A stretch of DNA of 64,000 bases from Asaia bogorensis. GTDB lineage: Bacteria > Pseudomonadota > Alphaproteobacteria > Acetobacterales > Acetobacteraceae. The position numbers and the translations under genes were made by a program. Of this stretch, positions 1 to 64,000 are shown piece by piece; the stretch's first letter is position 1; every line of letters starts with the position of its first letter. The stretch is taken from assembly GCF_900465345.1 (NCBI RefSeq), contig NZ_UEGO01000010.1, positions 186,001 through 250,000 of the forward strand, in the 5' to 3' direction. Below the pieces are notes generated by a model that was not told the DNA's origin, ran no database searches, and saw only the letters and a program-made list of their open reading frames with translations.

Positions 1-1154
1 GGCTCTCGCGCCGTGGGACCGACAGGGATCTTCTCTCACGCATCTACGTGCTGCTTGAGCGTGACGCAGCAGAACGTGGCAGCGACAGCGAATTCCATCG
101 TAGTGCCCTGATCGAGACCGAGCGGGTCTTGTCTGCGCGTCTCGAACAGCAACGCAGCGATATGAGCGATCGTCTGGCCGGGTTGAGTCATCGCCTCGGT
201 CAGGAGCTTGCCGAAACAAGGCTTGCTCAGGGTCAAATGCTGCGTGACATGATGCGCGAAAATGCAGAGCAGCTCGCCCAGATCCGGGCCTCAGTCAGCG
301 AGCAGTTGCACGTTACCGTCGAAAAACAGATGCAGACCTCGTTTCAGCGCGTTGTCGAGCAGTTTTCAGCCATGCAGAAGGCCATTGGCGAAGTCTCCGC
401 CGTGACAGCCCAGATTGGCGATCTGAAAAGGCTGTTTGGCAACGTCAAGACGCGTGGGGGTTGGGGGGAAGCTCAGCTGCGCGCGATACTTGATGATATT
501 CTGCCCGCGGAATCCTACGACAGTAACTACCGGATTGGTGATGGTGGTGAAGTTGTGGAGTTTGCCCTTCGCATGCCGGTGCGCAGCGCCACGCCGCCGC
601 GCCTTGCCATCGACAGCAAATTCCCCACCGAAGCCTATGAGCGTCTGATTGATGCGGTGGATCGCGCCGATCAGGCGGCAGAGCGTATCGCGCGCCGCGC
701 CCTCGACAATGCGGTGCGCCTTGAGGCCCGCAAGATTGCCGAGAAATATATCCACCCGCCGCTTACCGTCGAGTTTGCCGTGCTCTATCTGCCAACAGAC
801 GGGCTCTACATGGAGGTTGCGCGTATACCGGGGCTGATCGACGAGGTTGGGCGTGTGCACCGCGTTATCATCATGGGGCCTTCCCTCATTCCCGCCCTGC
901 TGCGTACAGTCCATCTCGGATATGTGACATTGGCGCTGGAGGAACGCACGGACGCCATCGCAAGGCTTCTGGGGCTCACCCGGCAGGAAATGCTGCGCAT
1001 GGACGGCGTGCTTGAAAAACTCTCACGTGGCGCGGGTGCCATGAGCAATACGATTGATGAAGCAAGGCGGCGCACCCGTGTTCTGGGGCGCAAGCTTCGT
1101 GGGCTTGACGGGCAGGGGCCGGGTGACGACCTTGAAACACTGGATGAGCTTTAA
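1..1154 (+). CDS. rmuC: DNA recombination protein RmuC, 5' end outside the window
   Basis: The reading frame is already open at the left edge (codons in phase with base 3), so the gene is cut at its 5' end. A GTG at 48 is probably an internal valine. The visible part starts in a long charged coiled coil rich in Glu, Gln and Arg (to about 105 residues after base 48), followed by the conserved RmuC nuclease-like core with the motifs KTRGGWGE, IDSKFP and YLPTDGLY. The N-terminal membrane anchor usual in this family must lie upstream. RmuC restrains inversions at short inverted repeats in E. coli, but its biochemical activity is poorly defined. The two-component genes follow 48 bases downstream on the same strand. 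The family call is firm. Confidence 0.9.
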   Translation, partial: LSRRGTDRDLLSRIYVLLERDAAERGSDSEFHRSALIETERVLSARLEQQRSDMSDRLAGLSHRLGQELAETRLAQGQMLRDMMRENAEQLAQIRASVSEQLHVTVEKQMQTSFQRVVEQFSAMQKAIGEVSAVTAQIGDLKRLFGNVKTRGGWGEAQLRAILDDILPAESYDSNYRIGDGGEVVEFALRMPVRSATPPRLAIDSKFPTEAYERLIDAVDRADQAAERIARRALDNAVRLEARKIAEKYIHPPLTVEFAVLYLPTDGLYMEVARIPGLIDEVGRVHRVIIMGPSLIPALLRTVHLGYVTLALEERTDAIARLLGLTRQEMLRMDGVLEKLSRGAGAMSNTIDEARRRTRVLGRKLRGLDGQGPGDDLETLDEL

Positions 1155-1202
1155 GCTGAATTTTACTATCGAAGCGGGGCAGGATTAGGCAGAAATGACA
1201 TC

Positions 1203-1928
1203 ATGAAACCGGATCATAGTCTCTCTTCTGCTTTGCCAGATCTGTCGTCAAAAGCCCGCATCCTGTTTGTTGAGGATGATGACACGCTTGCGAGGGAAGT
1301 TGTTGAGGAGCTGGCGGCGCGTGGGTTTGCAGTCTCGCATGTTTCCACCGGTCAGGCCGGACTCGAAGCGGCAACGAGCGACGCCTATGATCTGCTGGTT
1401 CTTGATCGCATGTTGCCCCTGCTCGACGGGCTTTCTGTTATCGAGAAGCTTCGCAACCAGAATATCCACGCACCTGTGCTTGTTCTGTCGGCGCTCTCGG
1501 CGGTGGATGATCGTGTGACCGGTCTCAAGGCCGGTGGCGATGATTACCTTACCAAGCCTTTCGCCATGGATGAACTCGTGGCACGTATCGAGGCCCTGCT
1601 GAGGCGCCCCAATGACACGCGCGCGACAATGCTGCGTGTCGGGCCACTGGATATGGACCTGATCGACCGCACCGTGACCCGCGAGGGGCGCGATATCGAG
1701 TTGCTGCCCCGCGAGTTCCGTCTTCTGGAATATCTGATGCGCAGGCCTAACCAGGTGCTCACCCGCACCATGCTGCTGGAGGATGTCTGGAACTACCGGT
1801 TCATTCCCCAGACCAATCTGGTTGACGTGCATATCGGCAAGCTGCGTCGCAAGGTCGATGCCACCGGTGAGACACCGCTGATCCACAGCATCAGGGGATC
1901 GGGGTTCATGCTGCGTGTCGCTCTCTGA
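1203..1928 (+). CDS. OmpR/PhoB-family response regulator
   Basis: This 241-residue protein has an N-terminal receiver domain (about 18-135) and a C-terminal winged-helix DNA-binding domain (about 142-240). Receiver landmarks are the acidic pair at D25-D26, the phosphoacceptor D68 in LVLDRMLP, S96 at the switch position and K118 in LTKPF. The C-terminal domain has the family signature around LPREFRLLEYL and the recognition region ending HIGKLRRKV. The start is the ATG at 1203. The gene overlaps the histidine kinase by 14 bases, so the two are cotranslated. Its target is inferred, not shown: the adjacent RND operon, whose upstream region carries paired inverted repeats, is the obvious candidate. 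Confidence 0.93.
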   Translation: MKPDHSLSSALPDLSSKARILFVEDDDTLAREVVEELAARGFAVSHVSTGQAGLEAATSDAYDLLVLDRMLPLLDGLSVIEKLRNQNIHAPVLVLSALSAVDDRVTGLKAGGDDYLTKPFAMDELVARIEALLRRPNDTRATMLRVGPLDMDLIDRTVTREGRDIELLPREFRLLEYLMRRPNQVLTRTMLLEDVWNYRFIPQTNLVDVHIGKLRRKVDATGETPLIHSIRGSGFMLRVAL

Positions 1929-3366
1929 CAATCCACGCTTCGGCGTTTTTCGCACGGCGACCTTCCGCCTGACGCTGGCTTTCGTGGCCGCCATCATTGG
2001 CGGCATGGTGCTGCAATTCGTCCTGCTTTTCGTGCAGATGACGCATTTCGAGGCTGAGCGGTCGAGCGGTATCCTGCATCGCGAGGCTGAGGTTCTGGTG
2101 CAGGAAACGCCGGAGCGGCTCGAATATCAGGTTCGCGAACGCGCCAGCAACGAGTTGCGCGTGGTGATCAACTGGGTTGGTCTGTTCGATGGCCATTATC
2201 ATCATATTGCAGGCGATCTGAAAGCCTGGCCCGAGGGGCTGGAGGTGGATGGCAAGGTTCACCGCCTGACGCTCTCACCCACAGATGACGCGCCCTACGA
2301 GATGCGTTTTCTGGCGGTCAAGGTGCCGGGCGGCCGCATACTGGTGCTGGCTCATTCGCTGCATCTGCTCTCCGAACTTCACTACATGATACGGCGTGGC
2401 GCCCTGCTGTCGGTCTTTCCGGTTGTCATGTTTGCGCTGCTGACAGGTGTCGTGCTCAGCCATCGGGCGCTGGCCCGCGTCAAGACCATGCACGAGGCCA
2501 TTGATCGCATCATGCAGGGCGATGTGCATGAGCGGCTGCCCGCAGCGCGCGAGCGCGACGAGCTTGAACGTCTGGCCGGTTCGGTCAACCGGATGCTCGA
2601 CCGTCTTGAATATCTGATGGATGAGATACGCGATGTCGGTAACGACATTGCCCATGACCTGCGCACGCCGCTGACGCGCGTTCGGGCGAGACTTGAGCGC
2701 GCGACGTCGAGCCCACACGACGCTGATTATCTGAACTCGGTGATCGAGCGCGCAACGCAGGATCTGGACCAGTGCTTTTCAGTCATCACGGCTCTCTTGC
2801 GTATTGGCGAGATCGAGAATGGCCGGCGTCGCGCAGGTTTTGCGCTCGTCAATTTGGCGGATCTCGTGGCCGATATCGTTGATCTCTATGAGCCAATTGC
2901 AGAAACCAACGGTCTGACACTCACCAACGCGGTTCAGCCATCAATCCCATCCTCGTCTTCATTGCGCTCCGGCGAATGTGCGTTTGACCCGATGATTACC
3001 TTTGGTGATCGCGACCTGCTTGTGGAGGTTCTGGCCAATCTGCTCGACAACGCGATGAAATTCACGCCTGCTGGCGGGTGCGTCACGATCTCAGCCTCGC
3101 CGGCACCTGGGGTTATCCGTCTGCGTGTGGCCGATACTGGCATTGGTATTCCGGAAGCGGAACGAGAGGCTGTTCTGGGACGTTTTTATCGTTCTGACAA
3201 AAGTCGTCATGTGCCGGGTAGCGGTCTGGGGCTCAGTCTTGTCATGGCTATATTGAGGTTGCATGGAATCGATCTTGCGATTGCGGATGGTGACGGGACA
3301 GCTGATCGCCCAGGGTGTGCCTTCGAGATGGTGTTTCAGGTCTCAGAGCCGTCTGAATCTGCCTGA
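1915..3366 (+). CDS. Sensor histidine kinase with HAMP domain
   Basis: This 483-residue kinase starts at a GTG inside the 3' end of the response regulator gene. It has a membrane segment at about 18-40, a periplasmic sensor of about 115 residues, a second membrane segment at about 161-183, a HAMP linker, a dimerisation domain with the phosphorylated His at 247 (motif AHDLRTP), and a HATPase domain with the N box around N375-N379, the G1 box DTGIGIP from 407, and a GSGLGL G2 box. It should phosphorylate the overlapping regulator. The periplasmic sensor resembles no ligand-binding domain I recognise, so the stimulus is unknown. Confidence 0.92.
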   Translation: MSLSDNPRFGVFRTATFRLTLAFVAAIIGGMVLQFVLLFVQMTHFEAERSSGILHREAEVLVQETPERLEYQVRERASNELRVVINWVGLFDGHYHHIAGDLKAWPEGLEVDGKVHRLTLSPTDDAPYEMRFLAVKVPGGRILVLAHSLHLLSELHYMIRRGALLSVFPVVMFALLTGVVLSHRALARVKTMHEAIDRIMQGDVHERLPAARERDELERLAGSVNRMLDRLEYLMDEIRDVGNDIAHDLRTPLTRVRARLERATSSPHDADYLNSVIERATQDLDQCFSVITALLRIGEIENGRRRAGFALVNLADLVADIVDLYEPIAETNGLTLTNAVQPSIPSSSSLRSGECAFDPMITFGDRDLLVEVLANLLDNAMKFTPAGGCVTISASPAPGVIRLRVADTGIGIPEAEREAVLGRFYRSDKSRHVPGSGLGLSLVMAILRLHGIDLAIADGDGTADRPGCAFEMVFQVSEPSESA

Positions 3367-3569
3367 CAATATCTGCGCTTTCGCTGCAGGACCGATTGCT
3401 GAGGGCATTGGCGAAAGCACGCCACGCCATGACCAGGCACGTCATGATTAGGCTCCCCTTAGGGAAAAACCTTTAAGGCGCGGGGTGACACATCCATGCT
3501 GGCGCAGGCGTACTATCATTGACCATGCTCTGTGACAGTCACGTGAAAGGTTGTTCCAGAACGGAACTT

Positions 3570-3640
3570 AAAAGGAATTTTCCTTGTCGCCCCCCGGGGT
3601 ATTTGTATTTCTGGCCGTAACAGGAAAAGGAATCTCCTTG
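3570..3640. promoter_or_regulatory. Two similar inverted repeats upstream of the RND operon
   Basis: The 363-base gap between the kinase and the permease holds no gene. It contains two near-identical short inverted repeats: AAAAGGAATTTTCCTTG at 3570-3586 and AAAAGGAATCTCCTTG at 3625-3640, start to start 55 bases, or about five helical turns. Each is AAGGA, a 3-4 base centre, then TCCTT. Same-face spacing suggests binding sites for a dimeric regulator, plausibly the response regulator upstream. No convincing -35/-10 pair was found. Confidence 0.4.
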
Positions 3641-3729
3641 ATGATATCGGGAAACGGATGGGGACTCCTCATGCCGGGTGATCAGCACAGGCGAGGGGCG
3701 GTCTCCATACTGCGTTATGGGGCGACTGC

Positions 3730-6700
3730 ATGAATCAGGTTGTCATCACCGCACTCAAGCGGCCCTATACCTTCGTTGTCCTGTCCATCTTCATCGTCAT
3801 TTTCGGTGTCCGTTCGGTTCTCAAGACGCCGACAGACGTTTTTCCGAACATCAATATCCCGGTTGTGGCGATCGTCTGGTCCTATCTGGGCCTGATGCCG
3901 GAGGATATGTCGGGGCGTGTCGTCTATTATTACGAGCGAACCCTGACCACGACGGTCAATAATATCGAGCACATCGAGAGTGGCTCCTATTACGGCCGCG
4001 GTATCGTCAAGGTCTATTTCCAGCCCGGTACCGATACCTCGGTGGCCCAGACCCAGATCACCTCGGTCTCACAGACGGTTATCAAGCAGTTGCCCACCGG
4101 GGCGACGCCACCGCTGATTCTGGCCTATAACGCCTCCTCGGTGCCGGTGCTGACGTTGCAGATCAATTCGGACAAGCTCAATGGCTCCGAATTGTACAAC
4201 ATGGCATCCAACCTGATCCGGCCGCAACTCGTTTCCGTACCCGGCGTCTCGATACCCAATCCCTATGGTGGTCTGGCGCCCTACATCACCGTCGATATCG
4301 ATCCCTCCAAGCTGATGGCGCATAACCTGTCCGCGGTGGACGTCAGTACGGCGCTGAACAAGCAGAACATCGTGCTGCCAGCGGGCGATCAGCGTATCGG
4401 GCCGTTCGACTACATGGTGCGGACCAATGCGCAGCCCCGCGAGGTGGAGACCTTCAACAACCTGCCGCTGAAGCAGGTTGGCAATTCAGTCGTCTATCTG
4501 CGTGATGTGGCTTACGTGCATCGCGGTGGCCCGCCACAGGCCAATATGGTGCTGGTGAAGGGCCGTCAGGCCGTCATGATGGTCATCATGAAAAGCGGCG
4601 ATGCCTCGACACTCGATGTGGTGGCAGGCGTCAAAAAACTGCTGCCTCAGGTTATCGATACACTACCCAAGGGAACGAGCATCAAGATCCTGACCGACGC
4701 CTCCGGTTTCGTGAAGGATTCGGTCGAGGACGTAGTGCGCGAGATGATCATCGCCGCGCTTCTGACCTCTCTTGCCGTGTTGCTCTTCCTTGGGTCATGG
4801 CGTTCCACCCTGATTGTCGCGACCTCTATCCCTCTCGCCATTCTTTGCTCGGTCATCGGGCTGAGTCTTGCGGGTCAGTCCATCAATGTGATGACGCTTG
4901 GCGGTCTTGCATTGGCGGTGGGTATTCTCGTCGATGATGCGACCGTCATGATCGAGAATATCGATGCCCATCTCGAGATGGGCAAGGATCTGGAAATGGC
5001 CATCATTGATGCGGCCAATCAGATCGTGGTCCCGACTTTCGTTTCGACAACCTGTATCTGCATTGTGTGGCTCCCGCTTTTCGAACTGACAGGCGTCGCG
5101 GGTTGGCTGTTCATGCCGATGGCCGAGGCCATCATCTTCGCCATGATCGCGTCATTTATCCTGTCGCGAACGCTGGTGCCGACCATGGCCAACTGGATGC
5201 TGGCGGCGCAGGTCGCTGCGCATGAGCATGGTGATGACGGCAAGGAGCCGGGGTTTTTCGGCCGCTTCCAGCGTGGCTTCGAAAGCGGGTTCTTTCGCTT
5301 TCGCGAGCGCTACAAGATTGTGCTTGCCGGTCTGATCGAGGAGCGTGTGAAGTTCGTCCCGTTCTTTATGGGCGTGTCGATCCTGTCCACCGGGCTCTAC
5401 TACTTCGTGGGTGAGGATTTCTTCCCTGAAATCAAGTCCGGCACACTGCAGCTTCATATGCGTGCCCCCATCGGGACGCGTCTGGAGGAATCCGGCAAGA
5501 TTTCCGTGCTGATCGAGAAGAAGATGCACGAGATCCTGCCCGGGCAGATCGACGCCGTGCTGAATAATTGCGGCCTGCCGTTCTCGCAGCTGAACCAGGC
5601 CTTCATCCCGACCCCCACCGTAGGGACCGAAGACTGCGATATCACCGTCTCGCTCAAGAATGACGAGAGCCCGACCGCCGAGTACCGTCGCAAGATACGT
5701 GCGGGCCTGATCGAGGCCTTCCCCGGCACACAGATCACGTTCCAGCCTGCCGACCTCACGGCCAAGATCCTAAATTTTGGCTTGCCAGCCCCGCTGGACG
5801 TGCAGGTTGTGGGCCGTGACCTTTACGGCAATTTCGCCTTTGCCAAAAAGTTGCGCCGCAAGCTGGCCACGATACCGGGCATCACCGATGTCTCGATCCA
5901 GCAGCCTATGACGCAGCCTACGCTCAGCATCAACGCGAAGCGGAGCTTTGCTCTGGGCACCGGTATTACCGAGCAGGATATCGCCCAGAACGCGCTCGTC
6001 GTGCTCTCGGGCTCGGCGCAGGTCGGGCAGGTGTACTTCCTGAACAGTTCAGGCGTCGCCCAGTTGATCGACGTGCAGACGCCCGCGAATTATCTGCAGA
6101 CGCTCAATGATCTCAAGACCGTGCCGATTGACCGCGGTGACGGCAACCCGACAAATGCCCAGCCCCAGCTTCTGGGCGCCTTGTCCGAAATCGAGCAGAC
6201 AGGCACCCCGGCGGAGGTTGCGCACTATAACATCATGCCGGTGTTCGATATCTACGCAGCCAACGAAAATATCGATCTTGGTACTGTGGCCAAATCCGTA
6301 CAGCGCGTTGCGGACTCGATGCGTTCGGAGCTGCCGCGCGGCTCGCATCTGGTGGTTCGTGGTCAGGCGGTGACGATGACGGATGCGTATTCGCAGCTGA
6401 TCGTCGGCCTCGCGATGTCGATCACGCTCGTCTATCTGATCATCGTTGTGAACTTCCAGTCCTGGCTGGATCCGTTCGTGATCATCACAGCGCTTCCCGG
6501 AGCGCTGGGTGGTATCGCCTGGAGCCTGTTCCTGACCCATACCTCGCTTTCGGTACCCGCCTTGACGGGCGCCATCATGTGCATGGGTACAGCCACGGCC
6601 AACGCCATTCTTGTCATCTCCTTCGCGCGTGAGCGGATGGAGATCCATGGTGATGCGCTCAAGGCGGCGCTCGAAGCAGGTTATGAGCGTATCCGCCCTG

Positions 6701-6900
6701 TGCTGATGACAGCGCTGGCCATGATTATCGGTATGGTGCCGATGTCCATAAGCAATTCCGACAATGCCCCGATCGGCAAGGCCGTGATCGGTGGCCTGCT
6801 GGTGGCGACGGCGGCGACACTCCTGTTCGTCCCCTGTGTTTTTGCCATTGTCCATTACAGAAAGCCGCGTGAACGCGGAGATGAGGGAGCCCACGCATGA
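3730..6900 (+). CDS. RND-family efflux transporter, inner membrane permease
   Basis: This 1056-residue protein is a proton-driven RND permease of the AcrB type: one N-terminal membrane helix (PYTFVVLSIFIVIFG), a large periplasmic porter domain, a helix block (about 335-500), a second porter domain, and a final helix block (about 855-1040). The paired aspartates of the proton relay are present at D402-D403 (LVDDATVMIEN). The ATG at 3730 gives the expected N-terminus. The stop overlaps the start of the membrane fusion gene (ATGA). The permease-first gene order differs from the common fusion-permease-outer-membrane order. Substrate is unknown. Sequence differs clearly from the two permeases at 42-48.5 kb. 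Confidence 0.93.
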   Translation: MNQVVITALKRPYTFVVLSIFIVIFGVRSVLKTPTDVFPNINIPVVAIVWSYLGLMPEDMSGRVVYYYERTLTTTVNNIEHIESGSYYGRGIVKVYFQPGTDTSVAQTQITSVSQTVIKQLPTGATPPLILAYNASSVPVLTLQINSDKLNGSELYNMASNLIRPQLVSVPGVSIPNPYGGLAPYITVDIDPSKLMAHNLSAVDVSTALNKQNIVLPAGDQRIGPFDYMVRTNAQPREVETFNNLPLKQVGNSVVYLRDVAYVHRGGPPQANMVLVKGRQAVMMVIMKSGDASTLDVVAGVKKLLPQVIDTLPKGTSIKILTDASGFVKDSVEDVVREMIIAALLTSLAVLLFLGSWRSTLIVATSIPLAILCSVIGLSLAGQSINVMTLGGLALAVGILVDDATVMIENIDAHLEMGKDLEMAIIDAANQIVVPTFVSTTCICIVWLPLFELTGVAGWLFMPMAEAIIFAMIASFILSRTLVPTMANWMLAAQVAAHEHGDDGKEPGFFGRFQRGFESGFFRFRERYKIVLAGLIEERVKFVPFFMGVSILSTGLYYFVGEDFFPEIKSGTLQLHMRAPIGTRLEESGKISVLIEKKMHEILPGQIDAVLNNCGLPFSQLNQAFIPTPTVGTEDCDITVSLKNDESPTAEYRRKIRAGLIEAFPGTQITFQPADLTAKILNFGLPAPLDVQVVGRDLYGNFAFAKKLRRKLATIPGITDVSIQQPMTQPTLSINAKRSFALGTGITEQDIAQNALVVLSGSAQVGQVYFLNSSGVAQLIDVQTPANYLQTLNDLKTVPIDRGDGNPTNAQPQLLGALSEIEQTGTPAEVAHYNIMPVFDIYAANENIDLGTVAKSVQRVADSMRSELPRGSHLVVRGQAVTMTDAYSQLIVGLAMSITLVYLIIVVNFQSWLDPFVIITALPGALGGIAWSLFLTHTSLSVPALTGAIMCMGTATANAILVISFARERMEIHGDALKAALEAGYERIRPVLMTALAMIIGMVPMSISNSDNAPIGKAVIGGLLVATAATLLFVPCVFAIVHYRKPRERGDEGAHA

Positions 6901-8180
6901 CCCAGCACCCAAAACAAGGTGCCGAGCCGAACCGCAAGCGGGGCCGCCTGATCATTCTCATCGTTCTGGGGGTTGCCGTTCTTCTGGCCGTCTGGGGAAT
7001 CGTCGAGCGTTCGATGCATTACGGCACCCTGCGCGAGGAGGCAGACGACAATGCCCGGGCGCGTGTCAGTCTGATCAACCCGCAGGCCGGCCCGGCCGAG
7101 CGGCATCTGGATCTGCCAGCCAATCTGGCCGCCTGGTATCAGGCGCCGATCTATGCGCAGGTCTCTGGCTACGTGAAGATGTGGTACAAGGACTACGGCG
7201 CGCATGTGAAATCGGGCGACCTGCTGGCCGAGATCAGCACGCCAAGCCTTGATGCCCAGTACGAGGCCGCCAAGGCGAATTACAACGTGGTTCTGGCCCG
7301 CTACAAACTGGCCGTGATCACAGCCAAGCGCTGGGCTGATCTACGTGACACCCAGGCCGTGTCGCGTCAGGAAGTGGATGTGCAGGCTGCCAACGCGGCG
7401 GCACAGAAAGCGCAGGTCGATCAGGCACAGCACGAGGTCGAGCGCTTTGAGGCTCTGGAAAACTTCAAGCGCATCGTGGCACCGTTCGACGGTATCGTAA
7501 CGTCACGTCTGGTGAATGTGGGCGATTACGTGAATGCAGGCGGCGGTGATCTGAACTCCCGCGGAAGTGCATCCGAGCTCTTTACAGTGGCAGATACGCA
7601 TCGCATGCGTGTTTTCGTGTCGGTGCCGCAGGATTATGCAGCTGTGATTTCCGACAAGCTCGCGGCCAAGCTCACCCTGCCGCAATTCCCCGGTCGCGTT
7701 TACGATGCAAGCTTCCTGGCCACTGCGCAGGCCTTCAATGCCTCGACGCGAACGGTCACCACCGAGCTCGAGCTTGATAACAAGGACGGGTCGCTCTGGC
7801 CGGATTCCTACGCTACCGCCCATTTCACCGCTCCCGGCGAGCCCGGTGTCCTGATCGTGCCGGTCAATGCGCTGATCTTTCGCGCTCAGGGCACGCAGCT
7901 CGCCACGGTGGTCGATAACCGTATTCATCTGATCGACGTGAAAACGGGCATCAACTATGGCATGACGATCCAGATCCTTGGCGGCATTGCAGCCAAGGAC
8001 CAGATCGTGGCCAATCCCACGGCGGATATGCTCGAAGGTGACGAGGTGAAGGTAGTGCCTGCAACGCGCGGCTATAACGATGCGACAGCCGCACCGCGCA
8101 AGAACGTGGCCCCTGCGCCGCATCAGCCGGTTCCGGAAGATGACGATGGTGGCACCAACGAGAACGGGGCGCGTCGATGA
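6897..8180 (+). CDS. RND efflux periplasmic adaptor (membrane fusion protein, HlyD/AcrA type)
   Basis: This 427-residue adaptor has one N-terminal membrane anchor (about 18-37), a biotinyl/lipoyl-like half motif (YAQVSGYVKMWYKDYGAHVK), a short alpha-helical hairpin, the returning half (IVAPFDGIVTSRLVNVGDYV), and beta-barrel and membrane-proximal domains. It bridges the permease encoded just upstream and the outer membrane factor just downstream. Both junctions are 4-base ATGA overlaps, so the three genes form one translationally coupled unit. The tail is hydrophilic and acidic. Confidence 0.92.
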   Translation: MTQHPKQGAEPNRKRGRLIILIVLGVAVLLAVWGIVERSMHYGTLREEADDNARARVSLINPQAGPAERHLDLPANLAAWYQAPIYAQVSGYVKMWYKDYGAHVKSGDLLAEISTPSLDAQYEAAKANYNVVLARYKLAVITAKRWADLRDTQAVSRQEVDVQAANAAAQKAQVDQAQHEVERFEALENFKRIVAPFDGIVTSRLVNVGDYVNAGGGDLNSRGSASELFTVADTHRMRVFVSVPQDYAAVISDKLAAKLTLPQFPGRVYDASFLATAQAFNASTRTVTTELELDNKDGSLWPDSYATAHFTAPGEPGVLIVPVNALIFRAQGTQLATVVDNRIHLIDVKTGINYGMTIQILGGIAAKDQIVANPTADMLEGDEVKVVPATRGYNDATAAPRKNVAPAPHQPVPEDDDGGTNENGARR

Positions 8181-9799
8181 GGGCAGGATCCAGGCGCCGC
8201 GCCTTGCGTGGCAGTGCTGCTAGCGCGGTTTTCAGCCTCGCCCTGCTTTCCGGCTGCGATCTTGCGCCGCACTACCAGGCCCCGAAATTCATCTATCCCG
8301 ATGGATGGAAAGGGAAGGGCGTTCTGGTGGACGCCAAGCCGGCCGACGATGTGCCCAAGGGTAAATGGTGGGAGGTCTTTCATGACCCCCAGCTGAACGC
8401 CCTTGAGGAAAAGATGCTGGCCTCCAATCCTGACCTGCAGGCTCAGGCGGAGGTGTTCACGCAGTCACGCGACATTGCGCGGGAGACAGAGGCGCAACTG
8501 GCGCCACAGCTCAATGGCTCAGCGGGGATGTCGAACAACAAGACGTCGCTCACCCGTCTGTGGCGCGGGGCCAATGCCAATTCGCCGACAACCGAATCGA
8601 GCGTGTTCTATAGCGGTGCCGCGACATGGGAGCCTGATTTCTTCAGCCGCATCCGCAATTCCACACGTATGCAAAAAAACATGGCGCAGGCCAGTGCGGC
8701 CGACTACGCTAATCTGCGCCTGATGCTCGAGGCGGAGCTGGCATCGAATTATCTCGGGTTGCGCGGGCTGGATGCCCAGTATGCCGTGTATGACGACTCG
8801 ATTCGTTATTACCAGACTGCGGTAAAGATCACCCAGCTTCGTCAGGCCGGAGCAATTGCGGCGGGGCTCGACGTCTCCCGAGCCGAGAACCAGCTCTACG
8901 CCACGATGGCCTCGCAGAGCCATGTGCGTGCCCAGCGTCAGGTGCTGGAACACGCCATAGCGGTGATGGTGAACACAGTTCCGGGCAGCTTCCAGATCGC
9001 CCCGACCAACAAGCAGGTTCTGCCGTATTCCATCCTGCGTATCCCGAGCGGCTTGCCCTCGCAGCTTCTGGAGCGCCGCCCTGATATTGCCTCTGCCGAG
9101 CGCAATCTCGCAGCCAATAGCCGCGCCATTGGCGTTGCGCGGGCCGCGTTCTACCCGGATGTCACCTTCAGCCTGAATGGTGGCTTCATGAACAATGGTT
9201 TCGACCTCGCAAGCCTTGGTAACTCGATGTGGAGTTACGGCGTGCAGGCCGTGGAGCCGCTGTTTACCGGGGGCTTGCGTCGTGCGGCCTTGCAGCGTGC
9301 CTGGGCCCAGTATCGCGAAAGTGCCGATCATTATCGCTCTACCGTGCTGTCCGCTTTTCAGGATGTGGAAGACGGCCTCTCGCAGACAAGCGCCTTTGCT
9401 GACCAGCAGAAGCAGCAATATGCCGCGGTGGACGCAGCGTTGCGGACGCAGCGCATGACCATGGCGCTCTACACGGGCGGGCTGACCAATTATCTTGACG
9501 TGGTTGTGGCGCAGCAGGCTGCCCTTGTGGCGCGTATTGATGCGGTTCAGGCCCAGACCATTCAGCTTCAGGCCAGTGTCCGCCTTATCAAGGCGCTTGG
9601 CGGTGGTTGGGATCGTTCGGCCCTGCCTTCGGTCAAGTCCATCGACCCGTTCGGTGTGCTGCAATATGACGGGCTGCATCACCCGCGACCCGCAGGCGAT
9701 GTGGATACGCGCAACAGCGCCAGCGATGTGAACCTGACCGGTGCGACACCCGCCGTTCCGGCGGTGACTCCCCTGTCGGCAACGGGCACCACGCGATGA
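8177..9799 (+). CDS. Outer membrane efflux lipoprotein, NodT/OprM family
   Basis: This 540-residue protein has a lipoprotein signal with lipobox LLSGC (modified Cys 27) and the two repeated outer membrane efflux domains of the TolC superfamily, including the typical GLPSQLLERRPDI linker between the halves. It should form the trimeric exit duct for the pump encoded upstream. The last 60 residues are Pro/Ala/Thr-rich and look unstructured. It is the last gene of the pump operon; rplK begins only 138 bases later. It is distinct in sequence from the second family member at 40.5-42.1 kb. Confidence 0.92.
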   Translation: MRAGSRRRALRGSAASAVFSLALLSGCDLAPHYQAPKFIYPDGWKGKGVLVDAKPADDVPKGKWWEVFHDPQLNALEEKMLASNPDLQAQAEVFTQSRDIARETEAQLAPQLNGSAGMSNNKTSLTRLWRGANANSPTTESSVFYSGAATWEPDFFSRIRNSTRMQKNMAQASAADYANLRLMLEAELASNYLGLRGLDAQYAVYDDSIRYYQTAVKITQLRQAGAIAAGLDVSRAENQLYATMASQSHVRAQRQVLEHAIAVMVNTVPGSFQIAPTNKQVLPYSILRIPSGLPSQLLERRPDIASAERNLAANSRAIGVARAAFYPDVTFSLNGGFMNNGFDLASLGNSMWSYGVQAVEPLFTGGLRRAALQRAWAQYRESADHYRSTVLSAFQDVEDGLSQTSAFADQQKQQYAAVDAALRTQRMTMALYTGGLTNYLDVVVAQQAALVARIDAVQAQTIQLQASVRLIKALGGGWDRSALPSVKSIDPFGVLQYDGLHHPRPAGDVDTRNSASDVNLTGATPAVPAVTPLSATGTTR

Positions 9800-9807
9800 C
9801 GAAAGAC

Positions 9808-9836
9808 TTGACAGCCCCGACCGCGGGGCGTTAAGG
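9808..9836 (+). promoter_or_regulatory. Candidate promoter for rplKA
   Basis: A perfect TTGACA at 9808-9813 is followed after 17 bases by TTAAGG (9831-9836), a weak -10. The spacer holds a GC-rich inverted repeat, GCCCCG and CGGGGC (9814-9829), which could instead act as a short terminator stem for the efflux operon. Position, 102 bases before the rplK start, suits a ribosomal leader. The -10 match is poor, so confidence is moderate. Confidence 0.45.
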
Positions 9837-9937
9837 GGCCGCTCCCATTCGGAACGCGGGAGAGGCATGAGCGGTCGCGAGATCGCAAACGCCTCACTGG
9901 AACCGCGGTTCGGGCAAACCATCAAGGAGTCCCGGAT

Positions 9938-10372
9938 ATGGCCAAAAAAGTCGTTGGCTACATCAAGTTGCAGATCCCGGCAGGCAAGGCGAATCCGTCG
10001 CCGCCAGTTGGTCCGGCCCTGGGTCAGCGCGGCCTGAACATCATGCAGTTCTGCAAGGAGTTCAACGCCAAGACGCAGACCCTCGAGCCTGGCATGCCGA
10101 TCCCGGTCGTTATCACGGCCTATGCGGATCGTACGTTCAGCTTCGTCACCAAGACCCCGCCGAACACCTACTTCCTGCTCAAGGCCGCAAAGGTCTCCAA
10201 GGGCAGTCAGACAGTCGGCAAGGCTGCCGCTGTTGGTTCTGTCACGACCGCGCAGCTGCGCGAGATCGCTGCAGAGAAGTTCAAGGACATGAACGCGAAT
10301 GACATCGACGGCGCTGTGCGCATGCTGGCCGGTTCGGCCAAGTCGATGGGTCTGAACGTGGTGGAGGGCTGA
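9938..10372 (+). CDS. rplK: 50S ribosomal protein L11
   Basis: This 144-residue protein matches L11 along its full length. The N-terminal domain carries the Pro-rich [13 protein letters not shown] segment that binds release and elongation factors, and the C-terminal domain binds the GTPase-centre RNA of 23S rRNA. A good ribosome binding site (AAGGAG, 9934 region) precedes the ATG. rplA follows after 4 bases. The usual upstream neighbours secE and nusG are absent; an efflux operon lies there instead. Confidence 0.98.
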
Positions 10373-10376
10373 TCCT

Positions 10377-11069
10377 ATGGCCAAGAACAAGAGGCTGAAC
10401 GCCGCCCGCGCGACGGTTGACACCGACAAGCAGTACGACCTGTCCGCAGCTGTTGCCCTGGTCAAGGGTAACGCCAAGGCCAAGTTCGACGAGACCATCG
10501 AAATCTCGCTGAACCTCGGCATCGATCCTCGCCACGCTGACCAGATGGTTCGTGGTCTGATCTCGCTGCCGAACGGCACGGGCAAGACCCTGCGCGTAGG
10601 CGTGTTCGCCCGCGGCCCGAAGGCTGAAGAAGCCACGGCAGCCGGTGCGGAAGTCGTTGGTGCAGAAGATCTGGCCGAGAAGATCCAGAACGGTGAAATC
10701 GAGTTCGATCGCTGCATTGCGACCCCGGACATGATGGCGCTGGTCGGTCGTCTGGGTAAGATCCTCGGCCCGCGTGGCCTGATGCCGAACCCCCGTCTGG
10801 GCACAGTGACCATGGACGTGAAGGGTGCCGTTCAGGCAGCCAAGTCCGGCCAGGTCGAGTACCGCGCCGAGAAGGCCGGTATCATCCATGCCGGTATCGG
10901 CAAGGCTTCCTTCGGTGAAGACAAGCTGGTCGAGAACATCAAGGCTCTGGTCGATGCCGTCCAGAAGGCTCGTCCGACTGGCGCCAAGGGCACCTATCTG
11001 AAGAAGGCAGCCCTGTCTTCCACGATGGGTCCGGGCGTACGCGTCGACGTGGCGTCGTTCACGGCCTGA
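10377..11069 (+). CDS. rplA: 50S ribosomal protein L1
   Basis: This 230-residue protein is full-length L1, with the conserved [16 protein letters not shown] segment in domain II and the C-terminal GTYLKK region. L1 forms the mobile stalk at the ribosomal exit site and in many bacteria represses its own rplKA mRNA. It lies 4 bases after rplK. A 288-base gap with strong hairpins follows before rplJ, so L11-L1 and L10-L12 are probably partly separate expression units. Confidence 0.98.
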
Positions 11070-11081
11070 TTTGAGAGATGA

Positions 11082-11133
11082 CGCCGCGCGGTCTGACCGT
11101 GCGGCGGCGCAGGGGCGGGGGAAATTCCCCCGC
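11082..11133 (+). terminator. Tandem hairpins after rplA (attenuator or partial terminator)
   Basis: Two strong stems follow the rplA stop. The first is an 11-base-pair stem, 11082-11092 with 11096-11106 and one G-T wobble, loop CTG. The second is GCGGGGG (11115-11121) with CCCCCGC (11127-11133), loop AAATT. Neither is followed by a clear T run, so partial termination or mRNA 3' end protection is more likely than full termination. Confidence 0.45.
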
Positions 11134-11149
11134 TTCCGAACCTGTCCGA

Positions 11150-11357
11150 GACCGGGCGTGCTGTTCCAAGGGGCAGTCTAAGGGATCTTGAGAGAGATCC
11201 GCGAGCGGGAGACGGGGCGCCAGCAGACAAGGGTGGGGCAACCTGCCGGAATGCTGGGTTCCGATTGAATGGACAGGCGAGCGGTACTTTTCCAATTGCG
11301 GGGAAGTGCCATGGGTAACCCGGTCTGGAAGCCAAGGTTTCCGGACTGACGAGGAGA
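11150..11357 (+). ncRNA. Candidate rplJL mRNA leader (L10-L12 autoregulatory region)
   Basis: About 200 bases without a gene lie upstream of rplJ. They contain several short complementary segments, for example around GGGATCTTGAGAGAGATCC (11171-11189). In many bacteria this leader binds the L10-L12 complex and controls translation of both. The position fits, but I could not fold it or match a consensus, so this is a placement by context. Confidence 0.35.
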
Positions 11358-11882
11358 ATGGATTTGGACCGTCAGGAAAAACGGGCCTTCGTCGAATTCC
11401 TCGCCAACGTGTTCAACAGCACGTCCATGGTTGTCGTGACCGAAAACAAAGGTCTCACGGTAGCTGATGTGACGGAGCTGCGTCGACGCGTTCGTGCGGC
11501 GGGTGCGACGTACAAGGTTGCGAAAAACCGGCTGGCCAGCCTCGCTCTGCATGGGACCCAATTCGACGGGATTCTTCCGCTGCTGAAGGGCCCGACCGCG
11601 CTTGCGTGGTCTGAGGATCCGGTTGCAGTCGCGAAGGCGATCGTCGAGTTCGCCAAGACGAATGAGAAGCTTGTGGTGCTCGGTGGCGCCCTTGGTAGCC
11701 AGACGCTTGATGCGAATGGTGTCAAGGCTCTTGCCGCACTGCCGTCGCTGGACGAACTGCGTGCGCAGCTGGTGGGTATGATTTCTACCCCCGCTACGCG
11801 TATCGCAGGCGTTGTCCAGGCTCCGGCCGGCCAGCTTGCTCGCGTTTTCGGCGCCTATGCCAAGACCGGCGAAGCCGCCTGA
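11358..11882 (+). CDS. rplJ: 50S ribosomal protein L10
   Basis: This 174-residue protein is full-length L10: an N-terminal rRNA-binding domain (conserved YKVAKNRLA region and GPTALAW) and a C-terminal helix that anchors L7/L12 dimers. The start is ATG at 11358 behind a GAGGAG ribosome binding site. L10 is the scaffold of the stalk and normally the feedback regulator of this operon. A 78-base spacer with a hairpin separates it from rplL. Confidence 0.97.
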
Positions 11883-11899
11883 ATTGTCTTACGCAGCAC

Positions 11900-11917
11900 C
11901 GCTCCTCTTTAGGAGCG
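11900..11917 (+). other. Stem-loop between rplJ and rplL
   Basis: A perfect 7-base-pair stem, CGCTCCT (11900-11906) and AGGAGCG (11911-11917), with loop CTTT, lies in the rplJ-rplL spacer. There is no T run after it. It may be an RNA processing or stability element contributing to the excess of L12 over L10. Confidence 0.4.
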
Positions 11918-11960
11918 CGGGTTGTGAATCGAAAACCAGTTACCATATAGGACCATCATC

Positions 11961-12335
<375 letters not shown>

Positions 12336-12395
12336 TCAAGCCCACGGACCGCGCTTCGCCTTCGGGCGGGGCCGGTTGTGGATTGAGACAGGTCA

Positions 12396-12428
12396 GGGCG
12401 GAAATCCTTTCGGGTTTCCGCCCGATTT
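12396..12428 (+). terminator. Attenuator hairpin between rplL and rpoB
   Basis: GGGCGGAAATCC (12396-12407) pairs with GGGTTTCCGCCC (12412-12423) over 12 positions with one T-G wobble and loop TTTC. GATTTG follows, a weak T tract. This is where many bacteria place a partial terminator that lowers rpoBC relative to ribosomal protein mRNA. Confidence 0.6.
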
Positions 12429-12454
12429 GCCGTTGCGGACAAACCCTGTATAAG
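12427..12454 (+). promoter_or_regulatory. Candidate promoter for rpoBC
   Basis: TTGCCG (12427-12432), a 16-base spacer and TATAAG (12449-12454) form a plausible sigma-70 type promoter directly after the attenuator hairpin and about 120 bases before rpoB. It would let rpoBC be made independently of rplJL. Confidence 0.4.
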
Positions 12455-12573
12455 GGCCGGTTGTCACGCAACAACAATTTGAATTCACGGTACCGGTCGT
12501 TCCGGTCGCCCGCCATGACAGGTCTCCTGGCATGTGGACGACCCGAAGGTCTGGTGCGAGAGGGCAGGGATAG

Positions 12574-15500
12574 ATGAACGCAATCACCAAATCGTTCACA
12601 GGACGCAAGCGGATTCGCAAGAGCTTCGGGCGGATCCCCGAAGTGGCGCCGATGCCCAACCTGATTGACGTGCAGCGCGCAAGCTATGAGACGTTCCTTC
12701 AGATGAACGTGGCGCCTGACAGCCGTCAGCAGACGGGTCTTCAGGAAGTGTTCCGGTCGGTTTTCCCGATCAACGATTTTGCGGGACGTGGCCGTCTCGA
12801 GTTCGTTTCCTATGAACTCGAAGAGCCGAAATATGATGTCGAGGAATGCATCCAGCGCGGGCTGACCTTTGCCGCGCCGCTGAAGGTCATTCTGCGTCTG
12901 ATCGTCTGGGATGTGGACGAGGATACGGGCTCGCGCTCGATCCGCGATATCAAGGAGCAGCCGGTTTACATGGGCGACATGCCGCTCATGACCGATAACG
13001 GCACGTTCATCATCAATGGCACCGAGCGCGTCATTGTCAGCCAGATGCATCGCAGCCCCGGCGTGTTCTTCGATCACGACAAGGGCAAGACACATTCTTC
13101 CGGCAAGTATCTCTTCGCTGCCCGCGTCATTCCGTACCGTGGTTCATGGCTCGATTTCGAATTCGACGCCAAGGACCTGATCTATGTGCGTATCGACCGC
13201 AAGCGCAAGCTGCCGGTCACGACCCTGCTCTATGCCCTTGAGGGCGAGCACTCCATCGCTGCCCGCGCTGCCAAGGCTGCCGAGGGTGGTGATGTCGAGG
13301 CGCTTGGCATCCGTGGCATGGATCAGGACGAAATCCTGGCCTATTTCTACGGCACCGTGCCGTTCACACGCATGCCGAAGGGCTGGGCGCGTCCGTTCGA
13401 CCCCGAAGCTTTCCGTGGCATGAAGCTGCTTGAGCCGCTTTACGACGCCGATACCGGCGAAGTGGTGGCCGAGGCCGACGCCAAGCTGACCGCGCGCATG
13501 TGCCGCAAGATCGCGGAAACGACCAAGGACGTGCTCGTTGGTCGCGCCGATCTGCTGGGCCGCTTCATCGCGCAGGATCTCGTCAACGAGAACACCGGCG
13601 AGATCTACGCCGAGGCCGGCGAAGAGCTGACCGAAGCGCGCCTCGAAGCGCTCGAGGAATCGGGCGTCACCGAGCTGCCGATGCTTGCCGTCGACTCCTC
13701 GCATGGCCCCTGGATTCGCAACACGCTCGCCGTGGACAAGAACAACCGCCGCGATGAAGCGCTGATCGATATTTATCGCATCATGCGCCCCGGTGAGCCG
13801 CCGACCCCGGAAACGGCAGAAGCCATGTTCCAGGGCCTGTTCTTCGATGCTGACCGCTACGACCTCTCGGCCGTGGGTCGCGTCAAGATGAACATGCGTC
13901 TTGAAGTCGATGCACCGGACACCATGCGCGTGCTGCGCAAGGAAGACATCCTGCGTACCGTCAAGATCATGTGCGAGCTCAAGGATGGCCGCGGCCAGAT
14001 CGACGATATCGACAATCTCGGTAACCGTCGTGTCCGCTCCGTCGGCGAGCTGATGGAAAATCAGTATCGCGTCGGCCTGCTCCGCATGGAGCGCGCCATT
14101 CGCGAGCGTATGGGTTCGGTTGATGTCGATACGGTCATGCCGCATGACCTGATCAACGCCAAGCCTGCTGCTGCTGCCGTACGTGAGTTTTTTGGCTCGT
14201 CGCAGCTCAGCCAGTTCATGGACCAGACCAACCCGCTCTCCGAAGTCACGCATAAGCGTCGTCTTTCGGCGCTTGGTCCGGGCGGTCTGACCCGTGAGCG
14301 CGCTGGCTTCGAAGTCCGTGACGTTCATCCGACGCATTACGGTCGTATCTGCCCGATTGAGACGCCTGAAGGGCCGAATATCGGTCTGATCAACTCGCTC
14401 TCGACCTATGCGAAGGTGAACAAGTACGGCTTCATCGAGACGCCTTACCGCCTCGTTCAGGATGGTGTGCTGCAGGCCGGCTGGAAATACCTCTCCGCCA
14501 TGGAAGAGGACAAGCTGATCGTTGCCCAGGCTGATGCCGCGCAGGACAAGAGCACGGGCCGTCTGACCGACGAACTCGTTTCTGTCCGTCGTTCGGGTGA
14601 CTTCCGCCTTGTGCCGCCCGAGCAGGTCACGGCCTGCGACGTGTCGCCCAAGCAGCTTGTTTCGGTCGCCGCCGCGCTCATTCCGTTCCTTGAGAACGAT
14701 GACGCCAACCGCGCATTGATGGGCTCGAACATGCAGCGTCAGGCCGTGCCGCTGGTGCGCGCCGATGCGCCGCTGGTCGGTACGGGCATGGAAGCTGCTG
14801 TGGCCCATGACTCGGGCGCGACCATCGTTGCCAAGCGCAATGGTGTGATCGACCAGATCGACGGTGCGCGTATCGTCGTGCGGGCTACCGACGAAGCAGG
14901 TTCGACACAGGGCGTCGATATCTATCGTCTGCGCAAGTACATGCGCTCGAACCAGTCCACCTGCATTAATCAGCGTCCGCTGGTGCGCGTGGGTGACACG
15001 GTTCATGCCGGTGACATCATTGCTGACGGTCCGTCCACCGAGCTGGGTGAACTGGCTCTGGGCCGCAACGTGCTCGTCGCGTTCATGCCCTGGAATGGCT
15101 ACAACTTCGAAGACTCGATCCTCATCTCCGAGCGTATTGCCCGTGATGACGTGTTCACCTCGATCCATATCGAGGAATTCGAAGTCATGGCGCGCGACAC
15201 CAAGCTCGGTCAGGAAGAAATCACCCGTGACATTCCGAATGTCGGTGAGGAAGCTCTGCGCAACCTCGACGAAGCCGGTATCGTCTATGTCGGCGCCGAG
15301 GTGAACCCGGGCGACATCCTGATCGGTAAGGTTACACCGAAGGGCGAGAGCCCGATGACGCCGGAAGAGAAGCTTCTGCGCGCCATCTTCGGTGAAAAGG
15401 CTTCCGACGTTCGCGACACCTCGCTCAAGCTGCCCCCGGGCACGAGCGGTACGATCGTTGACGTGCGCGTCTTCTCACGCCGTGGCGTGGACAAGGACGA

Positions 15501-16749
15501 GCGCGCTATGGCGATCGAACGCGCCGAGATCGAGCGTCTGACCAAGGATCGTGACGACGAGCGCGCCATCCAGGAGCGCAGCTTCGTAGCCCGTCTGCGT
15601 GAGCGTCTGCTCAACCAGACGGCGGCTGCCGGCTTCAAGGGTATCCGTGCAGGCACCGTCATCACCGACGAGGTTCTGGACGAGCATCCCCGTGGCGCCT
15701 GGCGCAACATCACGGTCAGCGATGACAGCGTGATGTCCGAGCTGGAAACGCTGCGCCGCGAATACGACGCTGCCGTAGGCAAGATTCAGGCCCGTTTCGA
15801 CAGCAAGGTCGAGAAGCTGCAGCGCGGTGACGAGCTGCCGCCGGGCGTGATGAAGATGGTCAAGGTCTTCGTGGCTGTGAAGCGCAAGCTGCAGCCCGGT
15901 GACAAGATGGCCGGTCGTCACGGTAACAAGGGTGTCGTCTCGCGCGTCGTGCCGGTTGAGGACATGCCGTTCCTTGAGGATGGTACGCCGGTCGATCTCG
16001 TGCTGAACCCGCTGGGCGTGCCGTCGCGCATGAATGTCGGTCAGATTCTCGAGACCCATCTGGGCTGGGCCTGTGCCAATATCGGCCAGAACATCGGCAG
16101 AATTGCCGATGATTACCAGCGTACGGGTGAGCGCAAGCTCGAACTGCTTGAGAGCCTGCGTGACGTCTATGGCGATGCCGTGTTCGAAAGCGATATCGCG
16201 ACCCTGCCGAACGAGCAGCTCCTCGAGCTGACCGGTAACCTCCGCAAGGGCGTGCCGATCGCAACGCCGGTGTTCGACGGTGCGTCGATCCCGGATATCG
16301 AGGACATGCTGGTGAAGGCCGGTGTGGACAAGTCGGGTCAGTCGCAGCTGATCGACGGCCGTACGGGTGAGGCTTTCGAGCGTCGCACCACGGTCGGCTA
16401 CATCTACATGCTGAAGCTGCATCACCTTGTTGACGACAAGATCCATGCCCGTTCGATCGGTCCGTACTCGCTCGTCACGCAGCAGCCGCTGGGTGGTAAG
16501 GCGCAGTTCGGTGGCCAGCGCTTCGGTGAAATGGAAGTCTGGGCTCTTGAAGCTTACGGTGCCGCCTACACCCTGCAGGAAATGCTCACGGTCAAGTCCG
16601 ATGACGTTTCCGGCCGTACGAAGGTCTATGAGGCCATTGTGCGTGAGCAGGACGATTTCGAAGCCGGTATCCCCGAGAGCTTCAACGTTCTGATCAAGGA
16701 ACTGAAGTCGCTCGGCCTGAATGTCGATCTGGAGCAGAGCGCAATCTGA
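12574..16749 (+). CDS. rpoB: DNA-directed RNA polymerase subunit beta
   Basis: This 1391-residue protein is full-length beta, within the usual alphaproteobacterial length. The rifampicin-binding region runs from F540 ([14 protein letters not shown]) through H560 and S565. D550, H560 and S565 correspond to E. coli D516, H526 and S531 and are wild type, so target-based rifampicin resistance is not predicted. The C-terminal part contains [13 protein letters not shown], which contacts the active site, and [18 protein letters not shown], which meets beta prime. The ATG at 12574 gives the expected N-terminus. rpoC follows after a spacer with a GGCCGG/CCGGCC hairpin (16796-16811). Confidence 0.98.
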
Positions 16750-16837
16750 TGCGCTTTGTCTCTGCCTCCTCCGTGTTTGTTGCTAACGCGGGCGCGGCCG
16801 GTCTTCCGGCCCGCTCCGTGAAATGGGATTTCGGCGC

Positions 16838-21088
<4,251 letters not shown>

Positions 21089-21128
21089 GACCCCGCTCCA
21101 GTCCTGGAAAAACTAGTTTACGTTTGAG

Positions 21129-21157
21129 ATCGGGCGGGGTAATACCCGCCCGATTTC
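21129..21157 (+). terminator. Terminator after rpoC
   Basis: ATCGGGCGGG (21129-21138) and CCCGCCCGAT (21145-21154) make a perfect 10-base-pair stem with loop GTAATA, followed by TTCGT. The stem is strong but the T tract is short. Confidence 0.7.
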
Positions 21158-21165
21158 GTATCCGG

Positions 21166-21194
21166 CGATTCGAGACGGGAATCGAACGAGAATC
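21166..21194. promoter_or_regulatory. Cluster of three GANTC sites upstream of the str promoter
   Basis: GATTC (21167), GAATC (21179) and GAATC (21190) lie within 28 bases; random expectation is one site per 256 bases. CGATTC and GAATCG also form an inverted repeat with a 7-base centre. GANTC is the CcrM target, and a CcrM gene lies at 51.2 kb. The cluster ends about 22 bases before the candidate -35. Confidence 0.4.
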
Positions 21195-21215
21195 GGGCAG
21201 AACACTAGAGTATGC

Positions 21216-21244
21216 TTGACTTTCATTCAGAACGGTCATAGGGT
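21216..21244 (+). promoter_or_regulatory. Candidate promoter for rpsL-rpsG-tuf
   Basis: TTGACT (21216-21221), a 17-base spacer, then TAGGGT (21239-21244). The -35 is good and the -10 weak. It would give a leader of about 200 bases, containing the hairpin listed next. Confidence 0.45.
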
Positions 21245-21361
21245 CCGCGCCCTCGGCTACCCCCGTCTCCTAAGGCGTCTGAGCCGTTGATAGACAGCAT
21301 CAAACGCTAACGGTGCCGCCGCCTTCGGGTGAGGCTCAGGCCGGTAGTGAAAGAGTCAAAA

Positions 21362-21393
21362 GCGGGCGGCATTCTGCCGCGCGCTGAATTTTG
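21362..21393 (+). other. Hairpin in the rpsL leader
   Basis: GCGGGCGGCA (21362-21371) pairs with TGCCGCGCGC (21375-21384), with one mismatch and loop TTC, and is followed by TGAATTTTG. It resembles a weak intrinsic terminator 70 bases before rpsL. The rest of the 366-base rpoC-rpsL gap shows no gene. Confidence 0.4.
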
Positions 21394-21454
21394 TTGGAAG
21401 CAAGCAGATCGGGCGTCGCTCGGTCTAGCAGTGAGCAAGGATCGGGAAGGGCGT

Positions 21455-21826
21455 ATGCCGACCATCAACCAGTTGATCGCCAAGGGCCGTGAGCCTGCCG
21501 CCAAGCGGAATAAAGTGCCGGCCCTCCAGGGTTGCCCCCAGAAGCGCGGCGTTTGCACGCGCGTCTATACGGTTACCCCGAAAAAGCCGAACTCGGCCCT
21601 GCGTAAGGTGGCAAAGGTGCGCCTGACCAACGGGTATGAGGTCGTTAGCTACATTCCGGGTGAAGGCCATAACCTGCAGGAACACAGCGTCGTGCTGATC
21701 CGCGGCGGCCGTGTAAAAGATTTGCCGGGTGTGCGTTATCACATCCTGCGCGGCGTGCTTGACACGCAGGGCATCGCCAAGCGTCGTCAGCGCCGTTCGC
21801 TGTATGGCGCGAAGCGTCCGAAGTAA
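21455..21826 (+). CDS. rpsL: 30S ribosomal protein S12
   Basis: This 123-residue protein is full-length S12. K43 (TPKKPNS) and K88 (RVKDLPG), where substitutions give streptomycin resistance, are both wild type. The ATG at 21455 behind GGGAAGG gives the exact family N-terminus (MPTINQL); the frame stays open upstream but that stretch is leader, not protein. S12 monitors codon-anticodon pairing at the decoding site. rpsG follows after 14 bases. Confidence 0.98.
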
Positions 21827-21840
21827 GAGGAAATTCAGGC

Positions 21841-22317
21841 ATGAGTCGCCGTCATCGCGCTGTAAAGCGTGAGATCCTTCCCGATCCGAAATTCGGAGAT
21901 GTCGTCATCACGCGTTTTATGAACGCCCTGATGTACGATGGTAAGAAGTCCACAGCCGAGGGTATCGTTTACGGTGCGCTTGAGTCCGTGCGTCGTCGTG
22001 GCGGTGCCACGGCCGACCCGGTCGCCATGTTCCATGCGGCTCTGGACAACGTGAAGCCGGCCGTAGAGGTTCGCTCCCGCCGCGTCGGCGGTGCGACCTA
22101 TCAGGTCCCCGTCGAAGTCCGTGCCGAGCGCCGTCAGGCCCTCGCCATCCGCTGGCTGATCGACGCCTCGCGCAAGCGCGGTGAGAACACGATGCAGGAA
22201 CGCCTTTCCAACGAGCTGATGGACGCGATCAACAATCGCGGCTCCGCCGTCAAGAAGCGCGAAGACACGCATCGCATGGCTGAAGCAAATAAAGCATTCA
22301 GCCACTATCGTTGGTAA
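21841..22317 (+). CDS. rpsG: 30S ribosomal protein S7
   Basis: This 158-residue protein is full-length S7, which nucleates assembly of the 30S head and touches the exit-site tRNA. Motifs include MSRRHRA at the start and [11 protein letters not shown] in the middle. It follows rpsL closely. The gene after it is tuf, 105 bases downstream; fusA, which normally sits between them in proteobacteria, is missing. Confidence 0.98.
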
Positions 22318-22422
22318 GCTTAAAAGGCTAACCGGTTTTCCCGGGTGCCTCCTTCGGGGGTGCCTGGTACGAATTAGCAATCTTCCCCGCCGCACCTTCG
22401 GCGGTGGGTTATGGAGAGAATG

Positions 22423-23613
22423 ATGGCTAAGGCTAAATTTGAGCGGACGAAGCCGCACTGCAACATCGGCACCATCGGTCACGTTGACCATGGCAAGACC
22501 TCACTGACGGCTGCAATCACGAAGACGCTCGCCAAGTCCGGCGGCGCGACCTTCCGTGCGTATGACCAGATCGACGCTGCTCCTGAAGAGCGCGCTCGCG
22601 GCATCACGATCTCCACCGCTCACGTTGAGTACGAGACCAAGAACCGTCACTACGCCCACGTCGACTGCCCGGGCCATGCTGACTACGTCAAGAACATGAT
22701 CACGGGTGCCGCCCAGATGGACGGCGCGATCCTGGTTGTGTCCGCTGCTGACGGCCCGATGCCCCAGACGCGTGAGCACATCCTGCTCGCTCGCCAGGTT
22801 GGCGTTCCTGCGCTGGTCGTGTTCCTGAACAAGGTTGACCAGGTTGACGACGCCGAGCTCCTCGAGCTCGTCGAAATGGAAGTCCGTGAGCTTCTGTCGT
22901 CCTACCAGTTCCCCGGCGACGATATCCCCATCGTCAAGGGTTCGGCTCTGGTGACGCTTGAAGACGGCGACGCAGCAATCGGTGAAGACCGCGTGCTCGA
23001 ACTGATGGAAGCCGTTGACACCTACATCCCGCAGCCGGAGCGTCCGGTTGATCGTCCGTTCCTGATGCCGATCGAAGACGTGTTCTCGATCTCGGGTCGT
23101 GGTACGGTTGTCACGGGTCGCGTTGAGCGCGGCGTTGTGAACGTGGGTGACGAAGTCGAAATCGTCGGCCTCAAGGACACCGTCAAGACGACCGTTACGG
23201 GCGTTGAGATGTTCCGCAAGCTGCTCGACCGCGGTGAAGCCGGTGACAACATCGGTGCGCTGGTTCGTGGCACAAAGCGTGAAGACGTTGAGCGCGGTCA
23301 GGTTCTTGCAAAGCCGGGTTCGATCACCCCGCACAAGAAGTTCAAGGCTGAGGCTTACATCCTCACGAAGGAAGAAGGCGGACGTCACACTCCGTTCTTT
23401 ACAAACTACCGTCCGCAGTTCTATTTCCGCACGACCGACGTCACGGGCGTCGTTCAGCTGCCGGAAGGCACGGAAATGGTCATGCCGGGCGACAACGTTG
23501 CCATGGACGTCGAGCTTATTGCTCCGATCGCCATGGACGAAGGTCTCCGCTTCGCTATCCGTGAAGGCGGCCGCACCGTCGGTGCAGGCGTGGTCTCCTC
23601 GATCAGCGCCTGA
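22423..23613 (+). CDS. tuf: Translation elongation factor Tu
   Basis: This 396-residue GTPase delivers aminoacyl-tRNA to the ribosome. It has the P loop GHVDHGKT (19-26), DCPGHADY and NKVD motifs, and the two beta-barrel domains. ATG codons at 22411, 22420 and 22423 are in frame. I chose 22423 because it gives the family N-terminus [12 protein letters not shown] and is preceded by GGAGAGA at a suitable distance. It is the only tuf copy in the window; a second copy elsewhere is possible. Confidence 0.97.
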
Positions 23614-23641
23614 TTGTAAGCACGGGCCCTGAATTGGCTGG

Positions 23642-23676
23642 CCCCGGTCGGAGTAATCCGGCCGGGGTCGGCTTTA
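23642..23676 (+). terminator. Partial terminator after tuf
   Basis: CCCCGGTCGG (23642-23651) pairs with CCGGCCGGGG (23658-23667), one wobble, loop AGTAAT, followed by TCGGCTTTA. The stem is strong and the T tract poor. It separates the str block from the S10 block. Confidence 0.5.
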
Positions 23677-23736
23677 GAAGGGACCAGGAGGGAGCAGGGT
23701 AAGACCCGAACCCCAACGAGTTGGATTATTGGTAAG

Positions 23737-24045
23737 ATGGACAACCAGAACATCCGCATTCGCCTAAAGGCGTACGATCACCGCGTGCTCGACAACAGCA
23801 CGAAGGAAATCGTAAACACGGCGAAGCGTACGGGTGCGCGGGTTCGGGGTCCTATCCCGCTACCGACGCATATCGAGCGGTTCACCGTGAACCGTTCCCC
23901 ACATGTGGACAAGAAAAGCCGCGAGCAGTTCGAAATTCGGACTCATCGCCGCCTGCTCGACATTGTTGAGCCGACACCGCAGACCGTGGACGCCCTCATG
24001 AAGCTCGACCTCGCCGCTGGCGTTGATGTCGAGATCAAACTTTAA
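23737..24045 (+). CDS. rpsJ: 30S ribosomal protein S10
   Basis: This 102-residue protein is full-length S10 ([38 protein letters not shown] spans the conserved loop). It sits in the 30S head and, in E. coli, also joins NusB in antitermination. First gene of the S10 cluster; rplC starts 10 bases after its stop. The preceding 123-base gap holds the partial terminator after tuf and a purine-rich stretch but no obvious promoter. Confidence 0.98.
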
Positions 24046-24055
24046 GGTCCAGACG

Positions 24056-24739
24056 ATGCGTACCGGATTGATCGCAAAAAAGCTGGGTATGACCCGGCTA
24101 TTCAAGGAAGATGGCACACATGTGCCGGTCACAGTGCTGCATCTCGACGAGGTCGAGGTTGTGGACGCCCGCACGCAGGAGCGTGATGGCTACACGGCAG
24201 TGCAGATCGGCATGAGCAAGGCAAAGGTGAAGAACGTCACCAAGCCGATGCGTGGCCATTATGCTCGCACCAAGGTGGAGCCGAAGAAGACTCTTGTCGA
24301 GTTTCGCGTGGCAGAAGATGCCGTGCTTGAGGCTGGCACGAAGCTCTCTGCGGCCCATTTCGTCGTTGGCCAGAAGGTCGACGTCACCGGCACCAGCAAG
24401 GGCAAAGGCTTCGCCGGCGTCATGAAGCGCTGGAACTTCGCTGGTCTTGAAGCCTCCCACGGCGTGTCCATCAGCCATCGTTCGCATGGTTCGACGGGTC
24501 AGCGCCAGGATCCGGGCAAGGTCTTCAAGGGCAAGAAAATGGCCGGTCACATGGGTGACGAGCGCATCACGACGCTTAATCTCGAAGTGGCAGCCGTCGA
24601 CGCCGAACGCAACCTGATCATGGTTCGTGGTTCGATTCCGGGTGCCAAGAATGGCCTGGTGATGATCCGCGATGCGATCAAGAAGGCCCGCCATGCAGAT
24701 GCGCCGTACCCGGCAGCGACTGCGGCGGCCGCCGGTTAA
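24056..24739 (+). CDS. rplC: 50S ribosomal protein L3
   Basis: This 227-residue protein is L3. The ATG at 24056 gives the family start [16 protein letters not shown]; an upstream in-frame ATG at 24023 lies inside rpsJ and is rejected. The central loop ([10 protein letters not shown] to SHGSTGQ) reaches toward the peptidyl transferase centre and includes the glutamine that is methylated in some bacteria. L3 is an early assembly protein. rplD follows after 12 bases. Confidence 0.97.
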
Positions 24740-24751
24740 GGACTGAGGGCG

Positions 24752-25366
24752 ATGGAATACGATATCAAAACCCTCGATAATGGCAGCGCCGGAACGGTGA
24801 CCCTGCCAGAGGAACTGTTCGGCGCGACCCCGCGCGCGGACATCATGGCACGCGTTGTTCACTGGCAGCTGGCCAAGCGCCGCGCCGGTACGCACCGCAC
24901 CAAGGGCATGGGCGAGATTTCTGGCACGACCAAGAAGCCGTACCGCCAGAAGGGCACAGGCTCGGCACGTCAGGGCTCGCTGCGCGCACCGCAGTTCCGC
25001 ACTGGTGGCGTCGTTCATGGTCCGGTCGTTCGCGACCACGGCTATGACCTGCCCAAGAAGGTGCGTCGCCTCGGCCTGATTTCTGCGCTGTCGCAGAAGG
25101 CTGCCGCTGGCAAGCTGATCGTTATCGACCAGGCTGCTGGTGTGACCAAAACCCGTGAAGCCGCTGCAAAGCTGGCTGCTCTCGGCTGGTCCTCCGCCCT
25201 GATCGTCGACGGTGCCGTTGATGTGGCTTTCGGTCGCGCTGTGCGCAACCTGCCCAAGATCGACGTGCTGCCCACGATCGGCGCCAACGTCTATGACATT
25301 CTGAACCACGATGTTCTCGTGCTGACGCGCGCAGGGCTCGAGGGTCTCAAGGAGCGCCTGGCATGA
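24752..25366 (+). CDS. rplD: 50S ribosomal protein L4
   Basis: This 204-residue protein is L4, with the extended loop ([16 protein letters not shown]) that lines the exit tunnel and is a site of macrolide-resistance mutations. In E. coli L4 represses the S10 operon by attenuation and translational control; no equivalent leader is evident before rpsJ here. Its stop overlaps the start of rplW by 4 bases (ATGA). Confidence 0.98.
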
Positions 25367-25704
25367 CCACGGGCATCGTTCTTGCGCGCCGCACAAAGGC
25401 GCAGCGCATGACGCGTGAAGCGATGTTTGACATCGTTCGCGCGCCGCTCATCACCGAGAAGGCGACGGCCCTCTCCGAGCGTAACCAGGTTGTTTTCCGC
25501 GTGGCGATGACCGCCGCGAAGCCGGAAATCAAGGTTGCGATCGAGACGCTTTTCGGCGTCACGGTCGTCTCCGTGAACACGCTGGTGCAGAAGGGCAAGA
25601 CCAAGATGGTCAAGGGCCGTCCTGGTCGCCGTTCGGACATCAAGAAGGCGTATGTCCAGCTTGCGGAAGGTCAGTCCATTGACCTCACCGCGAAGCTGGG
25701 CTGA
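25363..25704 (+). CDS. rplW: 50S ribosomal protein L23
   Basis: L23 sits at the tunnel exit and docks trigger factor and the signal recognition particle. From the ATG at 25363 the product is 113 residues; from 25408 it would be 98 ([18 protein letters not shown]), closer to the common length. I kept 25363 because AAGGAG lies 8 bases upstream and the ATGA overlap with rplD is typical of coupled genes. The extra 15 residues are basic. The choice of start is uncertain. Confidence 0.95.
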
Positions 25705-25720
25705 CGCGGGATAGGATACC

Positions 25721-26551
25721 ATGGCACTCAAGCACTTTAATCCCACGACGCCGAGCACACGTGGCACGGTACTGATCGACCGCAGCGAGCTCTTCAAGGG
25801 CAAGCCGGTCAAGCAGCTGACCGAAGGCAAGAACAAGACGGGCGGCCGTAACAACCACGGTCGTACCACGTCGCGTTTCCGTGGCGGCGGGCACAAGCAG
25901 TCCTACCGCTATGTCGACTTCAAGCGTCGCAAGTTCGATGTGGCCGGCACGGTTGAGCGTCTGGAATATGACCCGAACCGCACCGCCTTCATTGCGCTGA
26001 TCAAGTACGAAGACGGCGAGCTGGCCTACATCCTGGCACCGCAGCGCGTTAAGGTTGGCGATCAGGTGATCGCTGGCGAACGCACTGACGTGAAGCCGGG
26101 CAACGCCATGCCGCTGGGCTCCATGCCCGTCGGTACGATCGTGCACAACATCGAGCTGAAGCCCGGTGCAGGCGGCAAGATCGCCCGCTCGGCTGGCACG
26201 TACTGCCAGCTGGTCGGCAAGGATGCTGGCTACGCCCAGATCAAGCTGCAGTCCGGTGAGCTCCGTCTCGTCCGTGGCGAATGCATGGCTACGGTTGGCG
26301 CGGTTTCGAACCCCGACAACATGAACCAGCATCTCGGCAAGGCCGGTCGTAACCGTTGGCTCGGCCGTCGTCCGCATAACCGCGGCGTCGTCATGAACCC
26401 GGTCGACCATCCGCATGGTGGTGGTGAAGGTCGCACCTCTGGTGGCCGTCATCCGGTTACGCCGTGGGGCAAGCCGACCAAGGGCTACAAGACTCGTGTT
26501 AACAAGAAGACGGACAGCCTGATCATCCGTCGCCGCAAGACCGGCAAGTAA
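25721..26551 (+). CDS. rplB: 50S ribosomal protein L2
   Basis: This 276-residue protein is full-length L2, essential for subunit joining and peptidyl transfer. It shows the conserved [18 protein letters not shown] region near the N-terminus and the [12 protein letters not shown] segment with the His residue implicated in activity. It lies 16 bases after rplW and 17 before rpsS. Confidence 0.98.
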
Positions 26552-26568
26552 GAAGGGGGCAAACAGAG

Positions 26569-26847
26569 ATGGCACGTTCCGTCTGGAAGGGCCCGTTCGT
26601 TGACGGGTACTTGTTCGGCAAGGCTGAAGCGTCGCGCGCTTCGGGTCGTAATGAGGTGATCAAGATCTGGTCGCGTCGTTCTACCATCCTGCCGCAGTTC
26701 GTCGGACTCACGTTCGGCGTTTATAATGGCCACAAGTTCCTGCCGGTGCAGGTGACGGAAAACATGGTCGGGCACAAGTTCGGTGAGTTCTCGCCGACAC
26801 GCACGTTCCCCGGTCATGCTTCCGACAAGAAGTCGAAGCGGGGCTGA
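26569..26847 (+). CDS. rpsS: 30S ribosomal protein S19
   Basis: This 92-residue basic protein is S19 ([28 protein letters not shown]). It lies in the 30S head beside S13 and contacts the peptidyl-site tRNA region. A purine-rich site (AGAAGGGGGC) precedes the ATG. rplV begins 2 bases after its stop. Confidence 0.98.
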
Positions 26848-26849
26848 TC

Positions 26850-27281
26850 ATGAGCAAGCCGAAGCACATTCGCACACTCGCTGATACGGAAGCGCAGGCT
26901 GTTGCCCGCAACATCCGCGTCAGCCCGCGCAAGCTGAACCTGGTTGCGGCGATGATCCGCAACCAGCCGGCAGACAAGGCAATCGCAGCGCTGACGTTCT
27001 CGCGTCGCCGTATCGCTCAGCAGGTTCGCAAGACCCTGGAGAGCGCCGTGGCCAATGCAGAGAACAATCATCAGCTCGATGTCGATCAGCTCGTGGTCAA
27101 GACCGCAGAAGTTGGCAAGTCGATCGTCATGAAGCGTTTCCACGCTCGTGGCCGTGGTCGTTCCTCGCGCATCGAGAAGTTCTTCAGCCACCTGAAGATC
27201 GTCGTTGCCGAGCGCGCTGCAGACGAAGCGCCTGCGCCGAAGGGCAAGGGCAAGGACGCAGCAGAGCAGAAGGCAGCCTGA
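26850..27281 (+). CDS. rplV: 50S ribosomal protein L22
   Basis: This 143-residue protein is L22, whose long beta hairpin ([17 protein letters not shown]) reaches into the exit tunnel and is a macrolide-resistance site. It is longer than the 110 residues of E. coli because of an N-terminal extension and a C-terminal Lys/Ala-rich tail ([16 protein letters not shown]), as is common in this order. rpsC starts 1 base after its stop. Confidence 0.97.
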
Positions 27282-27282
27282 T

Positions 27283-27960
27283 ATGGGACACAAAGTCAAT
27301 CCGATCGGGCTCCGGCTCGGCGTAAACCGCACCTGGGATAGCCGCTGGTACGCCGGCAACGACTATTCCCGTCTGCTGCATGAAGACCTGATGCTGCGCG
27401 CTTACCTGCGTCGCAAGCTGTCGGGTGCAGGCGTTTCCCGCGTTGTGATCGAGCGTCCGGCCAAGAAGCCGCGCGTCACGATCTATGCAGCGCGTCCGGG
27501 CGTCGTCATCGGCAAGAAGGGTCAGGACATCGACGCTCTGCGCAAGGATCTGAGCCGCCTGGCAAAGACCGACGTGGCGCTGAACATCGTCGAGATCCGC
27601 AAGCCCGAAATCGACGCAACCCTGGTTGCCGAGAACATTGCACAGCAGCTGGAGCGCCGCGTGGCCTTCCGTCGTGCGATGAAGCGTGCGGTTCAGTCTG
27701 CCATGCGTCTTGGCGCGCAGGGTATCCGAATCAACTGCTCCGGCCGTCTCGGTGGTGCGGAAATCGCCCGTATCGAGTGGTATCGCGAAGGTCGCGTGCC
27801 ACTTCACACGTTGCGCGCCGACATCGATTACGGTATCGCCACTGCCAAGACGACCTATGGTACGTGCGGTGTGAAAGTCTGGATCTTCAAGGGTGAAATC
27901 CTTGCCCATGATCCGATGGCTCAGGACCGTCGTGCAGCGGAACAAGCGCCGCAGCGCTGA
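27283..27960 (+). CDS. rpsC: 30S ribosomal protein S3
   Basis: This 225-residue protein is S3. The ATG at 27283 gives the family start [13 protein letters not shown]; an in-frame ATG at 27205 lies within rplV and is rejected. It has the KH domain with the [14 protein letters not shown] loop, and the C-terminal domain ([10 protein letters not shown]). S3 helps form the mRNA entry tunnel. A 47-base spacer precedes rplP. Confidence 0.97.
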
Positions 27961-28007
27961 GCAGTAGATTATGACAAGCGCCGCGAGGCGCATGAGGATA
28001 CGACACC

Positions 28008-28424
28008 ATGCTTTCCCCGAAGCGGACTAAGTTTCGCAAGGCCCACAAGGGCCGCATTCATGGGTTGGCCAAGGGCGGAACGACGTTGAATTTCGGCGCG
28101 TTCGGCCTTAAGGCTCTTGAACCCGAACGTATCACCGCACGCCAGATCGAGGCGTCGCGTCGCGCGATCACTCGTGCGATGAAGCGTGCCGGTCGCGTGT
28201 GGATCCGGATTTTCCCGGATCTGCCGGTTTCCACGAAGCCTGCCGAAGTCCGCATGGGCTCCGGCAAGGGCTCGCCCGAGTTCTGGGTGGCCCGCGTGAA
28301 GCCCGGCCGCGTGCTGTTTGAAATCGAAGGCGTGCCGCCCGAAGTGGCACGTGAGGCCCTGGCTCTTGGCGCAGCGAAGCTGCCGATCAAGACCAAGTTC
28401 ATCACCCGTATCGGGGAGGCATAA
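28008..28424 (+). CDS. rplP: 50S ribosomal protein L16
   Basis: This 138-residue protein is L16 ([42 protein letters not shown] spans the conserved core), which positions the aminoacyl-tRNA arm near the peptidyl transferase centre. The conserved Arg hydroxylated in some bacteria lies in this core. rpmC starts 2 bases downstream. Confidence 0.98.
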
Positions 28425-28426
28425 GA

Positions 28427-28660
28427 ATGGCTGACGCTTACAAGGTAGCCGATCTTCGCGCCAAGTCCCCTGATGAACTGCAGGCCCTTCTTCTGGACCT
28501 GAAGCGTGAGCAGCTGAACCTCCGGTTCCAGGCTGCCACGGGCCAGTCAGAGGGAGTCGGACGCGTTCGCGTTCTCCGTCGTGCGATTGCTCGCATCAAG
28601 ACGGTGGCGCATCAATCGAAGAACAAGGCGGGCGCAAAAACGTCCGCCGCAGAGTCCTGA
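28427..28660 (+). CDS. rpmC: 50S ribosomal protein L29
   Basis: This 77-residue protein is L29, located at the tunnel exit beside L23. The conserved helical hairpin ([19 protein letters not shown], then [14 protein letters not shown]) occupies residues 20-60. A Lys/Ala/Ser-rich tail extends it about 10 residues beyond the E. coli form. rpsQ begins 13 bases later. Confidence 0.96.
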
Positions 28661-28673
28661 GAGGAGACGGACG

Positions 28674-28955
28674 ATGCCAAGGCGCGTCCTGACAGGGCGA
28701 GTGACGAGCGACAAGATGGACAAGACGGTTACCGTTCTTGTTGATCGTCGTATCATGCACCCGCTCTATAAGAAGTTCATTCGTCGTTCCAAGAAGTACG
28801 CGGCGCATGACGAGCTGAACGAGTGCAAGATCGGAGACACGGTGCGCATCGAAGAATGCGCTCCGATTTCCAAGCGCAAGACCTGGACGGTGATTACCCG
28901 CAACGGTGCGGCCCTTGAGGCAGCAGCGGCGGCACCGGCTCAGGCGTCAGCGTAA
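28674..28955 (+). CDS. rpsQ: 30S ribosomal protein S17
   Basis: This 93-residue protein is S17. The ATG at 28674 gives [10 protein letters not shown] and follows a GAGGAGA ribosome binding site; an upstream in-frame ATG at 28581 lies in rpmC and is rejected. The OB fold is evident ([28 protein letters not shown]). The tail is an unusual Ala-rich stretch of about 14 residues. Confidence 0.97.
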
Positions 28956-28969
28956 GAGGGGACTGAGAA

Positions 28970-29338
28970 ATGATCCATCCCGAGACCAATCTGGACGTCG
29001 CCGATAATTCCGGCGCACGTCAGGTGCAGTGCATCAAGGTGCTGGGCGGCTCCAAGCGGAAAACCGCCTCGGTCGGCGACGTGATCGTCGTGTCCGTCAA
29101 GGAAGCGATTCCCCGCGGCAAGGTGAAGAAGGGTGACGTGCATCAGGCCGTCATCGTTCGCACGTCCTACCCCGTTCGTCGTGCTGACGGCAGCGCCATC
29201 CGTTTCGACAAGAATGCGGCTGTGCTGATCAACAAGTCGATGGAACCGATCGGCACGCGTATCTTTGGCCCGGTGGTTCGTGAGCTGCGTGCGCGCAAGT
29301 TCATGAAGATCATCTCCCTGGCTCCGGAGGTGCTATAA
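28970..29338 (+). CDS. rplN: 50S ribosomal protein L14
   Basis: This 122-residue protein is full-length L14 ([32 protein letters not shown]). It lies at the subunit interface and binds the silencing factor RsfS. Its stop codon shares a base with the rplX start (TAATG), so the two are coupled. Confidence 0.98.
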
Positions 29339-29658
29339 TGGCTGCTCGTATCAAGAAGGGTGACCAGGTTCTGGTCCTCTCCGGCTCGTCGCGCGGCACG
29401 CGTGGCGAAGTCCTGGCCGTTCTGCCGAAGGTCGAAAAGGCCATCGTGCGTGGCGTTGCCGTGGCTAAGCGTCACCAGAAGCCGACCCGCATGAACCAGG
29501 AAGGCGGTATCATCGCCAAGGAAATGCCGGTTCATCTGTCCAACCTGAAGCTCGTCGATCCGAAGAGCGGCAAGCCGACTCGCGTCGGGTTCCGTCAGCT
29601 TGAGGATGGACGCAAGGTCCGTGTCGCCAAGGTGACCGGCGAAGTGATCGAAGGCTAA
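29338..29658 (+). CDS. rplX: 50S ribosomal protein L24
   Basis: This 106-residue protein is L24, a KOW-domain assembly initiator ([21 protein letters not shown] at the N-terminus). The C-terminal half has the conserved [15 protein letters not shown] segment. It overlaps rplN by one base and lies 10 bases before rplE. Confidence 0.97.
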
Positions 29659-29668
29659 GGGGGCGACA

Positions 29669-30235
29669 ATGAGCGAGACCATTACCCGCATCCAGCCGCG
29701 CCTGCAACAGCGTTACAATGACGTTCTCCGTGACAAGCTGCGTGAGCAGTTTGGCTACAAGAACGCCATGCAGGTTCCCAAGCTGGAAAAGATCGTGCTG
29801 AACATGGGCGTTGGCGAAGCCGCCGGCGACCAGAAGAAGCTCGATGCCGCCGTTGCCGAAATGGCAGCCATCTCCGGTCAGAAGCCCGTCAAGACGGTTG
29901 CCCGCAAGGCAATCGCAGGCTTCAAGATCCGTGAAGGCCTGCCGATCGGCTGCAAGGTGACCCTGCGTCGCGCACGCATGTACGAATTCCTCGATCGTCT
30001 CGTGACGATCGCGATGCCGCGCATTCGTGACTTCCGCGGTCTGCCCCCCAACAAGGGCTTTGACGGTCGTGGCAATTTCGCCATGGGCATCAAGGAGCAG
30101 ATCGTGTTCCCGGAAATCGACTACGACAAGATCGACTCCGTACGCGGCATGGACATCATCTTCGTCACCACGGCGAAGAGCGATGAAGAGGCAAAAGCGC
30201 TGCTCAAGGCGTTCGATCTGCCCTTCACTGCCTGA
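29669..30235 (+). CDS. rplE: 50S ribosomal protein L5
   Basis: This 188-residue protein is L5, which binds 5S rRNA and contacts S13 across the subunit bridge. Conserved segments are [20 protein letters not shown] and [20 protein letters not shown] 115-base spacer with an extended hairpin and a possible promoter follows. Confidence 0.97.
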
Positions 30236-30246
30236 TTTATCGGGTT

Positions 30247-30291
30247 GAGCCGGGTTTTTTCCTTTTCAAAGGAAGCTCGGCTCCCTATATA
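30247..30291 (+). promoter_or_regulatory. Hairpin and possible internal promoter before rpsN
   Basis: GAGCCG (30247-30252) pairs with CGGCTC (30278-30283), and TTCCTTT pairs with AAAGGAA inside. TTTTCA (30263-30268), 17 bases, then TATATA (30286-30291) also make a plausible promoter about 60 bases before rpsN. The two readings are alternatives or overlap in function. Confidence 0.35.
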
Positions 30292-30350
30292 CACACGCTG
30301 TTTGGAAAACCGTTGGGATTGGCCCGACAGGTTCCGGGAGAAGATTTAGC

Positions 30351-30656
30351 ATGGCAAAAATCTCCGCCGTGAACCGCAACGCCAAGCGCGCCTACATGGC
30401 GACGCGCGATAAGGCGAAGCGGACCGCGTTGAAAGATATCATCAAGGACCGGAGCCTTCCGGTAGAGGAGCGTTTCGACGCAACCCTGAAGCTGGCAGAA
30501 ATGCCGCGCAACGGGTCGCGCGTTCGTTTCCGTCTGCGCTGCAAGGTTTCGGGACGTCCCCGCGCGAACTATCGCAAGTTCGAGCTGAGCCGTATCGCCC
30601 TGCGCGACCTGGCCTCCACCGGCCAGATCCCCGGTATGGTCAAGTCGAGCTGGTAA
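30351..30656 (+). CDS. rpsN: 30S ribosomal protein S14, zinc-independent form
   Basis: This 101-residue protein is the long form of S14 that lacks the zinc-binding CXXC pairs; it contains a single cysteine (RLRCKVSGRPRANY). It binds 16S rRNA in the head next to S3 and S10. It follows the rplE-rpsN spacer and is 11 bases before rpsH. Confidence 0.97.
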   Translation: MAKISAVNRNAKRAYMATRDKAKRTALKDIIKDRSLPVEERFDATLKLAEMPRNGSRVRFRLRCKVSGRPRANYRKFELSRIALRDLASTGQIPGMVKSSW

Positions 30657-30667
30657 GGTAGAAGCGA

Positions 30668-31066
30668 ATGTCCCTGTCCGATCCGTTGGGTGATATGCTC
30701 ACCCGCATTCGCAATGCCCAGCGTGCACGTCACGCGGCTTGCATCGCGCCGGCTTCCAAGCTGCGTGCGAACGTTCTGGAAGCGCTGCGTCGCGAAGGTT
30801 ATATCCGTGGCTACACCACGGAAGAGCTGCGCGCCGGCGTCTCCCAGCTGCGCATCGAGCTGAAATATGCAGACGGCCAGCCCGTGATCAAGGAAATCCA
30901 CCGCGTGTCCAAGCCGGGCCGTCGCGTGTATTCCAAGATCAAGGAACTGCCGCGCGTGTATGCCGGTCTCGGCGTGTCGATCCTGTCCACCCCGCGCGGT
31001 ATCCTTTCGGATATCGAGGCTCGCGCCGCGAATGTCGGTGGCGAAGTCCTCTGCCGCGTCTTCTGA
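30668..31066 (+). CDS. rpsH: 30S ribosomal protein S8
   Basis: This 132-residue protein is S8 ([31 protein letters not shown] at the C-terminal rRNA-binding site). In E. coli it represses the spc operon by binding the rplE mRNA; whether that holds here is unknown. rplF begins 10 bases after its stop behind GAGGAG. Confidence 0.98.
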
Positions 31067-31076
31067 GGAGGATCAC

Positions 31077-31613
31077 ATGTCACGAGTAGGCAAGTATCCG
31101 GTCGTCATTCCTGCTGGCGTGGACGTGTCCATTGCTGATGGGTCCCTGACTGCCAAGGGCAAGCGCGGTTCGCTGAGCATGCCTCTGACCCGCTTCGTTC
31201 AGGCGAAGGTGGAAGACGGCAAGGTTTCGATCCTTCCGGTGGGTAACCGTTCGCGTGAGACCTGGACGATGTGGGGCACAACCCGCGCCATCGTCGCCAA
31301 CCTGGTCAAGGGCGTTTCCGAAGGTTTCAGCAAGACGCTCGAAATCACCGGTACGGGTTTCCGCGCCAGCGTGCAGGGTTCGAACCTGGTGATGAACCTG
31401 GGTTATTCCCACGACGTCGTCTATCCGATCCCCGCCGACGTGAAGATCACCACGCCTCGTCCCACGGCCATCACGGTCGAAGGAAACGACAAGCAGCGTG
31501 TTGGTCAGGTTGCGCTCGACATCCGTAACTTCCGCAAGCCGGAACCCTATAAGGGCAAGGGCGTGCGTTACGAGACCGAAGTTCTCCGTCGTAAGGAAGG
31601 CAAGAAGAAATAA
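31077..31613 (+). CDS. rplF: 50S ribosomal protein L6
   Basis: This 178-residue protein is L6: two related domains, ending in the conserved [11 protein letters not shown] segment. The ATG at 31077 gives MSRVGKYPV, the family start; an in-frame ATG at 30960 lies inside rpsH. Its stop shares a base with the rplR start (TAATG). Confidence 0.97.
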
Positions 31614-31975
31614 TGGCTACGCAGCATGGATTGCAGGAACGGCGCCGTCAGCGGCTTCGCTTCCAGCTTCGCCGCAAGAGCGGTGGCCGGCCGCGTCTGT
31701 CGGTCTTCCGTTCTGGCAAGAACATCTACGCACAGGTGATCGACGACGCCCAGGGTGTTACCCTCGCCAGCGCTTCCACCCTCGAGAAGACTCTTCGCGA
31801 GTCTGGCAAGACGGGTGCAAATGTCGATGCGGCTTCGGTTGTCGGCAAGCTGGTTGCAGAGCGCGCTCTGGCCGCTGGCGTGACGGCGGTCGTGTTCGAT
31901 CGCGGTGCGTATCTCTATCATGGTCGCGTCAAGGCGCTGGCCGAAGCTGCCCGCGAGGGCGGCCTTTCGTTCTAA
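31613..31975 (+). CDS. rplR: 50S ribosomal protein L18
   Basis: This 120-residue basic protein is L18, which binds 5S rRNA ([40 protein letters not shown]). It overlaps rplF by one base and is 13 bases before rpsE. Confidence 0.97.
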
Positions 31976-31988
31976 GGAAGGATCACAC

Positions 31989-32570
31989 ATGGCACGTGAG
32001 CCAAGAGAAGGCGGCCGTGGTGGTCGCGAGCGGGAACGCGAAGGCGACGATCTGGTCGACAAGCTGGTAACGATCAACCGCGTGGCCAAGGTGGTCAAGG
32101 GTGGACGTCGCTTCGCTTTTGCTGCCCTGGTTGTCGTTGGTGACCAGAAGGGTCGCGTCGGGTACGGTGCGGGCAAGGCCCGTGAAGTGCCGGAAGCAAT
32201 CCGCAAGGCCACCGAGCGCGCCAAGCGCACGATGATCCGCGTTCCGATGAAGGAAGGCCGCACGCTGCATCACGATTCCTACGGGCATTTCGGTGCTGGC
32301 AAGGTCGTGGTTCGTGCAGCTGAAGCCGGTACCGGCATCATCGCAGGCGGCCCGATGCGCGCCGTTTTCGAATCGCTGGGCGTGAATGACGTTGTTGCGA
32401 AGTCCCTCGGGACCCGTAACCCGCATAACATGGTCAAGGCGACCTTTGCCGCTCTCGAGCGTTGCAGCAGCCCCCGCGCTGTCGCAAGCCGCCGTGGCAA
32501 GAAGGCCTCTGAGCTGTTCGCAAAGCGTGATGCATCGTCTGACGAGGCAGTGGAGGCGACCAATGGCTGA
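31989..32570 (+). CDS. rpsE: 30S ribosomal protein S5
   Basis: This 193-residue protein is S5, part of the mRNA entry site and of translational accuracy control. It has a charged Arg/Glu-rich N-terminal extension (about 1-20), then the core ([31 protein letters not shown]). The ATG at 31989 is supported by the AAGGA site and by family length; an in-frame ATG at 31905 lies in rplR. It overlaps rpmD by 8 bases. Confidence 0.97.
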
Positions 32571-32748
32571 GAACAAGACTGTTCGCGTCAAGCAGATCGC
32601 TTCGGCTATCGGGCGCAAGCCCGGCCAGGCTGAGACCCTCGTGGGTCTGGGCCTGCGCGGCATCGGCAGTGTTCGTGAACTGGAGGATACGCCTTCGGTT
32701 CGCGGCATGATCCGCAAGGTTGCCCACCTCATTCAGGTGGAGGGTTGA
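32563..32748 (+). CDS. rpmD: 50S ribosomal protein L30
   Basis: This 61-residue protein is L30 ([35 protein letters not shown]). The ATG at 32563 lies within the last codons of rpsE, an 8-base overlap, which implies translational coupling. rplO begins 1 base after its stop. Confidence 0.97.
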
Positions 32749-32749
32749 T

Positions 32750-33235
32750 ATGAACCTTAATGAACTGCGCGATAACGCCGGTGCGCGTTACCGCAAGAAG
32801 CGTCTGGGCCGTGGCATCGGCTCGGGCAAAGGCAAGACCTCCGGTCGCGGCGTCAAGGGTCAGAAGGCCCGTGAAGGCGTTTCGCTGAACGGCTTCGAGG
32901 GTGGTCAGCTTCCGCTGTATCGTCGTATGCCGAAGCGCGGGTTCAAGAACATCTTCCGCAAGGAATTTGCTCCTGTGAACCTGGGCGCGATCGACCGTGC
33001 ACTGGCTGATGGCAAGCTTCAGGCAGACGCGACGATCACGGAAGAGGCTCTGCGCGCCGCTGGTCTGGTGGGCACTGGCAAGTATGCCGGTATCCGTCTA
33101 CTGGCAAAGGGCGAGCTGACCCGGGCCGTGACCGTTGAAGTTTCCGGCGCTTCGGCAACCGCGATTGCGGCTGTCGAGAAGGCTGGTGGCTCTGTCAAGG
33201 TTGCCGCCAAGGCTGAAGCTCCGGCAGAAGCCTGA
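32750..33235 (+). CDS. rplO: 50S ribosomal protein L15
   Basis: This 161-residue protein is L15, with the Gly/Lys/Arg-rich N-terminal arm ([19 protein letters not shown]) that threads into 23S rRNA and a globular C-terminus with an Ala-rich tail. The ATG at 32750 gives MNLNELRDN; an in-frame ATG at 32720 lies in rpmD. A strong terminator-like hairpin separates it from secY. Confidence 0.97.
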
Positions 33236-33252
33236 TCGCCCGAAACGCTCAT

Positions 33253-33272
33253 CGCGCACCTTTTCGTGCGCG
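33253..33272 (+). other. Stem-loop after rplO
   Basis: CGCGCAC (33253-33259) and GTGCGCG (33266-33272) form a perfect 7-base-pair stem with loop CTTTTC. It stands 20 bases before a stronger terminator-like hairpin. Confidence 0.45.
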
Positions 33273-33293
33273 ACGAACGACGGTAATCCTGAA

Positions 33294-33329
33294 CAGCGTC
33301 CCGCGCCTGCGGCGACGCTGTTTTTGTTG
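33294..33329 (+). terminator. Intrinsic terminator or attenuator directly before secY
   Basis: CAGCGTCCCGC (33294-33304) pairs with GCGG, a one-base bulge, and GACGCTG (33309-33320), with loop GCCT, followed by TTTTTGTTG. This is a textbook intrinsic terminator inside the spc cluster, ending only 13 bases before the secY start. Confidence 0.75.
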
Positions 33330-33342
33330 AAAGGACCGGTGG

Positions 33343-34722
33343 ATGGCCTCCGCAGCCGAGCAGCTTGCCGCCAATCTCAATCTGAGTTCGTTCTCCAAGG
33401 CGACCGAGCTCAAAAAGCGCATCTGGTTCACCCTGGGCGCGCTCATCATCTATCGTCTGGGAACCTACATCCCGGTTCCCGGCGTCGATGCGACCGTGAT
33501 GGGTCAGCTCCTGAACCAGAATCAGGGCGGCATCATCGGCATGTTCGATATGTTCACCGGTGGTGCGCTTGGGCGTATGACTGTGTTCGCCCTGAACATC
33601 ATGCCTTACATCAGCGCGTCGATCATCGTGCAGTTGCTTTCCACGGCGCTGCCTTCGCTTGAGGCACTCAAGAAAGAGGGTGATCAGGGCCGCAAGAAGC
33701 TCAACGCCTACACGCGTTACCTGACTGTGCTGATCGCCCTGTTCCAGGCCTATGGCATCGCCATGGGGCTCGAGCACATGACCAGCAAGACCGGTGCCCT
33801 GGCTGTCGTGGCGCCTGGCCCGTTCTTCATCCTGTCCTGCGTGGTGACCCTCGTGGGCGGAACCATGTTCCTGATGTGGCTGGGTGAGCAGATCACGTCG
33901 CGTGGCGTCGGTAATGGCATCTCGCTGATTATCTTTGCTGGTATTGTCGCCAACCTGCCTCACGCGCTCGCCAGCCTGTTCCAGCTTGGCTACACGGGCG
34001 CGCTCTCGCCGTTCTTCGTGTTGCTGTTCCTGGTGCTTGCCGGGGCGACCATTGCGTTCATCGTGTTCATGGAGCAGGCGCAGCGCCGGGTCGTCATCCA
34101 GTATCCCAAGCGTCAGGTCGGCAGCCGCATGTTTGGCGGCGATTCCTCGCACATGCCGCTCAAGGTCAATACGGCAGGCGTGATCCCGCCCATCTTCGCC
34201 TCCTCTGTTCTATTGATCCCTGTGACAATTGCAGGCTTCATGAACGGCAAGGGGCTTCCGGGCTGGCTCAATACACTTGGTCAGGAACTGGGGCAGGGGC
34301 AGCCGCTCTACATGCTGTTCTACGCAGCGATGATCCTGTTCTTCTCGTATTTCTACGCAGCGGTCACCTTCAACCCTGAAGAGACTGCCGAGAATCTGCG
34401 CAAGCAGGGTGGCTTCGTGCCAGGTATTCGACCCGGCTCGAACACGGCGCGTTATTTCGACCGTATCCTCTCGCGCCTGACGACCATCGGTGCGCTCTAC
34501 CTCGTTGCGGTCTGCTTGCTGCCTCAAATTCTGATCAGCCGCTACAACGTGCCTTTCTACTTCGGTGGCACGAGCCTGATCATCATCGTGTCAGTCACGA
34601 TCGACACCATGACGCAGGTACAGTCGCATCTGGTCGCTCATCGCTATCAGGGCCTTATCCGCAAGCAGCGTGGTCGCGGAAACGGCAAGGCTGAGGCTGG
34701 CAGGGGAGTGCGCCGTCGATGA
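33343..34722 (+). CDS. secY: Protein translocase subunit SecY
   Basis: This 459-residue polytopic protein forms the protein-conducting channel with SecE and SecG. About ten membrane helices are visible, starting near residue 24, with cytoplasmic loops rich in Lys/Arg (YPKRQVGSRMFGG) that contact ribosome or SecA, and the conserved AGVIPPIFASS helix. The ATG at 33343 lies 13 bases after a terminator-like hairpin, behind GAAAGGACC. Its stop overlaps the adk start (ATGA). No rpmJ follows. Confidence 0.97.
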   Translation: MASAAEQLAANLNLSSFSKATELKKRIWFTLGALIIYRLGTYIPVPGVDATVMGQLLNQNQGGIIGMFDMFTGGALGRMTVFALNIMPYISASIIVQLLSTALPSLEALKKEGDQGRKKLNAYTRYLTVLIALFQAYGIAMGLEHMTSKTGALAVVAPGPFFILSCVVTLVGGTMFLMWLGEQITSRGVGNGISLIIFAGIVANLPHALASLFQLGYTGALSPFFVLLFLVLAGATIAFIVFMEQAQRRVVIQYPKRQVGSRMFGGDSSHMPLKVNTAGVIPPIFASSVLLIPVTIAGFMNGKGLPGWLNTLGQELGQGQPLYMLFYAAMILFFSYFYAAVTFNPEETAENLRKQGGFVPGIRPGSNTARYFDRILSRLTTIGALYLVAVCLLPQILISRYNVPFYFGGTSLIIIVSVTIDTMTQVQSHLVAHRYQGLIRKQRGRGNGKAEAGRGVRRR

Positions 34723-35294
34723 ACATCATCCTTCTTGGCCCGCCTGGTGCGGGCAAGGGAACGCAGGCCCAGCGTCTCGAGCAGGAATACGGACTGAAGC
34801 AGATCTCGACGGGCGATATGTTGCGCGCCGAGATGGCCGCAGGAACGCCGTTGGGTCTCAATGTGAAGTCGATCGTCGAGTCCGGGCAGTTCGTACCGGA
34901 CCCGGTGATGATCGACCTGATCAAAAGCCGCACCTTGCAGGCCGATTGCGCGAATGGGTTCATCCTCGATGGATTCCCGCGCACGGAGAGCCAGGCAGAG
35001 GCGCTGGACGCGATGCTGGCCTCGCGCGATATGAAGATCGATGCGGTGCTGCTGCTTGAGGTCGATGCCGAGCAGATCGTGGCTCGTCTGGCCGAACGAC
35101 GTGCGCCGGATGGCTCACGACGTGCCGATGATGAACCTGACACGGTCCGTCGTCGTATACAGGTCTATCGTGACCAGACGGCGCCTATTCTGCCCTATTA
35201 TGAGAATGCGGGGCGTCTGCGTCGCATTGATGGTATGCAGAATGTCGAGACGGTGCATCAGGCTATCGTCGCGGCTCTTGGGCTTACAAAATAA
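34719..35294 (+). CDS. adk: Adenylate kinase, short form
   Basis: This 191-residue enzyme interconverts ATP plus AMP and two ADP. It has the P loop GPPGAGKGTQA (7-17), the AMP-binding STGDMLRAE and GFPRT motifs, and the RRAPDGSRRADDEPDTVRRR segment. The long LID insertion and its zinc cysteines are absent, so this is the short LID variant. It overlaps secY by 4 bases, so the two share control by the hairpin before secY. Confidence 0.97.
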   Translation: MNIILLGPPGAGKGTQAQRLEQEYGLKQISTGDMLRAEMAAGTPLGLNVKSIVESGQFVPDPVMIDLIKSRTLQADCANGFILDGFPRTESQAEALDAMLASRDMKIDAVLLLEVDAEQIVARLAERRAPDGSRRADDEPDTVRRRIQVYRDQTAPILPYYENAGRLRRIDGMQNVETVHQAIVAALGLTK

Positions 35295-35333
35295 GTCGGA
35301 TAGGGTCGATCACGCAAAAGTGAACGGTTTTAT

Positions 35334-35361
35334 TTGACTCAAGGGGGGTGCTCGATATATT
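35334..35361 (+). promoter_or_regulatory. Promoter of the alpha operon (rpsM-rpsK-rpoA-rplQ)
   Basis: TTGACT (35334-35339), a 16-base spacer and TATATT (35356-35361) make the best sigma-70 promoter in the window. It lies between adk and rpsM and predicts a leader of about 150 bases. Confidence 0.7.
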
Positions 35362-35429
35362 GCGCGCCCTCGACACAGGTGCTGTCAGTCGCGTTAATCG
35401 TCGCCCGTGAGGCGTTCGATTCTTTGGCG

Positions 35430-35503
35430 GATTGAACAGTTTCGATTGAACTGGCCCATGACATGGGTCGAAGCAGAAAGAGAGCCTGACCTTCCGGTCA
35501 GGC
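35430..35503 (+). promoter_or_regulatory. Structured rpsM leader
   Basis: The leader contains a direct repeat GATTGAAC (35430-35437 and 35444-35451), a palindrome CCCATGACATGGG (35455-35467), and a perfect 8-base-pair hairpin GCCTGACC/GGTCAGGC (35484-35503, loop TTCC) that ends 2 bases before the rpsM ribosome binding site. It looks able to gate rpsM translation. E. coli uses S4 for this, but no S4 gene is present in this operon. Confidence 0.45.
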
Positions 35504-35517
35504 AGGGAGTGAGTGGC

Positions 35518-35895
35518 GTGGCGCGTATTGCCGGCGTAAATATTCCGACGAACAAGCGGGTAGTCATTGCCCTGAGCTACATCTACGGCATTGGTCCGTC
35601 GACGGCGAAGGCAATCTGCTCGAAGCTCGAAGTACCTGAAGCGAAGCGCGTCAACGAGCTGAGCGACGATGAGATCGTGAAGATCCGCGAACTGATTGAC
35701 GGCGATTACCGCGTCGAGGGTGACCTCCGCCGCGAAACCGCGATGAACATCAAGCGTCTGATGGACCTTGGTTGCTACCGTGGTCTGCGTCACCGTCGTG
35801 GTCTGCCGGTGCGCGGCCAGCGTACGCACACGAATGCCCGTACCCGCAAGGGCAAGGCCGTGGCGATTGCCGGTAAGAAGAAAGCGACGCGCTAA
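35518..35895 (+). CDS. rpsM: 30S ribosomal protein S13
   Basis: This 125-residue protein is S13, with the helix-two-turn-helix region ([14 protein letters not shown]) and basic tail ([23 protein letters not shown]). I chose the GTG at 35518 because it yields (M)[14 protein letters not shown], the family N-terminus, and has GGGAG 8 bases upstream. The frame is open further upstream to 35407, but that sequence is the structured leader. S13 bridges the subunits. Confidence 0.95.
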
Positions 35896-35987
35896 TTCGC
35901 GCATCTTAGGCGGATCGTGGCGAGTGGCGGCCCTCAGGCTGTCCTCTGCCCTTCGCTCATTGCCAAGTTTGACAGGACGACCTCATC

Positions 35988-36380
35988 ATGGCCAAGGCCG
36001 CAACTCCGCGTATCCGTAAGAAGGAGCGCAAGAACATCATCTCCGGTGTCGCGCACGTTCTTTCGACGTTCAACAACACCATGATCACCATCTCCGACGC
36101 CCAGGGCAATTCGATTGCATGGTCTTCGGCTGGCGCGCAGGGCTTCAAGGGCTCGCGTAAGTCCACGCCGTATGCCGCACAGGTTGCCGCTGAAGACGCA
36201 GGCCGCAAGGCACGCGACCACGGCATGGAGACGCTGGAAATCGAAGTTTCGGGTCCGGGTTCGGGCCGTGAGAGCGCCCTGCGTGCCCTTCAGGCCGTCG
36301 GGTTCTCCATCACGTCGATCCGCGACATGACCCCGGTGCCGCATAACGGCTGCCGTCCGCGCAAGCGTCGTCGCGTCTGA
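35988..36380 (+). CDS. rpsK: 30S ribosomal protein S11
   Basis: This 130-residue protein is S11, on the platform beside the exit-site mRNA ([33 protein letters not shown] at the end). It follows rpsM after 92 bases without a visible promoter. A strong hairpin and a 156-base spacer separate it from rpoA. Confidence 0.98.
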
Positions 36381-36386
36381 TTGGCT

Positions 36387-36411
36387 CCGGCCCCTTCGGG
36401 GGCCGGTTGTC
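36387..36411 (+). terminator. Attenuator hairpin between rpsK and rpoA
   Basis: CCGGCCCC (36387-36394) and GGGGCCGG (36399-36406) pair perfectly around a stable TTCG loop, followed by TTGTCTGTC. Transcription must pass this to reach rpoA unless rpoA has its own promoter, which I did not find. Confidence 0.55.
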
Positions 36412-36415
36412 TGTC

Positions 36416-36510
36416 ACCACCCGTCCGTAGGTGGTTTCTCTCTAGGGAGAGGCCACCGGCACGTTCTGACCGCGCTCCGGCGCGGTTGATGTTCCGTTGG
36501 TCCCCAGCGG
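36416..36510 (+). promoter_or_regulatory. Multi-hairpin rpoA leader
   Basis: Further stems follow the attenuator: ACCAC/GTGGT (36416-36435), ACCGCGC/GCGCGGT with loop TCCG (36469-36486), and CCGTTGG/CCAGCGG with loop TCC and one wobble (about 36494-36510). Together they occupy most of the rpsK-rpoA gap, which holds no gene. Confidence 0.4.
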
Positions 36511-36536
36511 GACAAGTTGTTTGAAAGGCCACGACA

Positions 36537-37556
36537 TTGGTCCTCCAGAAGAACTGGCAGTCCCTTATCAAGCCGGAAAAGCTGGAAGTCGCGCCCGGCT
36601 CCGTGCCCACGCAGACAGCCACGGTGATTGCCGAGCCGCTGGAGCGTGGTTTTGGCATGACGCTCGGCAACGCGATCCGTCGCGTGCTGCTCTCCTCGCT
36701 GCAGGGTGCTGCCGTCACCGCGATCCAGATCGACGGCGTGCTGCATGAGTTCTCGTCCGTGCCGGGCGTCCGTGAGGACGTGACGGACATCGTGCTGAAC
36801 ATCAAGCAGCTTGCCCTGCGCATGCACGGCGAAGGCCCCAAGCGCATGGTGCTGACGGCTACGGGCCCCGGCGAAGTGCGTGCAGGCCAGATCCAGGCCG
36901 GTCATGACATCGAAATCATGAACCCCGACCTGGTCATCTGCACGCTCGATGACGGCGTTAAGTTGGGCATGGAATTCACCGTGAACATGGGCAAGGGCTA
37001 TGTTCCGGCTGCTGCCAACCGTCCGGAAGACGCGCCGATCGGGCTTATCCCCATCGATGCGATCTATTCCCCGGTGCGCAAGGTGTCGTACAAGGTTGAG
37101 CCGACCCGCGTGGGTCAGGTCACCGACTATGACAAGCTGCTGCTCACGGTCGAGACGAATGGCGCGGTTACCCCGGAAGACAGCCTGGCTCTGGCCGCCC
37201 GCATCCTGCAGGACCAGCTCCAGCTCTTCATCAACTTCGACGAGCCGCGTCCGGTGCGTCAGGAAGAGCCGCGTGACGATCTGCCGTTCAACCGCAACCT
37301 GCTTCGCAAGGTTGACGAGCTCGAGCTGTCGGTGCGTAGCGCCAACTGCCTGAAGAACGACAACATCGTCTATATCGGCGATCTGGTTCAGAAGTCTGAG
37401 CAGGAAATGCTGCGTACGCCGAATTTCGGTCGTAAGTCGCTGAATGAAATCAAGGAAGTCCTGACTTCCATGGGTCTGTCGCTGGGCATGAATGTTCCGG
37501 CCTGGCCTCCCGAGAACATTGAGGATCTGGCAAAGCGTCTCGACGAGACGTTCTGA
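36537..37556 (+). CDS. rpoA: DNA-directed RNA polymerase subunit alpha
   Basis: This 339-residue protein is full-length alpha. The N-terminal domain (1-235) dimerises and carries beta and beta prime ([18 protein letters not shown]); the C-terminal domain (about 255-330) binds UP elements and activators ([16 protein letters not shown]). The N-terminus matching the family ([17 protein letters not shown]) requires a TTG start at 36537, a rare choice for a gene this important; no ATG or GTG upstream fits. rplQ follows after 38 bases. Confidence 0.96.
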
Positions 37557-37594
37557 GCCCTATCCGGTAGAAAGCAGAGTAAGGAAACCCGATC

Positions 37595-38020
37595 ATGCGT
37601 CATGGTGTTGCTGGGCGTAAGCTCAACGTAACCTCGACCCACCGCGCAGCCATGTTCCGCAACATGGCCGTGGCTATCATCAAGCACGAGCAGATCACGA
37701 CGACGCTGCCCAAGGCGAAGGAAATTCGCCCGATCGTCGAGAAGCTGATCACCCTCGGCAAGCGTGGCACGCTGCACGCTCGTCGCCAGGCTTTTGCGCA
37801 GCTGCGCGACGAGACCATCGTCACCAAGCTGTTCTCGACCATTGCAGAGCGCTATCAGGGCCGTTCGGGTGGCTACACCCGCGTCCTGAAGGCCGGCGTC
37901 CGCTACGGCGACAACGCTGACATGGCCGTTGTCGAGATGGTTGACCGTGATGTTGACGCCAAGGGCAAGGATAGCGGCCCGGTGTTCAACCAGTCCGGTG
38001 AAGAGCCGATGGCTGCCTGA
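37595..38020 (+). CDS. rplQ: 50S ribosomal protein L17
   Basis: This 141-residue protein is L17 ([41 protein letters not shown]), at the tunnel exit. Its C-terminus carries a short acidic extension beyond the 127 residues of E. coli. It is the last gene of the alpha operon and of the whole ribosomal cluster, and is followed by a perfect terminator. Confidence 0.98.
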
Positions 38021-38047
38021 TCCCAGAGGATCGACACGTTGATGAGG

Positions 38048-38078
38048 AGGCCGGGCAGGAAACTGCCCGGCCTTTTTC
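38048..38078 (+). terminator. Intrinsic terminator of the ribosomal cluster
   Basis: AGGCCGGGCAG (38048-38058) and CTGCCCGGCCT (38063-38073) form a perfect 11-base-pair stem with a GAAA loop, followed by TTTTC. This is the strongest terminator in the window. Confidence 0.95.
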
Positions 38079-38244
38079 ATTTGGACTTACAAAATTCTGT
38101 CCAATCGTTTAAACAACCTCCCAACGCGTAAACACATCAATCCTACCTCGAAGAGCAGGATTTTTGATCAGTTTCGATACCGATCCTTCCTTTCACGGGG
38201 TCGGGGGGCCAGTTTCGATATTCTACATGAATATCCGGACGTTT

Positions 38245-38357
38245 TCTCGCGTTGGCGAGATCTGGCTTCTTTCACGGTCCGAGCACTCTCGTAGGACCAG
38301 TCACCACGCATCCCATGCCGATCCGGGCAATGAGGCCCGGTACGCTCGCGCTGCGTG
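38245..38357 (+). promoter_or_regulatory. Structured leader of the polyol permease gene
   Basis: Between the ribosomal terminator and the permease start (about 300 bases, no gene) lie successive stems: TCTCGC/GCGAGA (38245-38260), GGTCC...GGACC with GAG/CTC inside (38276-38298), CCGGGC/GCCCGG (38323-38340) and ACGC/GCGT (38342-38356), then the ribosome binding site AGGAGA. A weaker stem AATCCT/AGGATT followed by TTT lies at 38139-38165. The arrangement is leader-like; no known riboswitch was recognised. Confidence 0.35.
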
Positions 38358-38376
38358 TAGATACAGGAGAGCTTCT

Positions 38377-39690
38377 TTGTCTGAGGCAAGCACCACCCAG
38401 AGACGCGGGATCGCAGAGATCCTCGGTATTCCACGCCCTCTCTTTTTCGGCTTCGTCGGTCTGCTTTTGTTCATGATCGGTGACGGTGTCGAGGCGGGAT
38501 ACCTTGATACATTCATGCTCCATAACGGGCATACCCAGGGCGACGTGAACCTTCTGTTCACGACCTACGGTATCACGGTCATGATCTCGGCCTGGTTTTC
38601 CGGGCCGCTGTCAGACCTTTATGGTCCAAAGCGTGTGATGTGGATCGGATTGATCCTTTGGTCCGTGCTTGAGGTTGGGCTTCTTGCTCTGGGTCTTGGC
38701 CCGAACAACTTCACAATGACGCTCGTCTTCTACACGCTGCGCGGCTTCGCGTATCCGCTCTTCGCCTACGGGTTCCTCGTCTGGATTGCGGCGGCGACAC
38801 CGGCTACGATGCTGGGCTCGGCGGCTGGCTGGTTCTGGTTTTCCTTCTCGGCCGGTCTGCCGACGCTCGGCTCGCAGTTTGCCCGTTACGCCATCCCCGC
38901 AATTGGCGAGCTGGCCACGTTCTGGTGCTCGCTTGGTCTCGTGATCCTTGGCGGTCTGGTGGCGTTGCTCTTTACCCATGAACCGACCGGGAAGAAGCGT
39001 CTGCTGCCCGACCATGTGAGCACGCGTGACATTTTCTTCGGGTCGATCAGCATCATGTGGCGCGAGCCCAAGACACTGATCGCTGGTATCGTGCGCACCA
39101 TCGACACGTCGTCGGAATACGCGTTCCTCGCGATCATGCCGGCGTTCTTCATCGATCACCTTGGTTTCACCCAAGGCCAGTGGCTGAACCTGTTGTCGCT
39201 GATCTTCCTCAGCAATATCCTGTTCAATCTCGTCTCGGGCATGTTGGCCGATGCACTCGGACACCGCTTCATCGTCTCGGTGTTCGGCGGCATTGGTGGC
39301 TTTGTCTCGATCCCGCTCTTTTATTATATCCCGGTCTGGTATCCTGGTAACTTCGCCGCTGCTGCGGCTGTTGGCATTTTCTACGGCGCGACCGTCGCTG
39401 CCTTCGTGCCGCTCTCCGGCCTGATGCCGCAGATCTGCCCCAAGGAGAAGGCGGCCGCGCTGTCGATCCTTGGTCTGGGTGCCGGTGCGAGCACCTGGGT
39501 TGGCCCGGCCATTGCCGGCATCTGCGAGAGCGTGTTCGGTTTTGGCATGGAAGGGATCATCTGGGCCTTTGCCCTGATCTATCTGGCAGCCGCCGGTATG
39601 ACGATCACGCTTCGTATCTCGGACGAGGCGCGTCGTTATACGCAGGAAGCGCTTGCCCGTGGTGAGAACATGACGGCCGTCGGACACTAA
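38377..39690 (+). CDS. MFS transporter, polyol permease type (ribitol/D-arabitol-like)
   Basis: This 437-residue transporter resembles the polyol permease family (RbtT/DalT type): the N-terminal GIPRPLFFGFVGLLLFMIGDGVE, then about twelve membrane helices, with the MFS loop motif SDLYGPKRV between helices 2 and 3. Likely substrates are sugar alcohols by proton symport, an important carbon source for acetic acid bacteria; the exact substrate is inferred. I chose the TTG at 38377 because AGGAGA lies 6 bases upstream and the length matches the family; the frame is open to an ATG-type start at 38164, but those 71 residues are not protein-like. No polyol dehydrogenase gene lies beside it. Confidence 0.85.
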   Translation: MSEASTTQRRGIAEILGIPRPLFFGFVGLLLFMIGDGVEAGYLDTFMLHNGHTQGDVNLLFTTYGITVMISAWFSGPLSDLYGPKRVMWIGLILWSVLEVGLLALGLGPNNFTMTLVFYTLRGFAYPLFAYGFLVWIAAATPATMLGSAAGWFWFSFSAGLPTLGSQFARYAIPAIGELATFWCSLGLVILGGLVALLFTHEPTGKKRLLPDHVSTRDIFFGSISIMWREPKTLIAGIVRTIDTSSEYAFLAIMPAFFIDHLGFTQGQWLNLLSLIFLSNILFNLVSGMLADALGHRFIVSVFGGIGGFVSIPLFYYIPVWYPGNFAAAAAVGIFYGATVAAFVPLSGLMPQICPKEKAAALSILGLGAGASTWVGPAIAGICESVFGFGMEGIIWAFALIYLAAAGMTITLRISDEARRYTQEALARGENMTAVGH

Positions 39691-39720
39691 AGGTTCACAT
39701 CCTCCTTTACAGACTTGGCG

Positions 39721-39760
39721 AGGCGCCGTTGACATCTGTCGACGGCGCCTTTTCTCTTTC
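39721..39760 (+). terminator. Intrinsic terminator after the polyol permease
   Basis: AGGCGCCGT (39721-39729) and ACGGCGCCT (39742-39750) pair perfectly, with GAC/GTC pairing inside the loop, followed by TTTCTCTTTC. It ends only a few bases before the next gene. Confidence 0.85.
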
Positions 39761-39763
39761 TGG

Positions 39764-40177
39764 ATGACTAACCCTGTCTCTTCACCACCATCAGGATGGG
39801 AAAGCTTCGATCGCTTTTCCTTCGGCGACAGTCCCGCTCTTGCTGATGAACTCCTTGGCCTCGTTATCCACGGGATCAAGACCGGCACATGCTGGGCCGC
39901 CTGCGACGGGCAGCAAACCCATATCGGGAAGTTGAGCGTCATCTGTGACGGCAGGGACCAGCCTCGTGTCATCACTCGCACGCTGGCTATCGAGAAACGA
40001 CGCTATTGTGACGTGGACGAGGCTTTCGCGGCCAAGGAAGGCGAGGGCGACCGGAGCTTCGCCTATTGGCGGGGCGAGCATGAGCGTTATTTCCGTCGTC
40101 TGAACCAGTTCAGTGAGACGATGGAGCTATGGTGCGTGGAGTTTGCTGTCGTGTTCGTGTTTCCACACACGCACTGA
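39764..40177 (+). CDS. ASCH-domain protein
   Basis: This 137-residue protein has the ASCH fold of the DUF984 type: FGDSPALADELLGLV, the conserved GIKTGTCWAA loop, a VITRTLAIEKRRYCDVDEAFA strand-helix, and a C-terminal EFAVVFVF strand. ASCH proteins are thought to bind RNA or modified nucleosides, and some have nuclease or amidohydrolase activity; the role of this one is unknown. The only usable start is the ATG at 39764, directly after the terminator T tract and without a purine-rich ribosome binding site, so it may be translated from a leaderless or read-through mRNA. Confidence 0.8.
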   Translation: MTNPVSSPPSGWESFDRFSFGDSPALADELLGLVIHGIKTGTCWAACDGQQTHIGKLSVICDGRDQPRVITRTLAIEKRRYCDVDEAFAAKEGEGDRSFAYWRGEHERYFRRLNQFSETMELWCVEFAVVFVFPHTH

Positions 40178-40264
40178 CCTTGCGTCTGTCACCAGTGCGG
40201 CGGCAGGGTGAACTTTCGTTGCGACTTCGCGTTGACCCCGGACAGAACTAAAAAGGGTTTCGCT

Positions 40265-40438
40265 ATGCTAAAGCTCGCCATCTTCTTCCTGATCATCTCC
40301 CTGATTGCAGGGCTCTTCGGATTCACCGGTATCTCGGCAGCTTCGGCGGGAATCGCGAAAATCCTGTTCTTCCTCTTCATCGCCCTGTTTGTGCTTTTTC
40401 TGGTCATTGCCGTCTTTGTCGGCAAGGCCGTGACCTGA
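40265..40438 (+). CDS. Small DUF1328-type membrane protein
   Basis: This 57-residue protein has two hydrophobic helices ([19 protein letters not shown] and the [20 protein letters not shown] stretch) joined by ISAASAGIA, the pattern of the DUF1328/YtjA family. Function is unknown; the family is often stress-linked. The ATG at 40265 is preceded by AAAAGGG; an in-frame ATG at 40208 would add 19 polar residues and is less likely. A strong bidirectional terminator follows. Confidence 0.85.
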
Positions 40439-40465
40439 GCTCATCAGAGACGACACAACGAAAAG

Positions 40466-40496
40466 GGGAGAGCCGAAAGGCTCTCCCTTTTTTATT
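40466..40496. terminator. Bidirectional terminator between convergent genes
   Basis: GGGAGAGCC (40466-40474) and GGCTCTCCC (40479-40487) around a GAAA loop, with TTTTTT after and AAAA before. It can end both the DUF1328 gene (plus) and the efflux operon (minus). Confidence 0.9.
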
Positions 40497-40532
40497 CGCT
40501 CGTAGTGCCGAGCCGAAAACGGTGCATAGGGC

Positions 40533-42071
40533 TTACTGCTTGGTCTTGGACAGGAATTCCGGCAGCAGCGGATTATTGGTCTGCAGCGAAGCCTTGCTGG
40601 GAAGCTGCGAGACATCCCAGCCGCCGCCGAGGGCCACAATCAGATCGACATGGGCGATAGCCTGGCTTTGATGGATGCCGAGAGCCTGAACTTCGTAATT
40701 GAGGGCATTCTGCTGGCTGGTCAGGACGGTCGTGTAAGTCTGAGTGCCGGCCATGTACTCATTGAGCGAAACACGCACGGCTTCCTGAGCTGACTTGACG
40801 GCGACATCCTGCTGAGCCAGCTGCTCTTCAAGAATACGCAGGTTCGACAGATTATCCTCAACGCCCTGCAGTGCGCTCAGCACGGTCTGACGATAGGTCG
40901 CCACCGAGGCATCGTAATCGGCCCGGGCGCTGAGCACGGCCGCGCTGCGTGCGCCGCCATTGAACAGGGTCTCGGTCGATGACGCGCCGAGTGACCAGAA
41001 GCGCGTGGCTGCCTGGATCAATGTCTGGAGTGGGTTGCCACTATACCCGTAGCTCGCACTAACCGAGATCTCCGGATAGAAGGCGGCGATATAATAGCCG
41101 ATCTCGGCATTATACCCTTCCATGTTGCGTTCGGCGGCTGCGATATCGGGGCGGCGCTGCAGAAGCACCGACGGCACGGCACTGGGCGCTGTGGGCAGGG
41201 TGAGGGGAAGAGCCCCGACAGGAATGGTCAGATCAGCAGGTGCCCGACCGATCAGCACCGCTATGGCGTGTTCGTATTGTGCCCGTGTGATCCCGGCCTG
41301 GGTGGCCTGCGCCTCGGTCTGCTGCAACTGATATCGCGCCTGCCAGAGCGAACTCGGGTCCGTTACGCCGGCATCGACCTGATTTTGCACGATGCTGAGA
41401 GCCTGACGGAAATAGCCGACATTATCGAGGTAGAGCTTCTTCAGGCTGTCCTGATAACGCAGGTTGAAATACGCATTGGCCAACTGGGATTGATAAGACA
41501 GCTGCGCATTGGCGAGATCAGCCGCGCTGGCCTGAGTGGCCGTCACCTGTTGCTGGATCTGGCGACGGATGCGACCCCATACGTCGAGTGTCCAGGAAGC
41601 CGACGGCCCGGTATTCCATGTATTGACTGTGGTGGTAGACGAGTAGTTGACCACAGACCCGGAACTTGCGCTTCGTGAGCCGCTACCTTGGGCATTGCGG
41701 CTGAAACTGAACGAGCCGGAAAGCGTGGGGAAGAGCTGGGCACGAATGGAGTCGATGGTTGCCTCGGCCTTGCGATACTGCGCCTCATACTGCTTGACGT
41801 TCTGGTTGGAGATCGCGACCTGCGACTCAAGCCAGTTCAGCTGGGGATCATGATAGACCTCCCACCACGCCCCTTTCGGCGCCTCGGCCAGCTGGGGCTG
41901 GGCGACGCCCCAGCCCGCAGGTGGCTTTGGGGCTTCCTTGAACTTGGCCGAAATCACCGCATGGGGACGATGGTAATCAGGCCCCACCATGAAGCATCCT
42001 GAAAGCAGGGGCGTGCAACATGCAGCAAGGAGGGACAGGCGTCGGGCTGAGCGAGACGGGAAGAGAGTCAT
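40533..42071 (-). CDS. Outer membrane efflux lipoprotein, NodT/OprM family
   Basis: This 512-residue protein has a lipoprotein signal with lipobox LLSGC (Cys 26) followed by MVGPDYHRP, a typical NodT start, and two outer membrane efflux domains. It should be the outer membrane duct for the MdtABC-like pump whose genes precede it on the minus strand. It overlaps the permease gene by 4 bases. It is the last gene of the operon and ends before the shared terminator at 40466-40496. Confidence 0.92.
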   Translation of the reverse strand: MTLFPSRSARRLSLLAACCTPLLSGCFMVGPDYHRPHAVISAKFKEAPKPPAGWGVAQPQLAEAPKGAWWEVYHDPQLNWLESQVAISNQNVKQYEAQYRKAEATIDSIRAQLFPTLSGSFSFSRNAQGSGSRSASSGSVVNYSSTTTVNTWNTGPSASWTLDVWGRIRRQIQQQVTATQASAADLANAQLSYQSQLANAYFNLRYQDSLKKLYLDNVGYFRQALSIVQNQVDAGVTDPSSLWQARYQLQQTEAQATQAGITRAQYEHAIAVLIGRAPADLTIPVGALPLTLPTAPSAVPSVLLQRRPDIAAAERNMEGYNAEIGYYIAAFYPEISVSASYGYSGNPLQTLIQAATRFWSLGASSTETLFNGGARSAAVLSARADYDASVATYRQTVLSALQGVEDNLSNLRILEEQLAQQDVAVKSAQEAVRVSLNEYMAGTQTYTTVLTSQQNALNYEVQALGIHQSQAIAHVDLIVALGGGWDVSQLPSKASLQTNNPLLPEFLSKTKQ

Positions 42072-45000
42072 CCTTGGGTCTGATCCTGATGGTGCCGGCG
42101 GAAAAGCATGGAGATGGAATGGAAAAACCGTGAAATCCTGCGTCCCATCGCATCGAGCGTCAGGAAAACCGCAGGCGTGCTGTAAAGGGTGAGGGCCTGA
42201 CTGACGACCAGACCGCCGAGAATGGAAATACCCAGAGGGCGGCGCAATTCCGCACCATAGCCATTGGCAATGATCAACGGAACTGCACCCAGCGCTGCGG
42301 CGAGCGAGGTCATGATGATGGGGCGAAAGCGCAGGGCGCTGGCCTGACGAATGGCTTCTTCGGGGGTGGCGCCGTCGCGCTGGGCCTGCATGGCGAAATC
42401 GATCAGCATGATGGCGTTCTTCTTGACGATGCCAATCAGCAGGATCACGCCGATCATGGCGATCAGCGAGAACTCCTCGCCGAAGATCTGGAGCGCCAGA
42501 ATGGCCCCGACCCCGGCGGAAGGCAGCGTGGAGAGAATGGTAAGCGGGTGTACGAGGCTCTCATAGAGCACGCCCAGCACGATATAGACCGCGGCCAGGG
42601 CCGCGAGGATGAGCAGGGGCTCGTCATTGACCGATTTCTGGAACAGGGCGGCATTACCGGCAAAGCCACCCTGAATGTCTGAGGGCACATGCAGCTTGAT
42701 CAGTGCAGCATTGATGGCCGTCACCGCATCACCCAGCGACACGCCCTGCTTGAGGTTGAACGAAATGGTGGTAGCCACCGATTGTCCCTGATGGTTCACG
42801 CTCAGGGCCGTGGTGCCCGGAATGATATGCGAGGTCAGGCTGAGCGGCACCATAGTCTCTGCGCTGGTCGCAACTGCCGAGCCCGAAGAGGCATTGCTAC
42901 CGCCGGCCAGACTGTTGGCCATCTGGTTCTGGTAGTTGGAATCGGCGGTCGAGACGCTGCTTGAGGCCGTGCTGGTCGTGACAACGCGGATGCGGTTCGA
43001 TGCGACGCTGCCGGAGGCCGTACCGCCCGAGGTGCTTATCCAGACCTGCTGTAGCGTGTTGGGGTCCTGCCAGAAGCGTGGCGCTGCCTCCATGATCACA
43101 CGATACTGGTTGATCGGCTTGTAGATGACCGAGGCAGCACGCTGGCCATAGGCATCGAACAGAATGTTCGAGACGAGTTGTGGGGTGATCTGGAAACGCG
43201 ACGACAGGTCGCGGTTGATCTTCACATCCAGCGCCGAGCCGCCTTCGCTCAGATCGGAGGAGACATCCATAAGCCCCGGGATTTTCTGGAAAGCTTCCAC
43301 CACCTTGGGGGTGAGGGTGAAAAGCTCATCGGCATCGGGGCCCTGCAGGGCATACTGGTAGGAGGCATTGCCGCCACGGGCACCCGCCCTTACGGCACCG
43401 GGTGCCATGAAGAAAATCTCGGCGCCCACCATATGGCTGAACTTGCGGCCCAGGCGTTCGATGGTCTGGGTGACCGTATCGTTGCGAGCGGATTTATCCT
43501 TGAGCGAGGCAAAGAGATTGGCCTGATTGGCCTGACGACCGCCCAGAAAACCGACGATGGCGGCAACATCGCGATCTTTCGAGACGGTCCTGGCTACCTC
43601 ATAGGTCTTGCCGCTCATCTGGCTGAATGACGATGATTGATCGCCGATGATATGGCCCATCATCATGCCGGTATCTTCATCCGGGAAGAAGCCCTTGGGC
43701 ATCTTCACGAAAAGCGCACCTGCGATGAACAGGGTGGCTGGCAGGGTCAGAAGCATCAGCCAGCGATGGCGCAGGGACCAGTCGAGCGAGGCGACATAGC
43801 CATCGGTAACACGGGTGATCTGCCTATCGAGGAAGATGGCGATGCGTGCGCGTTGATGCCCTTCTTTTGCAGGGCGCAGCAGCAGGGCGCAGATCATGGG
43901 GGTGAGTGACAGCGACAGGATCATCGAGATCACAAGGGTGATCGAGATGGTCATGGCGAATTCGTGGAACAGTCGCCCGGCAATCCCACCCAGAAGGATG
44001 ATCGGCACAAACACCGCAATAAGCGAGAGGGTGATGGAGACGACCGTAAAGGCCACTTCACCCGCGCCGATCAGCGCCGCCTTGAGTGGCGAGAGACCCT
44101 GCTCCAGATAACGCGTGATGTTCTCGAGCACCACGATGGCATCATCAACCACAAAGCCGGTGGAGATGGTGAGCGCCATGAGTGACATGTTGTCGAGCTG
44201 GTAGCCCAGCAGTTTCATGACAGCGAAGGTCGCGATGATGGAGGTGGGCACTACAATCGCCGGGACCAGAATGGCCGGGGCCGATTGCAGGAACACCAGC
44301 ACGACCAGCACCACCAGCACGACGGCAAGGATGAGCGTCAGCTTGGTGTCATCCAGCGCGGCGCGAATGGTTTTGGAGCGATCAACGGCAATATGCAGGT
44401 CGATATCGGGGGGTAGGGCCGCCCGGATGAGAGGCAGGCGCGCCTTGATCTCGTCGGTGGTCTTGACCACGTTCGCCCCTGCCTGCGCAAAGACCAGCCC
44501 CACCACGGCACGCTGTCCGTTATAGACGCCGAGCGTACGCAGGTTTTCCACGCTGTCATTGACCTCGGCCACACTCGACAGGCGAACTGGGCGGGCATTG
44601 CGATAGGCGATGATCAGGTCGCGATAGGCTTGGGCCTTCTCAGCCTGGTCGTTGGTGTCCAGCGTAAAGCGATAGCCGCCCTGATCGATGAAGCCTTTGG
44701 GCGTATGGGCATTGGCCGAGGCCAGCGATGCACGCACATCCTCGAAGCTGATTCCGAATTTGTAGAGCAGGAGCGGATTGACCTCGACACGCACGGCAGG
44801 GAGGGCACCGCCACCGACTTCCACCTCGCCGACACCCTGAACCTGACTGAGCTGCTGCTGCAGAACGTTCGTGGCCTGATCGTACAGCATGGCCGGGGTC
44901 TTGGTGGGGGAGGTGAGCGCCATCACGAGGATGGGCGCGCCGTTCGGATTGGCCTTCTGATAGCTGGGGTTGGTGCGCAGCGTGGTGGGCAGGTCGGCAC

Positions 45001-45346
45001 GGGCGGCCTGCAAGGCCGCTTCGACATCGCGCGCGGCGCCGTTGATGTCGCGTGACAGATCGAACTGCAGGATGATCCGGGCCTGATTGACCATGGATTG
45101 CGAGGTCATCTCGCTCAGCCCTGCGATTGCACCCAGATGACGCTCGAGCGGCGCTGCGATCGTGCTCGCAATCTCGGTAGGCGAGCCACCCGATTGCTGC
45201 GCCTGCACCATGATGACCGGCATGTCCACATTGGGCAGATCGGCCACGGGAAGCATGGTGTAGGCCAGCATTCCGGCAATGAGCATGGCGGCCGTCAGGA
45301 GCGAGGTCGCAACGGGCCGCAGAATGAAGGGGCGGGTGATATTCAC
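42068..45346 (-). CDS. RND efflux permease, MdtC-like
   Basis: This 1092-residue permease begins MNITRPFILRPVATSLL, typical of MdtC/MuxC. The relay aspartates are in TGFVVDDAIVVLENI (about residue 400). It is longer than E. coli MdtC (1025) largely because of a Ser/Gly/Ala/Thr-rich insert at about 765-835, in the second periplasmic domain. With the MdtB-like protein it should form the mixed trimer known for MdtBC. It overlaps both neighbours by 4 bases. Confidence 0.9.
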   Translation of the reverse strand: MNITRPFILRPVATSLLTAAMLIAGMLAYTMLPVADLPNVDMPVIMVQAQQSGGSPTEIASTIAAPLERHLGAIAGLSEMTSQSMVNQARIILQFDLSRDINGAARDVEAALQAARADLPTTLRTNPSYQKANPNGAPILVMALTSPTKTPAMLYDQATNVLQQQLSQVQGVGEVEVGGGALPAVRVEVNPLLLYKFGISFEDVRASLASANAHTPKGFIDQGGYRFTLDTNDQAEKAQAYRDLIIAYRNARPVRLSSVAEVNDSVENLRTLGVYNGQRAVVGLVFAQAGANVVKTTDEIKARLPLIRAALPPDIDLHIAVDRSKTIRAALDDTKLTLILAVVLVVLVVLVFLQSAPAILVPAIVVPTSIIATFAVMKLLGYQLDNMSLMALTISTGFVVDDAIVVLENITRYLEQGLSPLKAALIGAGEVAFTVVSITLSLIAVFVPIILLGGIAGRLFHEFAMTISITLVISMILSLSLTPMICALLLRPAKEGHQRARIAIFLDRQITRVTDGYVASLDWSLRHRWLMLLTLPATLFIAGALFVKMPKGFFPDEDTGMMMGHIIGDQSSSFSQMSGKTYEVARTVSKDRDVAAIVGFLGGRQANQANLFASLKDKSARNDTVTQTIERLGRKFSHMVGAEIFFMAPGAVRAGARGGNASYQYALQGPDADELFTLTPKVVEAFQKIPGLMDVSSDLSEGGSALDVKINRDLSSRFQITPQLVSNILFDAYGQRAASVIYKPINQYRVIMEAAPRFWQDPNTLQQVWISTSGGTASGSVASNRIRVVTTSTASSSVSTADSNYQNQMANSLAGGSNASSGSAVATSAETMVPLSLTSHIIPGTTALSVNHQGQSVATTISFNLKQGVSLGDAVTAINAALIKLHVPSDIQGGFAGNAALFQKSVNDEPLLILAALAAVYIVLGVLYESLVHPLTILSTLPSAGVGAILALQIFGEEFSLIAMIGVILLIGIVKKNAIMLIDFAMQAQRDGATPEEAIRQASALRFRPIIMTSLAAALGAVPLIIANGYGAELRRPLGISILGGLVVSQALTLYSTPAVFLTLDAMGRRISRFFHSISMLFRRHHQDQTQG

Positions 45347-48300
45347 TCGCCACCCTGTTCCGCAAGGCGCTCAGACATGGAGCGGAGCCCGAAACGACGA
45401 CGCGTTGCGGCGGCGATGCGATCCATCATCAGATAGATGACCGGTGTGGTGAAGAGGGTAAGAAGCTGCGACAGCAGCAACCCGCCCACAATCGACACAC
45501 CGAGCGGGCGACGCAGCTCGGACCCTACGCCATGGCCGAGCATCAGTGGCAGGGCACCGAAGAAGGCGGCCAGCGTGGTCATCAGGATCGGGCGAAAGCG
45601 CAGCAGCGCTGCACGACGGATGGCGTCGAAAGGCGCCAGCCCATCCAGTCGCTCGGCCTCGAGCGCGAAGTCGATCATCATGATGGCGTTTTTCTTCACG
45701 ATGCCGATCAGCAGCACGATGCCGATGATCCCCATAACATCCAGATCCATGCCGCAAAGCGAGAGCGCCAGCAGCGCGCCGATGGCGGCAGAGGGCAGGG
45801 TGGAGAGGATGGTGATCGGATGGATGAAGCTCTCATAGAGCACGCCCAGCACGATATAGACCGCTACAAGCGCCGCAATCACCAGATAAAGCTCATTGCT
45901 CAGCGAGGAGCGGAACGCCGCCGCCGTGCCCTGGAACGCCGTCTGGAAAGCCGGAGGCAGACCGATGCTCGACGCTGCGTGGTCGATGGCATTCGTTGCT
46001 GCACCCAGCGAATAGCCCTCGGCCACGTTGAAAGACACTGTGGTTGCCGGGAACTGTCCGAAATGGGTGATCAGCAGCGGGGCGAGGCCCTTTGTGATGG
46101 TGGTTACCTGATGCAGCGGCACCAGACCTGAGGTGGGCAGACGGGTCGGGCCGGACGAGCTCTGGCCAGCCTCGCTGGAGATGCCAGGCAGGTAAAGCTG
46201 GCCGAGGCTGGCCAGGTCATGCTGAAAACGCGGCTCTGTTTCGAGGATCACGCGATACTGGTTGGACTGGGTATAGATGGTCGAGATCTGGCGCTGGCCA
46301 TAGCTGTCATAAAGAAGGTTATCGATGGTCTGCGGCGTGATGGAATAGCGCGCGCCATTGGTACGATCGAGGTCGACATGCGCAACCAGCCCCTCGGCCT
46401 GCAGGTCGGAGGTGACATCGGCCAGAGCGGGTTCCTGCTGCAAGGCCGTAAGCAGCTTGGGCACCCAAGTCTTGAAGGTATCGTAATCCGGGTTCTCGAG
46501 CAGAAACTGATACTGCGTGGCGGACACCGTGGAATCCAGAGACAGATCCTGCACGGGCTGGAGGAACAGCCGCGCACCGGGTGTCGAGCTTCCCCGCTCG
46601 GCCAGACGCTTGAGGATGGCAGAAAGCCCGCTGCTGCGCTGGTCCAGCGGCTTGAGGTTGATCAGCATACGCCCGACATTGAGCGTCATGTTCTGCCCGT
46701 CGATACCGACGAAGCTCGACACGCTGGCAACGTCAGGATCTTCAAGCACGGCGGCGATAACCGCCTCCTGATGCTTCTTCATGCTGTCGAATGAGATGGC
46801 CTGCGCCATCTGGGTAATACCCTGCACCACGCCTGTGTCCTGACGGGGGAAGAACCCTTTGGGGATAATCACGGCAAGAAACACGGTCAGCACGAAGGTG
46901 CCCAGCGCCACGAGCAGGGTCGCTGTCTGGTGACGCAGCACGAAATCGAGCCAGCGCGCATAGGTGGCGATCAGGCGCTCGATGGCATTGCCAACCCGTG
47001 CGGCGACGCGCTGGAAGCGGGTGGTGGCATGCTCGTCATGGGCGCGCTCGCTCAGCAAACGGGCGCACATCATGGGCACGAGCGTGATGGAAACGATGGC
47101 CGAGATCACGATGGTGATCGCCAGCGTCATGGCAAACTCATGGAACAGGCGACCGACCACATCGCTCATGAAAAGCAGCGGGATTAGCACCGCAATCAGC
47201 GAGACCGTCAGCGAGATGATGGTAAACCCGATCTCCTGCGAGCCCTTGACGGCTGCGGTATAGCGGTCCTCACCCATCTCGATGTAGCGCGCGATGTTCT
47301 CGATCACCACGATGGCGTCATCCACCACGAAGCCCGTCGCAATGGTCAGAGCCATAAGTGAGAGATTATCGAGCGAGAAATCGAGCAGATACATTACCGC
47401 CAGCGTGCCGATAAGCGAGAGCGGTACGCTCAGGCTTGGAATGATGGTGGCGGGCACGTTGAACAGAAACACGAAGATCACGGCCACCACGAGCAGCATG
47501 GCCATGCCGAGCTCGAATTCCACATCTGCCACCGAGGCGCGAATGGTGGTGGTGCGGTCGGTGAGCGGTGTGATCTCGATACCGGGCGGCAGGGTCTTGC
47601 GCAGCTGCGGGAGGACCGCCAGCACGTTGTCGACCACTGAAATCACATTGGCACCGGGCTGGCGCTGTACGTTCAGGATCAGCGCCGGTGTCTTGTCTGA
47701 CCAGGCGGCAAGCTGGTCGTTTTCGGGCCCCTGCACCACGGTGCCCACATCGCGCAGGCGGATCGGGCCGTTATCCTGATAGGCGATGATCTGGTTCATC
47801 AACTGGTCGACAGAGGAAATCTGTCCGTCGATGCGCAGCGTGGTCGAGCGGTGCGGCCCGTCAAACGTACCGGTTGGTGAGTTGATGTTGACCGTGCCGA
47901 TGGTGGTGCGCACCGTGTCGATGGCGATGCCATAGGAGGTCAGCTTGGGGATGTTGATCCGAACACGTATGGCCTTGCGATTACCACCCGAGAGCGTGAC
48001 AAGACCCACACCCGAAATCTGGCTGACACGCTGCTGAAGTCGCGTGTTCACATAATCCTGCACCTCGGTCAGGGGCATGGTGCGCGAGGTGATGCCCAGC
48101 GTGAGGACGGGGGTGTCAGCCGGGTTGACCTTGGCATAGATCGGCGGGGCCGGAAGGTCGGTCGGCAGAAGCGAGTTGGACTGGTTGATGGCCGCCTGCA
48201 CTTCCTGCTCGGCAATATCCATCGACATGTCGAGCCCGAAGCGCAGCGTAATGACCGAAGCGCCGCCCGATGACTGCGAGGTCATCTGGTCGAGGCCGGG

Positions 48301-48522
48301 CATCTGTCCGAGCTGCGTTTCGAGCGGGGCCGTGACCGATGTCGCCATCACATCCGGACCCGCGCCCGGATAGAAGGTCGAGACCGTGATGGTCGGATAT
48401 TCCACCTGGGGCAGGGCCGAGATCGGCAGGAAGTGATAGCCGAGCAGGCCGGTCAGCATGATCGCCAGCATCAGGAGCGATGTGGCGACCGGGCGATCGA
48501 TGAAGAGACGAGAAGGATTCAT
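45343..48522 (-). CDS. RND efflux permease, MdtB-like
   Basis: This 1059-residue permease begins MNPSRLFIDRPVATSLL and has the RND layout: single helix, porter domain, helices, second porter domain, helices. The relay aspartates are in TGFVVDDAIVVIENI (about residue 400). Paired with the MdtC-like gene downstream and an adaptor upstream, it matches MdtB/MuxB, where one subunit moves protons and the other binds substrate. E. coli MdtABC exports novobiocin and bile salts; the substrate here is unknown. It lies 8 bases after the adaptor gene. Confidence 0.9.
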   Translation of the reverse strand: MNPSRLFIDRPVATSLLMLAIMLTGLLGYHFLPISALPQVEYPTITVSTFYPGAGPDVMATSVTAPLETQLGQMPGLDQMTSQSSGGASVITLRFGLDMSMDIAEQEVQAAINQSNSLLPTDLPAPPIYAKVNPADTPVLTLGITSRTMPLTEVQDYVNTRLQQRVSQISGVGLVTLSGGNRKAIRVRINIPKLTSYGIAIDTVRTTIGTVNINSPTGTFDGPHRSTTLRIDGQISSVDQLMNQIIAYQDNGPIRLRDVGTVVQGPENDQLAAWSDKTPALILNVQRQPGANVISVVDNVLAVLPQLRKTLPPGIEITPLTDRTTTIRASVADVEFELGMAMLLVVAVIFVFLFNVPATIIPSLSVPLSLIGTLAVMYLLDFSLDNLSLMALTIATGFVVDDAIVVIENIARYIEMGEDRYTAAVKGSQEIGFTIISLTVSLIAVLIPLLFMSDVVGRLFHEFAMTLAITIVISAIVSITLVPMMCARLLSERAHDEHATTRFQRVAARVGNAIERLIATYARWLDFVLRHQTATLLVALGTFVLTVFLAVIIPKGFFPRQDTGVVQGITQMAQAISFDSMKKHQEAVIAAVLEDPDVASVSSFVGIDGQNMTLNVGRMLINLKPLDQRSSGLSAILKRLAERGSSTPGARLFLQPVQDLSLDSTVSATQYQFLLENPDYDTFKTWVPKLLTALQQEPALADVTSDLQAEGLVAHVDLDRTNGARYSITPQTIDNLLYDSYGQRQISTIYTQSNQYRVILETEPRFQHDLASLGQLYLPGISSEAGQSSSGPTRLPTSGLVPLHQVTTITKGLAPLLITHFGQFPATTVSFNVAEGYSLGAATNAIDHAASSIGLPPAFQTAFQGTAAAFRSSLSNELYLVIAALVAVYIVLGVLYESFIHPITILSTLPSAAIGALLALSLCGMDLDVMGIIGIVLLIGIVKKNAIMMIDFALEAERLDGLAPFDAIRRAALLRFRPILMTTLAAFFGALPLMLGHGVGSELRRPLGVSIVGGLLLSQLLTLFTTPVIYLMMDRIAAATRRRFGLRSMSERLAEQGGE

Positions 48523-48530
48523 GGGCGGGC

Positions 48531-49844
48531 TTACTGCGCGGGCTTGGCGGCAGGAGGGGGAGTGGCGCTGGTGTCGCCCTTGTTCCCGTTATCCGACGCA
48601 TTGGCATTGTCAGCAGGGATGCTCACCTTGGCGCCGGGGCGCAGATGATTGGTGCCATCGGTCACCACGCGCTCGCCCAGCTTGAGCCCGGTCTTGATGA
48701 CCGTCACGTCATTGCTGGCAATGCCGGTCGTGACGTTGCGGACCTCAACCGTGTTGTCGTCTTTCACAACATAGACGAACTGGCCGTCCGGGCCAGTCTG
48801 GAGCGCGTTGGACGAGAGCAGGATGACGTTATGCAGCGTGTCAACCAGCAGACGGGCATTGACGAACTGGTTCGGAAACAGGTGCTCGTCTTCATTGCTG
48901 AAGATGGCGCGCATACGCACCGTGCCTGTGGCCGTATCGATCTGGCTGTCCAGCGCCTTGACGGTGCCGGAGGCGATCTTGTTCAGGTTCGCGCTATCCC
49001 ACGCATCGACAGGAAGCTGGCCCACAGCGCGCAGCCTGTCCATGACCTGCGGCAACTGATCCTGCGGCAGGGTGAAGATCACGGAGATCGGCTGCATCTG
49101 CGTGAGGATGGTCAGACCGCCTGACTGTCCCGCCGTGAAGTAATTGCCCATATCGACAGCGCGGATGCCAACACGACCATCAACAGGCGCAATGATGTGA
49201 CAGTAATAGAGGTTCAGGCGGGCATTATCGACATTGGCCTGGTCGAGCTTGACGGTGCCCTCAAGCTGCTGGACCTTGTACTGCGCATCGATGGCCGTCA
49301 TGGCGGCAATCGAGTTCTGCTTGATCAGCTTGTCGTAACGCCCGGCATTGATGCGGGCATCGGCCAGCTGGGCCTGATCCTGCTTCAATGTGCCAAGCTG
49401 CTGTTCCAGCGCTACCTGATAGGGGCGCGGATCGATCAGCACCAGCTCGTCACCAGCCTTGACGTGTTGCCCTTCCTTGAAGGCCACATTCATGATGTAG
49501 CCGCTTACGCGGGCCTGCACGGTCACGTTGGTGATCGGCACGACGGTACCGAGCTCCGTCAGGACCTCGGGCATGTCACCCGTCTTGACCACAGCCACGG
49601 CGACAGGTGTTGCCTCGCTGCTGCCCTGCGCGGTGGCACCGGTGCGATGGCCACCGCGACCGGCATGATGCGTGCGTGAATGAGGGCGCAGGAAGGCGAC
49701 GGCAAGAAGCAGGACAATCAGACCGCCGATAATGAAAAGCAGGCGCCGCTTGCGCCGGGGTCTTGCCGGCGCGGGCGAGGCGGAAGGGTGGGGCGCAGCA
49801 TGGCGCGCAGGCTGGGTCCGGTCAGGGCCCGTCTGATCAGTCAT
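48531..49844 (-). CDS. RND efflux adaptor, MdtA-like membrane fusion protein
   Basis: This 437-residue adaptor has a Pro/Ala/Arg-rich cytoplasmic N-terminus, one membrane helix (LLFIIGGLIVLLLAVAFL), the lipoyl half motifs (VSGYIMNVAFKEGQHVKAGD and IIAPVDGRVGIRAVDMGNY), a helical hairpin and beta-barrel domain, and a low-complexity Asn/Asp/Pro tail. I chose the ATG at 49844 behind GAGAAG over an in-frame GTG at 49883. It heads the four-gene operon running to 40533. Confidence 0.9.
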   Translation of the reverse strand: MTDQTGPDRTQPARHAAPHPSASPAPARPRRKRRLLFIIGGLIVLLLAVAFLRPHSRTHHAGRGGHRTGATAQGSSEATPVAVAVVKTGDMPEVLTELGTVVPITNVTVQARVSGYIMNVAFKEGQHVKAGDELVLIDPRPYQVALEQQLGTLKQDQAQLADARINAGRYDKLIKQNSIAAMTAIDAQYKVQQLEGTVKLDQANVDNARLNLYYCHIIAPVDGRVGIRAVDMGNYFTAGQSGGLTILTQMQPISVIFTLPQDQLPQVMDRLRAVGQLPVDAWDSANLNKIASGTVKALDSQIDTATGTVRMRAIFSNEDEHLFPNQFVNARLLVDTLHNVILLSSNALQTGPDGQFVYVVKDDNTVEVRNVTTGIASNDVTVIKTGLKLGERVVTDGTNHLRPGAKVSIPADNANASDNGNKGDTSATPPPAAKPAQ

Positions 49845-49928
49845 CTCTTCTCGTCTTCCATCACCCAAACCAAAGGCGGACACATGCGCCTACTGGTGTT
49901 TGAGACATACGTTATTTGAGGCCGCCGT

Positions 49929-49957
49929 AACATGACGTCAGCTAAATTCTAGTTCAA
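49929..49957 (-). promoter_or_regulatory. Candidate promoter and operator of the MdtABC-like operon
   Basis: Read on the minus strand: TTGAAC (49957-49952), a 17-base spacer and CATGTT (49934-49929). A perfect palindrome TGACGTCA (49933-49940) overlaps the -10 edge and would suit a repressor. The 263-base gap to the CsbD gene has no coding sequence. Confidence 0.4.
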
Positions 49958-50029
49958 ACACGAAACAATTCACAATATCCCACGTTACATGCGGTCGCTC
50001 GGGAAGACGGAATTTGGCGAAGATGTCGA

Positions 50030-50055
50030 GGAAACCGTTTTGCTCATGCGCCGTT
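50030..50055 (+). promoter_or_regulatory. Possible EcfG-type stress promoter of the csbD-like gene
   Basis: GGAAAC (50030-50035), a 16-base spacer and CGTT (50052-50055) resemble the GGAAC-N16/17-CGTT consensus of the alphaproteobacterial general stress sigma factor, with one extra A. CsbD-like genes are frequent members of that regulon. No ecfG, phyR or nepR gene is in the window. Confidence 0.35.
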
Positions 50056-50107
50056 CGTCCTAACGTCACGGATGTTTAGAGCACCGTTAAGTGAAAGGAT
50101 TATGACA

Positions 50108-50401
50108 ATGGCCGATGCAGTAGAAAAAAAGGGCGAAGGTCTGCTTGATGAAGCCAAGGGCCGTCTGAAGGACGCTGCCGGCGGTCTGACAGGCGATGCC
50201 AAGCTTCAGGCTGAAGGCAAGATCGATCAGCTTTCCGGCATGGCCCAGCAGGAATTCGCAGATCTTTACGACGATGCCGAGACCACTCTGGAAAAGGCGA
50301 CTGCCTTCGTGCAGGACCGCCCGCTTATCTCACTCAGCGTCGCCATTCTGGTCGGCACCATTCTGGGCGCGATTTTCTTCGGACGCTCCAAGAAGAAGTA
50401 A
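50108..50401 (+). CDS. CsbD-like stress protein with C-terminal membrane anchor
   Basis: This 97-residue protein has a CsbD-type N-terminal half (KGEGLLDEAKGRLKDAAGG, then LQAEGKIDQLSGMAQ) and a C-terminal half like ElaB/YqjD: an acidic helix, QDRPLISLSVAILVGTILGAIFFG as a membrane segment, and a basic end RSKKK. The function of CsbD proteins is unknown; they are stress-induced. The ATG at 50108 has AAAGGA 8 bases upstream; the ATG at 50102 is too close to it. It is monocistronic, with its own terminator. Confidence 0.85.
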   Translation: MADAVEKKGEGLLDEAKGRLKDAAGGLTGDAKLQAEGKIDQLSGMAQQEFADLYDDAETTLEKATAFVQDRPLISLSVAILVGTILGAIFFGRSKKK

Positions 50402-50427
50402 GGCTTCAGGGTTCGGCCTGATGGGGG

Positions 50428-50464
50428 AAGGGAGATCGCAGCGATGTGGTCTCCCTTTTGTCAT
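50428..50464 (+). terminator. Intrinsic terminator after the csbD-like gene
   Basis: AAGGGAGA (50428-50435) pairs with TCTCCCTT (50450-50457), with ATC/GAT pairing possible inside, followed by TTGTCATTTT. It isolates the stress gene from rnhB-ccrM. Confidence 0.75.
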
Positions 50465-50479
50465 TTTGCGGGCAAAAAT

Positions 50480-50557
50480 GATTCGCTCACGCATTACAGG
50501 GGTTTACAGCGCGATTCGGGTGATTCAAAAGCGATTCGCAGGACTGTGCGACTCGGG
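50480..50557. promoter_or_regulatory. Cluster of five GANTC methylation sites upstream of rnhB-ccrM
   Basis: GANTC occurs at 50480, 50513, 50522, 50533 and 50550, five sites in 75 bases against an expectation of about 0.3. Three sit in the repeated context GCGAYTCG (50511, 50531, 50548). Directly upstream is a direct repeat TTACAG (50494 and 50504, 10 bases apart). GANTC is the target of CcrM, encoded by the second gene of the operon. Confidence 0.6.
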
Positions 50558-50601
50558 CAGTCTGTCTTGTTTCACGCTGCCAGGGATCATGTAACTGCAC
50601 C

Positions 50602-51243
50602 ATGCCGGACTACACTCTCGAACTTGCCAATGGGGCACCGGAGAAGAGGGTCGCTGGCCTGGACGAGGTGGGCCGTGGCCCGCTTGCTGGACCTGTCATC
50701 GCGGCAGCACTCATGTTTCTCGAGCCGCCCGATGCGGCGCTCTCTATGCTGATCGATGATTCAAAGAAGCTGAGCGCCCGTCGTCGCGAAGCAGCTTATG
50801 CGGCGCTGATCGATCAGCCTTCAGTCCGGATCGGGCTTGGCGCGGCATCGGTGGCTGAAATCGAGCAGATCAATATCGGCAAAGCCTGCCACCTTGCCAT
50901 GCAGCGCGCCCTGACGCATCTCGGTGCCGTTCCAGACCTCGCCCTTGTGGATGGCAATCGCCTGCCTGAGCTGGGCTGCCCTGCCATCGCTGTCATTGGC
51001 GGCGACCGCAAGAGCCTTTCCATTGCCGGGGCATCGATCATCGCCAAGGTCAAGCGGGATCGCCTCATGGCTCGCCTCTCGGAACGCCATAACGCTTATG
51101 GCTGGGAGAAAAATGCGGGCTATGGCACGGCTGTCCATATGGCCGGTCTGCGCGAAGCCGGTGTCACGCCGCATCACCGACGCGATTTTGCCCCTATACG
51201 TGCCCATATTGCGGGTGCCACCCATTCGGCCGGAGCCATCTAA
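50602..51243 (+). CDS. rnhB: Ribonuclease HII
   Basis: This 213-residue enzyme cuts RNA in RNA-DNA hybrids and single ribonucleotides in DNA. The acidic catalytic set is visible: D21 and E22 (GLDEVGRGPLAGP), D117 (LVDGNRLP) and D153 (ASIIAKVKRDRLM). Length is normal. The ATG at 50602 begins MPDYTLEL. Its stop shares a base with the ccrM start (TAATG), a neighbourhood common in alphaproteobacteria. Confidence 0.95.
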   Translation: MPDYTLELANGAPEKRVAGLDEVGRGPLAGPVIAAALMFLEPPDAALSMLIDDSKKLSARRREAAYAALIDQPSVRIGLGAASVAEIEQINIGKACHLAMQRALTHLGAVPDLALVDGNRLPELGCPAIAVIGGDRKSLSIAGASIIAKVKRDRLMARLSERHNAYGWEKNAGYGTAVHMAGLREAGVTPHHRRDFAPIRAHIAGATHSAGAI

Positions 51244-52331
51244 TGCAGGATTTTCCTCTCGATCAGATCCTGTGTGGCGAGTGCATCGACACGATGCGTG
51301 GCCTGCCTGATGCCAGCATTGACTGCATCTTTGCCGATCCGCCGTATAACCTGCAGTTGCGCGGCGAACTGCGCCGCCCGGATGAAAGCGTGGTCGATGG
51401 TGTGGACGATGCTTGGGACAAATTTGCCGATTACGCGACCTACGATAATTTCACGCGTGAATGGCTGACCGAAGCCCGTCGCCTGCTGACCAAGGATGGG
51501 ACGATCTGGGTAATCGGGTCCTATCACAACGTGTTCCGGCTGGGCGCGATCATGCAGGATCTGGGGTTCTGGATCCTGAACGACATCGTCTGGCGCAAGG
51601 CCAATCCTATGCCCAATTTCAGGGGGCGTCGTTTCACCAATGCCCACGAGACCCTGATCTGGGCCGCGCGCGGGCCTGAAAGCAAATATCGCTTCAATTA
51701 TCAGGCAATGAAGGCGCTGAATGATGACATGCAGATGCGCAGCGACTGGTATCTGCCGCTCTGCACCGGCAATGAGCGCCTGCGCAACGCGCACGGGCTG
51801 AAGCTGCATCCGACCCAGAAGCCGGAAAGCCTGCTTCATCGCGTCCTGATTGCGTCCACCATCGTGGATGATATTGTTCTTGATCCGTTCTCGGGTAGCG
51901 GAACGACAGCGGCGATGGCAAAGCGCCTCGGGCGCCGGTTTATCGGTATCGAGCGGCACCCCGACTATATCGAGGCGGCACGCGCCCGTGTCGAAGCCGA
52001 GGTGCGTCTTTCCGACGAGCAACTGGCGATCACCCCGGCCAAGCGCGAGATGCCGCGCGTGCCGTTTGGCAGTTTTGTCGAGCAGGGAGCCTTGCCCGCC
52101 GGGACCGAACTCTTCGACCGCCAGCGTCGTATCAGCGCGATTGTCATGCCCGATGGTAGCCTCGTTTCCGGCTCGCATCGCGGCTCCATTCACAAGATGG
52201 GCGCCTTGCTGACCAACGCCCCATCCTGCAACGGCTGGACGTTCTGGTATTTTGAACGTCAGGGCGAGGTGCTTCAGATTGATATCCTGCGCACCGAAAT
52301 GGCGCAGACGCCCCTGCGTAACGTCGGCTAG
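51243..52331 (+). CDS. ccrM: Cell-cycle DNA adenine methyltransferase CcrM (GANTC)
   Basis: This 362-residue protein is a beta-class N6-adenine methyltransferase with DPPY at 32-35 before the S-adenosylmethionine motif DPFSGSGTT (about 216-224), the order that defines the class. The C-terminal part (about 265-362) is the CcrM-specific DNA-binding extension (PAGTELFDRQRR; SGSHRGSIHKMGALL). CcrM methylates GANTC after replication and sets cell-cycle transcription with GcrA. There is no partner endonuclease, so it is a solitary methyltransferase. It overlaps rnhB by one base and shares its GANTC-rich promoter region. Confidence 0.95.
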   Translation: MQDFPLDQILCGECIDTMRGLPDASIDCIFADPPYNLQLRGELRRPDESVVDGVDDAWDKFADYATYDNFTREWLTEARRLLTKDGTIWVIGSYHNVFRLGAIMQDLGFWILNDIVWRKANPMPNFRGRRFTNAHETLIWAARGPESKYRFNYQAMKALNDDMQMRSDWYLPLCTGNERLRNAHGLKLHPTQKPESLLHRVLIASTIVDDIVLDPFSGSGTTAAMAKRLGRRFIGIERHPDYIEAARARVEAEVRLSDEQLAITPAKREMPRVPFGSFVEQGALPAGTELFDRQRRISAIVMPDGSLVSGSHRGSIHKMGALLTNAPSCNGWTFWYFERQGEVLQIDILRTEMAQTPLRNVG

Positions 52332-52624
52332 GTCCGCCCGTCCTGCTGGACGGCTCGGCGTCCATGGGGTCTGATTTGTAAAGTCGGGCAAGTTCACGCT
52401 GCCCGGCACGCCGCTTGTGCTGATGGCATTGCGGCACGTCAAAGGGCTTGGGAAGGTGTCGCACCCTGATTGTGCAGACAGAACCGGCATCAGGCCGGTG
52501 CAAGCCAGCGCTTGTGTATTCGTTGATTTTATTGACAAATTATGTCGCGTTACTGTGACTTTGCATCTGTAACATGCTGACGCGTTTATAGATCAGGCTC
52601 GCGGGCAAGCGTCTTTGGAGCGCA
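52332..52624. other. Non-coding gap between ccrM and the glycoside hydrolase
   Basis: No gene was found. Hairpins are CCGTCC/GGACGG (52339-52354), ACCGGC/GCCGGT (52483-52499) and CAAGC/GCTTG (52501-52514). An AT-rich stretch follows with a perfect TTGACA at 52532-52537 but no convincing -10; this is the likely promoter area of the glycoside hydrolase. Confidence 0.4.
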
Positions 52625-54925
52625 ATGCCGATCTATCAGGGAGGGTGTGCGCGTTTTCCGTCCTGCGAGTATCCGCTGAAGATGATGAGGCTGATATCGA
52701 TCATGGATACGACGACATCCCGCGCAAACATTCCGGGCACTGACACGGGCAAACGGTCGAGAGAGAGTAGGCCATTGTGGCTCGACCCGACGCTGGACCC
52801 CGATACGCGCGCCCGTGCGGCCACCGAAGCCATGAGCCATGCGCAGAAGATGTCATGGATGGCCGGCCCGATGGCAATCCCGATTGGCGATGAGAGCATA
52901 CCCGACGGCGCTATCGGTTCTGCCGGCTATTTTCCGGCGATGCCAGATCTGGGTATTCCGGCTCAGCAGCAGAGCGATGCAAGCCTGGGCATAGGCAATC
53001 TCAATAATGTCCGCCCCAATGACAACGCCACGGCGCTGCCATCGTCCCTTATGCTCGGTGCCTCTTTTGACCCTGAGCTTGCCCGCGAGACGGGCCGCGT
53101 GGTTGGGTGCGAAGGACGCGCGAAGGGGTTCAATGTCGTGCTCGGTGGGGGTGCCAATCTTGTGCGCGAACCACGCGGAGGGCGCATTTTCGAATATATA
53201 TCTCAAGATCCCCTGCTGACCGGTCAGATCGCTGGTGCGTCCATTGAGGGAATCCAGTCACAGAAGGTGGTCTCGACCATCAAGCATTATGCGATCAACC
53301 CCGAGGAAACCGGTCGGGTGATGATCAGCTCGGATATCGATGAGGCAGCCCTGCGGGAGAGCGACCTTCTGGCGTTCGAGATTGCCATCGAGATCGGCAG
53401 CCCGGGTGCCGTCATGCCTGGCTATAATCTCGTCAACGGCCATTGGGCGTCAGAAAATACCTTTTTGCTCAGCGAGGTGCTCCGTCGGGACTGGGGCTAT
53501 CGTGGCTGGGTCATGTCGGACTGGGGAGCCACCCACACAACGGTCAAGGCCATTACGGCAGGGCTCGATGTGCAGTCCGGCGCCAATATCGACCCCAAGC
53601 CGTACTTTGGTGCGCTGCTGGACGAGGCAATAGCCGCTGGTGAGGTGCCGCGGGCGCGTCTTGATCAGTCGATTCAGAGACAGCTGCGCAGTCTCTTCGC
53701 CGTGGGAGCCATTGACGATCCTGCCGAGCCGGGTGGGAGCATTGATTTTGAGGCGCATAAGCGGATCGCTCAGCGTGCCGCCGAGGGCGGTATTGTCCTG
53801 CTGCGTAATGAAAACACCCTATTGCCGCTCAAGGCGGCGGCTCAGAATATTCTGCTGATCGGTGCCCGCGCTGATCAGGGTGTTCTTTCAGGAGGTGGTT
53901 CGTCCTCGGTCACGCCCAAGGGCAGCCTGAAGATGGAGGGCGCGACTTTTGCCGGTGTACCGCTGGAAAAAGTCTATCATCCTTCCTCTCCCATGCGGGC
54001 CATCGCCGCTGCAGCGCCGCAGGCGCATCTGGGTTATGATGACGGTCAGGATATCGACCGTGCTGCCGGTCTGGCAGCGGCAGCGGATATCGTGGTCATT
54101 TTCGCGGAGCTGTGGCGCACCGAAGGGCAGGATGTGCAGGGGCTTTCGTTGCCCGGTGAGCAGGAACGCCTGATCGAGCGTGTGGCGGCGGCCAATGCCA
54201 ACACGGTCGTGGTGCTTGAAACCGGCGGCCCGGTTCTCATGCCCTGGCGTGACAAGGTGCCTGCTATCCTGCATGCATTCTACGCTGGGTCTGGCGGGGG
54301 AGAGGCAATGGCGTCCATCCTGTTCGGGCGCGTCAATCCTTCAGGACGTCTGCCCTTCACCATTCCCCTGAGTGAGAGCGATCTGCCACGCCCCGGACAG
54401 ATCGATCCGCAGACGGTCATCTCCAATCCCGGCGAGCCCGTCGACAAACCCGTTGTGCATCGCGACTACGCGATTGAGGGTGCCGATACAGGATATCGCT
54501 GGTTCTCACGGACCGGGAAGTCCGTCGCATATCCGTTTGGGTTCGGCCTGAGCTATACGCATTTCGACCATGGTGATGTGACGATCGACCCGCAGGCACT
54601 CGTGGCGCGGTTGCCCGTCACCAATACCGGGCCGGTTTCCGGGGCAGAAGTCGTGCAGATCTATGCCACCCTCGAAGGTGATTTCTCGTTCCAGCCCCGC
54701 CTTGTGGGATTTGCCAAGATCATGCTCGCGCCGGGCGAGACGGAGGAAGTGCAGGTGCCGCTGGAGCCGCGTTTGCTGGCGCGGGTCGAGGGAGAAAACT
54801 GGGTGCGCAAGGCGGGGCGCTATCGTTTCGATCTGCGTCGTGACGCGGTGACGCCTATTACCGGACAAAGCCTGGCGCTCGATGAATGGGTCCGTCCCTT
54901 GCGTCATGAAGCGGCGATCGATTGA
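52625..54925 (+). CDS. Glycoside hydrolase family 3 (beta-glucosidase-like)
   Basis: This 766-residue enzyme has the family 3 layout: an N-terminal TIM-barrel domain with VSTIKHYAINPEETG and the catalytic nucleophile D299 in GWVMSDWGATH (numbered from 52625), a C-terminal alpha/beta sandwich (GGIVLLRNENTLLPL; EGQDVQGLSLPGEQERLI), and a fibronectin type III-like domain at the end (FGFGLSYTHF). It likely hydrolyses beta-glucosides. No signal peptide is visible, so it may act in the cytoplasm. The start is uncertain: ATG 52625 has GGAG 4 bases upstream; ATG 52703 would remove 26 residues. Confidence 0.9.
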   Translation: MPIYQGGCARFPSCEYPLKMMRLISIMDTTTSRANIPGTDTGKRSRESRPLWLDPTLDPDTRARAATEAMSHAQKMSWMAGPMAIPIGDESIPDGAIGSAGYFPAMPDLGIPAQQQSDASLGIGNLNNVRPNDNATALPSSLMLGASFDPELARETGRVVGCEGRAKGFNVVLGGGANLVREPRGGRIFEYISQDPLLTGQIAGASIEGIQSQKVVSTIKHYAINPEETGRVMISSDIDEAALRESDLLAFEIAIEIGSPGAVMPGYNLVNGHWASENTFLLSEVLRRDWGYRGWVMSDWGATHTTVKAITAGLDVQSGANIDPKPYFGALLDEAIAAGEVPRARLDQSIQRQLRSLFAVGAIDDPAEPGGSIDFEAHKRIAQRAAEGGIVLLRNENTLLPLKAAAQNILLIGARADQGVLSGGGSSSVTPKGSLKMEGATFAGVPLEKVYHPSSPMRAIAAAAPQAHLGYDDGQDIDRAAGLAAAADIVVIFAELWRTEGQDVQGLSLPGEQERLIERVAAANANTVVVLETGGPVLMPWRDKVPAILHAFYAGSGGGEAMASILFGRVNPSGRLPFTIPLSESDLPRPGQIDPQTVISNPGEPVDKPVVHRDYAIEGADTGYRWFSRTGKSVAYPFGFGLSYTHFDHGDVTIDPQALVARLPVTNTGPVSGAEVVQIYATLEGDFSFQPRLVGFAKIMLAPGETEEVQVPLEPRLLARVEGENWVRKAGRYRFDLRRDAVTPITGQSLALDEWVRPLRHEAAID

Positions 54926-54949
54926 TGCTCAGGCGCGAGTGAGGGTGGG

Positions 54950-54978
54950 AGCCGGATGAGACATCCGGCTTCGTCTCT
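54950..54978 (+). terminator. Terminator after the glycoside hydrolase
   Basis: AGCCGGATG (54950-54958) and CATCCGGCT (54962-54970) pair perfectly with loop AGA, followed by TCGTCTCTCT. A second, stronger terminator follows 30 bases on. Confidence 0.7.
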
Positions 54979-55002
54979 CTGCTGACATGAGGGCGGTCGC
55001 AA

Positions 55003-55036
55003 AAAAAGCGTATCGGGAGACCGATACGCTTTTTGC
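55003..55036. terminator. Bidirectional terminator between convergent genes
   Basis: AAAAAGCGTATCGG (55003-55016) and CCGATACGCTTTTT (55021-55034) pair over 14 positions with loop GAGA. The A and T runs serve both strands, ending the glycoside hydrolase (plus) and the ankyrin gene (minus). Confidence 0.9.
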
Positions 55037-55101
55037 AGTTCGTGCGCCCGACCAGAGGATCGTCTGGTGCAGAGGCTCGTCGAGGCGGGGGCAGGAAGCG
55101 A

Positions 55102-55722
55102 TCAGCGACCGCCGAAGCCGAGGAACCCGATATCCGGCTGGGCCTGGCCTCCGGAAACATCGAAACGCGGCTTGGTGGATGCGGCCACGGCCGAAGTCCC
55201 CTTGCGACCCTTGCCCTTGATGGTCAGGTGCCCGTTCCCCTTGGCATCGGTTTCGATCTGCGAGTGGGTCGTTTCTGCAGCGAATCGGCTGTCATCGCCA
55301 TAGGTCCGCATCGACAGCAGCAGGAACATGATATCCTTGCGGTTGAGGTCGATCGCCATGTCCAGCGGTGTCTGGAAAAGGACGTTCTTGGCATTCATGT
55401 CCGCACCGCGGTTGAGAGCCTCCTTCGCCGCATTGAGCGAGCCACGGTTGATGGCATCGAACAGGGCGTCGGTCGGGTTCAGGTCCACATTGGCGTGGCC
55501 CGCATCGGATTCCTGAGAGTCAGCGCCAGGCAGGGCGGAAGGCGGCGCTGCCGCCTTGGCGGCCCGACGGGCTTCAGCCTTCTTCTGCGCCTCTTCGGCC
55601 TCCTGTTCCGCTTCCGCATCATCTGCAGACTGCGCATGCGCAGCATGCCAGGGAACGAAGAGGACTGGCGTTGCCGCAAGGGCAGCCGTCAGCATCAGGG
55701 GAAAGAATCGTGGGACATTCAT
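55102..55722 (-). CDS. Secreted ankyrin-repeat protein
   Basis: This 206-residue protein has a signal peptide (MNVPRFFPLMLTAALAATPV, cleavage likely after AHA at about 30), an Ala/Glu-rich linker, and about two ankyrin repeats: DALFDAINRGSLNAAKEALN, then RGADMNAKNVLFQTPLDMAI. The C-terminus is Gly/Lys-rich. It should be periplasmic and bind another protein; the partner is unknown. I chose the ATG at 55722 because it begins a clean signal peptide; the frame is open to 55770. It lies downstream of the MoxR module on the same strand, 63 bases after its last stop, and could belong to it. Confidence 0.75.
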   Translation of the reverse strand: MNVPRFFPLMLTAALAATPVLFVPWHAAHAQSADDAEAEQEAEEAQKKAEARRAAKAAAPPSALPGADSQESDAGHANVDLNPTDALFDAINRGSLNAAKEALNRGADMNAKNVLFQTPLDMAIDLNRKDIMFLLLSMRTYGDDSRFAAETTHSQIETDAKGNGHLTIKGKGRKGTSAVAASTKPRFDVSGGQAQPDIGFLGFGGR

Positions 55723-55785
55723 GTGAAGTCTCGAGTGGCGCATGGGTTGACTATAAATGATCGTTAACAAGCTGGCGACTCCCTA

Positions 55786-57855
55786 TCAGCGGCGAAGCCG
55801 CCCTTCGCGCCACCAGCCCAGGAAGAGAAGCGCCAGAACCCCGCACAGCGCGAGCCAGGACGGGACAATCTCTGTCAGGCGGCTCGACGAGGCAACAGGC
55901 ACCATCTGACGTGGAAAACCGATCCACCCCGCGCCAGACATGGCTGTACCGCGGCCAGCATCGGCAATTTGCCTGATCGCAGGGGTGGCGGTATCAGGGC
56001 CAAGCCAGAGGACAGCGCCATGTGACTGTTTCGCCAGAGGCGAGAGGCGCAGGGCAGTGGCGCGCAGATCGGCATCCTCGATCGGGTTGCGGCTGGCCTG
56101 CGCCGCAAAGGCGGTGAGACCATCCTGCCGGATGGTCCAGAGCCCATCCCGACCCGTGACGGGATAACGGGCCTCGAATACGCCATTGCCCGACGGCTTG
56201 AGCATCAGGGGGGAGGTGCGCCCATCGGGTGCCGTGATCATGGCAGGTCCCGACAGACGCTCGCTGTCACTGTGACGCTCGACGTGCAGGCTGTCCTCGC
56301 TAATTGTCGCACGCAACTGGTTCTCTTCCAGGTCCGGCTCCTTCATGAGCCAGTGCGACAGACGCTTGAGCAATTCGGCCTGCGGGCCGCCGCCGCCCTC
56401 ACCGCGTGACCAGAGCCAGAGCTGATCGGAAAGCAGCAGCGCAACGCGCCCTTTCTGTACCGTATCGAGCACCAGAAGTGGCTGCTGCTCCGGCCCGGTC
56501 AGCAGGGGGGTGCCCTTGATGCGGTCGGAGGCCAGCGCCCGATACCAGGGTCCCCAATTGGTCGGCAGCCCTGCCGTCACCGGATGACGCTTGCCCGATG
56601 GCGTAAGCTGCGGAACGAAACGCTCCCTGATCACACCATCGCCAGGCACATGGGCAGGCAGGATATCGGCAAGAGGCGTGTCCTGAAGTGTGCCGTCCTC
56701 GGTGAATTCCGGTCCGGCAGTCAGCAGTAATCCCCCCCCTTCGCGCACGTAATCCGCAATATTGGCGAGATAATCCTGTGGCAGGATCCCGGCATTGTGG
56801 AACCCGTCCAGAATGATCAGGTCGAACTGCTTGATGCGGTCCTGAAACAGCTCCTTGATCGGAAACGGAATCAGGGCGAGATCGGAAAGCGGGGTGCCGT
56901 CATCCTTGTCGGGCGGACGCAGAATGGTGAAATGCACCAGATCGACCGAGGGATCGGCCTTCAGCAGCCTGCGCCAGACGCGCTCACCCTGATTGGGTGT
57001 CCCCGAGACCAGAAGCACCTTCAGCCTGTCGCGCACGCCATTGATGCGCACGATGGTGCTGTTGTTGCGTGTACTGACCTCCCCGGCCAGTGGCGAGGCA
57101 TCGAGGGTGACCAGTGTCTCGCCGGGGTGCCGCACGGCCACGGCGATATCGATGGGCTCGCCTGACAGGGCGTCGATGTGGCGGGGCGGCTCATCGCCCT
57201 GATTCACGGTGAGGGTGACAGGCTGCCTGCCCGTGACACCGAGGTCATCCACAACGACGCGCAGCTGTGCTTCCTTGCCGACAAGGGCATAGGGGGGGGA
57301 CTGCAATACGCGCAGGCGCCGATCCGTTTCCTCGCCCTTGCCCGTGAGCAGGACATGGAGCGGGAGGGTCTTGCCATCGCGCGTGAAAAGCGGAGGCAGT
57401 GCTGACGGGATGTCATGCACCATGCCATCAGTGACCATGATGGCACCGCTGAACCGTCCCGGCGGCAGATCGGCCTGGGCGATGGCATCGAACAGGCGTG
57501 TGCCATGGCCTGAACCGCCCGCAACATCGACAACATGCAACGTCAGGCCGGGAATGTCGTGGGCTGCCTGTTGCAGTGTGCGGGCGGCCTTGTCCGCGCT
57601 GTCAATGCGGCCACGAAGGGCCATGGACGGCGAATGATCCACCACCAGCAGCACATCCTGCGGGGCTGCCTCGAAAAATGGCCGGCTCAGCCGTGGGCCG
57701 CTGAGCCAGAACAGCACAAGGAGAAGCGCAAGCAGGCGTGGCACACTGCCCGGTGCGCCACGAAAAAGCGCATAGGCGCCGACCACCACAACCAGCGCGG
57801 CAGAGCCTGTCAGCAGCCAGAAAGGCAGGAGCGGCATGAAGGTGAGATGGATCAT
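55786..57855 (-). CDS. Membrane protein with VWA domain, last gene of the MoxR module
   Basis: This 689-residue protein has two N-terminal membrane helices (about 12-31 and 41-53), a von Willebrand A-like domain with an intact metal site D73-H-S-P-S (VVDHSPSM), an Ig-like middle region, a class I glutamine-amidotransferase-like domain (LIILDGFHNAGILP; GGGLLLTAGPEF), and a C-terminal helix (ALCGVLALLFLGWW). The amidotransferase-like part shows no evident catalytic Cys. It probably works at the periplasmic face with the BatA-like protein whose gene overlaps it by 4 bases. Function unknown. Confidence 0.8.
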   Translation of the reverse strand: MIHLTFMPLLPFWLLTGSAALVVVVGAYALFRGAPGSVPRLLALLLVLFWLSGPRLSRPFFEAAPQDVLLVVDHSPSMALRGRIDSADKAARTLQQAAHDIPGLTLHVVDVAGGSGHGTRLFDAIAQADLPPGRFSGAIMVTDGMVHDIPSALPPLFTRDGKTLPLHVLLTGKGEETDRRLRVLQSPPYALVGKEAQLRVVVDDLGVTGRQPVTLTVNQGDEPPRHIDALSGEPIDIAVAVRHPGETLVTLDASPLAGEVSTRNNSTIVRINGVRDRLKVLLVSGTPNQGERVWRRLLKADPSVDLVHFTILRPPDKDDGTPLSDLALIPFPIKELFQDRIKQFDLIILDGFHNAGILPQDYLANIADYVREGGGLLLTAGPEFTEDGTLQDTPLADILPAHVPGDGVIRERFVPQLTPSGKRHPVTAGLPTNWGPWYRALASDRIKGTPLLTGPEQQPLLVLDTVQKGRVALLLSDQLWLWSRGEGGGGPQAELLKRLSHWLMKEPDLEENQLRATISEDSLHVERHSDSERLSGPAMITAPDGRTSPLMLKPSGNGVFEARYPVTGRDGLWTIRQDGLTAFAAQASRNPIEDADLRATALRLSPLAKQSHGAVLWLGPDTATPAIRQIADAGRGTAMSGAGWIGFPRQMVPVASSSRLTEIVPSWLALCGVLALLFLGWWREGRLRR

Positions 57856-60695
57856 TGCTCCATCCTCTTCAGGAGTTCGGGCACGCGCATCTGGTCGGCC
57901 TTGTAATTGCCGGTCAGGGCATAGAGCAGCAGATTGACGCCAAAGCGATAGGCCTGTGTACGCTGCTCGTCACCACCGGGGATCACGGCGTAGGGGGTGT
58001 TGCCCTGGGCATCCATCGCCCAGGCATGAGCCCAGTCACCGGCACCGATAATGATGGGGCTGACATCGTCATTGCTGTCATCGCCGCTGCGGGCCACCCA
58101 AACAGGCAGGCCCTGAACACGGCCGGGGAAATCGTGCAGCAGGTAAAAGCTGTGGGCAAGAACGTGATGATCATCGAGCTTTGACAGTGGGGGTACCACA
58201 AGACCTGCCGTGGCGCGCCGCAGGGCCGAGCGCATCTGCCCTTCATCCTGCGTGGAAAGATCGGAGCCCGTGCCCTGTGTGTCGAGCATGAGAATACCGC
58301 CATGCGCCATGAAGCTGTTGAGGGCCGCCGAGCGTCTGGAATCTTCCTGCACATCGTCGGTGATGGGCCAGTAGATCAGGGGATAATAGGCAAGATCATC
58401 CTTGCCGGGGACCAGCCCGTCCGGATGGCCCATCACGGCGGAGGAGCGATCGGACGCGTAGTTGGACAGGCCTTGCAGACCCTCACGGGAGGCCTCGTCG
58501 ATATCGTCATGACCCGTCAGTACATAGCCAAGCCGTGTTTCAAGCGCGGCACCGGGAACGACACCGTGGGTCACCCCGGCATGTTTCGGGCTCTCGTCAT
58601 CTTCCTGCGCGGTCGCCGGACAGGCAGACACAGCGCCGAGCAGGATCAGGGCTGACAGGGTAAGTCCTGCGCCTTTCGCGCCAGTGCGGTTTCTGCTTCC
58701 GGCATGGCCCTGGCCCTGGCCCTGGCCCTGACCCTGACCCTGACCCTGGCCCTGGCGGCCACCCAACAGCCCACGCAGCCACAATGCCACAAGGCAGTCG
58801 GCCAACAGCATCACCAGAGCCATGCCCAGAAGCCACGGCGCAAGAGGCCGGTCGGGCGAAACATGGTCGGGGGTGAGGCTGCGCCCCATCAGAGGCGCTG
58901 CAGCGATCGGGGGCAGATGATCGCCCAGATTGAAGGCCCGGCGCGACAGATGCGGACCATAATAACCCGGCGGGTGCTGGGCGTCGGGACGCGTCGTGGC
59001 GAGCGTGCCCACATCGAGAGGGCGGGCAGCTTCGGGGGGGGGAACAAGCTGGCCATTGGCATCGAGCATGGTGAACGGAACAAGCTGGCGCAGGGCGATC
59101 TCGTTCTGCTGGCCGAGCGAGCGCTCCACCAGACGTTCGAGCATGGCAGGAAACAGACCGGAAAGCGGCAGGCTCGACCAGTCTGCGGTGCCGGTAACAT
59201 GGAAAAGGACCAGTTCTCCCTGTCCGAACGGACTGGCCGTCACCAGAGGCGTGCCGTCACTCAGTCGGGCCCAGACATGCGCACCGAGATCGGCGGTGGG
59301 CTCAGCCAGAACCTGTCGCGTCACTGTCACCTCATGCGGCAGGGGCAAACCCTCGAAGGGGGAATGTTCGGCAAAGGCGGCAAGGACCTGTGGCTTGCCC
59401 CATGACATCGGGCCACCAAGCTGGCGCATGCCGCTCATGAGCGCCACCGGCAGCAGGGTACGCGCCATGTCATGTGCACTGGCCTGCGTATCGGCCGCCA
59501 GAACGGGCCCGGCGAAACGGATCAGCACCCCACCGTGACGCACCCATTCCGCCACATGCTGGCGTGTCTGCTCATCGGCAAGAGTGCCATCTGTCGCGAT
59601 CAGTACCGAGAGCTTCCCTCGTAGCAGGTCATCAGCAGCGCCACGGTGCAATTCACCTACCTGACTGATGGCCTGAGACAGAAAGAAACCCTGTCCCGTC
59701 AGCGGGGTATCCTGCGTGCCAGGAGTGAGCAGACCGACCGGATGCCGGTGCTCACCAGCATCGAGCAGGGCAATGGCGGCGGGACCGGGAAGAGGGGTGG
59801 CATCGCGTTCGAGCACGAAGCGGGCGGCGCGATTACGCAAAAGCGGGGGCAGCGGCAAGTCCAGCGGTGTGGTCTGACCGGTGGGCAGCGGAAAAATACC
59901 GAGCGTGCCACCATTCTCCGACCGTGCCCTGATTTGCAGTCCGCCCGATGCTGTGGCGGGGCAGGGCAACCCGCTTGTGGTCGCGGTGAAATTATTATCG
60001 GCAGCGCGATGAACGCTCAGCATCATCGTGTCGCAGCCAGGCCAGCGCATGTCACTCACCGTGCCGTTGAAGCTGGCGAGCGCCTTAGCAAGGCTCGTAT
60101 CGCTGCCTGTCGCTACGCCATCCGAGATGAAGACGAGATCGGACTGTGTCAGCGCGGCGCTGTGGCTCAGGGTATCGATCTGGCTGGCCGTATGGACGCG
60201 ATCCGTGGGCCATGAATGGGGGGCAAGGGCAAGAAGACGCTCTTCGAAACGCGGGCGATCGTGTGTGGTGAAGGGAGCAGGGGACGTCCCATCGGGGTCA
60301 GGGGCAGTCAGAACCAGCGTGACGGCGTGTCCTGCGCGAAAGCTGCGCTCGGCCAGACTGCGCGCTGCGCGGACGCGCTCCTGCCAGTGCGGCACGGCGG
60401 CCCAGCCATTATCGAGCACCAGAACCAGATCATGCCCGCCGCCCGCGCTGATTTCGCGCCCAAGCCAGACGGGCTGCGCCAGACCGAGGATAAGCAGCGC
60501 AACAGCGAGCAGACGCAGCAGGAGCAGCCAGAGCGGTGAGCGCGCCGTATCGGTGTTTCTGGCTTGCAGGCGGCGCAGGATCTGGAGCGAGGGATAAGCC
60601 AGATCCTTCGGCGGCGGTGGGGTCGCCTTCACCAACCAGTAAAGCAGGGGCAGAGCGATCAGCCCCGCCAGGGCAAGGGGGGTCAGAAAGATCAT
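57852..60695 (-). CDS. BatA/DUF4159-type membrane protein
   Basis: This 947-residue protein has a BatA-type N-terminus with two helices (about 5-22 and 54-72), a VWA-like domain whose metal-site serines are lost (D95-N-G-W-A), a long periplasmic region, a helix at about 623-645, a Gln-Gly repeat (about 648-664), another hydrophobic segment (LTLSALILLGAVSA), and a C-terminal DUF4159 domain (about 740-940). It overlaps DUF58 upstream and the VWA gene downstream by 4 bases each. Related proteins accompany MoxR ATPases in many alphaproteobacteria. Function unknown. Confidence 0.82.
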   Translation of the reverse strand: MIFLTPLALAGLIALPLLYWLVKATPPPPKDLAYPSLQILRRLQARNTDTARSPLWLLLLRLLAVALLILGLAQPVWLGREISAGGGHDLVLVLDNGWAAVPHWQERVRAARSLAERSFRAGHAVTLVLTAPDPDGTSPAPFTTHDRPRFEERLLALAPHSWPTDRVHTASQIDTLSHSAALTQSDLVFISDGVATGSDTSLAKALASFNGTVSDMRWPGCDTMMLSVHRAADNNFTATTSGLPCPATASGGLQIRARSENGGTLGIFPLPTGQTTPLDLPLPPLLRNRAARFVLERDATPLPGPAAIALLDAGEHRHPVGLLTPGTQDTPLTGQGFFLSQAISQVGELHRGAADDLLRGKLSVLIATDGTLADEQTRQHVAEWVRHGGVLIRFAGPVLAADTQASAHDMARTLLPVALMSGMRQLGGPMSWGKPQVLAAFAEHSPFEGLPLPHEVTVTRQVLAEPTADLGAHVWARLSDGTPLVTASPFGQGELVLFHVTGTADWSSLPLSGLFPAMLERLVERSLGQQNEIALRQLVPFTMLDANGQLVPPPEAARPLDVGTLATTRPDAQHPPGYYGPHLSRRAFNLGDHLPPIAAAPLMGRSLTPDHVSPDRPLAPWLLGMALVMLLADCLVALWLRGLLGGRQGQGQGQGQGQGQGQGHAGSRNRTGAKGAGLTLSALILLGAVSACPATAQEDDESPKHAGVTHGVVPGAALETRLGYVLTGHDDIDEASREGLQGLSNYASDRSSAVMGHPDGLVPGKDDLAYYPLIYWPITDDVQEDSRRSAALNSFMAHGGILMLDTQGTGSDLSTQDEGQMRSALRRATAGLVVPPLSKLDDHHVLAHSFYLLHDFPGRVQGLPVWVARSGDDSNDDVSPIIIGAGDWAHAWAMDAQGNTPYAVIPGGDEQRTQAYRFGVNLLLYALTGNYKADQMRVPELLKRMEQ
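58706..58753 (-). repeat. Tandem hexanucleotide repeat encoding (Gln-Gly)n
   Basis: Eight 6-base units in a row on the plus strand: four GGCCCT, three GACCCT, one GGCCCT. Read on the minus strand they encode alternating Gln and Gly. Because the unit is two codons, changes in copy number keep the frame. Confidence 0.9.
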
Positions 60696-61627
60696 GGACG
60701 CAGGCTTCCCCCGCCCGTATGGCCCCCGCTCAACCTCGCATGCAGGGCCAGAAGGGCGGGCATGAGCGGCTGGTCCGTATGATGAAGGGTAAAGCCGGCG
60801 CGATGCGCCTCTGCCAGGGTCGCCAGCTGATCGAGATGGGTCTGCATGGCACGTTCATAGGGCTCCGCCAGAGTTTCGACTGCTGGCAGGACAAGCTTTC
60901 CCTCATCCTCAAGGCTGTCAAAGCTGATCCGTCCCGCATAAGGCAGGCTACGCTCGGCGGGGTCGAGGATGCAGAGAAGCTCCGTACGGGCTGGTCGGGC
61001 TGCGATATCGCGCAGGATCCGGTCCAAGGTTTCGGGGGGCATCAGAAAATCACTGACCAGAACGAGCTGTCCGTAGGCGCGCAGCGTGTCGAGCTGGGGC
61101 AGGGGCGTCGAGGCGGCAAACGCCAGATTCTGCCCGAGGCGGGAGAGGGAGTGAGGCCCACTGACGGAGCGTCCCTGCTCTGGCCCATTGAGCAGCGTCA
61201 CGCGCTCGCCACCATGCAGCGCGGCGGAGGCCAGCGCCAGAGTGGCAAGCTGGGCCTGCGTGGTCTTGAGCGGCAATTCGGGGCGTGAGCGCCAGTTCAT
61301 CGAGGGCGAGGGGTCGCACCAGAGGGAGAGGATCTGTGCCCCTTCGGCCTCACGCTCACGGACCCAGAGCTGGTCGCTGCGGGCGGACTGACGCCAGTCG
61401 ATACGATGCGCCGGTTCATGGTCATGGGCGGGGCGGTATTGCCAGAAATCCTCACCTGCGCCAGCGCGGTGCTGATGATGCACGCCGGCACGCAACTGCC
61501 GCCCGATGCGCTCTGCCTCGATGACCAGGGACGGGAGGAGGGCTTCCGCCTCCGGGTATGACCCGGCCTGCGCAGCGGGAGATGGCTTTGCCTCGCTACG
61601 CCGCCATTTGCCGAAAAAACCGCTCAC
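60692..61627 (-). CDS. DUF58-domain protein
   Basis: This 311-residue soluble protein carries the DUF58 signature HRIDWRQSARSDQLWVRE (about residues 73-90) followed by a degenerate VWA-like fold (LSLWCDPSPSMNWRS; LVLVSDFLMPPE). DUF58 proteins are encoded beside MoxR ATPases and are thought to be their client or partner. It starts 2 bases after the MoxR stop and overlaps the BatA-like gene by 4 bases. Confidence 0.88.
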   Translation of the reverse strand: MSGFFGKWRRSEAKPSPAAQAGSYPEAEALLPSLVIEAERIGRQLRAGVHHQHRAGAGEDFWQYRPAHDHEPAHRIDWRQSARSDQLWVREREAEGAQILSLWCDPSPSMNWRSRPELPLKTTQAQLATLALASAALHGGERVTLLNGPEQGRSVSGPHSLSRLGQNLAFAASTPLPQLDTLRAYGQLVLVSDFLMPPETLDRILRDIAARPARTELLCILDPAERSLPYAGRISFDSLEDEGKLVLPAVETLAEPYERAMQTHLDQLATLAEAHRAGFTLHHTDQPLMPALLALHARLSGGHTGGGSLRP

Positions 61628-61629
61628 GA

Positions 61630-62658
<1,029 letters not shown>

Positions 62659-62756
62659 ATTTGCCAATCTGACAGTTCCGGGGGTTTCATCAAGCCATAA
62701 GACGACCCAACTTGCAGCAGGAGACCAGATTTTTTGGACCGTGAGCGGAGAGAACC

Positions 62757-63479
62757 TTGAAGGACGGCGTGGTTAAACAGGCGACAGACGGCGCAGAGCG
62801 TTCTGCGACTCATGAAGCCGGGTTCCCGACCCGTGCAGGTTGCGAGGGCCGGTCATCCGCTGGTTCTGTTCCTTCCGGCATGGATCATGCCGGCGCGATG
62901 CGAGCGCAAGGGAGCGCAGATCCGGGCGCGTCCGATATCGGGCTTGCCCCGCTGGAAAGGACAGGGGGCGAGCAGGCACCCCGTGCCCTGCCTTTTGTCA
63001 TCCGACGCGATGGGACGTGGCTGTATCGGGGCTCGCCCATACGCCGCAAGGAAATGCTGTGTCTGTTTGGCTCCATGCTGACACGTGACGCCCAGGGGCA
63101 GTTCTGGCTCAGGACGCCGACTGAGTCCGGTGTCATACAGGTGGAAGACGCGCCGTTTATCGTGAGGGAACTCGATTTTCGTGGTGGCTGCGGCCGTCAG
63201 CAAAATCTGTGTCTGCGCACCAATATGGATGAGCTGCTTTGCGTTGGGCCCGCCCATCCCCTGATTGTCGATTGGGACCATCCGCCATCAGAAGATTGCG
63301 CGGCCATACCCTATGTGCAGGTCCGTCGCGGCGAGGGCGACCAGCCCGTGCTCGCCCGGCTGTCGCGCCCGGTCTATTATGAACTCGTGGCACTTGCTGT
63401 GCCCGGCCATGTTGGCTGTCGCCCCTGCATGGGCGTATGGAGCCATAATCGCTTCTTCCCGCTGGCCCCCATGCCCTGA
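62757..63479 (+). CDS. DUF1285-domain protein
   Basis: The conserved domain covers residues 78-240 (LPFVIRRDGTWLYRGSPIRRKEMLCLF; then VEDAPFIVRELDF). The first 75 residues are Gly/Ala/Arg-rich and look unstructured. The start is a TTG at 62757 with GGAGAG about 4 bases upstream; a GTG at 62769 is an alternative. DUF1285 is uncharacterised. Its place beside MoxR/DUF58 and the CCA-adding enzyme gene recurs in alphaproteobacteria, as far as I know. Confidence 0.82.
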   Translation: MKDGVVKQATDGAERSATHEAGFPTRAGCEGRSSAGSVPSGMDHAGAMRAQGSADPGASDIGLAPLERTGGEQAPRALPFVIRRDGTWLYRGSPIRRKEMLCLFGSMLTRDAQGQFWLRTPTESGVIQVEDAPFIVRELDFRGGCGRQQNLCLRTNMDELLCVGPAHPLIVDWDHPPSEDCAAIPYVQVRRGEGDQPVLARLSRPVYYELVALAVPGHVGCRPCMGVWSHNRFFPLAPMP

Positions 63480-63548
63480 TCGGGCTTGGCGTGGGGCAGC
63501 GGGCACGACAGCCGTTTTTTATTCTGTTCCGGAATCTGATCAACAGCC

Positions 63549-64000
63549 GTGTCTCATTTGAGCCTTCTCGACAAACTGCCTGATCGTTCGGGCCTTGATC
63601 GCCTCTGGCATATCTTGCCGCAGGCGCGTCTCGTTGGTGGATCGGTGCGCGATCTGCTCATCGGGCGTGACGCGGTGCATGACCTCGATCTGGCAACCCC
63701 GGAGCCCCCCGAGACGGTTCAGGCCCTGTTTGAAGCGGCGGGGATCAAGACGATACCGACCGGGCTGGCTCATGGCACCGTTACAGCGCTGATCGATCAT
63801 GTGCCCTATGAAATCACGACTTTACGGCGTGACGTGCAAACGAACGGACGTCATGCCGAGGTTGCCTGGACGACAGACTGGCAGGAGGACGCAGCGCGAC
63901 GCGATTTCACGATCAATGCGCTCTTCTGTGACCGTCATGGCGAGATTCATGATTATTTCGGGGGGCTTGAGGATCTTGCAGCGCGTCATGTGCGCTTTGT
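63549..64000 (+). CDS. CCA tRNA nucleotidyltransferase, 3' end outside the window
   Basis: The first 150 codons of a class II nucleotidyltransferase are visible: the GGS motif at 30-32 followed by the metal-binding D45-x-D47 (VHDLDLATP), and RRDFTIN at about 118-124. The protein adds or repairs the CCA end of tRNA; a poly(A) polymerase of the same family is the alternative. The start is a GTG at 63549 (MSHLSLLDKLP), 9 bases after an in-frame stop. A T run (63515-63520) lies upstream, possibly ending the DUF1285 transcript. Confidence 0.88.
   Translation, partial: MSHLSLLDKLPDRSGLDRLWHILPQARLVGGSVRDLLIGRDAVHDLDLATPEPPETVQALFEAAGIKTIPTGLAHGTVTALIDHVPYEITTLRRDVQTNGRHAEVAWTTDWQEDAARRDFTINALFCDRHGEIHDYFGGLEDLAARHVRF

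Follow-up and report, generated by a model that had tools for sequence, protein, structure and literature searches.

The rnhB-ccrM gene pair of Asaia bogorensis is preceded by a closely spaced array of GANTC sites, the predicted target of the methyltransferase that ccrM encodes, and the core of this array is shared by the clade that unites Asaia, Gluconobacter and Bombella. The arrangement is real, conserved and typical of that clade, and comparison of sequences leaves a regulatory function well motivated; ccrM in the Asaia clade can probably sense the methylation made by its own product. How CcrM is timed is a central problem in the cell cycle of alphaproteobacteria, and most of the work on it comes from Caulobacter, in which ccrM is driven by CtrA. 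The Gluconobacter/Asaia clade, tractable and partly industrial, carries spaced CcrM sites inside a promoter-like block with no full CtrA motif. We give an even chance to the proposal that the array is a methylation-gated core promoter of rnhB-ccrM, assisted by GcrA and on when hemimethylated, through which CcrM would feed back on itself.

An array of GANTC sites precedes rnhB-ccrM

In the window (the whole stretch of 64,000 nucleotides that was analysed), positions 50480-50554 hold five GANTC sites in 75 bases, between a terminator-like hairpin and the two genes. The features are as follows.

50426..50459, + strand: terminator-like hairpin after a csbD-like gene, the upstream limit of the promoter region (consensus scan only)
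50480..50484, unstranded: GANTC site 1, distal, TGATTCG (motif count; Asaia comparison)
50513..50517, unstranded: GANTC site 2, or site A, CGATTCG, inside the candidate spacer (motif count; clade alignment)
50522..50526, unstranded: GANTC site 3, or site B, TGATTCA, touching the candidate -10 (motif count; clade alignment)
50533..50537, unstranded: GANTC site 4, or site C, CGATTCG, beside the predicted transcription start (motif count; clade alignment)
50542..50562, + strand: inverted repeat GACTG..CAGTC around site 5, in the predicted leader (sequence; Asaia comparison)
50550..50554, unstranded: GANTC site 5, or site D, CGACTCG, in the predicted leader (motif count; Asaia comparison)
50602..51243, + strand: rnhB, ribonuclease HII (open reading frame and profile matches)
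51243..52331, + strand: ccrM, CcrM-type N6-adenine methyltransferase, overlapping rnhB by one base (open reading frame and profile matches)

The initial annotation had reported five sites within 75 bases, and all five were found, starting on the + strand at positions 50480, 50513, 50522, 50533 and 50550. The three near-identical octamers that it described were also present (GCGATTCG at 50511 and 50531, GCGACTCG at 50548), spaced by 20 and 17 bases. It had further pointed to a repeat of TTACAG, and two copies do lie 10 bases apart at 50494 and 50504. The downstream copy is kept in nine of nine Asaia genomes and in Swaminathania, but the upstream copy is found in just two of the nine, and the repeat is therefore probably due to chance.

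The chance rate of 0.3 sites given at the outset was, if anything, generous. A sample of 433 kb (13% of the 3.38-Mb Asaia genome, partly chosen in that it comprises the window's contig and pieces of two others) contained 719 GANTC, or 1.66 per kb, which gives about 0.12 per 75 bases. Under a Poisson expectation, clusters of five in 75 bases should number 0.005 in this sample and 0.04 genome-wide. The array was the sole cluster of at least four GANTC within 80 bases in the sample, where eight other clusters of three sites were counted and about five were expected. GANTC is depleted in the window, with 95 sites observed against 318 in dinucleotide shuffles, and this general avoidance makes the array stand out more.

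The product of ccrM is predicted to be a CcrM-type methyltransferase acting on GANTC. Its N6_N4_Mtase domain (PF01555) and C-terminal RAMA domain (PF18755) both scored above cut-off, and the CcrM model NF050803 was matched over nearly its full length at 614.9 bits, below its cut-off of 830. The depletion of GANTC in the window is an indirect sign that the enzyme may methylate this sequence. Genome G002 (3198265 bases in one contig) encodes a CcrM 99.7% identical to that of the window. In a further Asaia genome, the ccrM match at G001:C49:214543-215626 (L009, L010) falls into two overlapping pieces in different frames, a frameshift or an assembly error. In G002, G033, G054 and G078, ccrM and dnaA are separated by about 380-700 kb (sizes rounded except for G002), roughly 30-40% of a replichore on the assumption that the origin is at dnaA; G107, which is not in the clade, has them about 0.77 Mb apart round the circle (size rounded).

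Conservation of the array

Within Asaia, sites 2 to 5 keep the same spacing (9, 11 and 17 bases) in nine of nine genomes, that of the window included, and in Swaminathania. Site 1 is in place in seven of the nine, elsewhere in one and missing in one. The inverted repeat around site 5 is likewise found in all nine, with one G-T pair in L003; Swaminathania has a different sequence at this position, GGTCG..CGACC, with the pairing retained. The repeat might serve as an operator or form a hairpin in the leader.

A search of the family found ccrM in 235 of 249 genomes, and upstream DNA was taken for 90 of these 235 (30 loci and 60 stretches) from the listed, better-scoring part. To these were added named genomes, the best 80 of 572 candidates, including Gluconobacter, Neokomagataea, Bombella, Brytella, Komagataeibacter, Gluconacetobacter and Acetobacter. 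The 174 loci with an upstream entry yielded 119 rows in an RnhB tree after removal of 36 without rnhB beside ccrM, six with under 150 bases, 12 with identical upstream DNA and one with a short RnhB. A first grouping of the genomes had been chosen partly by looking at the sites, and group counts were therefore taken from the grouping in the RnhB tree.

In this tree, built from the RnhB protein only, a clade of 45 rows (SH-aLRT 88) includes Asaia, Gluconobacter and Bombella. All 45 rows have at least two GANTC in the 150 bases upstream, and 42 have at least three, leaving three rows with two only. The clade coincides exactly with the set of rows having GATTCA 45-90 bases before rnhB, and its conserved core upstream of rnhB-ccrM can be written as CGANTCG-N2/3-TGATTCANAANCGANTCG. 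The middle site B is occupied in 45 of 45 rows, the first site A in 40 and the third site C in 34; site A is thus missing in five rows, and site C is missing from its place in 11 (nine Bombella-type and two others). Site D occurs at the Asaia spacing in ten rows, the nine Asaia and Swaminathania. With rnhB upstream regions aligned across the family, the sites are kept beyond their flanks on the Asaia-Gluconobacter side; they are present in close relatives, and the original claim stands in this respect. The number five does not carry over as a conserved one: Asaia and Swaminathania keep four sites, and in other lineages the number is three or two and sites have turned over.

The array had also been presented as a feature of acetic acid bacteria at large, and this holds on the Asaia-Gluconobacter side and not beyond it. 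A clade with Komagataeibacter, Gluconacetobacter and Acetobacter has at least four sites in 13 of 16 rows, in layouts that differ from the Asaia-Gluconobacter core. Among the 41 other rows of or near the family, at least three sites were counted in four and zero or one in 31, with none at all in 19. None of the 17 rows from other alphaproteobacteria in the named-genome sample of the RnhB tree had two sites. A survey of the class matched 143 of 193 genomes, from which 87 loci were used and 78 counted, six having no anchor and three being short; upstream of rnhB, 49 of the 78 had no site and one had at least three, one of the 78 loci belonging to the same family.

The 36 ccrM-type rows without an adjoining rnhB were kept outside the group counts; 34 of them had 150 bases upstream, of which 17 had no site and six had at least two. 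Two loci are dense: L158 (Phaeovibrio) has five GANTC 13-112 bases upstream of ccrM, and L165 (a Rhodospirillales MAG, RYN_449), in which rnhB was not found next to ccrM, has six at 16-81 bases, in three pairs 11 apart. These two arrays look independent, and they count against the notion that such arrays are rare elsewhere. As judged from these sequences, acetic acid bacteria proper typically carry a dense array upstream of rnhB-ccrM, but they are not alone in having one at ccrM.

Anatomy of the conserved core

Aligned on site B, the block has the approximate form GG(C/T)TTNCC, followed after a few bases by C-GANTC-G-N2/3-T-GATTC-A-N-A-A-N-C-GANTC-G, with a conserved footprint of about 40 bases. 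Start-to-start distances are 10 bases from A to B (9 in Asaia and Swaminathania) and 11 from B to C, near one helical turn. Because GATTCA served as the alignment anchor, the invariance of its six bases is by construction. The T before GATTCA and the A two after its last A were unanchored, and both are found in 45 of 45 rows; together with the coincidence between the RnhB clade and the anchored set, these columns provide evidence independent of the anchor.

The three sites vary in different ways. Where site A is GANTC, its C and G flanks are kept in 39 of 40 rows and its N takes all four bases; where site C is GANTC, 30 of 34 rows keep the flanks and N is either T or C. By parsimony on a tree of RnhB and CcrM, the fixed GA and TC bases required 1-4 steps each at A, none at B and 1-4 at C, while the N base required six at A and four at C. 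At site C the N changes no oftener than the T of the site, with four steps each. The flanking columns averaged 8.1 steps on the left (25 columns, including the -35-like block) and 11.3 on the right (25 columns). Variation at N with GA-TC and the C/G flanks kept, as seen at site A, is as would be expected of a methylation site in a GcrA-type context, and the flanks and variable N of sites A and C argue for such a site rather than for one fixed protein site.

An ordinary promoter that carries the site of some other regulator, with GATTC in its motif by chance and methylation incidental, would account for site B, which is frozen as TGATTCA in 45 of 45 rows, its N and flanks included (the first T being unanchored). 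We nevertheless regard this explanation as rather unlikely. Site A varies at N and keeps GA-TC, the neighbouring clade retains several sites in other layouts, at least four in 13 of its 16 rows, and repeated retention by chance is improbable because GANTC is avoided in the window.

Three further explanations of the block were rejected. Open reading frames at 50196-50594 and 50444-50752 cross it, and a coding explanation was ruled out because the block has 1-base indels between genera. A search for RNA families returned a single chance match outside the array, scoring 15.8 bits where the gathering score is 50. A plasmid origin was dismissed, as 50400-50601 had no match in the plasmid collection.

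A candidate promoter within the array

Two conserved elements of the block resemble those of a promoter.

50503..50508, + strand: candidate -35, TTTACA (proposed from conservation)
50526..50531, + strand: candidate -10, CAAAAG, 17 bases after the candidate -35 and a weak match to consensus (proposed from conservation)

In the candidate -35, the second T is found in 45 of 45 clade rows and the third T in 42. The -10-like element has the form CANAAN, with C and A at positions 1 and 2 (the A coming from the anchor) and A at position 4 in all 45 rows. Asaia and Swaminathania have the -35 register shifted upstream by one base, which preserves the 17-base gap although their linker is shorter. A scan with the sigma-70 consensus gave no match at the array, so the promoter assignment remains a proposal. 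Transcription starts of Gluconobacter oxydans are described with a lax -10 of nAtnnn (T or C first) and a -35 of ttGnnn, 16-23 bases apart (PMC5756330). The array candidates share with this consensus the A and C of the -10 and the TT of the -35, but have no G at position 3 of the -35 and no T at position 3 of the -10. Transcription is predicted to start at about 50538, which would place site A at -25 to -21, site B at -16 to -12, site C at -5 to -1 and site D at +13 to +17.

It is highly improbable that the array serves the DNA and not a promoter, either as a hypomethylated or protein-occluded landmark or as a site that titrates CcrM. Local hypomethylation of GANTC has been described in other alphaproteobacteria (PMC5172544), in keeping with such a role; however, the distance of the array from the start of rnhB-ccrM varies little, and the promoter-like elements fall within the same footprint.

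GcrA and CtrA

Asaia encodes GcrA at G000:C39:76851-77588. Both ends of the protein match solved GcrA chains, and the match to the family model is split in two by a long intervening stretch. GcrA was found in 94 of 100 family genomes, many of them without the array. The published extended context of GcrA is YGAKTCK (PMC7987155), and by inspection sites 1, 2, 4 and 5 of the window fit it and site 3 (B) does not: CGANTCG always fits on one strand, whereas TGATTCA does not. Under a grouping partly chosen by sites, YGAKTCK was fitted by 98 of 178 clade upstream sites versus 21% of 714 in the Asaia sample, and CGANTCG by 84 of 178 versus 36 of 714. For the GcrA targets of Brevundimonas, no extended motif was found (PMC7987155). 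GcrA is the likely reader of the array.

CtrA is also encoded (G000:C21:291653-292324, 53% identical to a query of approximate sequence), and loss of CtrA as an explanation of the array was ruled out by its presence in Asaia. The full CtrA motif TTAA-N6/7-TTAA, which marks CtrA-driven ccrM promoters of the Caulobacter/Brucella type, was searched as an exact motif and was absent from the 200 bases upstream in every clade row; among upstream regions of the rnhB type (up to 200 bases) it occurred in L053 and L187 only. CtrA gave no match at E 1e-35 in five of 100 family genomes (G037, G042, G082, G085 and G098), three of which are under 95% complete, and a match of only 41% in G048. Involvement of SciP was rejected, with no DUF1153 match in the genome. 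Granulibacter is another acetic acid bacterium. A 2010 survey, which reports no ctrA in this genus, also predicted that genes of the cell cycle have CcrM sites upstream (PMC2877005).

A likely role for GcrA leaves the sign of the feedback to be weighed. Caulobacter GcrA is an activator whose binding is enhanced by methylation, and it is thought to activate methylated promoters with a YGAKTCK-type context (PMC3667746, PMC7987155); the Caulobacter ftsZ promoter seems to reach its highest activity in the fully methylated state (PMC3708114). With site A in the candidate spacer and a weak candidate -10, these observations are consistent with positive feedback, in which GcrA would require methylated A and C sites, methylated DNA would sustain CcrM and unmethylated DNA could not restart it. 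This is the main rival to the hemimethylated-on reading, and we consider it doubtful. Caulobacter ccrM is reported to work the opposite way: a modelling paper that cites other work describes it as transcribed only from the hemimethylated chromosome (PMC2217572). All-or-none loss would also be costly, as several alphaproteobacteria cannot live without the enzyme. By analogy with Caulobacter, we lean towards a promoter that is on when hemimethylated and off when fully methylated.

It is decidedly unlikely that the array forms a natural epigenetic memory switch, in which the promoter would fire only when methylated, via GcrA, both states would perpetuate themselves through division and the number of sites would set cooperativity. 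If true, it would be the natural equivalent of the memory circuits engineered with CcrM.

A proposed model for methylation feedback

The methylation-gated, hemimethylated-on promoter would work as follows: 1) CcrM targets would be built into the promoter, with A in the -35/-10 spacer, B at the upstream edge of the -10, C at the transcription start and, in Asaia, D in the leader; 2) passage of the replication fork would leave the array sites hemimethylated; 3) GcrA and sigma-70 RNA polymerase would use methylated CGANTCG sites to open a promoter with a weak -10; 4) newly made CcrM would remethylate the sites and change promoter output, most likely lowering it, which would close the feedback loop; and 5) with several sites about one turn apart, the response would need more than one methylation event. 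Here we infer the promoter elements, methylation in Asaia, GcrA as the reader and the direction of switching.

Comparison with known systems

None of the open-licence papers among the matches listed described a GANTC array at the ccrM gene of an acetic acid bacterium. The ccrM gene of Caulobacter crescentus has two sites in its leader. The Asaia array resembles that system in having CcrM sites near the start of the enzyme's own gene, where methylation is held to affect transcription (PMC3973325, PMC2217572). Unlike the CtrA-activated Caulobacter promoter, it has three to four regularly spaced sites inside a promoter-like block with no full CtrA motif.

A GANTC between -35 and -10 accompanies a timed group of starts in Caulobacter (PMC4287350), and the ftsZ and mipZ promoters require a CGACTC motif for CcrM-dependent activity (PMC3708114). 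Like the GcrA-dependent mipZ, ftsZ, podJ and ctrA P1 promoters, the array carries CGANTC(G)-type sites in a presumed -35/-10 region. The mipZ promoter has two juxtaposed GANTC sites (PMC3667746). By contrast with all four, the array has three sites about 10-11 bases apart, its target is the methyltransferase itself and its dependence on GcrA is presumed. The closest parallel in logic is with synthetic CcrM memory circuits (PMC5458116), as in both cases the methylation state of a promoter would govern production of CcrM; the synthetic circuits are described with an engineered zinc-finger reader, whereas the Asaia array is natural and its putative reader is GcrA.
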